A stretch of 64,000 nucleotides of DNA, from positions 1-64,000 of the forward strand of contig CANPIC010000005.1 in the NCBI GenBank assembly GCA_947574055.1, written 5' to 3'. The notes below the pieces were generated by a model that was not told the DNA's origin, searched no databases, and worked only from the letters and a program-made list of their open reading frames with translations. Below, piece after piece: positions 1 to 64,000 of this stretch. This DNA is from an uncultured bacterium. Lineage in GTDB: Bacteria; Bacillota; Clostridia; Lachnospirales; Lachnospiraceae. The first letter of the stretch is position 1. Every line of letters starts with the position of its first letter. The position numbers and the translations under genes were made by a program.

Positions 1-155
1 ACTACCGGCTGCCAAACGGTGGAAATTAAATTTGCGAAAAAATCTTGACACTATCCAAAGCCCCTCTGATTTATTAGAATATATCCCGCCAGAAGAAACA
101 CAGACCCTGCCATAATATCCCTGCCTGGCAAGCATGTTATTGTCATAAACGCCAA

Positions 156-188
156 AACCCCATGGAAGCCGCAAACTCCCATGGGGTT
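156..188 (-). terminator. Putative terminator hairpin downstream of rlmH
   Basis: Inverted repeat aaccccatgg (156-165) / ccatggggtt (179-188); followed on the minus strand by a short T run. Confidence 0.55.
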
Positions 189-241
189 AACAATATAATT
201 CTTATTTTTTTATTTCCAAAAACATCCGTTCCTTTTCACAT

Positions 242-721
242 TTACTTATGGTACGGCGCCCGATTGATAATACGATAACCACGATAGATCTGTTCACACA
301 AAATGACCCTCATCAGCTGATGGGGAAATGTCATATCTGAAAAACTGAGTTTTATATCTGCCTTCTCGCTGACCAGGTGGTGAAGCCCCAGGGACCCGCC
401 TATCACAAACTGGATATGACTTTTTCCCTCCGTGCCGATCTTTTGTAACAAATCCGCGAACTGCAGTGAATCCATCTTTTTCCCTGTTATCTCCAGTGTA
501 ATGACAAAGGCATCTGGTCTGATTCTGGAGAGGAGCCGCTCTCCTTCTTTTTTTCGCACCAGCTCCTCCTGCGCCGCCCCGGCCCCGTCTCTTGTCATTT
601 CGTCGGCCACTTCGACCACTTCCGTTTTACAGTATCCGGAAAGGCGCTTACTATATTCCTCTACTGCCTGCCGGTAAAAGGATTCTTTTATTTTACCTAC
701 ACAAAGGATTGTTATTTTCAT
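242..721 (-). CDS. rlmH: 23S rRNA (pseudouridine1915-N3)-methyltransferase RlmH
   Basis: MKITILCVGKIKE N-terminus, FVIGGSLGL, and C-terminal LSFSDMTFPHQLMRVILCEQIYRGYRIINRAPYHK are RlmH/SPOUT hallmarks. Confidence 0.97.
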   Translation of the reverse strand: MKITILCVGKIKESFYRQAVEEYSKRLSGYCKTEVVEVADEMTRDGAGAAQEELVRKKEGERLLSRIRPDAFVITLEITGKKMDSLQFADLLQKIGTEGKSHIQFVIGGSLGLHHLVSEKADIKLSFSDMTFPHQLMRVILCEQIYRGYRIINRAPYHK

Positions 722-732
722 CTCCTGCCGTC

Positions 733-1425
733 TTACGCCTCAAAAATCTCCGGATAAAATTCATCGATCAGATTATCCAGAAATCCCTCTTCGATATTGA
801 TAAAACTGTGTGAAATGCGTTCGCGGATCAGTTCCGTACGCTTAAAGTATTTTTCTTCTTCCGCTGTGTCCGCCAATGACAGCCCGTTATCTATATTTTC
901 TGCCGTCAGGTTTTCCCGGCACCAGTTCATAATCTGCTCTTTGAGACTGTTTTCAGTCAGTGCTTTTTTCTTATAGGCTTTTGCCGACTGCATGGAACGG
1001 ATCCCTATTACAAGGAAAAGCAGGAACATGGCACCCATAACACCATAACTCAAAAAAGCCGCACTGCCACCCATACGGACAGGGAGCACACCCATAGCTG
1101 ATAACACCACGGCCAACAGGCCCAGTATCCCTACTCCTGTCAGTGTATAACCGGAATCCTTAAAGTCGGCCGCCTTCTGTGCATTGTCTTTGTAAGCCCC
1201 TGGCATTGCCGCCCTTGTCCGTATGATACCATCCGCAGGCGTCTTAGCGTCATCCGCTCCGTCCATCTCGGACACGGACTCCCCCTGCAAGGATTGCGGC
1301 TCTGTCTCCTGCGGCCATCTTTCCTCTGTTTCCTGTGGCAGCGTCTCTACCAGTTCACTGCCACAGTCAGCACATACCGTAATCCCTTCCACATACTCAT
1401 TTCTGCAATTCGGACACCATGCCAT
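733..1425 (-). CDS. Zinc-ribbon membrane protein of unknown function
   Basis: N-terminal CPNCRNEY...CADCG zinc ribbon, two hydrophobic segments in the middle. Confidence 0.7.
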   Translation of the reverse strand: MAWCPNCRNEYVEGITVCADCGSELVETLPQETEERWPQETEPQSLQGESVSEMDGADDAKTPADGIIRTRAAMPGAYKDNAQKAADFKDSGYTLTGVGILGLLAVVLSAMGVLPVRMGGSAAFLSYGVMGAMFLLFLVIGIRSMQSAKAYKKKALTENSLKEQIMNWCRENLTAENIDNGLSLADTAEEEKYFKRTELIRERISHSFINIEEGFLDNLIDEFYPEIFEA

Positions 1426-1559
1426 GGTTGTTCCTCCTATTCCAGTACCGCATCCAGCCTTCCGCTACCTCTTCCCCGGAATGTTTCACGTCTGCTCTGC
1501 AGCCGTTCCTCATTCCATGCAGCGTCCCCGGGATGCTGTTTCCAGTACCGCGTTTGTTT

Positions 1560-2945
1560 TTATTTCCCGCTCAGGTATTCGTCAATGCCTTTTGCGCCCG
1601 CTTTGCCGGCTCCCATCGCCAATATGACGGTGGCAGCACCGGTCACGGCGTCACCGCCGGCATAGACGCCTTCTTTTGTAGTCTTGCCGTGCTCTTCGTC
1701 TGCGATGATGCATTTCCATTTATTTACTTCCAGTCCTTCTGTCGTGGAAGAGATCAGTGGATTGGGCGATGTTCCCAGGGACATGATCACCGTGTCTGCA
1801 TCAATGACAAATTCCGAATCCGGAATCACGACCGGTCTTCTTCTGCCGGAATCATCCGGTTCTCCCAGTTCCATACGGATACACCTGATACCGCTGACCC
1901 AGCCATTTTCATCAGCAAGAATCTCCACCGGATTTGTCAGCAGATCAAATATGATCCCCTCTTCTTTGGCATGATGTACTTCTTCCACTCTGGCGGGAAG
2001 TTCTTCCTCGCTTCTTCTGTAGACAATATGTACTTCGCTTCCCAGACGCAGTGCTGTCCTGGCCGCGTCCATAGCCACATTGCCTCCGCCCACCACGGCC
2101 ACCTTCTTGCCATGCATGATAGGTGTCCTTGCCTTTTCGTCAAAGGCCTTCATCAGATTGCTTCTCGTCAGATATTCATTGGCAGAAAATACACCATTGG
2201 CCTGTTCTCCCGGAATCCCCATAAACTTGGGAAGACCCGCACCGGAACCGATAAAGACTGCGTCAAATCCTTCCTCTTCCATCAACTCATCAATGGTCGT
2301 GGATTTGCCGATCACCACATCCGTTTCGATCTTTACCCCCAGCGCCATTACGTTTTCAATCTCTCTGCGCACCACTTTTTCCTTGGGAAGACGAAATTCC
2401 GGAATCCCGTACACCAGTACGCCTCCCGCCTCGTGAAGTGCTTCAAAGATGGTCACGTCATAGCCCATTCTCGCCAGATCACCCGCACAGGTAAGCCCTG
2501 CCGGGCCAGAGCCGATCACAGCTACTTTTTTACCCTTCTTTTCCGCCGCCCCGTCCGGCTTTATGCCGTTCTCACCGGCCCAGTCGGCAGCAAAACGTTC
2601 CAGTTTACCGATAGAAACGGGATCTCCTTTGATCCCTCTGATACACTTTCCTTCACACTGGCTCTCCTGGGGGCACACCCGGCCACACACTGCCGGAAGT
2701 GCGCTGGAATTGCTGATAATCCGGTAAGCCTCTTCCATCTTTCCCTCTTTGATCTGTGCGATAAAACCGGGGATATCAATGGCTACCGGACAGCCTTTGA
2801 CACACTGGGCATTTTTGCAGTTGATACACCGCGCCGCTTCCTCCATCGCCTCTTCCCGGTTGTACCCCAGGCATACTTCCTCAAAATTGCAGGCACGCAC
2901 CGCGGGTTCCTGCTCACGTACCGGTACTTTCTTTAACACATCCAT
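1560..2945 (-). CDS. nfnB: NADH-dependent reduced ferredoxin:NADP+ oxidoreductase large subunit (NfnB/NfnL; GltD-like)
   Basis: CINCKNAQCVKGCPVAIDIPGFI, GSGPAGLTCAGDLARMGYDVTIFE, GGGNVAMDAARTALRLG; overlaps the FNR-like partner gene by 1 nt. Confidence 0.85.
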   Translation of the reverse strand: MDVLKKVPVREQEPAVRACNFEEVCLGYNREEAMEEAARCINCKNAQCVKGCPVAIDIPGFIAQIKEGKMEEAYRIISNSSALPAVCGRVCPQESQCEGKCIRGIKGDPVSIGKLERFAADWAGENGIKPDGAAEKKGKKVAVIGSGPAGLTCAGDLARMGYDVTIFEALHEAGGVLVYGIPEFRLPKEKVVRREIENVMALGVKIETDVVIGKSTTIDELMEEEGFDAVFIGSGAGLPKFMGIPGEQANGVFSANEYLTRSNLMKAFDEKARTPIMHGKKVAVVGGGNVAMDAARTALRLGSEVHIVYRRSEEELPARVEEVHHAKEEGIIFDLLTNPVEILADENGWVSGIRCIRMELGEPDDSGRRRPVVIPDSEFVIDADTVIMSLGTSPNPLISSTTEGLEVNKWKCIIADEEHGKTTKEGVYAGGDAVTGAATVILAMGAGKAGAKGIDEYLSGK

Positions 2946-3835
2946 TATTTGTCACCTCCGCAGTTTCCGCACCCGCCATGATGGGTGTCACCTTCCTGTT
3001 CCCGTAAAAGCGCTCTGCCTTCCGCCGTCTTATAGATCTGCTGACGCTTCATCGCCTGGTCAAAATCCACTTTATGTCCGTCAAATTCCGGCCCGTCCAC
3101 ACAGGCAAACTTCACTTCGCCGCCTACTGTCACTCGGCAGGCTCCGCACATACCTGTCCCGTCCACCATTATGGGATTCAGGCTCACCACTGTGGGAATA
3201 TGTAACTGCTCTGTCATCTTGCAGACAAATTTCATCATGATCATCGGTCCGATGGCTATGCACACATCATAGATCTTGCCTTCTTTTTCCACCAGATCCT
3301 GTATGGTCTGTGTCACCATCCCGCTCCTACCATAAGAACCATCATCTGTCGTAACATACAGATTGCCCGCCACAGCTTTCATTTCCTCTTCCAGTATGAG
3401 CAGTTCTTTCGTCTTGGCACCTACAATCACATCTGCCTGCACCCCGTTTTCATGCAGCCATTTCACCTGAGGATATACCGGAGCTGTCCCTACGCCGCCG
3501 GCCACAAACAGGATTTTCTTTTGTTGCAGTGCTGCCGGTTCTTCTGAGATCAGTTCAGAGGCACATCCAAGAGGCCCTGCAAAATCGCGGAAACCATCGC
3601 CCGCCTGCAGGCCGGCCATCCGTTTTGTCTCGGCTCCCACCCCCTGAAATACAATGGTCACAGTGCCTGCCTGCCTGTCATAGTCACAGATTGTCAGGGG
3701 AATCCGCTCCCCCTCCTCATCCATTCGCACGATCACAAACTGCCCTGGCTGGCACGATTTTGCCACCCGGGCCGCCTTAACGACCATCAGATAGATATTT
3801 TCCGTCAATTCTCTGGCTTCCAAAATCTGAAACAT
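2945..3835 (-). CDS. nfnA: Sulfide/dihydroorotate dehydrogenase-like FAD/NAD-binding subunit (NfnA/NfnS)
   Basis: FNR-like fold motifs (GQFVIVRMDEEGERIPLTICD, GGVGTAPVYPQ) and C-terminal 2Fe-2S ligands (MCGACRVTVGGEVKFACVDGPEFDGH). Confidence 0.85.
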   Translation of the reverse strand: MFQILEARELTENIYLMVVKAARVAKSCQPGQFVIVRMDEEGERIPLTICDYDRQAGTVTIVFQGVGAETKRMAGLQAGDGFRDFAGPLGCASELISEEPAALQQKKILFVAGGVGTAPVYPQVKWLHENGVQADVIVGAKTKELLILEEEMKAVAGNLYVTTDDGSYGRSGMVTQTIQDLVEKEGKIYDVCIAIGPMIMMKFVCKMTEQLHIPTVVSLNPIMVDGTGMCGACRVTVGGEVKFACVDGPEFDGHKVDFDQAMKRQQIYKTAEGRALLREQEGDTHHGGCGNCGGDK

Positions 3836-3905
3836 AATTTTCTCCTTTTTCTTTACAAATATAGTAAATTATCCTGCCGCCAAATGCAACATTCATCTTT
3901 TTCCA

Positions 3906-5315
3906 TCAAAAAGAGACAACAGAATAATGCCCGTCATCCGTTGTGGCCGCCGTATAAAGCCCCCCTGTCTCCGCATCCACACAATACATATTTCCTGTCC
4001 TTGTGTTTACACCGGTTGGATCTTCATAATATTCCACCACAAGAAAATAATTTCTCTCATTGATCGAAATGGCACTGCTGCACACGTACAGATTCCGTCC
4101 GCCCTTTCCCGGTACGGAACAGTCTGTATCCGCAATCACCCCTTTTTCCATCAACCCCACCACAAGCAGATTCATGGCACTTTCCAGATTGAGGACGGAT
4201 TCAAAGACAAAGGCATAATCCCGTCTGACCACTTCACTGGCTGCCCCATCCTCACTGTAAGAAATAAACCGATAGGAACTGCCGCCTATAGGAAGGGCAA
4301 TGGGATTGTTATAAGGAATACTGTCTCTGGTCGGCGTACTGCCGTCGACCGTATAATACACCTGCTCTCCCTTGGGAACCGTCACTGAGATCATTTGCGG
4401 ACTTGTATACTCGCCAGAATCCGGCATGACTTCCGGTTCATGTGCCTTATCCAGATGGATCTGATAAATCTGTACCGCCGTTTCACTCTGTATGCCATAG
4501 TCATTGACAAAATACGCTCTTACCGTATAAATTCCGTCTTCCAGAACGATAGAGTTGCGATAAACGGCACTCTTTTCATCCGGCTGACTGCCATCCAACG
4601 TATAATACACGGTTCCGGTGGTATTTGTAGTCAGCTTCAGTGACAATATCTCGTCATAAGTACCCTGTTCATGACTGAACTGGGGAGGATTGGCAATATA
4701 TTTGGTAAAAGTATTGATAATCTTCTCCGAACCACCGGAACGGATCAGTGCATTGATCTTTTCATACTCTCCTTCTTTTTCATAAATAGCAATCAGATTT
4801 CGGTAAGCATCCTCATTTTCCCGGTCTGTGTCCAGTACACTCTCAAATGTGGCGATCGCATATTCTGTCTGCCCATCCAGAACATAATACGCCCCCAGCA
4901 TATTTTTTATATTCAGATCGGTATTGTCCAGCTCAACGGCCCGCAGCATGTATGCAATCGCTTTATCATACTTCTTTTCTTCTGCGTTTTCCTGCGCTTT
5001 TGCAAGCTGTTTTTCCAGACTGTTTCTCTGATCCGCCACAAAAAATCCTGCAGCCAACGCTATTATCAGAATCACTGCCGTGACGGCAGAATAAAAACGC
5101 AGTTTTCCGTTTTTCTTTTCCTCCCATGCCTGACGCCGCTGTTCTTCTTCCTGCTGTTCACTCTCTATCAGATTGCTGGTAATGCCTTCCAGGACATCAC
5201 TTACCTTCTCTTCTATCTCCGGCTCAAAATCAGGGACAAGCTGTATCTCATATCCGCAGTGGGAACAGTACAGTTTTCCCTCATCTATCTCATTTCCGCA
5301 GTTCAAGCATTTCAT
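3906..5315 (-). CDS. Zinc-ribbon / TM / TPR protein with two chitobiase C-terminal-like (CHB_HEX_C) repeats
   Basis: CLNCGNEIDEGKLYCSHCG, TM AVTAVILIIALAAGFFVA, TPR-like region, VYYTLDGSQPDEKS and VYYTVDGSTPTRDS repeats. Confidence 0.75.
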   Translation of the reverse strand: MKCLNCGNEIDEGKLYCSHCGYEIQLVPDFEPEIEEKVSDVLEGITSNLIESEQQEEEQRRQAWEEKKNGKLRFYSAVTAVILIIALAAGFFVADQRNSLEKQLAKAQENAEEKKYDKAIAYMLRAVELDNTDLNIKNMLGAYYVLDGQTEYAIATFESVLDTDRENEDAYRNLIAIYEKEGEYEKINALIRSGGSEKIINTFTKYIANPPQFSHEQGTYDEILSLKLTTNTTGTVYYTLDGSQPDEKSAVYRNSIVLEDGIYTVRAYFVNDYGIQSETAVQIYQIHLDKAHEPEVMPDSGEYTSPQMISVTVPKGEQVYYTVDGSTPTRDSIPYNNPIALPIGGSSYRFISYSEDGAASEVVRRDYAFVFESVLNLESAMNLLVVGLMEKGVIADTDCSVPGKGGRNLYVCSSAISINERNYFLVVEYYEDPTGVNTRTGNMYCVDAETGGLYTAATTDDGHYSVVSF

Positions 5316-5357
5316 TCCTACGTACCCTTTCTGTAGAAGTGGGATAAAGGAAACGCC

Positions 5358-6218
5358 TTACCTGCCGGCCTCTCTTCCTTTCCCGCACACCGCCAGCATA
5401 CAGTTTTTCATCAGCATGGCTATTGTCATGGGGCCCACCCCACCGGGAACGGGCGTAATGGCACTGCACCTTTCCTCCACATCCGCAAAATCCACATCAC
5501 CGCACAGTTTTCCGGCTTCATTTCTGTGAATTCCCACATCGACAACCACCGCACCCTCTTTGATATATTCCCTGTTTATCATTTTCGGTTTGCCAACGGC
5601 AACCACCAGGATATCCGCCTGCCTGCACAGCGCTTTCAGATTTTCGGTTTTGGAATGGGCGATGGTCACAGTGGCATTTTCCCGCAGAAGCAGCAATGCC
5701 ACAGGTTTACCCACGATATTGCTCCGTCCCACTACCACACAATTTCTGCCAGCCAGTTCCACACCGGAGCGCCTGAGCAGTTCCACAATTCCCGCCGGTG
5801 TACAGGGCAGAAAGCCCGGACGACCGATACAGAGCGCACCTGTATTGCTCTGATGGAATCCGTCCACATCCTTATCCGGCGAGATAGCATCGATCACTTT
5901 GTCCTCATCAATATGCACAGGCAGAGGAAGCTGCACAAGAATACCGTTACATTCCTCCATCCGGTTAAGTTTATCAATCAATGCCAGCAGTTCTTCCTCC
6001 GTCGTCTCTTCCGGCAACTCATATGCCAGGGATTTGATCCCTACATAGGCGCAGGCTTTTTTCTTATTATTGACGTAAACACAGGAGGCCGGATCACTGC
6101 CAACCTGAACCACTGCCAGAGTGACTTCTTTTCCTTCCCTGCGCAGCGCCTCTATCTTCTCTTTTACCTCATCCCTAATCTGTCCGGAAACCGCCTTTCC
6201 GTCTATTATTTTCGCCAT
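5358..6218 (-). CDS. folD: Bifunctional methylene-THF dehydrogenase/methenyl-THF cyclohydrolase
   Basis: YVNNKKKACAYVGI, PSKDVDGF-type SPDKDVDGFH, VVVGRSNIVGKPVALLLL, TPVPGGVGPMTIAMLMKN. Confidence 0.97.
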   Translation of the reverse strand: MAKIIDGKAVSGQIRDEVKEKIEALRREGKEVTLAVVQVGSDPASCVYVNNKKKACAYVGIKSLAYELPEETTEEELLALIDKLNRMEECNGILVQLPLPVHIDEDKVIDAISPDKDVDGFHQSNTGALCIGRPGFLPCTPAGIVELLRRSGVELAGRNCVVVGRSNIVGKPVALLLLRENATVTIAHSKTENLKALCRQADILVVAVGKPKMINREYIKEGAVVVDVGIHRNEAGKLCGDVDFADVEERCSAITPVPGGVGPMTIAMLMKNCMLAVCGKGREAGR

Positions 6219-6232
6219 ATATCTCCTTCTTT

Positions 6233-7903
6233 CTAAAACAATCCTGTTATCCGTCCTGTCTCATCCACATCAATATCATACGCCGCCGGATGCGCCGGAA
6301 GTCCGGGCATGGTCATGACCGTTCCGGTTAGTGCCACAAGAAAACCGGCCCCCGCACAGACATAAACCTCTCTTACGGTAAGCGTAAAGCCCTCCGGCCT
6401 GCCAAGCAGAGCCGGATCATCCGACAGCGAATACTGTGTCTTGGCCATGCAGACCGGCAGATTACCATATCCCTGTGCTTCCAGTCTGTCTATCTGTTTT
6501 CCTGCATTTCCTGTATAGACTACGGCGCCGGCGCCATAGATTTCCCTGGCAACGGTCCCGATCTTCTCCCTGATGGGCAGATTCTCATCATACAATGGTC
6601 TGAAATGGCTCTCTTTTGTCTCCAGCGTGTGAAGGACCTTTTCCGCCAGAGATATGCCGCCTTCCCCGCCTTTTTCCCAGACACGGGCCAGCGCGAACTC
6701 ACAGCCCCGTGCCTGACAGAACTCTCTTACAAAAGCCACCTCTGCCTCCGTATCCGTAACGAAGGCATTCAGGGCCACTACTACAGGCACACCATATTTA
6801 TGCAGGTTTTCCATATGCTTTTCCAGATTGGAGATTCCTGCCGCCAGCGCTTTGAGATTTTCGCTTCCAAGCTGCGCTTTGGGCACACCGCCATTATATT
6901 TCAGTGCCCGGATGGTCGCCACCAGCACTGCCGCATCCACATCCAGACCGGCCGCACGGCATTTGATATCAAAAAACTTCTCGGCTCCCAAATCTGCCCC
7001 GAAGCCGGCTTCCGTTATGATATAATCCGCCATCCCCAGAGCTGCCTTGGTGGCGCGCACGGAATTACATCCATGCGCAATGTTGGCGAAAGGACCACCA
7101 TGAATTAAGACCGGCGTATGCTCCAGGGTCTGTATCAGATTCGGTTTCATGGCATCCTTCAGCAGCGCCGCCATTGCACCCACCGCCTGCAACTGCCCGG
7201 CCGTTACCGCCTGCCCGTCATACGTATATGCCACCACCATCCTCGAAAGACGCTTCTTCAGATCTTTCATATCTTCCGCCAGACAGAGCACCGCCATGAT
7301 CTCGGAAGCGACCGTGATCACAAAGTGATCTTCCCGCACCACGCCGTCCGCCTTACTGCCCAGACCAATGACAAGATGACGCAACGTGCGGTCATTCATA
7401 TCCAGGCACCGTTTCCAGACCACACTCCCCGGATCAATCCCCAGACTGTTTCCCTGCTGCATATGATTGTCAAGCAGGGCAGCCAGCAGATTGTTGGCAG
7501 ATGTAACCGCATGAAAATCACCTGTAAAATGCAGATTCAGATCTTCCATCGGTACCACCTGCGCATAACCGCCCCCGGCTGCACCGCCTTTGATACCAAA
7601 GCAGGGACCCAGAGACGGCTCCCGAAGCACCGTCACCGCCCGTTTTCCCAGTCTGCCAAAAGCCTGCCCCAGTCCTACGCTGACCGTCGTCTTGCCTTCC
7701 CCTGCCGGCGTGGGATTGATGGCTGTCACCAGTATTAATTTCCCCCGGGGGTGCTGTCCGGCTCTTGCCAGCGCGGCGTCGGAAATCTTGGCTTTATATC
7801 TGCCATACAGTTCCAGTTCCTCTTCGGCAAGGGACAGCTTTTTTGCGATCCCGATTATCGGTTCCATTCTGGCTTCCTGCGCGATCTGAATATCAGTCTT
7901 CAT
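6233..7903 (-). CDS. fhs: Formate-tetrahydrofolate ligase
   Basis: [18 protein letters not shown]-loop, [35 protein letters not shown]; start set at [11 protein letters not shown]. Confidence 0.97.
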
Positions 7904-7937
7904 CCTTTTCTCTCCTTCGGTGACGGGGTTTTCCTTC

Positions 7938-10754
7938 CTATACACATTCTTCTATAAACTGTTCAAACGCTTCCATACTCATCAGAATCTTCCGGGGTTT
8001 CGTCCCTTCTTCTTCCCCTACCACACCGGCCTCGTACAACTGATCCATAATCCTGGCCGCACGGTTAAAGCCGATTTTAAAAGCCCTTTGCAACTGTCCG
8101 ATCGACGCTTTCTCTTTATCAATGATAAATCTGCCGGCATCCACAAAATATTCATCCCGGCCGGCCGCATTGCCGCCCGCTCCCTGCCCTCCAGATGTGC
8201 TTCTCATACTCTGAATCTGCTCCTGCACATCCTCATTATATACATTACCTATGGCCTGGTTTTTCAGAAAATCAACGACATCGCTCACTTCCTTATCAGA
8301 AACAAAAGCACCCTGAACACGGACCGGCTTGGGATACCCCTGGGGATAAAACAGCATATCGCCTTTGCCCAACAGCTTTTCCGCACCGTTCATATCCAGA
8401 ATCGTCCGGGAATCCACACCGCTGGAAACGGCAAAAGCCACACGGCTGGGCATATTGGCCTTAATCAGCCCGGTAATGACATCCACACTGGGCCTCTGTG
8501 TGGCAATGATCAGGTGAATACCGGCGGCTCTGGCCAGCTGTGCCAGACGGCAGATCGACTCTTCCACCTCTCCGGGCGCCACCATCATCAGGTCTGCCAA
8601 CTCATCCACAATGATTACGATCTGCGGCATCTTGGCTGGCGCATCCTCTCCGGTCATAACCTCCACTTTTTTGTTATAGCCCTTCATATCCCGTACATTA
8701 AGATCCGCAAACTTCTTATAACGGTCTGTCATTTCCGCCACACCCCAGTGCAGAGCGCCGGCGGCTTTTTTCGGATCGGTAACGACCGGTATCAGCAAAT
8801 GGGGAATCCCGTTATACACACTCAGTTCCACCACTTTGGGATCTATCATGATCAGCTTCACATCATCCGGTGAGGCCTTGTACAAAATACTCATAATCAA
8901 TGTATTGATACATACACTCTTGCCGGAGCCGGTGGAGCCGGCAATGAGCATATGCGGCATCTTGGCAATATCCGTCACGACCGTTTTCCCTGCAATATCT
9001 TTACCAACCGCAAAGGCAAGATTGGCGGGAAAGGTCTGAAATTCTTTGCTCTCCAGCAAATCCCGCAAAAATACCATCGCGTTTTCCCGGTTTGGCACCT
9101 CGATGCCGACCGCCGCTTTGCCCGGAATCGGCGCTTCGATCCGGATGTCCGTTGCCGCCAGGTTCAGTTTGATATCATCAGTGAGACTGACAATCTTACT
9201 TACCTTTACCCCCGGCTCCGGCTGTAATTCATAACGGGTCACCGCCGGTCCCTGACTGATATCGGTAACGGTTACTTTTACCCCAAATGTCTGGAGGGTC
9301 TGCTGCAAATGAATGGCTGTCTCCCGCAGCTGTGCTTTCGTATCGCCCGAACCTTTGTTATCCCCTTTATTGAGCAGATTAAGCGGCGGAAATGCATATT
9401 TTTCCAGCCGCGTCGTATGCTTTTTCTCACCGTTTGCCGCCTGCGGCGCTGCCACCGCTGTCTGCGCGGCGCCGGAACTGTTCCCTGCCTTTTTCTCTCT
9501 GCCGCTCTCAAAAGCCTGTGGTCTGCGATCTGCCGACGCCTTCTCTTCTCCGGGCAAAGGCTCCGGCTCAGTGGCCGGAACGTCCGGCTCCCGGAATCCG
9601 GATACTGCCTGTCCTTCTTCAAAAACAAAGGAGGTATCCTCCGGTATATGCACGGAGTCCGTCCCTTCCTCCGCCTCCATATAAGACAGATCTTCCGGCA
9701 GGGAGACTTCCGTCATATTCCCCGGCTGATATGGCTGGATATGAAGCTGCGGCATGGCAGAGACCGGCTCCGGTCCTCCGGCGGATGCAACCGTCCTGTC
9801 TTCTCCGGCCTTTTTTCGCCTCTTTCCCGCCGCACTTTCTTCCTCTGCACCGGCTGTATGGATGCGTATCCGCTCCGTCCCGGCAGTCTCTTCCTCATTT
9901 AAGACAATCTCATGAATATCATCCCCATGCGCGGATTCCCGCCCCGGCTTCTCCTTTGCCAGCGCCGTATCCAATATGACGCCACTGACCTTCCGGTCCA
10001 TGCGCAGTATCTTCTCCTGCTCTTCCTGCTCCCGCTTCAGCCGCATCTCTTCCTGGCGCCGATGCTCCTCTAACCGCCGGCGCTCACTGCGCTCCCGCCT
10101 GCGGTTAGAGTCCTCCACGGCACTCTCATATACCTTACGGCTGCCTGCCCGGACCCCTTTTAAAAGAGATTTCTCCGTGATGATTACAATACAGATAATC
10201 GCCAGTACAATCAGGACCAGTATCGTTCCTGTCTTATCCAGCAAGTGATTGAGCAGATAGGCAACAGAACCAAACAGGATGCCTCCGCCCCGCCGGTTCT
10301 CACTGCTGTGTTCATAAAAAGCCAGAATATCATACTCACGCAGACCTGAGACAATCCCCCCTGTCATATCCAGGATGATACCTGCCAGAAAAACAAGGAC
10401 TACCCCGGCGGCCAGTTTGATCATGGCCACACTCTCGCCCCTGTTTGCCAGTCTGAATGCCACTGCCAGAAAAATAAGGATCGGCGCCGCATAAGCTGGC
10501 ATGCCGAAGATACCAAACAGAAAATGGCTCACGGCATCACCCACCGGCCCGATCAGTCCGAAATTGCACAAAAATAAAAGGACAGCCAGCGCCAGCACAA
10601 CGATCAGCGATATCTCGTCGCGCAGACTGCTCTCAGGCACACTGCTTCGCGCCGCAGAGGTACTCTGCCTGCCCTTTCCCTTACCGTTTCCTGTATTTTG
10701 TTTTTTTCTGCTTCCTTTTGCTGCTGCCACACTCTCACCTGCCGCTGATATCAC
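7938..10754 (-). CDS. ftsK: DNA translocase FtsK/SpoIIIE
   Basis: N-terminal TM segments, Walker [40 protein letters not shown]-terminal gamma winged helix. Confidence 0.95.
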
Positions 10755-10869
10755 AAAACACCACCGTACAAAGACACTGCCGACGGCTTATATCCAAAAT
10801 TGCACATTGTTGAGTATAGCACTTTTTTCCTCTGCTTGCAACGAGAAACCTTTCATAAGCAGCGGCTTT

Positions 10870-11370
10870 TTATTTGCTGTCTGTTTTACCGCTGTTGATA
10901 TAATTAATCAGCCCCTCCGCCTGGATGATTCTTTGCATAAACTCGGGAAATGCCTGTCCCTGCCAGGATTTTCCACTGGTAACATCCGTTATCAGACCAC
11001 TGTCAAAGTCGATTTCCACCAGATCTCCCGCTTCGATCTCCCGTGCCGCACCGGGACATTCAATGATGGGGAGGCCGATATTAATGGCGTTGCGATAAAA
11101 GATGCGGGCAAAGGTTTCCGCTATCACGCAGCTGACCCCCGCCGCCTTGATGGCTATGGGCGCATGCTCCCGGGAAGAACCACATCCAAAATTTTTATTG
11201 GCTACAATCATATCGCCTTCTTTCACCTTTTGGATAAATTCCTGGTCAATATCCTCCATGCAATGAGCCGCCAATTCCTTCGGATCAGAAGAATTGAGAT
11301 ACCTGGCGGGAATGATCACGTCTGTATCCACATTGTCTCCATATTTAAAAACACTGCCTTTTGCTTTCAT
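10870..11370 (-). CDS. leuD: 3-isopropylmalate dehydratase small subunit
   Basis: [38 protein letters not shown]; 4-nt overlap with leuC. Confidence 0.95.
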
Positions 11371-12650
11371 CTTTCAATGACTCCTTTCTCAAGCTGCTCT
11401 GGTCCGGAAATCTTCCCCGTCACTGCGCTGGCTGCCGCCACTGCAGGACTGGCCAGATAAATTTCTGAATCCACATGCCCCATACGTCCCACAAAATTAC
11501 GATTGGTTGTGGAAACGCACCGCTCACCTGCCGCCAGAATCCCCATATAACCGCCCAGACAGGGGCCGCAGGTGGGCGTACTGACAACACATCCCGCTTC
11601 GATCAGACTCTTCAGCAGCCCTTCTTCCATCGCCTGCAGATAAATAGCCTGCGTCGCAGGTAAAATAATGCAACGCATCCCTTTTGCCACATGCCGGCCC
11701 TTCAGAATCTGCGCTGCGGTGCGGATATCATCCAGTCTGCCATTGGTACAGGAACCGATCACCACCTGATCAATTTTAATATCTTCTTTGATCTCGTCAA
11801 TAGTCTTCGTATTTTCGGGAAGATGCGGAAACGCCACCGTAGGACGCAGACTGCTCAGATCAATGGTATATTCCGCCTCGTATACCGCATCTTCATCTGC
11901 CTCATAAATGGTGTATGGTTTCTTTGCATGTTCCTTCATATAAGAAATAGCCTTGTCATCCACCGGGAAAATACCGTTTTTGCCGCCTGCCTCGATGGCC
12001 ATATTGGCAATGGTAAAACGGTCATCCATCGACAGGCTGGCAATACCGTCCCCCGTAAATTCCATGGACTGATACAGCGCACCATCCACACCGATCATAC
12101 CGATGATATGTAGAATAATATCCTTGCCGCTGACCCATTTGGAAGGTTTTCCCGTCAGACAAAACCGGATCGCTGAAGGCACTTTAAACCAGGCTTTGCC
12201 GGTTGCCATGCCCGCCGCCATGTCCGTACTGCCCACCCCTGTGGAAAAAGCGCCCAGCGCGCCATAGGTACAGGTATGGGAATCCGCACCGATAATCACA
12301 TCCCCTGCCACCGTCAATCCCTTCTCCGGCAGCAGTGCATGCTCAATTCCCATTTCCCCCACTTCAAAATAATTGGTAATCTCATGCTTACAGGCAAATT
12401 CACGGACACATTTGCAATGTTCCGCCGATTTGATATCCTTATTGGGTACAAAATGATCAGGCACAAGCGCTATCTTGTCTTTATCAAATACCCCGCTGGT
12501 ATGCATCTTTTCCATTTCCCGGATGGCCACCGGGCTGGTAATATCATTGCCCAGTACCAGATCCAGATCCGCCTCGATCAGCTGACCGGCCTCTACCTGA
12601 TCAAGACCGGCGTGGGCGGCGAGAATTTTCTGTGTCATTGTCATTCCCAT
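11367..12650 (-). CDS. leuC: 3-isopropylmalate dehydratase large subunit
   Basis: [67 protein letters not shown]. Confidence 0.96.
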
Positions 12651-12777
12651 TTTTTTGCTCTCCTGTTCTTATTTTCGATTCTGTTTTTCAGTTCAGCATC
12701 TGCTTTTTTATGGTTATCTTATCATGAATGGAGGATATTGAAAAATACCTGTTGCTTATATTTACTATAACTATTTT

Positions 12778-12801
12778 TTATGATAAACTCGTTTATTATA
12801 A
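12778..12801. promoter_or_regulatory. Putative LysR operator dyad in the leuC / LysR divergent intergenic region
   Basis: TTATGATAAAC-TC-GTTTATTATAA, 10/11 arm match. Confidence 0.55.
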
Positions 12802-12832
12802 CCTGTAACAACTTGCAGGCAGGAGGACGAAA

Positions 12833-13747
12833 ATGGAACACAATCTCAACCTTTATCATATTTTTCACACCGTGGCCAGATGCGGCAATATCTCGGCGGC
12901 GGCAAGTCAGCTCTTTATCAGTCAGCCGGCCATCAGCAAATCCATTTCCCGGCTGGAGCAAAATCTGGGAACGGTCCTTTTTATCCGCAGTTCAAGGGGC
13001 GTTTCTCTGACGCCGGAAGGAGAACTCCTTTTCCGGCAGGTAGATGCCGCCTTCGCTTCGATTCGGCTGGGGGAAGAACAGCTTCGCAGAGCCGGGGAAC
13101 TGGGACTGGGACATCTGTCTGTCGGAGTCAGCACTACACTCTGCCGCTATGTACTCCTGCCCTACCTGCGTGCTTTTATCCATGACAATCCCCATATCAG
13201 AATCTCCGTTTCCTGCCAGCCCAGCTACCAGACCATCCGCGCCCTCGAAAGCGGTGACATCGACCTTGGCCTGATCGGTGAACCTTCCAAAACGGGCAAA
13301 CTGCAGTTTTATCCCCTGCGGGAAATCCAGGATATCTTTGTGACTACCAGAACATACCTTGAAAATTTAAAAAAACGCAGTAAAATCGAGCATACCGTCC
13401 CGGCTTGCTCCCTTTTTTCCTGGGCGGCGCTCATCCTTTTGGACAAAGATAACCTGACCCGGCAATATGTCAATCAATATCTGCCACGGGATATGATGGA
13501 AAATGACCGGTTGATCGAAGTCTCCACTATGGATTTGCTCATAGAGTTTGCAAAAATTGATATGGGAATCGCCTGCGTTATCTCTGATTTTGTCAGAGAC
13601 GAACTGGAAAACGGAAAACTGATCCGCCTGAAATCTCCCGTTCCAATCCCCAAACGCAAAATCGGATTTGCCTGCAGCAAAGCGGCAGGCGAAAGCCGCT
13701 CGGTGAAACGTTTTTTTCAACTGATTGGCCTTGCAACGCATGAATGA
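12833..13747 (+). CDS. LysR family transcriptional regulator
   Basis: HTH YHIFHTVARCGNISAAASQLFISQPAISKSISRLEQNLGTVLFIRSSRGVSLTPEG. Confidence 0.93.
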   Translation: MEHNLNLYHIFHTVARCGNISAAASQLFISQPAISKSISRLEQNLGTVLFIRSSRGVSLTPEGELLFRQVDAAFASIRLGEEQLRRAGELGLGHLSVGVSTTLCRYVLLPYLRAFIHDNPHIRISVSCQPSYQTIRALESGDIDLGLIGEPSKTGKLQFYPLREIQDIFVTTRTYLENLKKRSKIEHTVPACSLFSWAALILLDKDNLTRQYVNQYLPRDMMENDRLIEVSTMDLLIEFAKIDMGIACVISDFVRDELENGKLIRLKSPVPIPKRKIGFACSKAAGESRSVKRFFQLIGLATHE

Positions 13748-13923
13748 ATTCAAGGCGGCCCCCGGCACACCCCGGCCATTCCACCCGCAAAGTCAAATTA
13801 TCACCATAGCAACTTTGAGACATTTTGTCACAAGGGGTGGATGGGCAACAGCAAAAGAATATGCTATCCTTAATTTTTAATATAAGCTGATTATCAGTGA
13901 TAGAGACGGTGTGGAGGTATCTT

Positions 13924-14430
13924 ATGAATTTACAAATATTTGAAAACTTTAGAAATGAATGCAACCAGAATTTACCAAAGGTTGTTGATGAAATACTAAG
14001 TACAGGCAAACATGAAAAGCGTTGTGCGATTGGACTGATTACCACTGATGATTTTTACGGGTTTTATATAACATGGGATTTTGGTAATGATTTGAATACT
14101 AGAGAATATTTTGAATGGGCACCTGATGATATTAGCACAGATACAAATTTCCTCTATCAGCCGCTCGCGGACATTATTGATAGTTGCAAAGATATGGATT
14201 TTTGTAGCCCATCAAAAGAAAAATGGGACTTTGCTGTGAGTCTGCTTACAGTATTGCAAGAAGTTATCAACCAACTTCCCTATGAAATATTCCAAAAAAA
14301 CAACTTTAAGAGAGAAGATGTCCTTTTCTTTGCTACAATGGGCGATGGTGATTATATAGATCAAATGCTTGATACTTCTACCAAGATGCTTAATGTCAAA
14401 GAAACATTAGAAGCATTTGGAGTTATATAA
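13924..14430 (+). CDS. DUF4303-like protein (putative orphan immunity protein)
   Basis: Start ATG 13924 preceded by gtggaggt; CAIGLITTDDFYGFYITWDFGNDL...EYFEWAPDD resembles DUF4303; AT-rich compared with neighbours. Confidence 0.55.
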   Translation: MNLQIFENFRNECNQNLPKVVDEILSTGKHEKRCAIGLITTDDFYGFYITWDFGNDLNTREYFEWAPDDISTDTNFLYQPLADIIDSCKDMDFCSPSKEKWDFAVSLLTVLQEVINQLPYEIFQKNNFKREDVLFFATMGDGDYIDQMLDTSTKMLNVKETLEAFGVI

Positions 14431-14620
14431 AACTAAAATTCCAGGTAGACCATATCGAGGTTTACGAAAACGGCATTATCAGCGTTCATGATTTGTATAC
14501 AATAGTTAAGTTTTAAAACAGACTGTAGGTATCATAACTGTTTCAATTTCTGGCCCTCATACATGCTATGTTCACCACTGATTCACCCATGTGTTTGTCT
14601 CACTTTACCTCCACTCTGTC

Positions 14621-14659
14621 TTGACATTAAGGCAAAAAATTGATAAGATGAATCATTCA
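14621..14659 (+). promoter_or_regulatory. Sigma-A-type promoter with overlapping dyad upstream of TetR gene
   Basis: TTGACA (14621-14626) N17 TAAGAT (14644-14649), then TGAAT-C-ATTCA dyad (14649-14659). Confidence 0.6.
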
Positions 14660-14770
14660 TTCCTGCAAACATTCACTGAGTACAGGTCTGTAGCAGGATA
14701 TCTGCCCCAACACATCCAAAACCGCTTGCACCACTGTACATAGAAGCAGGCGTTAAAAAGGAGTTCCTCT

Positions 14771-15433
14771 ATGAACGAACGCATCAAATCCATAGCCAGT
14801 GCTGCTACCACACTCTTTTTACAGCAGGGTTACGCCAAAACACAGATCAGTCATATTGCAAAAGCCGTCGGCATTTCTGTCGGCACAATCTACCACGATT
14901 TTACCGGCAAAGAAGAAATCATGCATTTCGTACTGAAATGCACCATTGACCCTGATTTTGCGGATCAGGATTTTGAAAGACCCATAACCGACGATCTCTT
15001 TATCGGTCTGGAACATGAAATCATCTCTCTGCTGGAAGACAAGCTGGAAGATTTTGCCGGGCATCTGTCAGACCATGCTGCCGCTTACAGTTTTGAATCG
15101 CTCATTTCGGATACTTTTGATCTGCTGTCCAGATATGCAGAGGGCTGCCTGTTTATAGAAAAGAACCAGTATGATTTCAGATTTCTGGCCAAGCATTACC
15201 GGAAAAGCCGCCGCAGATTCCTTAAAATTATGACAGAATATATTATGGTCTTTATCGAAAACGGCGCTTTACGTCCCCTGGAGCACATTGACTTATCTGC
15301 CTCCCTGATCGTACAGCTGTTATCATGGTGGGCTATGGGAATCCGCTACTCTTCCTTTGAGACACAGCATATTCCCCCTGCTCTCGCCAAAAGCATCTGC
15401 ATGGACAATATCCTGACAGCATACCAGTTGTAA
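14771..15433 (+). CDS. TetR/AcrR family transcriptional regulator
   Basis: N-terminal HTH ATTLFLQQGYAKTQISHIAKAVGISVGTIYHDFTGKEEI. Confidence 0.9.
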   Translation: MNERIKSIASAATTLFLQQGYAKTQISHIAKAVGISVGTIYHDFTGKEEIMHFVLKCTIDPDFADQDFERPITDDLFIGLEHEIISLLEDKLEDFAGHLSDHAAAYSFESLISDTFDLLSRYAEGCLFIEKNQYDFRFLAKHYRKSRRRFLKIMTEYIMVFIENGALRPLEHIDLSASLIVQLLSWWAMGIRYSSFETQHIPPALAKSICMDNILTAYQL

Positions 15434-15512
15434 GAGCTGGTCTGGATTCCGGATTCCATTCACATATGATTTCTCCTCCCCGGCACTTTTCCCTGTCTGT
15501 TTCAGGAAATAA

Positions 15513-15563
15513 AACGGGGCAGCTTCTGGCAGATTATCATAATCTGTCAGAAGCTGCCCCGTT
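15513..15563 (-). terminator. Terminator with 23-bp stem between convergent TetR and beta-propeller genes
   Basis: aacggggcagcttctggcagatt / aatctgtcagaagctgccccgtt with 5-nt loop; T-rich tail on the minus strand. Confidence 0.8.
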
Positions 15564-15591
15564 GTCTGTTGCATTTTCCACCCGGTAAGAG

Positions 15592-16656
15592 TTACACCAG
15601 TTTATGAAAGATTACACAATTAGGCTTATCCACCGGTATTTCCTTTCCATTCATCACAAGCAGCCCTTTTTCCAGATCCACATTAAAAAATGTCATCGTA
15701 TTGGATTCATGATTCAGTGATACAATATGGCGCAGATCCGGGAAGAAATTGGCATCCTTCGGATAATCGCCACTGATCGGCAGACAAAACAGCTTTGTCA
15801 ACTCCCCCGACTCATGATTTACCTGATATACCACCACACTGTTATCTCCGGCATTAGAACTGATCAGATAATTATCGTCCGCCGAGAAATTCAGCGTACA
15901 GGCAGCCGAACCGGTTGAATGATAATCATTTAATGTGGAAATGGTCTGTAACTTCTCAAACTCAGGATTTCCCTTAACTACTTTGTAGCTGTATACATCA
16001 ATAATATTCTTCAGTTCATGTACAATATAAAGGAACTTCCCGTCCTTGGTGAACTTCACCTGGCGGGGCGCAGATTCAATCTCACTGCGGATCACATCAA
16101 TCTGCTTTATCCTCCCCGTATTTTCCTGAAACTGATAAACATTCACATGATCCATACCCAGATCTGCCGCCAGCACATACTGATTGTCTCTTGTCATCTT
16201 CACACAGCTTATATGTGGTCTGAAATTTCGCTCTGCTATGCTGCCAAGCCCTTTATGGAACACCTCATCAGTGATCTCCCCGATGCTGCCGTCTTCCTTC
16301 AGCCTCAGCACTGTCAGCTTGCCATCATGATATCCTGCCACAAATAAAAATCTGTCATTATAATCCGTCGACAGATAACACCCTCTCATACCGTTGATAG
16401 AACCATGTCCGAGAATCTTCAGTTCTCCGCTGGCAGGATTGATCTCATAGGCCTCCACTCCCGTATCGGTGATCGAATACAGATATTTCAGATTATGAGA
16501 GATCGTAACATAAGAAGAATTGCTGATTTTGACCTGATCTTTCTCTATAAATCTGCCGTTTTCCATATCCACATCATAGATCTTAATGCCATGAGCATCT
16601 CCCGATGTTGTGTAGGTAGATACATATGCAACATATTTATCATGACTCATTCCCAT
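15592..16656 (-). CDS. Lactonase family (6-phosphogluconolactonase-like) seven-bladed beta-propeller protein
   Basis: YVSTYT start, repeated blades (SYVTISHNLKYLYSITD, PRQVKFTKDGKFLYIVHELKN, DANFFPDLRHIVSLNHES). Confidence 0.75.
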   Translation of the reverse strand: MGMSHDKYVAYVSTYTTSGDAHGIKIYDVDMENGRFIEKDQVKISNSSYVTISHNLKYLYSITDTGVEAYEINPASGELKILGHGSINGMRGCYLSTDYNDRFLFVAGYHDGKLTVLRLKEDGSIGEITDEVFHKGLGSIAERNFRPHISCVKMTRDNQYVLAADLGMDHVNVYQFQENTGRIKQIDVIRSEIESAPRQVKFTKDGKFLYIVHELKNIIDVYSYKVVKGNPEFEKLQTISTLNDYHSTGSAACTLNFSADDNYLISSNAGDNSVVVYQVNHESGELTKLFCLPISGDYPKDANFFPDLRHIVSLNHESNTMTFFNVDLEKGLLVMNGKEIPVDKPNCVIFHKLV

Positions 16657-16814
16657 CTTTATCCTCCATCATACCCGTTATACCAAAGGACTCGCCGAGT
16701 GTTGCGCTCCGACTCCTGTCTGTATTATTTTCCCAATATTATAACATGCGCGGGTGCTAATCTCAATAGGGACATCCTCTAAAATTTTCATCCTTTCTTT
16801 TTTTACAAAATTCG

Positions 16815-16842
16815 TTGACAACAGGCAAAAACACGGTATAAT
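16815..16842 (+). promoter_or_regulatory. Consensus sigma-A promoter for the XRE-cupin regulator
   Basis: TTGACA (16815-16820) N16 TATAAT (16837-16842), both hexamers perfect. Confidence 0.75.
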
Positions 16843-16909
16843 AGTTATCGGCGTTTGTTTAGTTTTATTAAACTTTATGTTTATTATTGTTTACCGGGGG
16901 GGGATTGAT

Positions 16910-17449
16910 ATGAATATTGGAAATAAGATTAAGGCTCTGCGTGTTCAGAAAGGGCTGACCCAGGAGGAACTGGCTGCCCGGTCAGAACTCTCCAAAGGGT
17001 TTATCTCTCAGCTGGAACGGGATCTGACCTCACCGTCCATCGCCACTCTTATGGATATTCTGCAGTGTCTTGGCACAGATTTAAAAGATTTTTTCAGCGA
17101 AGAGACGGAAGAACAGATTGTATTCCATAAAGACGACTTTTTTGAAAAACTGGAAACTGACCGGAAATATATGACTGAATGGATCATTCCCAATGCACAG
17201 AAAAATATCATGGAACCGATCCGACTGACTCTGGAACCGGAAAGTGCCACCTATCCCGACAATCCCCACGAAGGGGAAGAATTTGGCTATGTACTCTCCG
17301 GCAGTATTATTCTGCACCTTGGTAAGAAATCTTATCCTGTAAAAAAGGGGGAGACTTTCTATTTCACCCCTAATGCAACCCACTACATTGCATGCGGGAA
17401 AAAATCCGGTGCCACTGTCATCTGGGTCAGCAGTCCGCCCAGTTTTTAA
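16910..17449 (+). CDS. XRE-family regulator with C-terminal cupin domain
   Basis: HTH IKALRVQKGLTQEELAARSELSKGFISQLERDLTSPSIATLMDIL; cupin EGEEFGYVLSGSIILHLGKKSYPVKKGETFYFTPNATHYI; ORF trimmed to ATG 16910. Confidence 0.92.
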   Translation: MNIGNKIKALRVQKGLTQEELAARSELSKGFISQLERDLTSPSIATLMDILQCLGTDLKDFFSEETEEQIVFHKDDFFEKLETDRKYMTEWIIPNAQKNIMEPIRLTLEPESATYPDNPHEGEEFGYVLSGSIILHLGKKSYPVKKGETFYFTPNATHYIACGKKSGATVIWVSSPPSF

Positions 17450-17587
17450 GATACAATTATAATTTACGGTAAAAGTCTTGACATCAAATCAGGACTGCGC
17501 ATTCGCTGCGCTGTCCGTATATGCGGCCTGTTGCATGATGCACGCGCAGGTCAGTCGCCTTATGACTGATGGCAAGTAAGGGAGGGA

Positions 17588-18664
17588 ATGTTTGTGCATA
17601 AACTGATTGATCTTCAGCATATCACCAAGGCATTTGATCAGAATATTGTGCTGGATGATATGAGTCTTTACATACGGGAAAATGAATTTCTTACCCTGTT
17701 GGGTCCCAGTGGATGTGGTAAGACTACGACACTGCGTATTATCGGTGGTTTTGAAAGTCCTGATACGGGGCAGGTTATCTTTGACGGAACAGATATCACA
17801 TCCTGGCCGCCTAACAGGCGTCCTCTGAATACCGTGTTCCAGAAATATGCCCTCTTTCCCCACATGGATATCGGGGAAAATATTGCCTTTGGGCTGCGGA
17901 TCAAGAACAAACCCCAGACATATATCCGGGACAAGATCCGCTATGCTCTCAAACTGGTCAATCTGGAAGGATATGAGAAGCGGATGCCCGATTCTCTCAG
18001 CGGCGGTCAGCAGCAGCGAATCGCCATCGCCAGGGCAATCGTCAATGAACCACGGGTGCTTCTGCTGGACGAACCGCTGGGCGCACTGGATCTGAAACTG
18101 CGACAGGATATGCAGTATGAACTGATCCGTCTGAAAAATGAACTGGGAATCACTTTTATCTATGTCACTCATGATCAGGAAGAAGCTCTTACCATGTCAG
18201 ACACCATTGTCGTCATGAATCAGGGCTATATTCAGCAGATCGGTACGCCGGAAATGATTTATAACGAACCCGAAAACGCCTTTGTAGCTGATTTCATCGG
18301 TGACAGCAATATCATAGACGGCACGATGATCCGCGATGAACTGGTGGAAATACTGGGTGCCCGCTTTGCCTGTGTGGACAGGGGATTCGGCGAAAACAAG
18401 CCGGTGGATGTCGTCATCCGCCCCGAGGATGTGGAGCTGACCCTGCCTGAGAAAGGTATCCTGCAGGGTGTCGTAAGCCATGTGATTTTCAAAGGAGTTC
18501 ACTATGAGATGGAAGTCATGGCTGCCGGTTTTGAATGGCTGGTGCAGTCCACAAAAATGTTTTCTGTCGGTACACAGGTCGGGTTGTCTGTCGAGCCGTT
18601 TAACATTCAGATCATGAATAAGCCAGCGTCCGAGGATGAGGAGGCAATCGGAGTCAATGAATAA
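17588..18664 (+). CDS. potA: Spermidine/putrescine ABC transporter ATP-binding protein
   Basis: [56 protein letters not shown]-like C-terminus. Confidence 0.95.
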
Positions 18665-19469
18665 AAAAACACTTGCTTTTCCCTATGTATTTTGGGCTGC
18701 CGCTTTTATCGTCATCCCGCTGTGTATGGTATTTTACTATGGCATGACAGATAAAACCGGTGCCTTTACGCTGTCCAATATCATAACGATAGCAACCGCA
18801 GAACATTCTAAGGCGCTCCTGCTATCCCTTGAATTGTCATTTGTCAGCACTGTCATCTGTTTTATTCTGGCCTATCCTCTTGCCATGATGCTGACAAATA
18901 TGCATGTGAGCACTCACAGCTTTATCGTGCTGATCTTCATCCTTCCCATGTGGATGAACTTTCTGCTCCGCACGCTTGCCTGGCAGACCTTATTAGAAAA
19001 AACAGGTGTTATTAATAATGTTCTGGCATTTTTGCACCTGCCGGCTTTGGATATCATCAATACCCCCGGCGCCATTATCCTCGGTATGGTCTATAACTTC
19101 CTGCCATTTATGGTACTGCCCATTTATAACGCCCTCTGCAAGATCGACGGCAATGTAATCAATGCCGCAAGGGATCTGGGGGCAAATGGCATACAGACCT
19201 TTTTGCGCATCACGCTTCCGCTGTCGCTGCCGGGTATTATCAGCGGTATTACCATGGTATTTATCCCGGCGCTGACCACCTTTGTCATCAGTACCCTGCT
19301 GGGGGGCAGTAAGATCCTGCTGATCGGCAATGTGATCGAACAGGAATTCACACAGACCGGTAACTGGCACCTGGGCAGCGGACTTTCCATCGTTTTGATG
19401 ATCTTTATTATTGTCAATATGGTCGTGGAAGCCGTATTTGACCGGGAAGGAGAGGGAAACAAGCTATGA
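18657..19469 (+). CDS. potB: Spermidine/putrescine ABC transporter permease PotB
   Basis: Multi-TM permease with EAA-like loop [26 protein letters not shown]; overlaps potA. Confidence 0.93.
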
Positions 19470-20248
19470 AAAAGACACTGCGTAATTTTTATATCGCGCT
19501 TATATTTCTGTTTTTATATGCGCCTATTGTGACTTTGATCGTGCTGTCCTTCAACGCCAGCCGCTCCCGGGCAAAATGGGGCGGTTTCACGCTGAAATGG
19601 TATCAGTCCATGTTCCGCAACGATGCCATCCTGCAGGCATTGTCCAATACATTGCTGATCGCGTTTCTCTCTGCGCTGGCAGCCACTGTTATCGGAACGG
19701 TGGCCTGTCTCTCCATGCAGGCGATGAAACGCAGGCACCGGGCCGTTATTATGGGTATCACCAATATTCCCATGCTCAATGCGGACATTGTCACCGGTAT
19801 CTCCCTTATGCTTCTGTTCATCACACTGGGGCTGCGGTTTGGATTTATGACCATACTGCTCTCTCACATTACCTTCAATATCCCTTATGTGATCCTGAGC
19901 GTCATGCCGCGCATGAGACAGCTCAACCCCAGCCTTTATGAAGCAGCACTTGACCTGGGAGCCTCTCATATGCAGGCATTTTTTAAAGTCGTGTTTCCGG
20001 ATATCCTGCCCGGCGTTCTCTCCGGCTTCCTGATGGCCTTTACCATGTCTCTGGATGATTTTATTATCACCCACTTTACGAAAGGCCCCGGCGTGGATAC
20101 CCTGTCCACCAAAATATACACGGAAGTCAAAAAGGGCATCAAGCCGGAAATGTATGCACTGTCTACGCTGATCTTTGTGACAGTACTGATTCTGCTCTTT
20201 CTGGTCAACAGACCATCGGCTGTGAAAAAGGAAACACAGACCTCATAG
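19466..20248 (+). CDS. potC: Spermidine/putrescine ABC transporter permease PotC
   Basis: EAALDLGASHMQAFFKVVFPDILPGVLSGFLMAFTMSLDDFIITHF. Confidence 0.94.
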   Translation: MKKTLRNFYIALIFLFLYAPIVTLIVLSFNASRSRAKWGGFTLKWYQSMFRNDAILQALSNTLLIAFLSALAATVIGTVACLSMQAMKRRHRAVIMGITNIPMLNADIVTGISLMLLFITLGLRFGFMTILLSHITFNIPYVILSVMPRMRQLNPSLYEAALDLGASHMQAFFKVVFPDILPGVLSGFLMAFTMSLDDFIITHFTKGPGVDTLSTKIYTEVKKGIKPEMYALSTLIFVTVLILLFLVNRPSAVKKETQTS

Positions 20249-20326
20249 ACTTTGACCAATTATGATAAATAACATCTATTATTTCATAATCAACCTATAA
20301 AATTTATGATAAGTGAGGTAAAAAAC

Positions 20327-21388
20327 ATGAAAAAAAGAATTCTGACTCTGCTCCTGCTTGGCATAAGCATCCTGTCACTCACAGCCTGCGGCAAAAATCA
20401 AAGCGGTGAAAACGGAGAAGTCGTTGTCTACAACTGGGGAGAATATATAGATCCCGATGTGATCACCTCTTTTGAAGAGGAAACAGGAATCCGGGTTATC
20501 TATGATGAATTTGAGACTAATGAGATTATGTACCCCAAAGTGGAAGCCGGCGCCTCAGCCTATGATGTTGTCTGCCCTTCCGACTATATGATCAAAAAAA
20601 TGATCGACAATGATCTGCTGGCCAAACTCGACTTTGAGAAAATCCCCAACGCCAAGAAATACATCGGCCAACAGTATTATGACCAGTCCCGCGAATTTGA
20701 TCCCGGCAATGAATACTCCATCCCCTACTGCTGGGGCACGGTAGGAATCCTTTATAACAAAACAATGGTGACAGAGCCCGTGGATTCATGGGATATTCTC
20801 TGGGATGAAACATATGCAGATAACATCCTGATGCAGGATTCCGTCAGAGATGCCTTCATGGTTGCCCTGAAACGTGCCGGCGCTTCCATGAACTCTCTCG
20901 ATGAGACTCAGCTGCAGGAGGCAAAAGATATGCTGATCGCCCAGAAACCGCTGGTACAGGCTTATGTCATCGACCAGGTCAGAGATAAAATGATTGGTGG
21001 TGAGGCCGCTCTGGGTGTGATTTATTCCGGCGAAGCCATCTATACCCAGCGTGAAAATGCAGACCTGGAATATGTGATTCCCAAAGAAGGCACCAATGTC
21101 TGGATTGATTCCTGGGTCATCCCCAAAAACGCACCCAACCGGGAAAACGCGGAAAAATTTATTGATTACATGTGCCGCCCGGAAATTGCCCTGCAAAACT
21201 TTGAATATATCACCTACTCCACCCCCAACGAGGGCGCCCGGGAACTGATTGAAGATGAGGATATCAAAAATTCCCCCATCGCTTTCCCAGACCTCTCCCA
21301 GTACCAGAATCTGGAAACCTTCTCCTACCTGGGCGAAGAAGGCGATGCACTTTACAATGAACTGTGGAAAGAAGTAAAATCAGAATAA
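20327..21388 (+). CDS. potD: Spermidine/putrescine-binding lipoprotein PotD
   Basis: Lipobox LSLTACG; VVVYNWGEYIDPDVITSFEEETGIRVIYDEFETNE. Confidence 0.95.
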   Translation: MKKRILTLLLLGISILSLTACGKNQSGENGEVVVYNWGEYIDPDVITSFEEETGIRVIYDEFETNEIMYPKVEAGASAYDVVCPSDYMIKKMIDNDLLAKLDFEKIPNAKKYIGQQYYDQSREFDPGNEYSIPYCWGTVGILYNKTMVTEPVDSWDILWDETYADNILMQDSVRDAFMVALKRAGASMNSLDETQLQEAKDMLIAQKPLVQAYVIDQVRDKMIGGEAALGVIYSGEAIYTQRENADLEYVIPKEGTNVWIDSWVIPKNAPNRENAEKFIDYMCRPEIALQNFEYITYSTPNEGARELIEDEDIKNSPIAFPDLSQYQNLETFSYLGEEGDALYNELWKEVKSE

Positions 21389-21423
21389 TGATCCCAAAAA
21401 CGTGCGCCGCAAGGCGCACTATG

Positions 21424-21457
21424 AAAAAAACGGCAGGCATGTGCGCTGCCGTTTTTT
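21424..21457 (+). terminator. potD terminator
   Basis: aacggcag...ctgccgtt followed by T6; preceded by a second hairpin gtgcgcc-gcaa-ggcgcac (21402-21419). Confidence 0.8.
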
Positions 21458-21514
21458 CGGTTCTGCCGCGACGTATCTCTTTCCAAAGACAATCCGTTTC
21501 TTACCGGCCATCGT

Positions 21515-22519
21515 TTATCTGATCCGTTCCGGAAAGCCGATTTTCTTCTGCACCTTGCGCAGTGTTTTAGTGGCATAATATCCGGCTTTTTCCGCATTGT
21601 TTTTAATCACGCTGTCTATATATGCTTTATCTCTGGAAAGTTCCTCAAATCTCTTCTGCAGGGGCTGCAGCACATCTGCCACTGCCTCACCGACAGCCAG
21701 CTTAAATTCCCCATATCCCTTTCCTGCAAACTCCTGCACCGTTTCCTCCGGAGTTTTGCCGGTACATGCGCAGTAAATATCAATCAGATTGCGGATCCCC
21801 GGCTGCTCTTCCCGATAAGCGACCACCGTTTCCGAATCAGTTACAGCACGCTTGCACTTGCGGATCACCGTGTCTTTGTCATCCGTCAGATAAATACTGG
21901 CATTGGGATTCTCATCGGACTTCGACATCTTTTTTGCAGGATTCTGCAGACTCATAATCTTGGCCCCTACCTTGCCGATATATGGCTCCGGAATCGTAAA
22001 CACATCCCCGTAGATGGCGTTAAAACGCTGTGCAATATCCCTTGTAATCTCCAGATGCTGCAGCTGGTCTTTTCCCACCGGCACCACATCTGCCTGATAC
22101 AGCAAAATATCCGCCGCCATCAGCACCGGATATGTATACAATCCCGCATTGATATTATCCGCATGCTTTGCCGCCTTATCCTTGAACTGTGTCATCCGGT
22201 TCAGCTCACCCATATACGTAAAACAATTCAGTATCCAGGCCAACTCCGCATGACCCGATACATGAGACTGATAATAAATACAGTTTTTCTCCGGGTCCAG
22301 CCCCGCCGCAATATATAAAGTCAAAAGACTCCTGGCCCGCTTTCTCAGTTCCGCCGGATCCTGTCTGACTGTAATGGAATGCATGTCCACCACGGAATAA
22401 AAACATTCATACTCATCACTCAGAGAAACCCAGTTTTTCAGCGCACCCAGATAGTTTCCCAGTGTCAGAGAACCTGTGGCCTGCATACCACTGAAAAGCA
22501 CCTTTTTATCACCCAGCAT
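21515..22519 (-). CDS. trpS: Tryptophanyl-tRNA synthetase
   Basis: SGMQATGSLTLGNYLGALKNW, KKMSKSDENPNASIYLTDD. Confidence 0.96.
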   Translation of the reverse strand: MLGDKKVLFSGMQATGSLTLGNYLGALKNWVSLSDEYECFYSVVDMHSITVRQDPAELRKRARSLLTLYIAAGLDPEKNCIYYQSHVSGHAELAWILNCFTYMGELNRMTQFKDKAAKHADNINAGLYTYPVLMAADILLYQADVVPVGKDQLQHLEITRDIAQRFNAIYGDVFTIPEPYIGKVGAKIMSLQNPAKKMSKSDENPNASIYLTDDKDTVIRKCKRAVTDSETVVAYREEQPGIRNLIDIYCACTGKTPEETVQEFAGKGYGEFKLAVGEAVADVLQPLQKRFEELSRDKAYIDSVIKNNAEKAGYYATKTLRKVQKKIGFPERIR

Positions 22520-22660
22520 TACGATACCTCCGCTTCTAATTCAGTTTGTTTTTTCTGTTTCTTCTTTTAGTCTTTCGCTGATTCCACTCATTATAACAGC
22601 CATAACAGCCGTTATGCAACGCTTCCTTGCGGCCGGCATTGTTTACACCTTCAAAACCCG

Positions 22661-22686
22661 TCCGCAGAACCAAAAGGTTCTGCGGA
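22661..22686 (-). terminator. Putative terminator of the Cys-rich protein gene
   Basis: tccgcagaacc-aaaa-ggttctgcgga perfect 11-bp stem; short T run on the minus strand. Confidence 0.6.
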
Positions 22687-22729
22687 CCACTGGCAATCGC
22701 CAATCCTGTTTTTTCCGGTTTCACAACAG

Positions 22730-23149
22730 TCAGTCATTGCACCCGCAGGGGGAACAGGGAAATACAGGCGGTCTGGGAGGCATCGGCGGCACCGGATCAC
22801 ACCCGCAGCCACAGTTATTGTCACAATCGCAGCCCGTATGACAGCCGCAGTTATTAGTATTGTCATTGCCGCAGCCACAGCCGATATTGATGCCACAATT
22901 ATTATTATTATCATTGCCACAATTACAGCCACAGCCGATGTTGATGCCGCAATTATTGTCATTGCCACTGTCACAGCCACAGCCCACATTGGCACCACAA
23001 TTATTATTGTCATTACACCCGCAGCCAACGTTGATATTGCAGTCCGTATGACAGCCACAGCCATTGTTATTGCCACAGCCACAGCCGATGCTGCATCCCT
23101 TACCATGATGACAGCAACAGATTAAAATGAGCCAGCATAAAAAATTCAT
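22730..23149 (-). CDS. Small Cys/Gly/Asn-rich repeat protein with N-terminal hydrophobic segment
   Basis: Start preceded by aaaaggagtaaaagaaat-ATG on the minus strand; MNFLCWLILICCC leader then repeats CGxNxGCGC; 32 Cys in 139 aa. Confidence 0.75.
   Translation of the reverse strand: MNFLCWLILICCCHHGKGCSIGCGCGNNNGCGCHTDCNINVGCGCNDNNNCGANVGCGCDSGNDNNCGINIGCGCNCGNDNNNNCGINIGCGCGNDNTNNCGCHTGCDCDNNCGCGCDPVPPMPPRPPVFPCSPCGCND
22800..23095. repeat. Degenerate short-period DNA repeat encoding the Cys-rich repeats
   Basis: Recurrent ccacagccgat(a/g)ttgatgcc(a/g)caattatt-type units about 50-60 nt apart. Confidence 0.75.
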
Positions 23150-23206
23150 ATTTCTTTTACTCCTTTTTTTATATGAATATTCTATGCTTCTGCCCGGTTT
23201 TCGTGA

Positions 23207-23767
23207 CTACCTGGCAATATGATACCCTTTTTTCCTTTGGGCGCGGATATAGGCAAATGTTTTTCTTTCACCCTTTTCGGCCAGCAGCCGCAATAACTTT
23301 TCCAGTCTCTTTCTTGTATAGGGATGCAGGAAAGACTCCATTCTGCCCACACCCTTTTCATAATACGTAAGAGGATCCCGGTCCGTATAAGCCCTGCCGT
23401 TATAAATCTTGGATGCGGCGATCCTGTCCATAAGCATCTCTATGATATAACGGTCCGGCATGGGAGCAGGCTGCATCCCGTTTTTGCACTGCCGCTCATC
23501 CGAACTGTAATCCAGCCAGTATTCATAATGATGTTTATTCCTCCCTTTATGATGAAGCCATGCGGAAGAATAGCCTCTTGCTTCCCGCTCTGCATTGTTG
23601 GGACTGCGGTTCCCCTGGAAATATCTGGCGCCCACCCAGAATTCAGAGGGAGAATATTTGGACAGATCATGCAACAGACCCTGTTTATACAGCCCAACGG
23701 CAAAGCAGCCCTTCATTACCAGCAGTTTGTGACTGGTAATCGTCTTGAAATGTTTCCATATATGCAT
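23207..23767 (-). CDS. DUF5662-like protein
   Basis: HKLLVMKGCFAVGLYKQGLLHDLSKYSPSEFWVGARYFQG...SSAWLHHKGRNKHHYEYW. Confidence 0.7.
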   Translation of the reverse strand: MHIWKHFKTITSHKLLVMKGCFAVGLYKQGLLHDLSKYSPSEFWVGARYFQGNRSPNNAEREARGYSSAWLHHKGRNKHHYEYWLDYSSDERQCKNGMQPAPMPDRYIIEMLMDRIAASKIYNGRAYTDRDPLTYYEKGVGRMESFLHPYTRKRLEKLLRLLAEKGERKTFAYIRAQRKKGYHIAR

Positions 23768-25584
23768 TACTTTTCTTCCTTTTTTCTTTTCTTTTCCGCC
23801 CGGTACACCCGGACAGAGCGCCCCTCCGCCACTATCACACTGCCGGCCCGGACTTCTTCTTCCTGCACCGCTTCACTGAGCGCTGTATCCAGACAAAGTT
23901 GCCACTGCATATCCCGTGAAATTTTGGGCAGCGCAAATTCATGCGGTTCCCAGTGCATATTATAAGCTGTATAAAAAGAAGAATCCTCCCGGCCATCCGG
24001 ATTTTTTACATATCTTCCACAGTACATAACCCCGGCATAAAAGCTGTCGCTGTCCAGGGAAGGACGCCATGCCTCCCGACCATGCACCGAGATATCGGGA
24101 CAACCATAACTGAGATAATCCATGCCCTGCAGCGGCTTTTCCTGCCTAAACACCCCATGCGCAAGCCGGAATGCGATCAGATTTCTTGTAAATTCATACA
24201 TTTTCCGGCCCGAGCGCAGCAGCTTCCAGTCAATCCAGGTAACAGCATTATCCTGACAATATGGATTGTTATTGCCTTCCTGCGTCTGTCCAAATTCATC
24301 CCCGCTCTGCAGATAGGGTGTCCCCTGAGAAAGAAACAGCAAAGACAATGCGTTGCGCACCTGCTTTTGCCGGAGCATCTGTACCGTCCGCTTTCTGGAA
24401 CGGCCTTCCGCGCCGCAGTTCCAGCTGTTATTTTGGTCTGTACCGTCCCGATTGTCCTCTCCGTTATCCTCGTTATGCTTTCTGTCATAAGAGACAAGAT
24501 CCATCAGGGTAAAACCGTTGTATCCTGCCATACAATTAATGATGCCCACATTTTCCTCATTGTTTCGTAGGCAGTGCAGCATAACTCTCACACATCCGCT
24601 GTCCCCTTTCAGCGCCCGCCGCATATCACGGGTAAAGCCCTCCTGCCAGAATCCCAGATTTTTCCCCGAAACCTTGGCGGCTTCCCGGTGGATCTCCTCG
24701 CGGGAAAAATACTCAAAGATCAACTTGGTATCCTGCAAAAAAGGGTCCGGAAAAAGCAGGGAAGGCGGCAGCCTCTTTCCAATCAGATGAAACCCATCCA
24801 CATGATATTCCTCCACCCAGAAATGAAGGATATCCGGTATCTCTCCCACCGGATAATCTTCCGGAAAATAAAGCTGCATCAGCACTTCAATCCCTGCCTT
24901 GTGAAGTGCTCTGACCATATCCTTCACTTCAGACGATGCATCTTTCCCATAAGCATATGCACTCTTAGGGGCATAATAATACCCCTGCTTAAATCCCCAG
25001 TAATTAATTTTCTCCCTGTCTTCTTTCTGGTACTGCCCCTGTATCCGCTCGAACTCATCAAACTCCCAGGCTGGCATCAGCGCCACCGCCGTAATGCCCA
25101 GTTCTTTTAAATAAGGTATTTTTTCCTGAACTCCGGCAAATGTTCCCTTTTTTTTCACGCCGGAAGAAGTGTGCCTGGTAAATCCCCTCACATGGATACC
25201 ATAAATCACCGACTCACTGTATGGCCGTCTGGGAGCCTTATCCTCTGTCCAGTCATAGACCTTACCCGGCAGCTGATAACGGATTTCTCCTTTTTCACGT
25301 CCGTATTCCCGCATGCCGGTCACACCTCTGGCATAAAGATCCGCTACCGCCACACCGTCCACATAATAGCGATAGCTGTCGGCCTCCCGCGGAATATCCT
25401 CCACCAACACACTGTACATCCTTCCCTGTCTGTAACTGTCCGGCACCGGGATACTCATAAGTTCTTTTTCTCCGGCATAAACCATGATCCTCACATCGCT
25501 GGCCGGACTCTTTATCTGAAATACAAATTGGAACGATTTCCCCGTTGCCGTAACACCTTTTGGATAAAAATTTCCCTTCCTCAT
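23767..25584 (-). CDS. GlgX/isoamylase-like GH13 family protein, predicted catalytically inactive
   Basis: Strong GlgX signatures (DLVSYDRKHNEDNGEDNRDG, SQGTPYLQSGDEFGQTQEGNNNPYCQDNAVTWIDW) but catalytic motifs substituted (see findings). Confidence 0.85.
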   Translation of the reverse strand: MRKGNFYPKGVTATGKSFQFVFQIKSPASDVRIMVYAGEKELMSIPVPDSYRQGRMYSVLVEDIPREADSYRYYVDGVAVADLYARGVTGMREYGREKGEIRYQLPGKVYDWTEDKAPRRPYSESVIYGIHVRGFTRHTSSGVKKKGTFAGVQEKIPYLKELGITAVALMPAWEFDEFERIQGQYQKEDREKINYWGFKQGYYYAPKSAYAYGKDASSEVKDMVRALHKAGIEVLMQLYFPEDYPVGEIPDILHFWVEEYHVDGFHLIGKRLPPSLLFPDPFLQDTKLIFEYFSREEIHREAAKVSGKNLGFWQEGFTRDMRRALKGDSGCVRVMLHCLRNNEENVGIINCMAGYNGFTLMDLVSYDRKHNEDNGEDNRDGTDQNNSWNCGAEGRSRKRTVQMLRQKQVRNALSLLFLSQGTPYLQSGDEFGQTQEGNNNPYCQDNAVTWIDWKLLRSGRKMYEFTRNLIAFRLAHGVFRQEKPLQGMDYLSYGCPDISVHGREAWRPSLDSDSFYAGVMYCGRYVKNPDGREDSSFYTAYNMHWEPHEFALPKISRDMQWQLCLDTALSEAVQEEEVRAGSVIVAEGRSVRVYRAEKKRKKEEK

Positions 25585-25853
25585 TGGCTGCCTTCCTTTT
25601 CAAGTAATGAAATCCATAAAATCCATGGTATGTTTACTGGTTTCCTGCTTCTTCGTTCGTGTCTGCCCATGTTAAACATATAATAACAGCATGTCCGCAA
25701 ACGGACATCTTCACTCGGATAATAGTGTCATCAGCTGCCGGACTGCCGGCATGCTGCTGTGCGCCCAGCCCAAGTAATCGTTCCTATTATAACATATAAA
25801 AGGGAGTCGATGCGACGATTTTATTTGATTTTGTACAATAGTTTTTATCACAC

Positions 25854-25882
25854 TTTACATTTCTCTGATCTTTTTGTACAAT
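25854..25882 (+). promoter_or_regulatory. Promoter of DUF1292 gene
   Basis: TTTACA (25854-25859) N17 TACAAT (25877-25882). Confidence 0.6.
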
Positions 25883-25922
25883 GAGAGGGAACAATAAACT
25901 CTGGGAAAGGAAGGTATATGGT

Positions 25923-26246
25923 ATGGGAAACCGCGGGGAACTGGATGAAGAGATGACAGTGGAACTGGATCTGGAAGACGGTTCAAAAGTGACATGTGCC
26001 ATTATCACGATTCTGACTCTGCAAAATCAGGATTACATTGCCCTTCTTCCATTGGATGAAAAAGGTGAGAATACGGACGGAGAAGTATGGTTCTATCGTT
26101 ATCACGAAGACGAGAATGACCCTGATGCGGAGCCGGAACTGACTTACATCGAGGATGAAGCGGAATATGAGATCGTTGCTGATGTTTTTGACGAATATCT
26201 GGATCATGAAGAATTTGACGAACTCGTGGAAGAAGAAGATTTTTAA
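25923..26246 (+). CDS. DUF1292 family acidic protein
   Basis: VELDLEDGSKVTCAIITILTLQNQDYIALLPLDE...VWFYRYHEDE; start trimmed because the longer ORF start overlaps the -10 box. Confidence 0.85.
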   Translation: MGNRGELDEEMTVELDLEDGSKVTCAIITILTLQNQDYIALLPLDEKGENTDGEVWFYRYHEDENDPDAEPELTYIEDEAEYEIVADVFDEYLDHEEFDELVEEEDF

Positions 26247-26255
26247 CCATCACAG

Positions 26256-28061
26256 TCAGGAAAGCACTTGCAGGAACCGGGACCTTGTTTCCGGTTCTTC
26301 TTTTGTCCCTGTCCGATAATACAGATACAGCTTCTCCCTGGCCCGGGTCATCCCCACATAGAACATCCGCCGCTCCTCTTCCAATTCCTTTTCCGAGACA
26401 GCCTTTCTGTGCGGGACACTGCCTTCATTCAGATCCGGCATAATCACACAGGCAAATTCCAGACCTTTGCTGGCATGGTACGTCAGGATACGAACCCCCT
26501 TGCCGGCTGCCAGATCCTGCGAAAACATATGCCGGCCATCTCCCTCTGCTCTGATTCTCTGTTCCCAGCTTTCCATCGTTTCCGCCTCCCCCGCCAGCTG
26601 TTGCAGTCTTGCGAGAACCTGCATCGCCTCTTCCTGCATGGAGCCCTGGTATGTACGCTGCAGCCAGGCCTCATATCCCATCCCTTTCCGAATATAGGAA
26701 AGCGCTGCATACAGTCTCATCCCTTCTGCCCGCCTGCAATCCTTTTCCAGCTTCCTGATCTGACTGATCACATCTGTTTCCAGATGATGGTACTGCAGCA
26801 ACTCCCGAAACTCCACCCATTCTCTGCCGCACCCTTCCCTACTGATACCTCTTGCAGGCCGATTCATAATCCGGTAGAAATTTTTTCTTGTCCGGTCCCC
26901 ATATACAAGCCGCAAATAAGCCATCATATCTTCCGTAACGAAATGACCGGCCAGACTTTTCTTCTCATCCGGCTGCCTATAGGGAATCCTCTGCCGCTTC
27001 AGGCATCCGGTAAGGGCCAGTGCATCGGCATTTTTCCGGTACAAAACGGCGGCATCAGACAGCTTTCCCGCCTGTTCCAGATCTCTGAGCAGCCTCACAA
27101 TCTCCCTGTTTTCCGTTTCCCTGTCCGCAAATCCCCGGCAGATCACTTCCTGTTCCCCGGAATCTTCCCGCGCCGCAATCTGCTTTTTGACAAACCGCTG
27201 CCGGTTTTGCGCGATTACCATGCCCGCCGCCCGGATAATCTGCGGCCTGCAGCGATAATTCATCTCCAGTGTGATCTGTCTGGTATTCGGATATTTTTGG
27301 GGAAAAGAGAGCATACTTTCCGTTCCTGCACCCCGGAATCCGTAAATTGACTGATCGTCATCCCCGACCAAAAACAGATTGTTTTCCGGCTGTGCCAGCA
27401 GAAATAACACCTGTTCCTGAACAGGCGACACGTCCTGATATTCATCTGCCAGAATATAGCGACACCTTGCCTGCCACTGCCTTAAAATCTGCGGCCTTTT
27501 TTCAAACAACTGCAGACATGCCCAGGCCATATCATCAAAGTCCAGGCGACCACTTTCGGCGCACAGGCGGCGGAAGCTGGCTAATATCTCCCTAATCTGC
27601 TCGGTGGAAATGCCTTCTATGGGAGACTTTGGACCCAGCACTTCACCGTTTTTCAGCCTGCCCGTCACTTCCAGAAAGGCAGGGACAAGCTGTATATGGA
27701 TCTGTCTGTGAAGCAAAATCTGCTGCATCAGCTTCTGTTTTTCTTTTTCTTTCATTACTGTCAGGGGATGGTTGCCGGCGTTTTCCCGCAGAATACGGTA
27801 ATAGATCGCATGAAAGGTGCCAAACCGGACCGGAAGTTTTGCTCCCATCAGGGAGAGAAATCTTTGCTGCATTTCTGCAGCAGCCGCTTTTGTAAAAGTA
27901 ACAACCGTTATGTCTTCTGCCGGAATATGCAGGACGCCTGTCATATATTCCAGCCGTTTGGTTATCACGGTAGTCTTGCCACTGCCCGGGCCTGCAAGCA
28001 CCAACGCAGGCCCGTCGCCGTGACAGATCGCTTCCCGCTGAGAAGCGTTAAAATTACTCAT
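26256..28061 (-). CDS. UvrD/Rep/PcrA-type ATP-dependent helicase (short)
   Basis: LVLAGPGSGKTTVITKRLEYM, LFLVGDDDQSIYGFRGA, LTYHASKGLEF, VGMTRAREKLYLYY. Confidence 0.93.
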   Translation of the reverse strand: MSNFNASQREAICHGDGPALVLAGPGSGKTTVITKRLEYMTGVLHIPAEDITVVTFTKAAAAEMQQRFLSLMGAKLPVRFGTFHAIYYRILRENAGNHPLTVMKEKEKQKLMQQILLHRQIHIQLVPAFLEVTGRLKNGEVLGPKSPIEGISTEQIREILASFRRLCAESGRLDFDDMAWACLQLFEKRPQILRQWQARCRYILADEYQDVSPVQEQVLFLLAQPENNLFLVGDDDQSIYGFRGAGTESMLSFPQKYPNTRQITLEMNYRCRPQIIRAAGMVIAQNRQRFVKKQIAAREDSGEQEVICRGFADRETENREIVRLLRDLEQAGKLSDAAVLYRKNADALALTGCLKRQRIPYRQPDEKKSLAGHFVTEDMMAYLRLVYGDRTRKNFYRIMNRPARGISREGCGREWVEFRELLQYHHLETDVISQIRKLEKDCRRAEGMRLYAALSYIRKGMGYEAWLQRTYQGSMQEEAMQVLARLQQLAGEAETMESWEQRIRAEGDGRHMFSQDLAAGKGVRILTYHASKGLEFACVIMPDLNEGSVPHRKAVSEKELEEERRMFYVGMTRAREKLYLYYRTGTKEEPETRSRFLQVLS

Positions 28062-28062
28062 G

Positions 28063-29514
28063 TTACTTATCAAGCAGTGCAATCCCTCTGCGAATCCTCG
28101 CCAGAGATTCCTCTTTCCCGAGTATTTCCATGATCTCCGTAGCGCCCCCGGGAGTCATCTGCTTGCCGGATACGGCTGTCCTGACCGGCCACATCACATA
28201 ACCGTTTTTACAGCCCTTTTTCTCCACATAGGAGAGTAGCACCTGATACAGCGCATCATTGCTGTAATCCTCCTGTGCTTCCAGGATCGGCAGCAATTCC
28301 TGCAGCACTTCCAGCGAAGATTCTTTGGTCGTCTTCATCTTCTTATGACAATACATACCGGGATCATAATCCGGCAGCACCTCAAAGAAGTCCACCATCT
28401 CCCGGATATCCGGAAATACTTCGATCCTCGTTTTGACCATGGCTGCTATTTTGCCAAAATCAACATCCCTGGTGATCCCTTCCTTCAAATAAGGCAGCGC
28501 CATCTCATAAAAGGCATCAAAGTCCATGGCTTTGATATATTCGCCGTTCATCCATTTCAGCTTGGTATAATCAAAAACAGCCGGTGATTTGGACAGATGA
28601 TGGTAGTCAAACACTTCCACCAACTCCTGCAGGGAAAATATTTCCCGGTTATCGGAAGGGCTCCAGCCCAGAAGCGCCACAAAATTCACAATCGCTTCCG
28701 TCAAAAATCCCTGCTCTGTCAGATCTTCATAAGAGGAATGGCCACAGCGCTTGGACAGTTTATGATGCTCCTCATCCGTGATCAGCGGACAATGCACATA
28801 GACAGGCACTTCCCAGCCAAAGGCTTCATAGAGCCTGTTATATTTGGGCGAGGAAGAAAGATACTCATTTCCTCTGACCACATGAGTAATCCCCATCAGA
28901 TGATCATCCACCACATTGGCAAAATTGTAGGTGGGATAGCCATCTGATTTGATCAGGATCATATCATCGAGTTCCCCGTTATCCACAGTGATCTCACCAT
29001 AGATCTCATCCTGAAAGGATGTGGTCCCTTCCGTGGGATTGTTCTGCCGGATCACATAAGGTACGCCCGCCGCCAGTTTCTCTTCCACCTCCTCTTTGGA
29101 AAGAGACAGGCAATGCTTGTCATAGACATTGATCTCTTTTCCTTCCACGACTCTTGTCAGAGAAGAAAGGCGTTCCTTATCACAAAAGCAATAATAAGCC
29201 TCTCCTTTTTCAATCAGCTTCTTTGCATAGGTAAGGTACAACCCCTTTGCCTGCCGCTCACTCTGCACATAAGGCCCCACGCCTTTCTCCTGATCAGGGC
29301 CCTCGTCATGTACAAGCCCTGTCTTTTGCAGGGTGCGGTAGATAATATCCACTGCCCCTTCCACATAACGTTCCTGGTCGGTATCTTCAATCCGCAGGAT
29401 AAAATCGCCGCCTTCGTGTTTGGCAATCAGATAAGCATACAACGCCGTCCGCAGATTTCCCACATGCATACGGCCTGTGGGGCTGGGGGCAAATCTGGTT
29501 CTTATTTTTTTCAT
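28063..29514 (-). CDS. gltX: Glutamyl-tRNA synthetase
   Basis: [31 protein letters not shown]. Confidence 0.97.
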
Positions 29515-31010
29515 TCTCTCTCCTTGGTATCTTCGGGCTCCGGCAGCTTCCGCTCTGCTGCCGCCTTAAATTTTCCTACTTCTTTGGATGCCGCCGCCAC
29601 CGGAATATTCGTACCCGCACCGGCCACACAACCGCCCGGGCAAGCCATGCCTTCGATCAGGCAGCCTTTTTTCTTCCCCACTTTGGCAAGCATCAGCATC
29701 TTCTTACATTCCGCCAGACTCTCCGCATGTTCGATATTGACTTCCACCTCAGGATAGTACTCCCGGATACAGTCTTCAATGGCACTGGCCACACCGCCAG
29801 CCACACCATAGCCCCTTCCGGCTCCGGTAGCGCCTTTGAGTTCATCCATAGCGGCGATCTCTTCCAGCAAAATGCCCCTGGCTTCAAACATTCCGGTCAG
29901 TTCTTCAAATGTGATTACAAAATCCACATCCGAACGTACCGTCCTTCTTGAAGCCTCCAGTTTCTTGGAGGCACAGGGACCGATAAATACCACACTGGCA
30001 TCGGGATGTTCCTCTTTGATGATCCGCGCAGTGGCTACCATAGGCGTCAGTTCATTGGAAATATTGCTGATGGTTTCCGTGAAAAACTTCTTCGCCAGCA
30101 TCGACCAGGAAGGGCAGCAGGAAGTCAGCAGGAAAGGCAGATTGCCTGTGGCCACCTCATGCACATAATGCTCCGCTTCCGCCATAGCGCCAAGATCTGC
30201 ACCGATGGCCGTTTCGTATACATCTGCAAAGCCCAGTTCCTTGAGGGCTGTTTTTAACATATCAGGCGTTACCTTTGGACCGAACTGCCCTGCAAAAGCA
30301 GGTGCTACCTGTGCGATGATCTTCCGTCCCGACTGCATGGCACGGATCAGCTGAAAGATCTGCGACTTGTCCGCAATAGCGCCAAACGGACAACTCACCA
30401 TACACTGCCCACAGGATACGCACAAATCATTATCTATTACCGCTCTGCCCGATTCATCACTCTTTATGGCTCCCACCCCACAGGCACCGGCACAGGGCCT
30501 GACCTGATGAGAAATGGCATCGTAGGGACAGACTGCTTTACACTTACCGCAACGGATACATTTGTCCTGATCAATATAAGACTTTCCGTTTACCATCGTA
30601 ATGGCCCCTTTGGGACAGACTTCATTACAGGGGTGGGCCACACAACCCATACACCGGTTGGTCACTTCATATTCATTGACCGGACAGGCATTGCAGGCAG
30701 AAGGAATCACCTGCATCAGCGGCGGTTCATAATACTTCTCCGAAATATTGCTCTCTTCCAGCCCCTGTGTCACATGTACCGGTACATTCTCCGGACGCAG
30801 ACTCATCCCCATCGCCAGCCGCAGCTGCTCCCGGATAATGGCACGCTCCCGATATACACTCTCCCGGTAGGCAGACTCATTGTAATTCACCATCTTATAG
30901 GGAAGCGCCTCCATATCGTCAATCAGGTTTTCCGAATAATACGCAAGAGATGCGATCTCCTTAAATACGCGCCTCCTGATCTTTCTTACCTGTGTCTCTA
31001 TTCCTCTCAT
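29511..31010 (-). CDS. Monomeric [FeFe] hydrogenase, group B-like
   Basis: Multiple ferredoxin-like CxxCxxCxxxC clusters; H-cluster motifs [32 protein letters not shown]; start at ATG 31010 with ggaggag SD. Confidence 0.9.
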
Positions 31011-31237
31011 AAACTCCTCCATCCCAAAGTGAAATCACGAATTACACTTACTCACGTCCTATTTTCACATAAACAGGTGTGGAAATCAAGGCTTTCTGTT
31101 ATTTTTTTATCAAAGTAAATAGAAAAGTAAATACAATGAAATAACTCCCCATTTGCTTTTGTGCTCCTGGAGCATGCAGACGGAAGATGGCCATCACTGC
31201 AAAAATATGCGATTTAATTGCGCATCTATCTTTTTCT

Positions 31238-33244
31238 TCAAAACAACACCCTTCCGATCTGATACACCGCCGTCGCGGCGCACCAGGCCAAAAGCAGCTG
31301 GAACACAACCATCTTGCCGGTAAATTTCCAGGAACCGCTCTCTTTTTTTACAGTGGCGATGGTAGCAGCGCAGGGGACATACAACAGGCAGAAAACCATA
31401 AGCGCATAGGCATTGAGCGGGCCAAAATCCGGTTTCTGCATATGAATACGATCGACTATCGCCGCCATCCCTGCCGCGGAGTCCGCATTGACCACCCCAA
31501 ACAGCACCGTAAAGCTGGATACCACCACTTCCTTGGCCGAAATACCGGATATCAGTGCCACGGCGATCTGCCACATATCCAGTCCCGCAGGCGCCAGCAA
31601 AGGCATCATACTCCTGCCAATCATCGCACCGAAGCTGTCCGCCGCATCCTCCACCATCCCGTGCATGCCAAAATTCAGGACAAACCAGATGATAATGGAG
31701 GCAAGAAAGATGGTCGTCCCCGCTTTTTCCAGGTAATCCTTTAATTTCGTCCACACATAGATGCCGATCGTCCGAATGTTGGGCCGCTTATACTCCGGCA
31801 GTTCAATCAGCAGACAGTCCGCACTCTCTTTTCCTTTTTCCCGGCCATGAATCACAAGCGCAGACACGATCGCCACGATCATACCAATGGCATACATGGA
31901 AAACGCAGCCAATACTTTGCAATTTGCAAAAAACATATCGGAAAACAGCACATAGATCGGCAGTCTGGCGGAACAGGACATAAACGGCGTGATCAGCATG
32001 GTCTTTCTCCGGTCCCGTTCTGTCTCCAGCGCCCGGGTAGCCATAATAGCAGGGACGGTGCAGCCAAAGCCAAGTACCATGGGCAAAAATGCCTTTCCCG
32101 ACAGCCCCGCACGTCCCATAATATGATCCATGACATAGGCCACTCTGGACATATAACCGCTGTCTTCCAGAATTGCCAGCGCCAAAAACAAAATAACTAT
32201 ATTGGGAATAAATGTAAGGATCCCGCCCACACCAGCCATGATCCCTTCCACGATCAGGGAAATCAGCCAGGGGGCACATCTCACGGAAACAAGCAGCGAT
32301 GAAACCTGCGCCGACAGAAAACCCAGCGCCATCTCAAACCCGCCCTTCAGAAAATCCCCCACTGTAAAGGTGAGGAAAAAAACAAAACACATAATCAGCA
32401 AAAATATGGGCACACCCCAGAACGGATGGGTCAGTGTCCTGTCAATCCGATCTGTGGATGCCGCCTGTTTCTCTTTATGAAACAGCACTTCCCGGATAAT
32501 ATTCTCTATGTAGGCGTATTTTTTCTGAATGATATCTTTCTCATAACTGCGTCCCACGACATTTTCAATCGAAATGGGGTGTTCATTCATCACATCTTCA
32601 TCGTTTTCCAGCAGCTTAAGCGCGTGCCAGCGGATACTGGAATGTTGCGGATAGTGAGCCTGCATCATTTCTTCCAGCCGCGTGATCTTCTCTTCGATCT
32701 CCTTACCATAAGTCAGTACAGGACCGACGGCCCCTTCCTCACAGTGGTGAACCACTGCATGGAGCAAAATCCCCAGCCCCGTCCGCTTTGCGGCAGATAC
32801 CGGCACCACCGGAATACCGCCCAGTAGTTCCGGCAGTCTGTGCAGATCAATCTCCATCCCTCTCTCACTGACGATATCCATCATATTGAGTGCCAATATT
32901 ACCGGTTTCCCAAGTTCCAGCAGCTGCAGTGTCAGATACAGGTTCCGTTCAAGCGAGGAGGCATCCACCACATTGACGACGGCATCGATCTCGTCGTCCA
33001 TCACACACTGTCTTGTCACCTTTTCTTCTATCGTATAGCAGGTCAGAGAATAGATACCCGGTGTATCGACAATGGTCAGACTGCAGTCCTCGTACTGGGC
33101 AGACCCTTCTTTCTTTTCCACTGTCACGCCGGGCCAGTTAGCCACCTTCAGACGCGAACCCGTCACCGCATTAAACAGTGTGGTCTTACCGCAGTTTGGG
33201 TTGCCTACGAATGCCACCCTGATCTTTTTTTCGGATTCTGTCAT
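31238..33244 (-). CDS. feoB: Ferrous iron transport protein B
   Basis: VGNPNCGKTTLFNAVTG G1 motif; multi-TM C-terminus; ATGA overlap with feoA. Confidence 0.96.
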   Translation of the reverse strand: MTESEKKIRVAFVGNPNCGKTTLFNAVTGSRLKVANWPGVTVEKKEGSAQYEDCSLTIVDTPGIYSLTCYTIEEKVTRQCVMDDEIDAVVNVVDASSLERNLYLTLQLLELGKPVILALNMMDIVSERGMEIDLHRLPELLGGIPVVPVSAAKRTGLGILLHAVVHHCEEGAVGPVLTYGKEIEEKITRLEEMMQAHYPQHSSIRWHALKLLENDEDVMNEHPISIENVVGRSYEKDIIQKKYAYIENIIREVLFHKEKQAASTDRIDRTLTHPFWGVPIFLLIMCFVFFLTFTVGDFLKGGFEMALGFLSAQVSSLLVSVRCAPWLISLIVEGIMAGVGGILTFIPNIVILFLALAILEDSGYMSRVAYVMDHIMGRAGLSGKAFLPMVLGFGCTVPAIMATRALETERDRRKTMLITPFMSCSARLPIYVLFSDMFFANCKVLAAFSMYAIGMIVAIVSALVIHGREKGKESADCLLIELPEYKRPNIRTIGIYVWTKLKDYLEKAGTTIFLASIIIWFVLNFGMHGMVEDAADSFGAMIGRSMMPLLAPAGLDMWQIAVALISGISAKEVVVSSFTVLFGVVNADSAAGMAAIVDRIHMQKPDFGPLNAYALMVFCLLYVPCAATIATVKKESGSWKFTGKMVVFQLLLAWCAATAVYQIGRVLF

Positions 33245-33483
33245 ATGGCACACTCCTTTTCCCTCAATTCCGTCACTTCGATACAGGACGAGATATGCCT
33301 GCCCAGCGCCAGTCTTGTTCCTCTCACCTGTATAATCATGGCACCCTGCCGCTTCCGGTTCAGTATCTTCACACATGTCCCGTCATTGATCCCCAGCGCC
33401 TGCAGCCTGCGTGTTACGGCTGCTTCCACAAATACGCTTTTTACCTGATAAGAAGCCCCTGTTGTTCCGTCATACAGCGTCAT
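33241..33483 (-). CDS. feoA: Ferrous iron transport protein A
   Basis: SH3-like fold RLQALGINDGTCVKILNRKRQGAMIIQVRGTRLALGRHISSCIEV. Confidence 0.92.
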   Translation of the reverse strand: MTLYDGTTGASYQVKSVFVEAAVTRRLQALGINDGTCVKILNRKRQGAMIIQVRGTRLALGRHISSCIEVTELREKECAI

Positions 33484-33587
33484 TTGTCAAATCCCCCTGC
33501 CTTTTTATTCTGCCACTACCTGATCCGCCAGACAGATGACAGCTTTTGTGTCTATTATAGCAGGTTTCTCTTCTTTTTGAAACTCCT

Positions 33588-35015
33588 CTATTTCTTTGCA
33601 CCGGGCAGACGCAGACGGAACACCCGCCGCATCAGTTCCTTCCCGTGAAAGGGAATCAGTGGATAAATATAACTGGTATTGGCCACAGTTTTGTTACATG
33701 CAATACTCAGCAGGCACAGGAGTATGGCGCCGATATAGCCCCACAGTCCAAATAACGCCGTGGCTATCAGATTGATAATCCGCATAAATTTCAGCGCATA
33801 GCCCAGTTCATAACTGGACTGGGTATAGTTGGCAATGGCCACAAATGCCATATAGAGCATCACTTCCGAGTTAAACCAGCCACTGTTTACCGAAAACTCT
33901 CCCAGTACCAGTGCCGCCATGACACTGAGCGGTGTGCTGAGCATATTAGGGGTATTGACCGCCGCCAGACGCAGGCCGTCGATGGCGAGCTCTAAGATAA
34001 GAAACTGCCAGAGCAGCGGCAGATTCATCTCATCTTTGATCCGGATGAAAGCAAAGGCTTGTGGTATCCACTGCGGATTCTGCGTCAGCAGCAAATAGGT
34101 AGGCGTCAGAAAATATGTGATAAAGGCAATCAGAAACCTCGAAAACCGCAGATAAGTGCCGGTAATCGGCGGGAAATAATAATCATCCGCTTCATCTATG
34201 ACATCAAACACGGTCGTCGGCGTAATCATGGCCGAAGGGGAATTGTCCACCAGAATCACAATATTGCCTTCCAGTATATGCGCCGCCGCCGTATCGGGAC
34301 GTTCTGTAAATTTGAATTTGGGAAACGGATTGTACCAGCTTCGCTTGTACAGACATTCCGCCAGACTTTCCTGATTCATGGTTAATGCGTCCACGCGGAT
34401 ATTGCGAATCCCGTCTTTGATCTTATTTAAAAAAGCCTGATCCACCCGGGAATCCATATAACAAAGTACGATATCGGTCTGCGAACTTTCGCCCGCATTC
34501 ATCATTTCCATACACAGATCCGTACTTCTGATTCTTCTGCGGATCAAAGCCGTATTAAAGACAACTGTCTCCACAAAGCCGTCTTTGGAGCCCCGCAGCA
34601 CCTTATCTTTTTCCGGCTCAGACACGCTTCTGGCCGGATAGGTACGGGAGTCGATGAGAATGGCCTTCTCATACCCCTCTATCAGCAGAACCAGAACCCC
34701 CGACATAAGATTATGGATGATCTCTTCCCACGTATCATTGACATCCACTTCCACATAGGGCATATGCTTTTTCAGCATTTCATGGACATTCTCTGCCATC
34801 TCCTGCGCTGTCAGCTCCATAAAATACTGCAGCAGTTTCTCCATCAGTTCGTCTTTACAAAACCCGTCAATAAAATAAAAACCGGCCTCTTTTCCGCCGA
34901 TATGAATCACCCGGTATACCATATCGAAATTTTTATCGACGCAGAGCGTCTCCTTCAGATAAGCCATATCATCAGAAAACCTGCCTGTCATCTTTGTCTG
35001 TGTCTGACTTTGCAT
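33588..35015 (-). CDS. GerA/SpoVAF-type spore germination protein
   Basis: VLCYMDSRVDQAFLNKIKDGIRNIRVD; NIVILVDNSPSAMITPTTVFDVIDEADDYYFPP; C-terminal TM segments. Confidence 0.88.
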   Translation of the reverse strand: MQSQTQTKMTGRFSDDMAYLKETLCVDKNFDMVYRVIHIGGKEAGFYFIDGFCKDELMEKLLQYFMELTAQEMAENVHEMLKKHMPYVEVDVNDTWEEIIHNLMSGVLVLLIEGYEKAILIDSRTYPARSVSEPEKDKVLRGSKDGFVETVVFNTALIRRRIRSTDLCMEMMNAGESSQTDIVLCYMDSRVDQAFLNKIKDGIRNIRVDALTMNQESLAECLYKRSWYNPFPKFKFTERPDTAAAHILEGNIVILVDNSPSAMITPTTVFDVIDEADDYYFPPITGTYLRFSRFLIAFITYFLTPTYLLLTQNPQWIPQAFAFIRIKDEMNLPLLWQFLILELAIDGLRLAAVNTPNMLSTPLSVMAALVLGEFSVNSGWFNSEVMLYMAFVAIANYTQSSYELGYALKFMRIINLIATALFGLWGYIGAILLCLLSIACNKTVANTSYIYPLIPFHGKELMRRVFRLRLPGAKK

Positions 35016-35133
35016 AAAAAACTCCTTTCGGACATGGGGGGAAATCCGTATCATGTACCTGCTGCACATGAATACATTTCCTTATTATGTCTCGAAAGGA
35101 GTGTTTTCATACAGTCTGATCAATTTCTCCCGC

Positions 35134-35643
35134 TCAGTTCGTGCTGCCAAAGCCGCCCGTACGCACGGTCTCTGTCTCATCATCCGTTGTCAGGCCATAC
35201 TCCAGGAAAATACCCTGTATAAAACCTGCCCCCCGGTCGACCCGCAGTTCCATCCCCACTTTGGAGTCGTTGGTAATCCGGACCATGATATGTCCCTCGT
35301 TATCCGCGTAAAAATAATCGCTGTCAATAATCCCCACAGTATTATTCAGCTGGAAACGATATTTGAACCCCAGGCCGCTTCTGGGATACAGCATCAGCAC
35401 CCAGTCCTCTTCCATCTCCACCCGGATTCCGGTAGGAAGCAAAAGTTCCTTTCCGGGACTGATATTAAAGGTAATCGGGGAATGGAAGTCATAGCCCGCA
35501 CTTCCTTTGGTAGCTCTGGTGGGGAGTTTCAGCTGTTCATAAATCTCATTGATCTCCGCCTCCGTAAAACCGGGTACAGCCTTATGCAGATCTTCTCCAA
35601 ACCGTTCTCTACTTACTTTGTAAAATTTTGCAACTCGTTTCAT
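35134..35643 (-). CDS. dut: dUTP diphosphatase (dUTPase) family protein
   Basis: LPTRATKGSAGYDFHSP, PRSGLGFKYRFQLNNTVGIIDSDY, C-terminal GGFGST; start trimmed to ATG 35643. Confidence 0.85.
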   Translation of the reverse strand: MKRVAKFYKVSRERFGEDLHKAVPGFTEAEINEIYEQLKLPTRATKGSAGYDFHSPITFNISPGKELLLPTGIRVEMEEDWVLMLYPRSGLGFKYRFQLNNTVGIIDSDYFYADNEGHIMVRITNDSKVGMELRVDRGAGFIQGIFLEYGLTTDDETETVRTGGFGSTN

Positions 35644-35717
35644 CTTATCCTCCCTTTGTCTTTTGCCTGATCCCTGCAGAACCAGCAAGATGGCGGTTCT
35701 CATACCTTCTCTGCCTT

Positions 35718-36233
35718 TCACTCTGCTGCATAATCGCCGCAGTACAGCACCGGGGACGCTCCCGGGCCCGCCGCCAGACTTTTCCTTACATCAATCACTC
35801 TCTGATTCCTGCTGCCTTTCCACATCAGGTTCGGATCGTGTTCCTCTATGTGAAATTCACCATCCACCAGCACATCAATCTGTGCCATCACCGGATCATC
35901 GCACACATGTTCCCAGACATCCCCTGTATAGAGCCAGATCGTCTTATCCGGCATCTCTGCTCTGATCTCGCGCACCAGATTTCTCACTTCCGCCCGGTTA
36001 GACGGGTGGAGCGGGTCACCGCCGGAAAAAGTAACACCCGATATGTATGGCTTTTCCAGCTGCGCAAACAATTCTGCCCTGGCTGCTTCGTCAAACAGGA
36101 GCCCACCGTTTGGGTCCCATGTGACCGGATTGTGACACTCCCGGCAGCAGTGAGAACAGCCTGCCACCCAGAGCACCACCCGCAGCCCGTCCCCGTTGAG
36201 CATATCATCTTTTGTTATATTATGATAACGCAT
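35718..36233 (-). CDS. nrdG: Anaerobic ribonucleoside-triphosphate reductase activating protein
   Basis: Radical SAM motif CSHCCREC (Cx3Cx2C), VTFSGGDPLHPSN. Confidence 0.95.
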   Translation of the reverse strand: MRYHNITKDDMLNGDGLRVVLWVAGCSHCCRECHNPVTWDPNGGLLFDEAARAELFAQLEKPYISGVTFSGGDPLHPSNRAEVRNLVREIRAEMPDKTIWLYTGDVWEHVCDDPVMAQIDVLVDGEFHIEEHDPNLMWKGSRNQRVIDVRKSLAAGPGASPVLYCGDYAAE

Positions 36234-36257
36234 CGCTTCTCTCCTGCCTGCATATTC

Positions 36258-38444
36258 CTACATACTGATCCTGTCTGCAATCTCAGCCATCTTGGCATCA
36301 TTCAGACGGGTATCCCCATGAATGCGGGAATAAGACAGATAGCCGTTCATCCGGTCAATCTTGGTCAGATTATGACTGCCACATTGGGGACAGACGTCCA
36401 TCTCCAGTTCCTGATGCCCGCAGTCATCACAGTATGCCAGGGACAGATTGACCCCCTCATACAGTCCCATATCCATGGCCCGGCGGATCAGCGTCCGGAT
36501 AGCTTCCAGATTATAATCAATGGGATATTTCACATACTGGATTTTGCCGCCGTTTGACATCTCCCAGAAGCGATATTCCTTATCCTGCTTTTCAATGGGG
36601 GTGATATCTTCCGTCACATGACAATGGAAACTGTTGCTCACATACTCCCGGTCGGAAACACCCTCCACAATGCCATATTTTTCCCGGAACTGTCTGACCT
36701 GCAGACCACAAAGATTCTCTGCCGGCGTACCATAGATCGCATAGAGGTTCTGATCCTGCTCCTTAAATTCATTCACCTTCTGGTTGATATGCTCCAGTAC
36801 TTCCAGTGCGAAGGCCCCGTCTTCCACCAGTGACTTGCCGTTATAAAGTTCCTGCAGTTCATGCAAAGCCGTGATGCCAAAAGATGCGGTGGCCGATTTC
36901 AGAATCGGCTTAATCTTATCGCTCAGCTTCAGATGACCGCCCAGGAAACCGCCCTCACAGTAAGCCAGAGGATTCGTCGAGGCACGCATCTCTCCCAGAT
37001 AGGCATATGTCCTGATATGAAGCTGCCGGATCAGATTCAGATAATAGTCCAGCACTTCATAAAAATCCCGGCTTTCCTGTCTGGCCTTGGCCAGAATCAT
37101 GGGCAGATGCAGCGAAACGGCCCCGATGTTAAAGCGGCCCACAAAGACCGGTACATCCTTATCATCCAGGGGATGCATCCCTCCCCTTTCATACCAGGGA
37201 GAGAGAAATGCACGACAGCCCATGGGCGAAATGATCTTGCCATACTGTTTATACATACTGGCAATATATCCCCTGCCCGTCAGCGACAGCCAGTCCGGGT
37301 ACATCGTCCTGGCGGAGCACTTCACGCCCGCCTCAAACACATCTTCCAGTTCCTTTCCCGGTCCGTGCAGATTCTCATCGTACAAAAACACGATTTTCGG
37401 AAACAGGACCGGCTTTTTACACGCCGCTTTGCCCTGCCCTTTGCGCCGCACATCCAGCATGGAAATCGTGGCCAGTTTTGCAAAACGGCCCCTGCCGGTC
37501 CCTGCGCTCACCGTGATAAAGGGATAATCGCCCCGGCTGCTGGCAACGGTATTAAACTTGTATTCCCAGCCCTGAAACCCCTGTTCAAATTCTCTGACCA
37601 CATCGGCCCAGGCTTCCTCCTCCGCCCGCTCACGCGCGATGCCCAGACGCATATATTTGTCGATGGCCCGCCGGTAAGATTTTTCCGCATAGGGTTCCAG
37701 AATCAGATCCACACTGGGCACAGTGAACCCGCCATACTGCTGGCTGGCGGCGCTGAGGACGATATCACCGATTACATCAAATGCCACATCCAGCGTTTTC
37801 GGCTCATTATACCAGATATTTCCCATCTCAAAACCGCCGGATAACACATGTTCCACATCAAAAAGACAGCAGTTCATCGTATCCCTTCTGGCCGACATAT
37901 CATGGACATAAATATAACCATCCCGGCAGGCCTGGATTTCCTCGGTCGTCATAAAAAATTTCTGGTACAGTTCCTTGTTCAGCTGATTGAAAATCAGACT
38001 TCTCTTGGTCGACACCAGCGCGGAGTCCGTGTTAGCATTCTCTTTGTCCCCCACATACATAATGGACTGGCTCTTTTTGTATACATCGTCCAGCATCCGT
38101 ACAAAGTCCTGCTTGTAATTGCGGTAATCGCGATAACTCTTGGCCACAATCGGTTTGACCTGTTCCAGGGCACTCTCCACGATATTGTGCATCACCGGAA
38201 TGGGTACTGCATCCTCCCCCATCTCCTCCACTTTTTCTATTACATACTGACAGATATGCTCCTTTTCCTGATCCGTAAACTTCGTCAGGGCGCGGTAAGC
38301 CGACTTTCCCACCGCGTCAATCACCTTCTGTACATTGAAGGCCTCCCGGCTTTTGTCCTTTTTGATCACCCATATCTGCCGCATAGGTTTGAACTGCAGA
38401 CTGTAATCCGTTGTATCTTCCTTTTCCCTTGCTGTCGTACGCAT
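36258..38444 (-). CDS. nrdD: Anaerobic ribonucleoside-triphosphate reductase (class III)
   Basis: ATP-cone N-terminus, zinc motif CDDCGHQELEMDVCPQCGSHN, glycyl-radical region DRMNGYLSYSRIHGDTRLNDAKMAEI. Confidence 0.96.
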   Translation of the reverse strand: MRTTAREKEDTTDYSLQFKPMRQIWVIKKDKSREAFNVQKVIDAVGKSAYRALTKFTDQEKEHICQYVIEKVEEMGEDAVPIPVMHNIVESALEQVKPIVAKSYRDYRNYKQDFVRMLDDVYKKSQSIMYVGDKENANTDSALVSTKRSLIFNQLNKELYQKFFMTTEEIQACRDGYIYVHDMSARRDTMNCCLFDVEHVLSGGFEMGNIWYNEPKTLDVAFDVIGDIVLSAASQQYGGFTVPSVDLILEPYAEKSYRRAIDKYMRLGIARERAEEEAWADVVREFEQGFQGWEYKFNTVASSRGDYPFITVSAGTGRGRFAKLATISMLDVRRKGQGKAACKKPVLFPKIVFLYDENLHGPGKELEDVFEAGVKCSARTMYPDWLSLTGRGYIASMYKQYGKIISPMGCRAFLSPWYERGGMHPLDDKDVPVFVGRFNIGAVSLHLPMILAKARQESRDFYEVLDYYLNLIRQLHIRTYAYLGEMRASTNPLAYCEGGFLGGHLKLSDKIKPILKSATASFGITALHELQELYNGKSLVEDGAFALEVLEHINQKVNEFKEQDQNLYAIYGTPAENLCGLQVRQFREKYGIVEGVSDREYVSNSFHCHVTEDITPIEKQDKEYRFWEMSNGGKIQYVKYPIDYNLEAIRTLIRRAMDMGLYEGVNLSLAYCDDCGHQELEMDVCPQCGSHNLTKIDRMNGYLSYSRIHGDTRLNDAKMAEIADRISM

Positions 38445-38492
38445 CGGTAATCCTCCCGTGTTTCTGCCGATCTGTTGTGTCCCTGTCCACGG

Positions 38493-38663
38493 TCAGTTTG
38501 CGGTTTCCCCGGCCTCACTGCCAACGGCGGCTGCCGTTTTTTTATCTTTCGCCTTTCTCCACTTCACCCCGGTTATGCAGGCTGTCACTGCCAGCGCCAC
38601 AAAGACCAGAAACAGTATCAGATATGATACGAAATATCCCAGAAAAGCACTTAAGTTTGCCAT
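38493..38663 (-). CDS. Small single-pass membrane protein
   Basis: MANLSAFLGYFVSYLILFLVFVALAVTACITGVKWRKAKD; one TM followed by a basic stretch. Confidence 0.6.
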   Translation of the reverse strand: MANLSAFLGYFVSYLILFLVFVALAVTACITGVKWRKAKDKKTAAAVGSEAGETAN

Positions 38664-38695
38664 ATCCTTTCTCCCTTTCCTCTTCACTGTCTATC

Positions 38696-38728
38696 CCGGC
38701 ACCTGATACCAAAAGGTATCATTGCCGG
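38696..38728. other. Long inverted repeat/hairpin upstream of the small membrane protein gene
   Basis: ccggca-cc-tgatacc-aaaa-ggtatca-t-tgccgg. Confidence 0.5.
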
Positions 38729-38770
38729 ACCATACGCATTTATTATATACAATCCGCTCTCAAAAAGCAA

Positions 38771-39244
38771 TCATGCCTGAAAAATATCGTCAAGCAGATG
38801 CGTCCCATCCGCCGCCGTGGTCGCCAACAGATCACAGCGTTCATTCTCCGGATGCCCGTTATGTCCCTTCACCCAGGTAAACCGTACCTGATGAGGCCGT
38901 CGGGCTGCCAGGAGCCGCTGCCAGAGATCCACATTTTTCACCGGTCCCGCCGAACCCTTCCAGCCCTTTTTCAGCCAGCCGTCAATCCACTTTTTATTAA
39001 AGGCATCCGTCACATACTTGGAATCCGAGATCACTTCCACTTCACAAGGCTTAGTCAGCGCTTCCAGGCCGATGATCACCGCCATCAGTTCCATCCTGTT
39101 ATTCGTCGTCTTTTTATAACCGGCACTGTATTCCCTTGTATGCAATACCCCTGCACGGTCTGTATAGTGCAGGATCGTCCCATACCCGCCCGGGCCGTCC
39201 GGATTGCCTCTGGCTGATCCATCCGTATAAATTGTCACTTTCAT
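38771..39244 (-). CDS. rnhA: Ribonuclease HI
   Basis: [51 protein letters not shown]. Confidence 0.94.
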
Positions 39245-40944
39245 ATCCTGATATCCTCCGCTTGAAATCCCCGTATCTCTTCCGCGCGCCGGAATGCCTC
39301 CTCCACAATTTCTTCTCCATACCCTACCGCAGCCAACAGCCGGATCGCATTAGTCGTATCCGCACGCCCGGGCAGCAGTCTGTATGAAAATATCATATCG
39401 CCGCCCTTTACTTCTTCTGTAAAATAATAAGTATCATATTCGTTCTCCAACAGCCAGGTCAGCTCCCTGTCATGGGTTGCCGCAAAGCAGATAACCTCCG
39501 GCGGCCCAAGATGCCGCAGAATCGAGGCGGCGGCCGCGATCCGTTCCACACTTCCTGTCCCGCGCAGAATCTCATCCACAAAGCAGGCCACCGGCAAAGC
39601 TCCCTCCCTTTTGGCATCCAGTATCCGCTTCAGCGAAAGTATTTCTGCCATGTAGCTGCTCTTGCCGCCCTGCAGGTCCCCGCCATCTGCCATGGCAGTA
39701 AAAATATGACAAAACGGGGCGCAAAACGCTGCCGCCAGCGCTGTGTGAATGGTCTGGGCCAGCAGCAGATTCACCGCGATGGTTTTTAAAAACGTGGACT
39801 TTCCCGAAGCATTGGAGCCGGTCAGCAGGATTCCCTTTGTCTCTGTCACCACAATACTGTTGGCGACAGGTTGCTCCAGCAACGGATGCACACAGTCGCA
39901 GACCGTGACTCCCGCGCTGCCACTGCCGCCGCACAGAGTGGGGATACAGTACACATCCAGCGACATGCGATACAGACTGACGCTGATACTGGCATCCACA
40001 TACCCCACAAAAGCATACCCTGCCCGCAGCTCCTCTTCCAGAGAAAGGATCTTTTCCTGCAGTGCCATGAACTGAACAATATCAGGATGAAGCAGCATAC
40101 GGATATAATCTCCCAAAAGAGAAAGCGGGCCATTCCCGCTGCGGCACTGCCTGATCCAGAAACTATGACGCTGCAGCCTCTTCAGCTTCCTGATACAGAC
40201 TGCCATCTCCGAGCAGCGGGAATCCGCTTCTGCCCTGCGGCATATCTCCCGGGGCAGGGCATGGTACAGCTGCTCCAGGCTTCGTATCATAGCAAGCAGC
40301 CATGCGATATGCCTCAGAAACGGCAATACCTGGGCCCGCCTGCTAAAATACGTGACCATCTGTATGATCAGGACGAAAAGCAGCAGGCATATCCCCGGCC
40401 CGCCTGCCCATATGGCCATCAGACCGGCAAGCAGACACGCCACCCAGCCCCCATATTCCCTGATCGGTTTTTCCGGCGGGCGCGCCTTCATGGCACGCAG
40501 ACAGTCCGCAAAGGGACTTCCCTTCTCTTTCCCCACAGCTGCCAGAATCTCCTGTATCCGAATCCGCTCCTCCTCATGTGTGGTAAAATAGGCGACAGCA
40601 TCCTCCCATCTTTGTACCTCCTCTGCCGTTTCCGCCGGCTGATGAAGCGCCCTGTACAAGTATTCCGTCCCCGCCTGGGAAAGGGTATAATCCAGCCTTT
40701 TGAACACAGAGTCCATCTCCAGTTCTTCCCAGGTAATGCGGTCGATACAAAATCTGCCGTTCTCTGCCTTCCTTTCGAAAACGGGAACAGATGTTTCTCT
40801 CCCGTAAGCCCGCGGCGGTTTTCCGCAGCCCTCACGCAGCCGCGTATGCAATGCCCGCTTTCTTTGCCGCTCCTCCCGTATCCCGCTGACCAGCAAAAAG
40901 ACAACAGCCGCCACAACAATGAGCGGTATCAGTGCATAACTCAT
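39241..40944 (-). CDS. Membrane-anchored MutS-like ATPase
   Basis: N-terminal TM, further hydrophobic stretch, Walker [20 protein letters not shown], Walker [21 protein letters not shown]. Confidence 0.88.
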
Positions 40945-41657
40945 ACCACAAACACCTGTCCAGGCGCCGTGATTTCCCTGATCCTGTCCGCATAAAGCTC
41001 TCCTGCAGGACTTTTCCGAAACCGGGAAATCACATCATACCGCTCCCACATATGCATGGGAAAGACTACTGACGGATCTGTCTGCTGCAAAAATACCTCC
41101 AGCCCCAGTCCGAAACTTTCCCCCAGACGGGGATCCAGCGGCACAAAAGCCACATCAAAATGCCGGCCGGCAATACGGGAAATCTCTTTCTTATAGTCTT
41201 TTCCCATCTGCTCATTCCATGCATCGTCTTCCCCTTCCCAGTGCCACCAGTTCAGATCGCCTCCATGATACATGGCTTTTCCCTCCGCACTGACCAGAAA
41301 TGCCACACCTTCATCTGTGGAACGCAGTGTCTCCACCTCAATCTCCTGCCAACACACCTGCTGATTCTTACCGATACGGGTTATCGCACCGCGCACTGCC
41401 GTATCCACACCGTTTCTCTCCAGATATGCATCACTGAGCCTGATATCCGAAGACAGAACATAATGTATATTTTTATATTGACCAAAGAAGTCAAATATTT
41501 TCATCCGGAAATGATCCTGATGCTGATGCGAAGCAAAAAACACTATCGTCTTTTCACCATCCCATACCGGAAGCGTTCCCTGATAATAATCAAAGACAAG
41601 TACATACTTCTCCAGTTCCACGACAAATCCACTGTGATATAGATACGTAACTTTCAT
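40941..41657 (-). CDS. MBL-fold (beta-lactamase-like) metal-dependent hydrolase
   Basis: FFASHQHQDHF (HxHxDH), MYHGGDLNWWHWEGED. Confidence 0.85.
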   Translation of the reverse strand: MKVTYLYHSGFVVELEKYVLVFDYYQGTLPVWDGEKTIVFFASHQHQDHFRMKIFDFFGQYKNIHYVLSSDIRLSDAYLERNGVDTAVRGAITRIGKNQQVCWQEIEVETLRSTDEGVAFLVSAEGKAMYHGGDLNWWHWEGEDDAWNEQMGKDYKKEISRIAGRHFDVAFVPLDPRLGESFGLGLEVFLQQTDPSVVFPMHMWERYDVISRFRKSPAGELYADRIREITAPGQVFVV

Positions 41658-41879
41658 TTTTTCCCTCTATTTCCGTGCATGTTTCAGCACAACCTTCTCC
41701 CCGCTTCCTTCCCTGCCCAGGCAACGGTTTCATTATACTAAATCCCTCCCGGCATGTAAATCCCCGGCGCGTTTGTCCCTGTTTTGGCACCTCTTACGCT
41801 TTCCCCACAGCAGATCCTGTGATAAAATAAGTCTGTCAGAAGATAACTGTTTTTTATTTGTGAGAAGAAAGGCAACCCC

Positions 41880-42497
41880 ATGAAAAAAGCTGCGAATTCC
41901 TGCCGGGAAGGAATCTTTCATCCCCGGTCGGCCCCTGCTCTCTCCATCCCCTATCGCATCCAAAAAAGCAGGCGTAAAACATGGACACTGTCCCTTTGTC
42001 CCGAACTGACTCTGACAGTCAAAGTCCCTCTGACAGTCTCTTATGCCGATGCCCTGCAAATCCTGTCCGCAAAGGAAAACTGGATCGTCAAAAAATACAG
42101 GGAGTTGGAGCAGGCCGCGCAGAGCATGCCCCGTTCCGAACTGACGCCGACGCAGAGAAAGGCTCTGGAAGAACGTTACCGTCAGGCGGCCCGCGAGTAT
42201 GTTCCGGCAAGAGTCGCTTATTATCAGGAAATCATCGGCGTTACCTGCGGCAATATCACCATCCGGGATCAGAAAACCCGCTGGGGGAGCTGTTCTGCCA
42301 GAGGCAATCTGAACTTTAACTGGCGTCTGATGTTGGCACCGCCCCGGGTACTGGATTATGTCGTCGTTCATGAACTGTGTCATCGCAAAGAGATGAACCA
42401 TTCCCCCGCCTTCTGGAATCTCGTAGAGGCAGTGCTGCCGGATTATGCGCAGCTGCGAAAATGGCTGAAAGATAACGGCAGGACGCTGATTCTGTAG
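41880..42497 (+). CDS. YgjP/SprT-like zinc metalloprotease (DUF45 family)
   Basis: TRWGSCSARGNLNFNWRLMLAPPRVLDYVVVHELCHRKEMNHSPAFW. Confidence 0.93.
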   Translation: MKKAANSCREGIFHPRSAPALSIPYRIQKSRRKTWTLSLCPELTLTVKVPLTVSYADALQILSAKENWIVKKYRELEQAAQSMPRSELTPTQRKALEERYRQAAREYVPARVAYYQEIIGVTCGNITIRDQKTRWGSCSARGNLNFNWRLMLAPPRVLDYVVVHELCHRKEMNHSPAFWNLVEAVLPDYAQLRKWLKDNGRTLIL

Positions 42498-42553
42498 CTT
42501 TGTCCCGCCGTTTCTCCTCTATGACATATATCGTCTGTGATTCTTTCCCATCC

Positions 42554-43081
42554 TCAATGATTGTCAAGTACAATCTGGCACATCTTCATTGTCACCAAAG
42601 CGGCTTCATGGCTCTCGGGTGTAACGCCTGCGCAACAGGAAGCGTCCACGCAGATCCGGATCTCGGGCATGGCGGCTTTAAGAAGCAGGGCATTGCTGAC
42701 CACACAGATATCAGTACAAAGGCCCACAAGCTCTATTTCCAGCTCTTCCCTGTCATTTTCCTCCTGCAACAGATCTGCCAGGACGATACTCCCGAAAGTC
42801 GGCTTATTGACGATCATGGCACTGCCAAGCGCTGCCGCCACCTCCGGGTGAAGTTCCCATCCCGGCGTTCCCTCCACACAATGCACCACCGGCAGATGCC
42901 TGCCTTCTGCCGTTTCCAGATAGTTTTCCTGATGGGTATCTCTGGTGGCATATACATGTTCCGCCGGATATTCCCGGATCTTTGATACCACGCGGGAAAC
43001 GATCGCCTGTGCCTGCTCTGTTCCCAGCGCACCGTCAATAAAATCTTTCTGCATATCTATTACAACCAGTATTTTTCTCAT
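42554..43081 (-). CDS. Isochorismatase-family cysteine hydrolase, nicotinamidase-like
   Basis: VVIDMQKDFIDGAL, TRDTHQENYLET, GLCTDICVVSNALLLKA; start trimmed to ATG 43081. Confidence 0.9.
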   Translation of the reverse strand: MRKILVVIDMQKDFIDGALGTEQAQAIVSRVVSKIREYPAEHVYATRDTHQENYLETAEGRHLPVVHCVEGTPGWELHPEVAAALGSAMIVNKPTFGSIVLADLLQEENDREELEIELVGLCTDICVVSNALLLKAAMPEIRICVDASCCAGVTPESHEAALVTMKMCQIVLDNH

Positions 43082-43182
43082 CTGTTCTCTCTGCCTCCTG
43101 TCTTTGTCCACGCGTTTTACTGACACGCAAAACCCTTATTCCACAGCCTGTTCCAAGATATAAATATCATACATATCCTGTC

Positions 43183-43211
43183 TTGTCAATCCGGATAAAA
43201 TCCGATACACT
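43183..43211 (+). promoter_or_regulatory. Putative promoter of VanZ-family gene
   Basis: TTGTCA N17 TACACT followed by aaaggagg SD. Confidence 0.5.
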
Positions 43212-43239
43212 ATACCTATCGCAAAGGAGGGGCTGCTTT

Positions 43240-43839
43240 ATGACACACGAATATCTGATACCGATCCGCATGGTCTATGCATTGTCCCCGCTGATTACTG
43301 TCCTCTTTCTCATCCCCTATACGGCTTATCAGCATCACAAGTACAAAAAAATCATTCTGTCCCGCATGGCCATCATGTTTTCTTTCATTTTTTATCTGAT
43401 CCTGATGTACTTTTATATCATTACCCCGCTGCCGTCTTTCGACTGGGTAGTGGCCAATCCGCTGCCTATGTACATACAACTCAATCCGTTTGCCTTTCTG
43501 CAAGATATCAGAGAACAGGTCTACTGGATTCTGTCCGGTACCGGCCACGTCAACATCTCCCATTCCGCCTGGTTTCAGATCGGAGGTAATCTGGGGCTGC
43601 TTCTGCCTTTTGGCATCTATCTGCGTGCTTATTTTCACCGCAGTTTCCGACAGACCATCCTGCTCTCTTTCGGTCTTTCCCTCTTTTTTGAACTCACACA
43701 GCTCACCGCCCTTTACGGTATTTACCCGGCGCCTTACAGAATCTTTGATATCAACGACCTGATGTTTAATACAATAGGAGGGGCCATCGGTTATCGCATT
43801 ACCCCCTGCCTGCGACGTCCTTTTCATTTTTTATTATGA
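43240..43839 (+). CDS. VanZ family membrane protein
   Basis: Multi-TM; NLGLLLPFGIYLRAYF, FFELTQLTALYGIYPAPYRIFDINDLMFNTIGGAIGY. Confidence 0.88.
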   Translation: MTHEYLIPIRMVYALSPLITVLFLIPYTAYQHHKYKKIILSRMAIMFSFIFYLILMYFYIITPLPSFDWVVANPLPMYIQLNPFAFLQDIREQVYWILSGTGHVNISHSAWFQIGGNLGLLLPFGIYLRAYFHRSFRQTILLSFGLSLFFELTQLTALYGIYPAPYRIFDINDLMFNTIGGAIGYRITPCLRRPFHFLL

Positions 43840-44024
43840 ATTTCTTTCTTTTCTTTTTAGAATTCTGACACGATTTGGACATATTTTCCACTTATAATAA
43901 AGTCATCAAATGGAGTTAGTACTGTTGCACGGCGCGTATGCATGGTATTAGCTTCGACTACCAACAATCTTAATCCATCTGGATTAAGTTCTTCATAAAT
44001 ACTCCCCCTCATAGTATAGTGACG

Positions 44025-44054
44025 AAAAAGGAAGATGCAGCCATCTTCCTTTTT
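44025..44054 (-). terminator. Terminator downstream of lipoprotein gene
   Basis: aaaaaggaagatg / catcttccttttt perfect 13-bp stem, 4-nt loop. Confidence 0.75.
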
Positions 44055-44113
44055 CATTTCACAAACGTATTTTATCGCTTTCTTTCCCGTCCTTCATAAA
44101 AACGGCAAAATCC

Positions 44114-44686
44114 CTATTTTGCCTCATAACTCTTTGAAAATTCATGCCGCACATCAATATCCGTGAGCACCCCGTTATGACATTGGAAACTTATGGAATA
44201 CGATCCACTGTCCAGGTTATGAAACTTCCATTCAGACGACTCATCATCGTCCATTTCCAGCTCCGGATATGCTGCCTTCAGTTCCTCCTCTGTCATGCCG
44301 ATGGGATTCGCTCCATTGAGCGTAATATTCAGATCTGCATTCTCACCGTCCAGTGAAAAGAAGCCCACTTCCTCAATAACACAGGAATACACGTTTTTGC
44401 TCTCTTTGCTGTCATTCACCAGTGTAAGACTGCAATAATTCTTTCCGTCTTTCTCCAGAAAAATAGCAGAAGTCCAGGATCTGTCAGGCAATTCCAAGAT
44501 CATGGCGCCCAGGTCATTGGTCTCAAACCCCTGCTGTGTCAGGTCAACCGGCATACTCTCGCCTACGATCAGACTTGTCCCATCCACCAGCAGCTCCGGC
44601 GGTGTCCCTTTCTCCGCGCCGCATCCCGTGCATAAAACCACGAGCAGCATGGTCAAAACGGCTGTCAACTTTTTTATGTAATTCAT
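44114..44686 (-). CDS. Lipoprotein of unknown function
   Basis: Signal peptide and lipobox MNYIKKLTAVLTMLLVVLCTGC. Confidence 0.75.
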   Translation of the reverse strand: MNYIKKLTAVLTMLLVVLCTGCGAEKGTPPELLVDGTSLIVGESMPVDLTQQGFETNDLGAMILELPDRSWTSAIFLEKDGKNYCSLTLVNDSKESKNVYSCVIEEVGFFSLDGENADLNITLNGANPIGMTEEELKAAYPELEMDDDESSEWKFHNLDSGSYSISFQCHNGVLTDIDVRHEFSKSYEAK

Positions 44687-44713
44687 CTTTTTCTCCATTC
44701 TTCCATAATAACT

Positions 44714-44746
44714 TTCCCGGAAGATCCTTGCAGAATCTTCCGGGAA
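44714..44746 (-). terminator. Putative hairpin downstream of tpiA
   Basis: ttcccggaagat / atcttccgggaa 12-bp stem, 9-nt loop. Confidence 0.5.
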
Positions 44747-44763
44747 CCATAACCATTCATCAT

Positions 44764-45513
44764 TTATTCATAGTTGACGATCTTACCAAAATCAGCCTTC
44801 AGAGAAGCACCGCCTACCAGACCGCCATCAATATCAGGCTGTGCAAACAGTTCTGCCGCATTGCCTGCATTGACAGATCCGCCGTACTGGATGCGTACTG
44901 CCTGCGCCGTAGCATCATCATACATCTCAGCGATACAGTCACGTACGCCCTTGCATACTTCCTGTGCCTGCTCTGTGGTAGCTGTCTTGCCTGTACCGAT
45001 TGCCCAGATCGGCTCATAAGCGATTACCATGGATTTTACCTGATCTGCAGTGATATCTACCAGATCGGATTTGATCTGCAGTCTGATCCAGTCCATAGTC
45101 ACGCCCATCTCTCTCTGCTCCAGAGTCTCGCCGCAGCAAAGGATCGGTGTCAAACCGGCTTCAAAAGCCTTTTTCACTTTCTTATTCAGCAGGGCGTCAT
45201 CCTCTTTGAAATAGTCCCTTCTCTCGGAATGACCGATAATGACATATTTCACACCTGCATCTACAAGCATTTCTGCGGAAATCTCACCTGTGTAAGCGCC
45301 TTTTTCTTCGAAATACATATTTTCAGCGCCCACTTCCACATTGGTTCCCTTTACCGCTTCCACGACCGGAACGATATCAATGGCCGGTACACAATAAACA
45401 ACATCCACATCATCTGATTTTACCAGATCTTTTAATTCTCCGCATAATGCAACCGCCTGGCTGGGTGTCATATTCATCTTCCAGTTGCCGGCTACGATCT
45501 TTCTTCTCGCCAT
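44764..45513 (-). CDS. tpiA: Triosephosphate isomerase
   Basis: [40 protein letters not shown]. Confidence 0.98.
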
Positions 45514-45555
45514 TGTCCTATTCTCCTTCTTAATCTGTCTCTGTCATCCAAATGT

Positions 45556-46779
45556 TTATTTATCGTCAGCAGCCATAACGCCGGGCAGTTCTTTGCCTTC
45601 CAGGAATTCCAGGGAAGCGCCGCCGCCAGTGGAAATATGGCTCATCTTATCCGCGAAGCCAAGCTGATTTACCGCTGCTGCGGAATCACCGCCGCCGATG
45701 ATCGTGGTGGCATCTGTCTCAGCCAGAGATTTTGCCACTGCAATCGTACCTGCAGCCAGTGTGGGATTCTCAAATACGCCCATCGGTCCGTTCCATACCA
45801 CTGTCTTGGCAGATTTTACAGCATCGGCATACAGTTTGGAAGTCTCGGTTCCGATATCAAGACCCTCCATATCTGCAGGAATCGCATCCGCTGCAACTAC
45901 CTTCACCTCGATCGGTCCGTCGATCGGATCCGGGAAATGAGAAGCGATGGTGGTATCTACAGGAAGCAGCAGCTTCTTGCCCAGTTTCTCAGCCTTTTCC
46001 ATCATTTCTCTGCAGTAGTCAAGTTTCTCATTGTCAACGAGAGAATTTCCCACTTCCAGCCCTTTGGCTTTCAGGAAAGTAAACGCCATACCGCCGCCGA
46101 TAATCAGTGTATCACATTTCTCCAGCAGGTTATTGATTACGTTCAGTTTATCAGCCACTTTTGCTCCACCCAGGATGGCAACAAAAGGTCTTACCGGATT
46201 CTCAACCGCATTGCCCAGGAAATCGATCTCTTTCTGCATCAGATATCCTACCGCATTCTCTCCGCCCTTCTCGGTGATACATTTTGTCACACCTGCCACG
46301 CTGGCATGTGCTCTGTGAGAAGAACCAAAGGCATCACATACATATACATCAGCCAGGTCAGCCAACTCTTTGGAGAAAGCCTCGCCGTTCTTTGTCTCTT
46401 CGGCGCCGCGGAAACGTGTATTCTGAAGCAGTACCACATCTCCTTCCTTCATTGCTTCCACTGCCTGAGTTGCAGCTTCGCCGGTTACGCCGTAATCAGA
46501 TACAAAATTCACCTCTTTGCCCAGTTTCTCGGACAGTCTCTTAGCCACCGGTGCCAGGGATTCTTTTTCATTGGGGCCGTTCTTTACCTTGCCCAGGTGA
46601 GAGCAGAGAATCACTTTACCGCCGTCTGCCAGCAGTTTATTGATTGTGGGAAGTGCCGCAACGATACGTGTCTCATCTGTGATCTCGCCATTTTTCAGCG
46701 GTACGTTGAAATCACATCTTACCAGGACACGTTTGCCTTTTACATTAATGTCATCTACGGATTTCTTATTCAATCCCAT
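45556..46779 (-). CDS. pgk: Phosphoglycerate kinase
   Basis: [49 protein letters not shown]. Confidence 0.98.
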
Positions 46780-46854
46780 GGTTTTACCCTCCATACTGTA
46801 TCATAATAGTTATCTCTTCCGGCATGTTCACATGCATCCCGGAAAACAGCCAAA

Positions 46855-46880
46855 AGGTCCGGTCCATATGGACCGGACCT
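46855..46880 (-). terminator. gap terminator (perfect 26-bp palindrome)
   Basis: aggtccggtccat|atggaccggacct, followed by TTTT on the minus strand. Confidence 0.7.
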
Positions 46881-46914
46881 GAAAGATCAATACTGTATTA
46901 TCGCCTGACCGTTA

Positions 46915-47943
46915 TTAACCTAACTCAGCGAAGTATTTGATTGTACGAACCATCTGGCTTGTGTAGGAGTTCTCATTGTCATACCAGGAAACAACTTCTA
47001 CCTGAGTCTTGCCATCCGGAAGCGGGCTTACCATTGTCTGTGTTGCATCGAACAGAGAACCATATCTCATACCGATGATATCGGAAGAAACGATCTCGTC
47101 TTCGTTGTAACCGAAGGACTCGTTAGCCTGTGCTTTCATAGCTGCGTTTACTTCTTCTTTTGTCACAGTTTTGTTTACAACTGCGAACAGAAGTGTGGTG
47201 GAACCTGTAGGAGTAGGAACACGCTGAGCAGCACCGATCAGTTTACCGTTCAGTTCAGGAATTACAAGGCCGATCGCTTTTGCAGCACCTGTGGAGTTGG
47301 GAACGATATTAACAGCGCCTGCGCGGCTTCTTCTCAGATCGCCTTTTCTCTGCGGTCCGTCAAGGATCATCTGATCACCTGTATAAGCATGGATTGTACA
47401 CATAATACCGGACTCGATGGGAGCCAGATCATTCAGTGCTTTCGCCATAGGAGCCAGGCAGTTTGTGGTGCAGGATGCTGCAGAGATGATGGTATCTTCT
47501 TTTGTCAGTGTGTTGTGGTTTACATTGTAAACAACGGTAGGAAGATCGTTTCCTGCAGGAGCAGAGATAACAACTTTCTTAGCACCGGCATTGATATGAG
47601 CCTGCGCCTTTGCTTTGGATGTATAGAAACCGGAGCACTCAAGAACAACATCCACACCGATTTCGCCCCAAGGACAGTTATTAGCATCCGGCTCTTTGTA
47701 AATTCTGATCGTCTTACCTTTTACAGTGATCGTACCGGCTTCGTCGTCAGCGGTAACCTGATCCTCTTCGCCAACGCCAACATATCTGCCCTGAGAAGAG
47801 TCATACTTCAATAAGTGAGCTAACATCTTGGGAGATGTTAAGTCGTTGATTGCTACTACCTCGTATCCTTCTGCGCCAAACATCTGTCTGAATGCAAGAC
47901 GTCCGATACGGCCAAAACCATTGATCGCTACTTTAACTGCCAT
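46915..47943 (-). CDS. gap: Glyceraldehyde-3-phosphate dehydrogenase, type I
   Basis: [32 protein letters not shown]. Confidence 0.98.
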
Positions 47944-48022
47944 TTTTTATTCCTCCTAAATGAATTTTATAAGATTCTGACATCATCTGGAAAATGATTG
48001 TCAAAATTTTGTCAGCATGTAT

Positions 48023-48051
48023 ATTTTACCTAATTTGTCCAAAAATATCAA
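48023..48051 (-). promoter_or_regulatory. Putative gap promoter
   Basis: On minus strand TTGATA N17 TAAAAT. Confidence 0.5.
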
Positions 48052-48244
48052 GATGTAAAACAAAAAAATTATAGGAGTGCCGTGGGAAAAAACTACTATT
48101 TTGCAGGAAGGTTTGTGCATCTTGCACGCTCATGCCCTTAATAGAAAACGAAATTGTGCATTTTTCCCTTCTGTAGTGAAAACATCGCCTGTAAATGGAC
48201 TAAATTACCATGGAACAGCCGGGAATCTTGTGAAAACCGACAGT

Positions 48245-49102
48245 TCACATCATCCCGGCGGCATTGGCGGCAATGCCGCAGACCACACCGATCAGATACA
48301 GACCCGCCGTAATCCCCAGATTCTCCCTCCAGTTATGGTTGACACGATATAACACCAAAAGACCGATGCCGGACCCTGTCAGCAGGCCACTGAGCATAGC
48401 GCCAAAGTCCAGTACTCCTTCCAGATAAAGCTGCGTGACCAGCACTGATGAGGCGCAGTTGGGAAACAATCCGATCAATCCCGACAAAAGCACACCCAGG
48501 ATACCGTTTTGAGAAAACAGATCCGTAAGAAACGCTTCCCCGATCAGATATACGGCCAGGTTCAGCCCGAATGTAATAAGCAGCACAAAACAGGTAATCT
48601 GCAGGGTATGATACAGCGCCGGCCGTACAATCCCCCTGTCATCTGCCCCGCAATGACAATGCTCATGACTACACAACTCACCGATATGGATCTGCTCCTC
48701 TGCTTTTCTCTGTCTGCGAAGCAGCAGATCAATCACAAATCCCATCCCCATACCGATCACAATCTTACAGCCAAGAATCCTGATGATCAGCCCGGCCCCG
48801 GCCGCCTCGGAAATCAGAACCGGCAACATCTCATCCGAGGTAGAGAGGTAGATGGCAAACAAAGTCCCCAGCGTGATTACCCGGCCCGCATAGAGACTCC
48901 CCGCGGCAGCCGAAAAACCGCACTGAGGAAATGCCCCCAGCACAGCCCCGATCAGCGGCCCGAAATGCCCTGCCTTTTCCACAGCCTTTTTAGTCATATC
49001 GCCCGTTTTATGCTCCAGCCATTCCATGACCAGATAAGTCAAAAACAAAAACGGTACCATCCGCATCCCATCTGTCACACTGTCCAAAATGATTTCTTTC
49101 AT
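48245..49102 (-). CDS. Putative heavy-metal exporter permease (ArsP_2/DUF2899-like)
   Basis: Two-fold repeat GAVLGAFPQCGFSAAAGSLYAG and GLIGLFPNCASSVLVTQLYLEG; Cys/His-rich central loop; start trimmed to MKEIILD. Confidence 0.75.
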   Translation of the reverse strand: MKEIILDSVTDGMRMVPFLFLTYLVMEWLEHKTGDMTKKAVEKAGHFGPLIGAVLGAFPQCGFSAAAGSLYAGRVITLGTLFAIYLSTSDEMLPVLISEAAGAGLIIRILGCKIVIGMGMGFVIDLLLRRQRKAEEQIHIGELCSHEHCHCGADDRGIVRPALYHTLQITCFVLLITFGLNLAVYLIGEAFLTDLFSQNGILGVLLSGLIGLFPNCASSVLVTQLYLEGVLDFGAMLSGLLTGSGIGLLVLYRVNHNWRENLGITAGLYLIGVVCGIAANAAGMM

Positions 49103-49223
49103 TATCATCTCCCGATGTAGCATACAAGTAATCCGAAACAGACTTATCATACAACGAATCAGGAAACGGTGCAACCAGAAAAAGAAAACAGCAATCAGGC
49201 GAACAGACAACATCCCTTCGTTG

Positions 49224-50009
49224 TCACAAAATTACCTTCTTCGGGCATTTCTCTTTGCAGACCCCACAGCCCGTACATTTCTCATAATCTATCCTGGCAT
49301 GGAAATCCTCGATCACAATGGCATCGCTGGGGCAGTTTTTCTTACAAAGCTGGCAGGCAATGCACCCGGTCTGACAGGCTTTCATTGTCACGGGTCCCTT
49401 GTCCCTGGAACTGCAGGCCACCTGATGCTTTGCCTCATAGGGAATCAGTTCGATCAGATGTCTGGGGCAGACAGCCACGCATTTGCCACAGGCTTTGCAG
49501 GCTTCCTTATCCACCACCGCCACGCCGTCCACCACATGGATGGCATCAAAAGGGCAGGCAGCCGCACAGCTCCCATATCCCAGACAGCCATAACTGCAGC
49601 TTTTAGGCCCACCGGCCGGTACAAAGGAAACCATCCGGCAGTCCTGGCTGCCATGATACTCATAGTTTGTTTGCGCCTTCTCACAAGTACCGATACATTT
49701 GACAAAAGCCACTTTCCTGCCGCCGGCCTGTGCTTCCACGCCCATAATCTGTGCAATCCTGGCACCCACACTCTCTCCGCCCACCGGACAGGCGTTGACC
49801 GGTGCCTCCCCTTTGGCAATGGCTGCCGCCAGACCGGAACAGCCCGCGTAACCACAGCCGCCGCAGTTATTGCCGGGCAGCGCACCCAGGACGGCTTCTT
49901 CTTTTTCATCTACCTTAACTTCGAATTTGATCGCGGCAGCGCCAAGGAACAGACCGATGAACAGGCCAACAAACCCCACCACTGCCGTTGCTGTTATAAT
50001 TCCTGTCAT
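49224..50009 (-). CDS. rnfB: Rnf complex subunit B (ferredoxin-like)
   Basis: NNCGGCGYAGCSGLA cluster and multiple CxxCxxCxxxCP ferredoxin motifs. Confidence 0.95.
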   Translation of the reverse strand: MTGIITATAVVGFVGLFIGLFLGAAAIKFEVKVDEKEEAVLGALPGNNCGGCGYAGCSGLAAAIAKGEAPVNACPVGGESVGARIAQIMGVEAQAGGRKVAFVKCIGTCEKAQTNYEYHGSQDCRMVSFVPAGGPKSCSYGCLGYGSCAAACPFDAIHVVDGVAVVDKEACKACGKCVAVCPRHLIELIPYEAKHQVACSSRDKGPVTMKACQTGCIACQLCKKNCPSDAIVIEDFHARIDYEKCTGCGVCKEKCPKKVIL

Positions 50010-50016
50010 ACTACCT

Positions 50017-50610
50017 CTACCCCCTTAATAATCCTGCAAAACCGCAGAAAACAATCGCCATCAGTCCTGCCGTTACCAGTACGATAGGCATCCCCTTAAA
50101 CGACTGAGGCACATCGTTGTATTCAATTTTTTCCCGGATACCGGCAAGAATCACGATTGCCACGGTAAAACCGGCCGCTGTGGCAAAACCGTTTACAATA
50201 CTCGGCAATATACCATACTGCTTCTGCACATTTTTCAGCGCCACGCCAAGTACCGCGCAGTTGGTCGTAATCAGCGGCAGATACACACCAAGCGCAACAT
50301 ACAGGCCCGGCATAAATTTTTTCAGTACCATTTCCACAAACTGTACCAATGCCGCGATCACCAGGATAAAGACAATGGTCTGCAGATATGTAATATCAAG
50401 CGGAACAAGGATATATTGATAAATCAGTCCCGCCACGGCTGATGCCAGTGTGATGACAAAGATAACCGCAGTCCCCATACCGGCGGCCGTCTCCACTTTT
50501 TTGGAAACACCCAGGAAGGGGCACAGGCCCAGAAACTGACTAAGCACCACATTGCTTACCAGACTGGAACTGATCAGAATAACCAGTAATTCTTTCCATG
50601 TTGATGCCAT
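50017..50610 (-). CDS. rnfA: Rnf complex subunit A
   Basis: SNVVLSQFLGLCPFLGVSKKVETAAGMG, ITTNCAVLGVALKN. Confidence 0.96.
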   Translation of the reverse strand: MASTWKELLVILISSSLVSNVVLSQFLGLCPFLGVSKKVETAAGMGTAVIFVITLASAVAGLIYQYILVPLDITYLQTIVFILVIAALVQFVEMVLKKFMPGLYVALGVYLPLITTNCAVLGVALKNVQKQYGILPSIVNGFATAAGFTVAIVILAGIREKIEYNDVPQSFKGMPIVLVTAGLMAIVFCGFAGLLRG

Positions 50611-50611
50611 C

Positions 50612-51376
50612 CTACTTTACCTCCCCTTGCGTATGTTCTCTGCCGGCGGCCTTTTTGTCAGCGGCTTCCTCTTTGCCGCTCCCGCCGTAAAACCTGCGCC
50701 CGCAGCCGCTGTCCGTACAGGACGCACAGTCTGAATGACATCCCGACTGGATTTTGGACATATCCCGGCCCTTCTTCTCTCCCATGATCTTGACCTTGTT
50801 CTGTATCGCAGTCAGCACTGCCAGCACAAAAAAGGCTCCCGGAGCCAGCACAAAAATGCTGAAAGGCACATATGACGCCGGCATAAAGTGAAAACCGAAT
50901 ACCTCTCCCGCACCCAGTATCTCCCGCACCGCGCCGATGATGGTCAGTGCCACGGAAAAGCCAAGCCCCATACCGATGCCGTCAAACAAAGAAGGGAGCA
51001 CCGGATTTTTGGACGCATAGGATTCTGCCCTGCCAAGTATGATACAATTCACAACGATCAGCGGAATATAGATGCCAAGCGCATCATACAAAAAAGGCAG
51101 ATATGCCTGCAAAACCATCTGCACCACCGTCACAAATGAGGCGATGATCACGATAAAGGCAGGAATCCTCACCTTATCCGGAATGATCCCCCGAAGCAGG
51201 GAAATAATGGCATTGCTCAGCGCCAGCACCACCATTGTCGTCAGCCCCATTCCCAGGCCGTTGATCGCAGAAGTGGTAACTGCCAGTGTGGGACACATGC
51301 CCAGCATCAGCACCAGCGTGGGATTTTCCTTAATAATCCCGTTGTAAAGACGTTCACCTGCACTGTCATGATTCAT
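50612..51376 (-). CDS. rnfE: Rnf complex subunit E with Cys-rich C-terminal tail
   Basis: ENPTLVLMLGMCPTLAVTTSAINGLGMG, PLIVVNCIILGRAESYASKN; extra tail GCHSDCASCTDSGCG. Confidence 0.95.
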   Translation of the reverse strand: MNHDSAGERLYNGIIKENPTLVLMLGMCPTLAVTTSAINGLGMGLTTMVVLALSNAIISLLRGIIPDKVRIPAFIVIIASFVTVVQMVLQAYLPFLYDALGIYIPLIVVNCIILGRAESYASKNPVLPSLFDGIGMGLGFSVALTIIGAVREILGAGEVFGFHFMPASYVPFSIFVLAPGAFFVLAVLTAIQNKVKIMGEKKGRDMSKIQSGCHSDCASCTDSGCGRRFYGGSGKEEAADKKAAGREHTQGEVK

Positions 51377-51980
51377 TGCTCATCCCTCCTCCCAGTACAT
51401 TCTGAAAATAACACAGACCTGCATTGACTGCATCCACGACTGCATTGGTCGTAATCGTGGCGCCGCTGATGGCATCAATCTGATCTCCGGATACGGCACC
51501 TGTCTTTGTATAGGTAAAGGCAGCCGCCTGCTTCTCCGCAAACTGCGGCTTCAGGACCTCTTCCGCCCGCATCCCCAGGCCCGGTGTCTCGGAAATAGCC
51601 AGCAGAGAAATACCGTTGAGTGTTCCGTCTTTGCGGACCCCCATGGAGAAGCGGATGTCCCCGTTATAACCATCATGAGATGTCATGATAATCACATAAC
51701 CAAGATCATCTCCCGCACTTCCTTTGGCCGCCATCACTTCGTCAATGGACGCTTTGTCATAGCCGTTCTGGGCAAGTACGGCATAGGAGGCGTCCTCACT
51801 GCCGGTCAGTGTCTCAAACTCCGCCGCGTCCGCAAATACTTCCTGGCAGGATTCCCGCTTCGCTCTGGCCTCCTGCTCTGCAATGGGCTCCTTTGTCACA
51901 TCATAGACGAAACCGAGAATGGCACCCGCTATGACAGTAATGGCAAAAAGGATCGCTGCATCTTTTAACATACTTTTCAT
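51366..51980 (-). CDS. rnfG: Rnf complex subunit G (covalent FMN)
   Basis: FMN motif IDAISGATITTNAVVDAVN. Confidence 0.95.
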   Translation of the reverse strand: MKSMLKDAAILFAITVIAGAILGFVYDVTKEPIAEQEARAKRESCQEVFADAAEFETLTGSEDASYAVLAQNGYDKASIDEVMAAKGSAGDDLGYVIIMTSHDGYNGDIRFSMGVRKDGTLNGISLLAISETPGLGMRAEEVLKPQFAEKQAAAFTYTKTGAVSGDQIDAISGATITTNAVVDAVNAGLCYFQNVLGGGMSNES

Positions 51981-52909
51981 GCCTTCTCCCCTCCTTTACC
52001 AAACGCTTTGGGAAGCGTTACTTTCTCAATCAAAGGCACCAGAAGGTTTCCCAGTATAATGGCATAGGACACGCCCTCTGCCCCCGGTGCAAACAAGCGG
52101 AAAATCCCTGTCATAATGCCCAGGAAAATCCCGAATACATACTGTCCTTTTTTCGTAATGGGCCTCGTCACATAATCCGTAGCCATGAAAAAAGCCCCCA
52201 GCATTAGGCCGCCGCCCGCAAGCTGCGCAGAAAGATAGGCACTGTCAAAGCCCCTGCCGCCAAATAAAACAAGAAAGATCACAAAACTGACTATGTAGCT
52301 GCCCGGTATCCGCAGGTCAATGATATCTAACAGAATCAACAGACAGGCCCCCATCACCAGTGCCACCATGGAGGTCTCCCCGATCGTTCCGCCGGTATGT
52401 CCCACTATCATATCCATCACATTGACAGTCTCTCCTGCCTTCAGCGCTGTCAAAGGTGTGGCCCCCGTATAGGCATCGCAGTCAAAATTTGTCATAATGG
52501 ATGTAAATGAGATCAGCAGAAAACATCTGGCTCCCAGCGCAGGATTCATAAAATTCTGTCCCAGTCCGCCAAACAGCATTTTCACCACCAAAATGGCAAA
52601 CACACTGCCGACCACGCCGATCCAGAGCGGTGCCCCCGGCGGCAGATTCAGCGCCAGCAAGAGACCGGTGACAGTAGCCGACAGATCATAGACCGTCACC
52701 CTTTTTTTCATCAGCAGTTCATAAATATACTCCGTCAATACGGCAGACGCTACCGTCACCAATATGAGGAGCAGTGCATGCAATCCGAAATTATATACGC
52801 CAAAAAACGTGGCCGGAAGCAACGACAACACAACTGCGCCCATAATGCTTCCTGTCGTGGCCTTGGAACGAATATGCGGATTGGATGACACTTTCATCAG
52901 ATCGCTCAT
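51977..52909 (-). CDS. rnfD: Rnf complex subunit D
   Basis: SSNPHIRSKATTGSIM, YTGATPLTALK FMN motif; start ATG 52909 with aggaggaactata SD rather than the upstream ORF start. Confidence 0.95.
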   Translation of the reverse strand: MSDLMKVSSNPHIRSKATTGSIMGAVVLSLLPATFFGVYNFGLHALLLILVTVASAVLTEYIYELLMKKRVTVYDLSATVTGLLLALNLPPGAPLWIGVVGSVFAILVVKMLFGGLGQNFMNPALGARCFLLISFTSIMTNFDCDAYTGATPLTALKAGETVNVMDMIVGHTGGTIGETSMVALVMGACLLILLDIIDLRIPGSYIVSFVIFLVLFGGRGFDSAYLSAQLAGGGLMLGAFFMATDYVTRPITKKGQYVFGIFLGIMTGIFRLFAPGAEGVSYAIILGNLLVPLIEKVTLPKAFGKGGEKA

Positions 52910-52928
52910 TATAGTTCCTCCTAATATA

Positions 52929-53138
52929 GTTCCGCATCCGCCCTCCCAATGCCCCTTCTCTCGAACGTTTTCTGTCTGCTTCGCAGCCATAAATCGTTCC
53001 GGCACTGTACGGGCTTGATGCTGTTTTTATTTCTGTTCCGCATCCGCCCTCCCAATGCCCCTTCTCTCGAACGTTTTCTGTCTGCTTCGCAGCCATAAAT
53101 CGTTCCGGCACTGTACGGGCTTGATGCTGTTTTTATTT
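52929..53138. repeat. Two exact tandem 104-bp copies (106-bp period) between rnfC and rnfD
   Basis: 52929-53032 and 53035-53138 are identical (gttccgcatccgccctcccaatgcccc...gatgctgtttttattt). Confidence 0.97.
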
Positions 53139-53169
53139 GTAACATGTCAGCTTCTCTGCGCTGTTATAT

Positions 53170-54486
53170 TTATTTTTTCTTTTTAGCAAGCTGCATTTTG
53201 CGCATGGATTTTATTTCCTGGGTCAGGGGGCGCTTGGCCGGGCAGATATAGCTGCAGCAGCCACATTCACAGCACTCCATGCCATGATAAGCAAGGAATT
53301 TCTCTTCCTCGCCATGCTCCGCAAAATCGGCCAGTTTGCTGGGCAGCACCCGGCCGGGACATACTTCTACGCATCTTCCGCAGTTGATGCAGGGGCCCGG
53401 GGTGTATCTGGCCACCTCATCCCTTGTCATACACAGCAAGGCCGATGAAGTCTTGGTTGTAGGCACATCCAGTCCAAACAGGGCAAATCCCATCATCGGA
53501 CCACCGGATACTATTTTTTCCGGTTCTGTCTTAAAACCACCTGCCTCTTCGATCAGTTCATGATAATTGGTGCCGATCCTGACAATGAAATTACGCGGAT
53601 CAGCCACCGCATCCCCTGTCACTGTGACAATGCGATGCATAAGTGGCTTATTCTCCCGCACTGCCTGATTGATTGCCACGATCGTATCCACATTATCCAC
53701 GATACATCCCGCATCCGCCGGAAGCATGCTCGAATTGATCGCCCGCCCTGTAGTCGCATAAATCAGCTGCCGCTCGGCTCCCTGGGGATATTTGGTCTGC
53801 AGAGCCTTCACCTGAATATCCGGTTCGTCTTTCACCAGTTTCTTCAGCGCCTCAATGCAGTCCGGCTTGTTATCTTCCACGGCCAGAATCCCTTTCGCAC
53901 GGTCAAAGAGGCGCAGGATCACCTTCATACCCGCCACGATCTTCTCCGGCTCTTCGAGCATACGGCGATAATCCGATGTCAGATAGGGTTCACATTCCGC
54001 ACAATTGGCAATGACATATTCTATTTTTTCCGGTTCCTTTGGTGACAGCTTGACATGCGTGGGGAACCCGGCGCCGCCCATTCCCACTATGCCGGCCTCG
54101 CGGATCTTTCCCACAATCTCTTCTTTTGTCATTTCTTCCAGCTGCCTGCAGGGACCATAGTCCACCTCTTCATACAGACCATCATTTTCCACAACAATAC
54201 AGTTCACCATGTCACCTGTCACCACACGCCTGGGTTCGATCACTTTGACCGTCCCCGACACCGTGGCATAAATCGGCGCAGATACAAATCCGCCGGCCTC
54301 CGCGATCTTCTGCCCGGTCAGCACACGATCTCCCTTCGCCACAACAGGCACTGCCGGCGCACCGATATGCTGTGACATGGGATATACCAGGTCACCTTTC
54401 GGCAATATGGCTTTCATCGGTTTATCCTTGGACAGATCTTTTCCGTCATAGGGATGTATCCCGCCCGTAAATGTCAGTCTCGCCAT
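53170..54486 (-). CDS. rnfC: Rnf complex subunit C
   Basis: GGIHPYDGKDLSK, GIVGMGGAGFPTHVKL, CINCGRCVEVCPGRVLP. Confidence 0.96.
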   Translation of the reverse strand: MARLTFTGGIHPYDGKDLSKDKPMKAILPKGDLVYPMSQHIGAPAVPVVAKGDRVLTGQKIAEAGGFVSAPIYATVSGTVKVIEPRRVVTGDMVNCIVVENDGLYEEVDYGPCRQLEEMTKEEIVGKIREAGIVGMGGAGFPTHVKLSPKEPEKIEYVIANCAECEPYLTSDYRRMLEEPEKIVAGMKVILRLFDRAKGILAVEDNKPDCIEALKKLVKDEPDIQVKALQTKYPQGAERQLIYATTGRAINSSMLPADAGCIVDNVDTIVAINQAVRENKPLMHRIVTVTGDAVADPRNFIVRIGTNYHELIEEAGGFKTEPEKIVSGGPMMGFALFGLDVPTTKTSSALLCMTRDEVARYTPGPCINCGRCVEVCPGRVLPSKLADFAEHGEEEKFLAYHGMECCECGCCSYICPAKRPLTQEIKSMRKMQLAKKKK

Positions 54487-54667
54487 TTTTTACCCCTCTT
54501 TCTTTTTCTTTTGATAAAAAAACTCTTTTTACAATCATACTATTTTTTCTGCCAAAATACCACTATAATTTTCCACGGAACAATGTTATAATAAGGCAGT
54601 TAACAACAGTTCAGACAAGCAGTTATCCATTGATCTGATCCACTATTCTCAGGAGGTTACCGTTTGC

Positions 54668-55765
54668 ATGCGAACAATTCGTAGACAACTTGCAGATATC
54701 ACTCTCACCTATCCGCTGGACAGAGAGGTTCCACTGGAGAGGGCACTTTTCATGGATATCGAAACAACCGGCTTTACCGCCAAAAATTCCGTTCTCTATC
54801 TGATTGGCTGCGCCTTTCAGGAAGAGGGACAATGGTATACCATCCAGTGGCTGGCCACTTCCTACGAAGAAGAGGTGGAAGTGATCCGGGCCTTTTTTAC
54901 TTTTGCCCGTGGCCGCTTTACCCATCTGATCCACTTCAACGGAAACAATTTTGATCTGCCTTTTATTCTGCAAAAATGTGCCCAGCATGAACTGCCCTTT
55001 GATTTTTCCGGGTTTTCCGGTATCGATATTTACAAGCGGGTGGCACCTTTCAGGAAATTTTTAAATCTGCCGAACTGTAAACAAAAGACGCTGGAACAGT
55101 TTCTTGGCATCCACCGGGAAGATCCCTATGACGGTGGCCAACTGATCAGCATCTTCCATGAATTTGTCAGGCAACAGACCGGCTATGCCTATAACGCCAT
55201 TCTCAGCCATAATTATGAAGACCTGGCAGGCATGTTTCATATCCTGCCTGTCCTTGCCTATGGTGATATCTTTTCCGAACAGACGAAAGCAAAGAAAGTA
55301 CAGGCCAACTATTACAAAGACGCGGAAGGCAACAGGCGGCAGGAACTTCTTATAAAACTCAGTTTTCCCGTGCCGCTTCCAAAAGAAATATCCCGTTCTG
55401 AAAATGACTGTTATTTTACTGCAAGAGAAGGAAGCGGGACTATACGCGTCCCTCTCTATGAAGAGGAAATGAAATATTTCTATTCCAATTACAAAGACTA
55501 TTACTATCTTCCTATTGAAGATGTGGCCATTCACAAATCCATTGCCTCATTTGTGGACAAGGAACACCGTGCCCAGGCAAAAGCACATAACTGCTATACA
55601 AGAAAGGCTTCTTCTTATCTGCCGCAGTGGGATGTCCTTTTTGAACCTTTTTTCAAACGCGCGTACAACGATTCTGCACTGTTTTTTGAAATCACGGATC
55701 CGTTCAAAAAAGACCGCAAAGCCTTCCAGACTTATGCACTTCATATTCTGAAAATGATGCAGTAA
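54668..55765 (+). CDS. RNase H-like exonuclease-domain protein (YprB-type)
   Basis: FMDIETTGFTAKNSVLYLIGCAF, LIHFNGNNFDLPFI, HNYEDLAGMFHIL. Confidence 0.85.
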   Translation: MRTIRRQLADITLTYPLDREVPLERALFMDIETTGFTAKNSVLYLIGCAFQEEGQWYTIQWLATSYEEEVEVIRAFFTFARGRFTHLIHFNGNNFDLPFILQKCAQHELPFDFSGFSGIDIYKRVAPFRKFLNLPNCKQKTLEQFLGIHREDPYDGGQLISIFHEFVRQQTGYAYNAILSHNYEDLAGMFHILPVLAYGDIFSEQTKAKKVQANYYKDAEGNRRQELLIKLSFPVPLPKEISRSENDCYFTAREGSGTIRVPLYEEEMKYFYSNYKDYYYLPIEDVAIHKSIASFVDKEHRAQAKAHNCYTRKASSYLPQWDVLFEPFFKRAYNDSALFFEITDPFKKDRKAFQTYALHILKMMQ

Positions 55766-55806
55766 AAAAAGGCTGTCACACAATAACCGGTGTGACAACC
55801 TTTTTT
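55764..55806. terminator. Bidirectional terminator between YprB-like and cheR genes
   Basis: aaaaaaaggctgtcacac / gtgtgacaacctttttt. Confidence 0.88.
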
Positions 55807-55812
55807 CTTACC

Positions 55813-56646
55813 TTACATTTTTTCATAAAAGAAGGAATTCTTTCTTTCCAGTCCGATTTCCTTATAATTCATAATCTGTTCTGTACTACCGATAAAAAGG
55901 ATGCCTCCCTTGGCAAGGCTCTGCTGAAATTTAACAAATACCGCATCCTTCGCTTCTTCCGTAAAATAGATCAATACATTCCTGCATACGATCATATGAT
56001 AATTGGTCGGATATGTATCCTTCAGAAGGTTATGTTCCTTAAATTCCACCCTTGATTTAATCTCATCGGATATCTGATAGGAAAGACCTACTTTCGTAAA
56101 ATACTTCTTTTTCAGATCCGGTGGTACACTGGCTATACTTTTCTCCGAATATAACCCCACCTTCGCTTTGGCAATCACCTGTTTATCCAGATCAGTGGCA
56201 AATATCTTGATCTGATTCAAAGGCAGATGCCTGGAAAGTGCCATCACAAGAGAATATGGCTCGTCTCCTGTCGAACAGGCTGCGCTCCATATTTTCAGAT
56301 TTTTTCCGAACTTGCGAATCAGTTCCGGAATCATCCCCTTATCCATCACATCCCACTGAGAAGGATTCCGGTAAAATTCCGAAACATTAATCGTAAGATA
56401 ATTGACAAACTCCTCAAACATCGTCTGATCTGTTTTCAGACTCTTCACATAATTATCATATCCCACAATGTGGTGCTTTGAAATCAGCGTATCAATACGC
56501 CGCTTCATCTGCTTTTCTTTGTACGCATTCAGATCAATCTTGGTCAGATCAAAAACCGCTTTTTTCAAATATTCATAATCGTATGCCACGGCGCGCTCCT
56601 TGAAAACATGATTTTTATACGGATCTGATGCCCCACTGAGGAGCAT
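55813..56646 (-). CDS. cheR: CheR-type chemotaxis protein methyltransferase
   Basis: FRNPSQWDVMDKGMIPEL, IWSAACSTGDEPYSLVMAL, MIVCRNVLIYF; a GTG at about 56589 is an alternative start. Confidence 0.9.
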   Translation of the reverse strand: MLLSGASDPYKNHVFKERAVAYDYEYLKKAVFDLTKIDLNAYKEKQMKRRIDTLISKHHIVGYDNYVKSLKTDQTMFEEFVNYLTINVSEFYRNPSQWDVMDKGMIPELIRKFGKNLKIWSAACSTGDEPYSLVMALSRHLPLNQIKIFATDLDKQVIAKAKVGLYSEKSIASVPPDLKKKYFTKVGLSYQISDEIKSRVEFKEHNLLKDTYPTNYHMIVCRNVLIYFTEEAKDAVFVKFQQSLAKGGILFIGSTEQIMNYKEIGLERKNSFFYEKM

Positions 56647-56699
56647 CCTGCTCCCGCGGCAGCGTACCCATTCCTCCAGCTGCCGCTGCGGGATTCTGA

Positions 56700-57842
56700 C
56701 TATTCAGCAGCATCCTCCTGAGCGATCACTGCATCAATATCAACCGAAACAACATCCTCATCTTCTTCTGCCTTCGCTTCCTTCTGCTCCGAAGCCATCA
56801 GCGCTTTGATACTCAGGCTGATCTTTCTGCTCTCTTCGTTGAAGTCCACAACCTTGGCTGTAATACTCTGACCGATCTTCAGCACATCAGACGGCTTTTC
56901 CACATGCTCTCTGGAAATCTGGGATACATGAAGCAGGGCATCCACACCGGTCTCAAGTTCCACGAAAGCGCCAAAATCAGTCATTCTTGCCACTCTGCCT
57001 GTCACAACATTGCCGGCAGCATACTTGGAAGCGGCATCTTTCCACGGATTGGCATCCGCAAACTTCAGGCTGAGGGCAATCTTGGTACCGGAAATCTCCT
57101 TGATCAGCGCCTTCACTTCATCGCCCACTTTAAATACTTTTCTGGGATTTTCCACCCGGCCCCAGGACATCTCGGAAATGTGCAGCAGTCCGTCCACACC
57201 GCCCAGATCAATAAACACACCAAAATCAGTTACATTCTTTACGGTACCCGTTACCGTATCGCCTTCCTGAATACGGGCAAACAATTCTTTCTGCAGTTCT
57301 GCCTTTCTGGCAAGAATCAGCTGCTTGCGATCACCGATATATCTCCTTCTTCTGGGATTGTATTCACTGATCACAAACTCAATATCCTGACCCGCATATT
57401 TGGTCAGATCCTTCTCATACGTATCAGATACCAGGCTGGCAGGGATAAAGATTCTGACTTCTTCCACAACCACGCTCAGACCACCGTCCAGTACCTGTGC
57501 GACTTTAGCCGTTAATACCTCTTTGTTATTGTATGCTTCTTCAATACGTTTGTTTCCACGATCAGCCGCAAGGCGCTTGTACGTCAGAAGAACCTGTCCT
57601 TCACCATCATTTACCTTGAATACCTTAACTTCCATCGTGTCGCCCACATGCAGTACCGTGGTCAAATCAACGTTAGGTTCATTTGTATATTCGTTTCTGG
57701 TAAGGATTCCGTCGGATTTATAACCGATATTGAGTATGGCCTCATCCGGCTTCACATCAATGATCGTACCCTCGACTACCTCCCCTGAACGGATTGTTTT
57801 AAATGATTCATTTAACATTTGTTCAAAAGTTAAATCTGACAT
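56700..57842 (-). CDS. rpsA: 30S ribosomal protein S1 (four S1 domains)
   Basis: Repeated S1 motifs (GTVKNVTDFGVFIDLGGVDGLLHISEMSWGRV, GRVARMTDFGAFVELETGVDALLHVSQIS). Confidence 0.94.
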   Translation of the reverse strand: MSDLTFEQMLNESFKTIRSGEVVEGTIIDVKPDEAILNIGYKSDGILTRNEYTNEPNVDLTTVLHVGDTMEVKVFKVNDGEGQVLLTYKRLAADRGNKRIEEAYNNKEVLTAKVAQVLDGGLSVVVEEVRIFIPASLVSDTYEKDLTKYAGQDIEFVISEYNPRRRRYIGDRKQLILARKAELQKELFARIQEGDTVTGTVKNVTDFGVFIDLGGVDGLLHISEMSWGRVENPRKVFKVGDEVKALIKEISGTKIALSLKFADANPWKDAASKYAAGNVVTGRVARMTDFGAFVELETGVDALLHVSQISREHVEKPSDVLKIGQSITAKVVDFNEESRKISLSIKALMASEQKEAKAEEDEDVVSVDIDAVIAQEDAAE

Positions 57843-58668
57843 AATTTTGAACCTCCTCAATAATATAATTCGGGGTCGATGCCCCTGCTGTAATACCTAC
57901 TCGAAAAACAGAATCAGGGAAGTCTAATTGCAAGTCATCCAGTGTCTGTATAAAACAGGTATACTCACATTCCTTCCTGCATATTTCATACAGCTTTCTT
58001 GTATTGGAACTGTGAGTTCCGCCTATTACTATCATAGCATCAACTTGAGAAGCAATCAACTTTGCTTCCGCCTGTCTCTCCTCAGTTGCGTTGCAGATGG
58101 TATTCGCAACACTAACATTGTAACCTTTTTTTTGAATAATTTCAACTAATTCTTGAAATTTATTGTAGTTAAATGTCGTCTGGGACACAAGGCAGATGTC
58201 CCGCCCCTCGGAAACATGCAGATTTTCAGCCTCTTTCGCCGACTCGATCACCACTGCCGGTGTCTCAGACCAGCCCATGATGCCTTCCACTTCGGGATGC
58301 CCCGGATTGCCGATGATAACGATCTGCTTTCCTGCCCGGCTTTCTTTTTCCACAATGTTATGGATTCGTTTCACAAAAGGACAGGTGGCGTCCACACATC
58401 CGAGGCCTCTCTCTTCAATCCTGCAGCACACCACCTTGGACACACCATGCGAGCGGATGATGACAGTGCCCTCTTGCAGGCTGTCAAGTTCCTCTTCTTC
58501 CAGTACCCTGACACCCTTTTTTTCCAGATCTCTGACCACCTCTTCATTGTGGATAATCGGGCCGTACGTAAAAATCTGCCCGCCGCCTGCCACCTGTTCA
58601 TACACGGTATCCACTGCCCTTTTTACCCCAAAGCAAAAGCCTGCACTCTTTGCCAGTATCACTTCCAT
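57823..58668 (-). CDS. ispH: 4-hydroxy-3-methylbut-2-enyl diphosphate reductase
   Basis: AKSAGFCFGVKRAVDTVYE, IRSHGVSKVV, VDATCPFVKRIH, GITAGASTPNYIIEEV. Confidence 0.97.
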   Translation of the reverse strand: MEVILAKSAGFCFGVKRAVDTVYEQVAGGGQIFTYGPIIHNEEVVRDLEKKGVRVLEEEELDSLQEGTVIIRSHGVSKVVCCRIEERGLGCVDATCPFVKRIHNIVEKESRAGKQIVIIGNPGHPEVEGIMGWSETPAVVIESAKEAENLHVSEGRDICLVSQTTFNYNKFQELVEIIQKKGYNVSVANTICNATEERQAEAKLIASQVDAMIVIGGTHSSNTRKLYEICRKECEYTCFIQTLDDLQLDFPDSVFRVGITAGASTPNYIIEEVQNYVRFNF

Positions 58669-59321
58669 GTACACAAACCAATGACCGCATCCACGACATC
58701 GTCAATACTCATATTGGAAGAATCAATCAGTACTGCATCCTCTGCCTGGCGCAGTGGTGAAATCTCTCTTGTCATATCCTGGCGATCCCTTTCTTCGATA
58801 TCCTTCTCTATTTCGGAAAGGTCACATACCTCTCCCCTGGCCAGCAGTTCTTCATACCTTCTGCGCGCCCGTACGCCGACACCGGCCGTCAGGTAAACCT
58901 TGACTGCCGCATCCGGCAGGACACAGGTGCCGATATCCCGGCCGTCCATCACCACATCTTCTCTGGCTGCCAGTGCCTGCTGGAGTCTGACCAGTTTCTT
59001 ACGCACCTGCGGATTGGCAGAACTGCCCGATGCCATATGACTCACCTCTTCGGTGCGGATCAGCCCGTTTACGTTTTCTCCGTTCAGTAACACAACCTGC
59101 TCGCCGTTTTCATAACAGATGGTGATATCCGCCTCTTCGCATTTGGCACTGATCTTCTCCGTTTCCTGGGGGCCGATCCCCTGACGCAGCAGAAACAGCG
59201 CCATGGCGCGGTACATGGCACCCGTGTCCACATAAATGACTTTCCGTTTTTGCGCTATTTTTTTCGCTATGGTACTTTTTCCCGCTCCCGCAGGGCCGTC
59301 TATCGCGATGTTGTGATTCAT
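58659..59321 (-). CDS. cmk: Cytidylate kinase
   Basis: IAIDGPAGAGKSTIAKKIA, YVDTGAMYRAMALFLL, VMDGRDIGTCVLPDA; start trimmed to ATG 59321. Confidence 0.96.
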   Translation of the reverse strand: MNHNIAIDGPAGAGKSTIAKKIAQKRKVIYVDTGAMYRAMALFLLRQGIGPQETEKISAKCEEADITICYENGEQVVLLNGENVNGLIRTEEVSHMASGSSANPQVRKKLVRLQQALAAREDVVMDGRDIGTCVLPDAAVKVYLTAGVGVRARRRYEELLARGEVCDLSEIEKDIEERDRQDMTREISPLRQAEDAVLIDSSNMSIDDVVDAVIGLCTWK

Positions 59322-59416
59322 ATTACGCCTCCTGTATCTCTTTTCCTCTGATCCTATTCTCAGCTGCCGGCCAGCACATTCTGCAACTGCCGGCCGGCAG
59401 AATCGTTCTCTGCTGT

Positions 59417-60652
59417 TTATACGCTCCCAAGAGCCGCGTGTTCTCCTGCCAGATACCCCGTAGACCACGCAATCTGCAGGTTAAATCCGCCGGTCAGCGC
59501 ATCCACATCCAGTACTTCCCCGGCAAAATACAGGCCGGGCATCTTCAAAGATTCCATCGTGGAAGGATTGACCTCCTTTACATGTACACCGCCTCTTGTG
59601 ATCACTGCCTCTCCATAATCCCCGGTTCCCGAGACATGCATCCGCCAGTTTTTGATCAGAAAGCCAAACTGTCTTCTTTCCTCTTTGGTAATCTCATTGA
59701 CCGGCTTCCCCGGTTCTATCCCCGACAGACGTATCATCACCGGGATCAGCCTTGCCGGGAACAGGCCGTCCAGCACATTTTTAAACTGTTTGTTCTGGTG
59801 TTCGGAAAAATCCCGCAGCAACCGTTTATCAAGCTGCTGGGCCGTCAGTGCCGGCTTCAGATCCAGCTTCAGCACACAATCGTCCGCTTCCATATAGCTG
59901 CTGGCACTGAGTATCAGCGGCCCGCTCACCCCGTAATGGGTAAACAACATCTCCCCGAACCCTTTGTACAGCATTTTTTTCTCTCCTGCCGCATATAAAA
60001 ATGCTTCCACATTTTTCAGGGACAGCCCCTGCAGACCCTGTATCCAGTCTTCCCGGATCGCCAGTGGCACAAGCGACGGTACTGTCTCTATAATCCGGTG
60101 CCCAGCTTTTTCCGCCATGGCATATCCGTCCCCGGTGGAACCGGTAGAAGGATAGGAGAGCCCTCCCGTTGCCACGATAACCGCGTCTCCACGAACCCGT
60201 TCTCCATTTTTCAGAATAACTCCTGCCACACGGCCATCCCGCTGCCAGATATCCGCCACTTCCGTATGCAGCCGCAGTACAACGCCGTCAGCCCGCATCT
60301 GCCGCTCCAATCCCCGGATGATATCTGACGAGTGATCCGATATGGGAAATACCCGGTTCCCCCGCTCGACTTTGAGGGGACAGCCCAGTTTCTCAAAAAA
60401 ATCCCTTACCATATCATTGGAGAATCCATATATGGCACTGTATAAAAACCTCGGATTGCGCACAATATGATCAAACAAATCCTGCGTATCGCAGGCATTG
60501 GTCAGATTACATCGTCCCTTTCCGGTAATAAACAGCTTTTTCCCCGCTTTTTCATTTTTTTCCAGCACAAGCACCTGTGCCCCACACTGCGCCGCCCGAC
60601 AGGCAGCCATCATACCTGCAGCCCCTGCGCCGATTATAATTACGTTTCCCAT
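59417..60652 (-). CDS. HI0933/BaiN-family NAD(P)/FAD-dependent oxidoreductase
   Basis: IIGAGAAGMMAACRAAQCGAQVLVLEKNEKAGKKLFITGKGRCNLTN. Confidence 0.94.
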   Translation of the reverse strand: MGNVIIIGAGAAGMMAACRAAQCGAQVLVLEKNEKAGKKLFITGKGRCNLTNACDTQDLFDHIVRNPRFLYSAIYGFSNDMVRDFFEKLGCPLKVERGNRVFPISDHSSDIIRGLERQMRADGVVLRLHTEVADIWQRDGRVAGVILKNGERVRGDAVIVATGGLSYPSTGSTGDGYAMAEKAGHRIIETVPSLVPLAIREDWIQGLQGLSLKNVEAFLYAAGEKKMLYKGFGEMLFTHYGVSGPLILSASSYMEADDCVLKLDLKPALTAQQLDKRLLRDFSEHQNKQFKNVLDGLFPARLIPVMIRLSGIEPGKPVNEITKEERRQFGFLIKNWRMHVSGTGDYGEAVITRGGVHVKEVNPSTMESLKMPGLYFAGEVLDVDALTGGFNLQIAWSTGYLAGEHAALGSV

Positions 60653-60696
60653 CTTCCGTCACTTTCTCATATACAGGCTTTCCCCTGCGGCAAAAC

Positions 60697-61593
60697 TTAT
60701 ATCGGCTCGTCCCCGATAAAATTAATCTCGTCATTCATATTGACCTGATACGTATTCCAGGCATCCTCCAGCAGCAAAAGCCCCTGTTTGACTTCCTCAG
60801 GCCGTTTCATACAAAGCGCCACCACCAGCGCATTGATCAGGCTCAGGGGTGCCACCAGGGAATCCACGATGGATACCATATCACTCCTGGCCAGCAGATT
60901 GCAGGAAGAATACAGGTTCATGGGCGAATGAATACTGTCTGTCACGGCGATCACCCGCGCATTTCTGTCATTGGCAAATTCCATTGTCTTTAAGGTACGC
61001 ATGGAATAGCGCGGAAAACTGATCCCGATCAGCGCATCTTTTTCCCCAATCCGGATCATCTGTTCGAATATTTCACTGATACTCGTGGTGCGGATCTGAC
61101 GCACATTGCCCCGTATCATATGCAGGTAAAAACTCAGAAAATCCGCCAGCGGCTCACTGCTGCGGATACCGACCACATAGACTGTCTCTGCCTCCAGGAT
61201 GATATCCACCGCCGTTTCAAAAGCCCCCGGGTCCACATGTTCGAGTGTATCCTGTATCTTTTCCATATCGGCTGTAAGGACAGCGCGCAAGATCTCGGAC
61301 TGCGTGCTTGTGCCATACTTCACATGCATCTTCTGCACTGTGTTGAGCTTGTCCCGCACCCATGCCTCCAGTGCCTTCTGAAATTCCGGATACCCTTCAT
61401 ACCCCAGCCCCGCGGCAAACCGGACGACCGTGGACTCACTGATTCCCAGATGCTCCCCCAGCCGCGCCGCCGTCATAAACACTGCCTGATCATAGTGCTC
61501 CCTGATAAAATCCGCAATCTTTTTCCGGTTTTTACTCATGGAAGGATAAGATTCATGGATCCGTGTGATCACATCCGCTTCCCTTTGTCCCAT
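60697..61593 (-). CDS. MurR/RpiR family transcriptional regulator
   Basis: N-terminal HTH (LGEHLGISESTVVRFAAGLGYEGYPEFQKAL) and SIS domain (VYVVGIRSSEPLADFLSFYL). Confidence 0.93.
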   Translation of the reverse strand: MGQREADVITRIHESYPSMSKNRKKIADFIREHYDQAVFMTAARLGEHLGISESTVVRFAAGLGYEGYPEFQKALEAWVRDKLNTVQKMHVKYGTSTQSEILRAVLTADMEKIQDTLEHVDPGAFETAVDIILEAETVYVVGIRSSEPLADFLSFYLHMIRGNVRQIRTTSISEIFEQMIRIGEKDALIGISFPRYSMRTLKTMEFANDRNARVIAVTDSIHSPMNLYSSCNLLARSDMVSIVDSLVAPLSLINALVVALCMKRPEEVKQGLLLLEDAWNTYQVNMNDEINFIGDEPI

Positions 61594-61595
61594 AG

Positions 61596-62150
61596 TTACA
61601 TCGCTTTCGTATATGACTGATAAATACTCTGCAGCAGCTCCCTTGTCTGCTCCTGCGTCAGGTCAAAATCGCCTGTCAGCGACATGCAGGCACAACCATG
61701 GATAAAAATCCATATTTTCATAAATAGTTCGCCGGGACTGCGCACGCCTGCCGCTTTTGCCCGGGATACCTCTCTGCCTACATTTCCTTTCGTCCCGCTG
61801 AGCAGTTCATACATCCCCTTCCCTCCGGGAAAACCGGAGAGGAACAAAAGCCGGAAGACATGCTTTTCTTCCGCCGCGAAATGAATATATGCCATTCCCA
61901 GGTCAAGAAAAGGTGTCTCACTCTTCTTCGGACTCCCTTCGCAAAACTCCTCAAAAAACTCTGCCGCTCTCTGATAGACGTCCTCGGTAAGCCGATCCAT
62001 ATTTTCATACAGCCGGAAGATGGGCTGTGTAGAGCAGCCTGTCTTTGCCGCAAGTTTCCTTGCCGTAACCTGTTCAAATCCCTCTTCCCGCAGCAGCGCA
62101 AAGGCATTGTCAAGGATCATACTTTTCGTAACACTCGCTTTTCTCGACAT
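61596..62150 (-). CDS. TetR/AcrR family transcriptional regulator
   Basis: DNAFALLREEGFEQVTARKLAAKTGCSTQPIFRLYENMDRL; start trimmed to ATG 62150. Confidence 0.88.
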   Translation of the reverse strand: MSRKASVTKSMILDNAFALLREEGFEQVTARKLAAKTGCSTQPIFRLYENMDRLTEDVYQRAAEFFEEFCEGSPKKSETPFLDLGMAYIHFAAEEKHVFRLLFLSGFPGGKGMYELLSGTKGNVGREVSRAKAAGVRSPGELFMKIWIFIHGCACMSLTGDFDLTQEQTRELLQSIYQSYTKAM

Positions 62151-62184
62151 TTCCCTCTCCTTCCCCCATCTGTATCTATTTGTG

Positions 62185-62198
62185 ATAACATATGTTAT
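62185..62198. promoter_or_regulatory. Putative TetR operator palindrome
   Basis: ATAACATATGTTAT, perfect 14-bp palindrome 35 nt upstream of the TetR start. Confidence 0.5.
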
Positions 62199-62243
62199 TG
62201 TATGTCTTGTTATCCTATTTGTCAAGAACTATCTCCATTTAGC

Positions 62244-63617
62244 TCACGAAACTCTGATCTCCTGCCCAGGATAAATCCTGTCCGGATTGGCAAGTGAGAG
62301 AGATTTTACAAAAGTGCCAAAGCTATGGTAAGGCAGGCATCCCTTTCCGTAGTCAAGATAAATGCTCCACAGGCTCTCTCCCTCCTTCACGATATGAACA
62401 TAGGGGATCTCATGAAAAGTCAGCCGCATGACATCCAGTGTGTGCAGGCAACGTTCTTTGTCCGCGGCCTCTTTCCGGATACGGGATGCCATATACCAGC
62501 CGCCTGCCCCTTCTTCCATCAGCGGGATAGCCAGTGTCAGTTCATAGGTATCCGTCGTCCCTGACCAGACCAGATAATCATACCAAAATCCCTCTTCCCT
62601 GTGGCAGGACCAGTCCGTCTCACGATCTGCCCCTGCCGGAAGCAAGAGATCAAAATCCGCACCCTTTTCCTCCACAAAAGCCCGCACCGTCTCCTCTTTG
62701 GAAAAATCCATCTCCGGCACCTGGCTGATCCAGACTTTTCCACCATCCGAAACCGGGTCCTCCAAAAGCCGCCAGTACCCACTCTCTGCCGACCAGATCC
62801 GGTACTCGGCAGGGCGCCATTCCGGATACCCCTGTGCCTGTATTACCTTCGTGATGTCAAGATGAGCGACCGCTACCGTTTCCCCATTCTCTGCCGTCGT
62901 CACCAGCACATAATCCAGTCCCCACCAGCTCGTGTCATCTTCTTCCCGGTCCGTTCTGCCGCCGCCTGTGAGAATGAGCCGATATTTCCGGCTCTCCGGC
63001 TCCAGTTCCGGATATCCCAGCAAAAAATCTTCCAGCGGCTTCTGAAAATATCCTTCGCGGATCAGTTTACGCGCCGTATCGATCCCATCATCAAATTCCG
63101 GACATTCCTCACCCTCCACATCATGCCATTGCTCTTTCCTCTCCTGCTCGCCTTCCGCATAGTACTCCGTGGAAAAGACAGGCACGCCAAACGCTCTCGT
63201 CCCTCCCTTCGGTACAGAAACCACGATATTATTCAGTTCCATTGTGGACACTTCTTCACGCTCCCCACTGCCGTCCGGCTGTCTGAGCGATATGGTTTCC
63301 GTACGCGGTGAATCCTTCAAATTGCACTGCACTCCGGTATACACCTGATTGTCGGCCAGTTCTGCTCCATCGTCCACGACCTGAAACGGAGCGAACACCA
63401 CCCCTTCCTTTCGGGCCGGCGCCTTTGCCTCCACCAGAATATCCAAATACACACTGCGGCTCTGACTGTGCCATTTCACCACAATAGCATCTTCATCCTG
63501 CAAAATACCGCTGTTTTTACCCGCAAACCCATATTCTGTGCTCCCTGCCAATACCATCAGCAACAAGCAAGCAATGACTGCCGTCCCCGCCGCCTTTCTC
63601 ACCCTTTTCTCAGACAT
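62244..63617 (-). CDS. Secreted/anchored protein with C-terminal LysM domain
   Basis: N-terminal signal/TM; C-terminal IVKEGESLWSIYLDYGKGCLPYHSFGTFVKSLSLANPDRIYPGQEIRV. Confidence 0.8.
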   Translation of the reverse strand: MSEKRVRKAAGTAVIACLLLMVLAGSTEYGFAGKNSGILQDEDAIVVKWHSQSRSVYLDILVEAKAPARKEGVVFAPFQVVDDGAELADNQVYTGVQCNLKDSPRTETISLRQPDGSGEREEVSTMELNNIVVSVPKGGTRAFGVPVFSTEYYAEGEQERKEQWHDVEGEECPEFDDGIDTARKLIREGYFQKPLEDFLLGYPELEPESRKYRLILTGGGRTDREEDDTSWWGLDYVLVTTAENGETVAVAHLDITKVIQAQGYPEWRPAEYRIWSAESGYWRLLEDPVSDGGKVWISQVPEMDFSKEETVRAFVEEKGADFDLLLPAGADRETDWSCHREEGFWYDYLVWSGTTDTYELTLAIPLMEEGAGGWYMASRIRKEAADKERCLHTLDVMRLTFHEIPYVHIVKEGESLWSIYLDYGKGCLPYHSFGTFVKSLSLANPDRIYPGQEIRVS

Positions 63618-63675
63618 CCTTTGTAACTCCCCTCTGCGCGATCTGTAACCATGATAGCATAGTTTCGGCCATATA

Positions 63676-63704
63676 AAAAGAGCCCGCTAGCGGACTCTTT
63701 TTTT
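63676..63704. terminator. Terminator between carboxyltransferase and LysM genes
   Basis: aaaaagagcccgctagcggactcttttttt. Confidence 0.75.
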
Positions 63705-63724
63705 CCTCTTATCATCCTCTGGTA

Positions 63725-64000
63725 TTATACGGGATAAGCCCCATTCTTACCATCTGCCTGGGCAGGATCAACTTTTTCCTGCTGTGCCTGACGATATTTA
63801 AAGAAGTCGGTGGCAACCTGAGGGAAGAGCGCATAGGACAATACATCTTCATCCTGCTGTTTCCATTCTTTCATCTCAGATTCCAGCTTATCCATCTCGT
63901 TCTCAATCAGGTCAGCCGGACGGCATGTAATTCTCTTCTCACCCGGGATAACCTTATCAATCACTTCCTGATTCATCGGTTTTACAGTCTGGCCATATTC
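63725..64000 (-). CDS. C-terminal part of pyruvate carboxylase/oxaloacetate decarboxylase-type carboxyltransferase subunit (runs off window)
   Basis: EYGQTVKPMNQEVIDKVIPGEKRITCRPADLIENEMDKLESE...DEDVLSYALFPQVATDFFKYRQ; frame open to the window end. Confidence 0.8.
   Translation of the reverse strand, partial: EYGQTVKPMNQEVIDKVIPGEKRITCRPADLIENEMDKLESEMKEWKQQDEDVLSYALFPQVATDFFKYRQAQQEKVDPAQADGKNGAYPV

Follow-up and report, generated by a model that had tools for sequence, protein, structure and literature searches.

A probably non-catalytic GlgX paralogue confined to Lachnospiraceae retains the equivalents of GlgX sugar-contact residues

Catalysis in the GH13 family depends on a triad composed of an Asp nucleophile, a Glu acid/base and an Asp stabiliser. 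Non-catalytic paralogues of polyglucan enzymes have been described, and those that we found, ISA2 and MKIP1, all come from plants. ISA2 is a GlgX/isoamylase paralogue that has lost its catalytic residues yet persists; its central channel is predicted to be blocked and it binds glucan through SBS1 only (PMC12510319). MKIP1 is a starch-branching-enzyme homologue that lost its activity, carries a 150-residue insertion and has a role in RNA splicing (PMC13172542). In glycogen-making Firmicutes, GlgC is the catalytic subunit beside GlgD (PMC10395257). Regarding the active enzymes, S. venezuelae GlgX contacts acarbose through W222, Y224, H271, D342, E378, W380 and H449 at subsite -1 and through R212, E470, N534 and Y536 further out, and its c-di-GMP-sensing residues are not conserved in TreX or E. 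coli GlgX (PMC9530166). Here we compare these systems with a gene located in the window, the whole 64,000-nucleotide stretch of Lachnospiraceae DNA that was analysed.

The gene (P0001) occupies positions 23767..25584 on the reverse strand and reads from ATG to stop as 605 amino acids with no frame break, consistent with the original prediction of an intact reading frame. The GlgX homology proposed at the same time was also confirmed, since the protein matches the TIGR02100 GlgX profile with E=1.8e-91. Its score of 307.3 bits is below half of the curated cut-off of 640.9 bits and therefore places it outside the profile's own membership. Profile, fold, tree and alignment together identify the protein as a GH13_11-like GlgX/isoamylase homologue. 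An intact GlgX is also present in this genome, on contig C13; its score of 641.7 bits barely exceeds the TIGR02100 cut-off. This intact GlgX (L001, 1471-3699, reverse strand) matched rice ISA1 with 557.8 bits, TreX with 495.9 and E. coli GlgX with 375.3. The N-terminus of the window protein, judged by eye, has no obvious signal peptide, which suggests a cytosolic protein. We refer to the window protein and its homologues without catalytic motifs as pseudo-GlgX.

Replacement of the conserved GH13 regions had been predicted for the window protein and proved to be common to the homologues examined. All features below lie on the reverse strand. Former region I reads QLYFPE (residues 237-242, 24859..24876) where GlgX has DVVFNH, so that the catalytic-site Asp, Asn and His are lost. 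The sequence originally reported for this region (GIEVLMQLYFPED, residues 231-243) was correct and spans 24856-24894, but the coordinates given with it, 24859-24885, correspond to VLMQLYFPE. Former region II reads DGFHLI (residues 263-268, 24781..24798) instead of DGFRFD, which puts Ile268 at the nucleophile position. In former region III, KLIFEYF (residues 287-293, 24706..24726), the acid/base Glu is formally present as E291, and the region IV His-Asp pair is now Tyr355-Asn356 (24517..24522). The positions first assigned to VDGFHLIGKR (24772-24801) and to Y-N (24517-24522) were exact. With I268, E291 and N356 at its three positions, the catalytic triad of the window protein is incomplete.

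The alignment of 148 distinct homologues extended this pattern to the whole group. The nucleophile Asp occurs in none of the 148, compared with 38 of 38 GlgX sequences, and the main replacements at this position are Met, Asn, Leu, Ile, Val and Lys. Likewise, none of the 123 representatives has the region I His. The region III Glu that the window protein retains (LIFEYF) is found in only 44 of the 148 homologues, and the region IV His and Asp are found in 29 and 32, respectively, with the complete pair in only 5. Regions I and II are separated by a median of 26 residues in pseudo-GlgX versus 70 in GlgX, in keeping with the predicted shortening. Among the divergent members examined, no intermediate with an intact active site was seen, and regions I and II were intact in none. 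Judged from this motif loss, pseudo-GlgX is probably a catalytically dead GlgX homologue. In one sub-clade (L204, L206, L222) the open frames are shorter, about 570-600 amino acids, and in several relatives of this sub-clade the profile match is split in two (about 1-302 and 325-619), which suggests a further loss around region III.

To the extent that structure can be predicted, the fold is preserved. An AlphaFold2 model built with 56 sequences reached a mean pLDDT of 88 and a pTM of 0.91 and is GlgX/ISA1-like. Its top PDB matches were rice ISA1, Chlamydomonas ISA1 and S. venezuelae GlgX (TM about 0.83), and ISA2 chains ranked lower (TM 0.76-0.78). Since the window protein matches ISA2 more weakly than GlgX/ISA1 in both sequence and fold (ISA2 itself is outside our tree), a separate origin of pseudo-GlgX and plant ISA2 is suggested. 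In a quick tree of 72 sequences with pullulanases as the outgroup, the 39 sampled homologues grouped in a clade of their own (SH-aLRT 98), with clostridial GlgX as its sister group, which fits a single loss followed by long conservation. A single origin of pseudo-GlgX, through divergence of a GlgX-like precursor, is most likely.

Pseudo-GlgX is confined to Lachnospiraceae. Of 10 searched genomes from the same genus, counting the window's own, 9 carry a close homologue; those of the eight further genomes share 46-63% identity with the window protein. In a family draw of 250 Lachnospiraceae genomes, about one per genus, two genomes were ambiguous and left out, and 194 of the remaining 248 carry pseudo-GlgX, corresponding to about 78% of the sampled genera. 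In a class-level draw, every full-length match belonged to Lachnospiraceae, and the high-scoring matches from other families retain active motifs. An earlier description of such a protein was not found in the literature we searched, which was also searched for DUF5662; its partial coverage, with few subscription papers, makes this weak evidence of novelty.

The acarbose contacts of S. venezuelae GlgX were mapped by alignment (chain index = residue + 3, an offset inferred from several motifs). H271 and D342 are lost and E378, W380 and H449 are mostly lost; the Y224 equivalent is Tyr or Phe, and R212 falls within a variable segment. In contrast, the equivalents of W222, E470, N534 and Y536 are retained in 148, 147, 146 and 145 of the 148 homologues, respectively. 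In the window protein the Trp222 equivalent is W196 (24997..24999). Glu470 corresponds to E376, which lies in a strongly conserved loop (YDRKHNEDNGEDNRDGTDQNNSWNCGAEG, residues 366-394, 24403..24489) and is Glu in pseudo-GlgX, yet Trp in most clostridial GlgX. Asn534 and Tyr536 correspond to N440 and Y442 of the GNNNPYCQDN loop (residues 437-446, 24247..24276), and both positions are invariant where aligned, one Trp excepted. Of the columns that are invariant in GlgX, pseudo-GlgX keeps 25 of 38 in the region that includes both cleft loops and 8 of 9 in the C-domain, versus 3 of 35 in the region II/III segment. At 67 of the 71 positions that are at least 95% invariant in pseudo-GlgX the residue is that of GlgX, and only four differ from the usual GlgX residue. 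Together with the near-invariant contacts, this indicates that the conserved part is the old cleft rather than a new surface. The median dN/dS over 14 non-overlapping homologue pairs was 0.084 and the highest 0.143, indicative of strong purifying selection and in line with the repurposing, as opposed to decay, that had been predicted.

Compared with GlgX/TreX (GH13_11, TIGR02100), pseudo-GlgX therefore shares the fold, most of the length, the loops KHNE.NGE.N.DG..N.SWNCG.EG and GDEfg...GNNN.YCQDN and the sugar contacts W222, N534 and Y536, but it is shorter, lacks the nucleophile and the region I His, has mostly lost the acid/base and the His-Asp pair, and is left with a region I-II loop of 26 residues. 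It resembles ISA2 in being a dead isoamylase paralogue without the conserved GH13 catalytic residues. This likeness need not extend to partner or mechanism: pseudo-GlgX keeps the central-cleft contacts and often occurs without any GlgX/ISA1-type partner.

On balance we favour the view that pseudo-GlgX is a catalytically dead, Lachnospiraceae-restricted GlgX paralogue which binds glucan and acts in glycogen metabolism, usually without GlgX. Motif loss, a single clade, purifying selection, the conserved contacts, the predicted fold and the many carriers without GlgX are computational results, whereas glucan binding, a part in glycogen metabolism and the mode of action are inferred. A GlgX-like ancestor would have diverged once, losing its catalytic Asp along with the region I His and the greater part of the loop between regions I and II, while strong selection would have preserved the fold together with the glucan-holding part of the substrate cleft. 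The resulting intracellular protein would recognise, but not cut, glycogen or branched dextrins and may thereby regulate, protect or scaffold glycogen metabolism, usually with no GlgX involved. More tentatively, and with rather less than even confidence, we propose a family-wide bacterial pseudoenzyme that reads glucan: it would keep a branched chain in its cleft without cutting it and, with no dependence on GlgX, would govern how glycogen is built up, protected or mobilised. It would have evolved separately from plant ISA2 and kept the central cleft that is predicted to be blocked in ISA2. Against the favoured view, model confidence is lowest in the most conserved loop (367-393), so that the model does not distinguish an open from a closed cleft. 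Found in about four fifths of the sampled genera of Lachnospiraceae, an important family of the gut, this single-clade group would represent a bacterial counterpart of the plant proteins, probably separately evolved, and would bear on the control of stored glycogen in these bacteria. GlgX gene counts and glycogen-debranching claims for gut bacteria may also be inflated by this probably non-cutting protein.

The genomic context is less favourable to a glycogen-related function. Pseudo-GlgX usually adjoins helicase, tRNA-ligase and DUF genes and not glycogen genes, the recurrent neighbours being a UvrD-type helicase and a glutamate-tRNA ligase (both named from sequence), DUF1292, DUF5662 and TrpS. 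Although GlgA is near-universal (242 of 250 genomes), pseudo-GlgX is missing from about 20% of the genomes sampled, which also counts against our view. Such a neighbourhood would fit a neofunctionalised scaffold in which the GH13 fold is reused for protein–protein or protein–RNA contacts with no glucan role, as exemplified by MKIP1 (PMC13172542), which is likewise a conserved non-catalytic homologue of a polyglucan enzyme. Pseudo-GlgX, unlike MKIP1, is shorter than GlgX and has conserved cleft residues. We consider a scaffold unlikely, since the glucan contacts are essentially invariant and the near-invariant positions are overwhelmingly those of GlgX. Its absence where GlgA and GlgC are both absent also argues against a scaffold. 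Eight genomes have no GlgA above the cut-off. In four of these GlgC is missing too, and none of the four carries pseudo-GlgX (p=0.002 ignoring phylogeny; three of the four are less than 90% complete). GlgC is present in the remaining four, of which three carry pseudo-GlgX. The four genomes without GlgA and GlgC thus hint at a link between pseudo-GlgX and glycogen metabolism. A further search for genomes devoid of glycogen synthesis largely recovered those already sampled.

GlgD offers a parallel within the same bacteria and the same pathway, as an accessory paralogue, and GlgC with an adjacent lower-scoring paralogue does occur in these genomes. It differs in fold and enzyme, and GlgD adjoins GlgC whereas pseudo-GlgX is usually distant from glycogen genes. 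In genome G000 (contigs C3 and C6) there are two GlgC copies, each adjoining a lower-scoring GlgC paralogue that is probably GlgD.

A regulatory partnership with active GlgX, modelled on ISA2, had been raised as a possible function of the window protein. In this scenario pseudo-GlgX and the intact GlgX of its host cell would assemble into a hetero-oligomer, comparable to the ISA1 complexes that contain the non-catalytic isoamylase ISA2 (PMC12510319). The window's genome encodes both proteins, and in the genomes that are at least 90% complete, both occur in 59, pseudo-GlgX alone in 103, GlgX alone in 6 and neither in 36, a positive association (odds ratio 3.4, p=0.005, phylogeny ignored). The two genes also lie within a few kilobases of each other in two genomes: in one (L230, 5807-11738, reverse strand) the order is GlgX, ABC-F ATPase, pseudo-GlgX, co-directional and tightly packed, with the GlgX and ABC-F genes overlapping by 4 bases, and in the other (L231) GlgX lies within about 2 kb of pseudo-GlgX. 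However, the 103 carriers without any intact GlgX mean that GlgX cannot be an obligate partner. An obligate partnership was therefore rejected, the suggested ISA2-like role is not supported as a general function, and we regard a regulatory subunit of GlgX as unlikely.

The frequent absence of GlgX raises the question of whether pseudo-GlgX replaces it as a still-active enzyme, either with relocated catalytic residues or with another glucan reaction. A missing debrancher is conceivable, given the many carriers without GlgX and the finding of type I pullulanase in only 50 of 200 genomes, and the cleft loop does contain three acidic residues, E376, D380 and E372, that are invariant or nearly so in pseudo-GlgX. 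These acids are not new, however, because E372 and D380 are conserved in active GlgX too and E376 is the substrate-contact Glu. With only four near-invariant positions deviating from GlgX, the homologue alignment revealed no new near-invariant acid pair near the old site, and relocation of the catalytic residues was rejected on this basis. The chiefly non-acidic residues at the nucleophile position, listed above, point the same way, making a retained activity very improbable. A pseudogene or assembly artefact, which the loss of catalytic motifs might suggest if taken alone, is scarcely credible given intact open reading frames across the family, a dN/dS of about 0.08 and conserved gene order.

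Directly downstream of the window gene lies a DUF5662 gene (23207..23767, reverse strand; PF18907, E=1.5e-38), and the predicted 1-nucleotide overlap between the two was confirmed. DUF5662 is directly downstream in 57 of 80 loci and frequently overlaps the pseudo-GlgX gene in homologous loci. The suggested partnership was not borne out: adjacency is conserved, but across genomes the two genes co-occur no more often than by chance (Fisher p=0.47), and a dedicated partnership was rejected. H33, D34, H72, H73, H79, H80 and D86 are invariant in DUF5662, and the HD and HH pairs among them suggest a metal-binding HD-like fold. A Foldseek search with the predicted structure gave no significant PDB match, and a weak HD-phosphohydrolase resemblance was seen. 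Upstream, a divergent gene encodes a DUF1292 protein (25881..26246, forward strand), which is found in 57 homologous loci and on the opposite strand in 53. Between the DUF5662 gene and trpS, a 139-amino-acid open reading frame very rich in Cys, Gly and Asn (22730-23149, reverse strand) contains repeats such as GCGCNDNNNCG, and short Cys/Asn-rich open reading frames occur downstream of pseudo-GlgX in about 15 of 80 loci.
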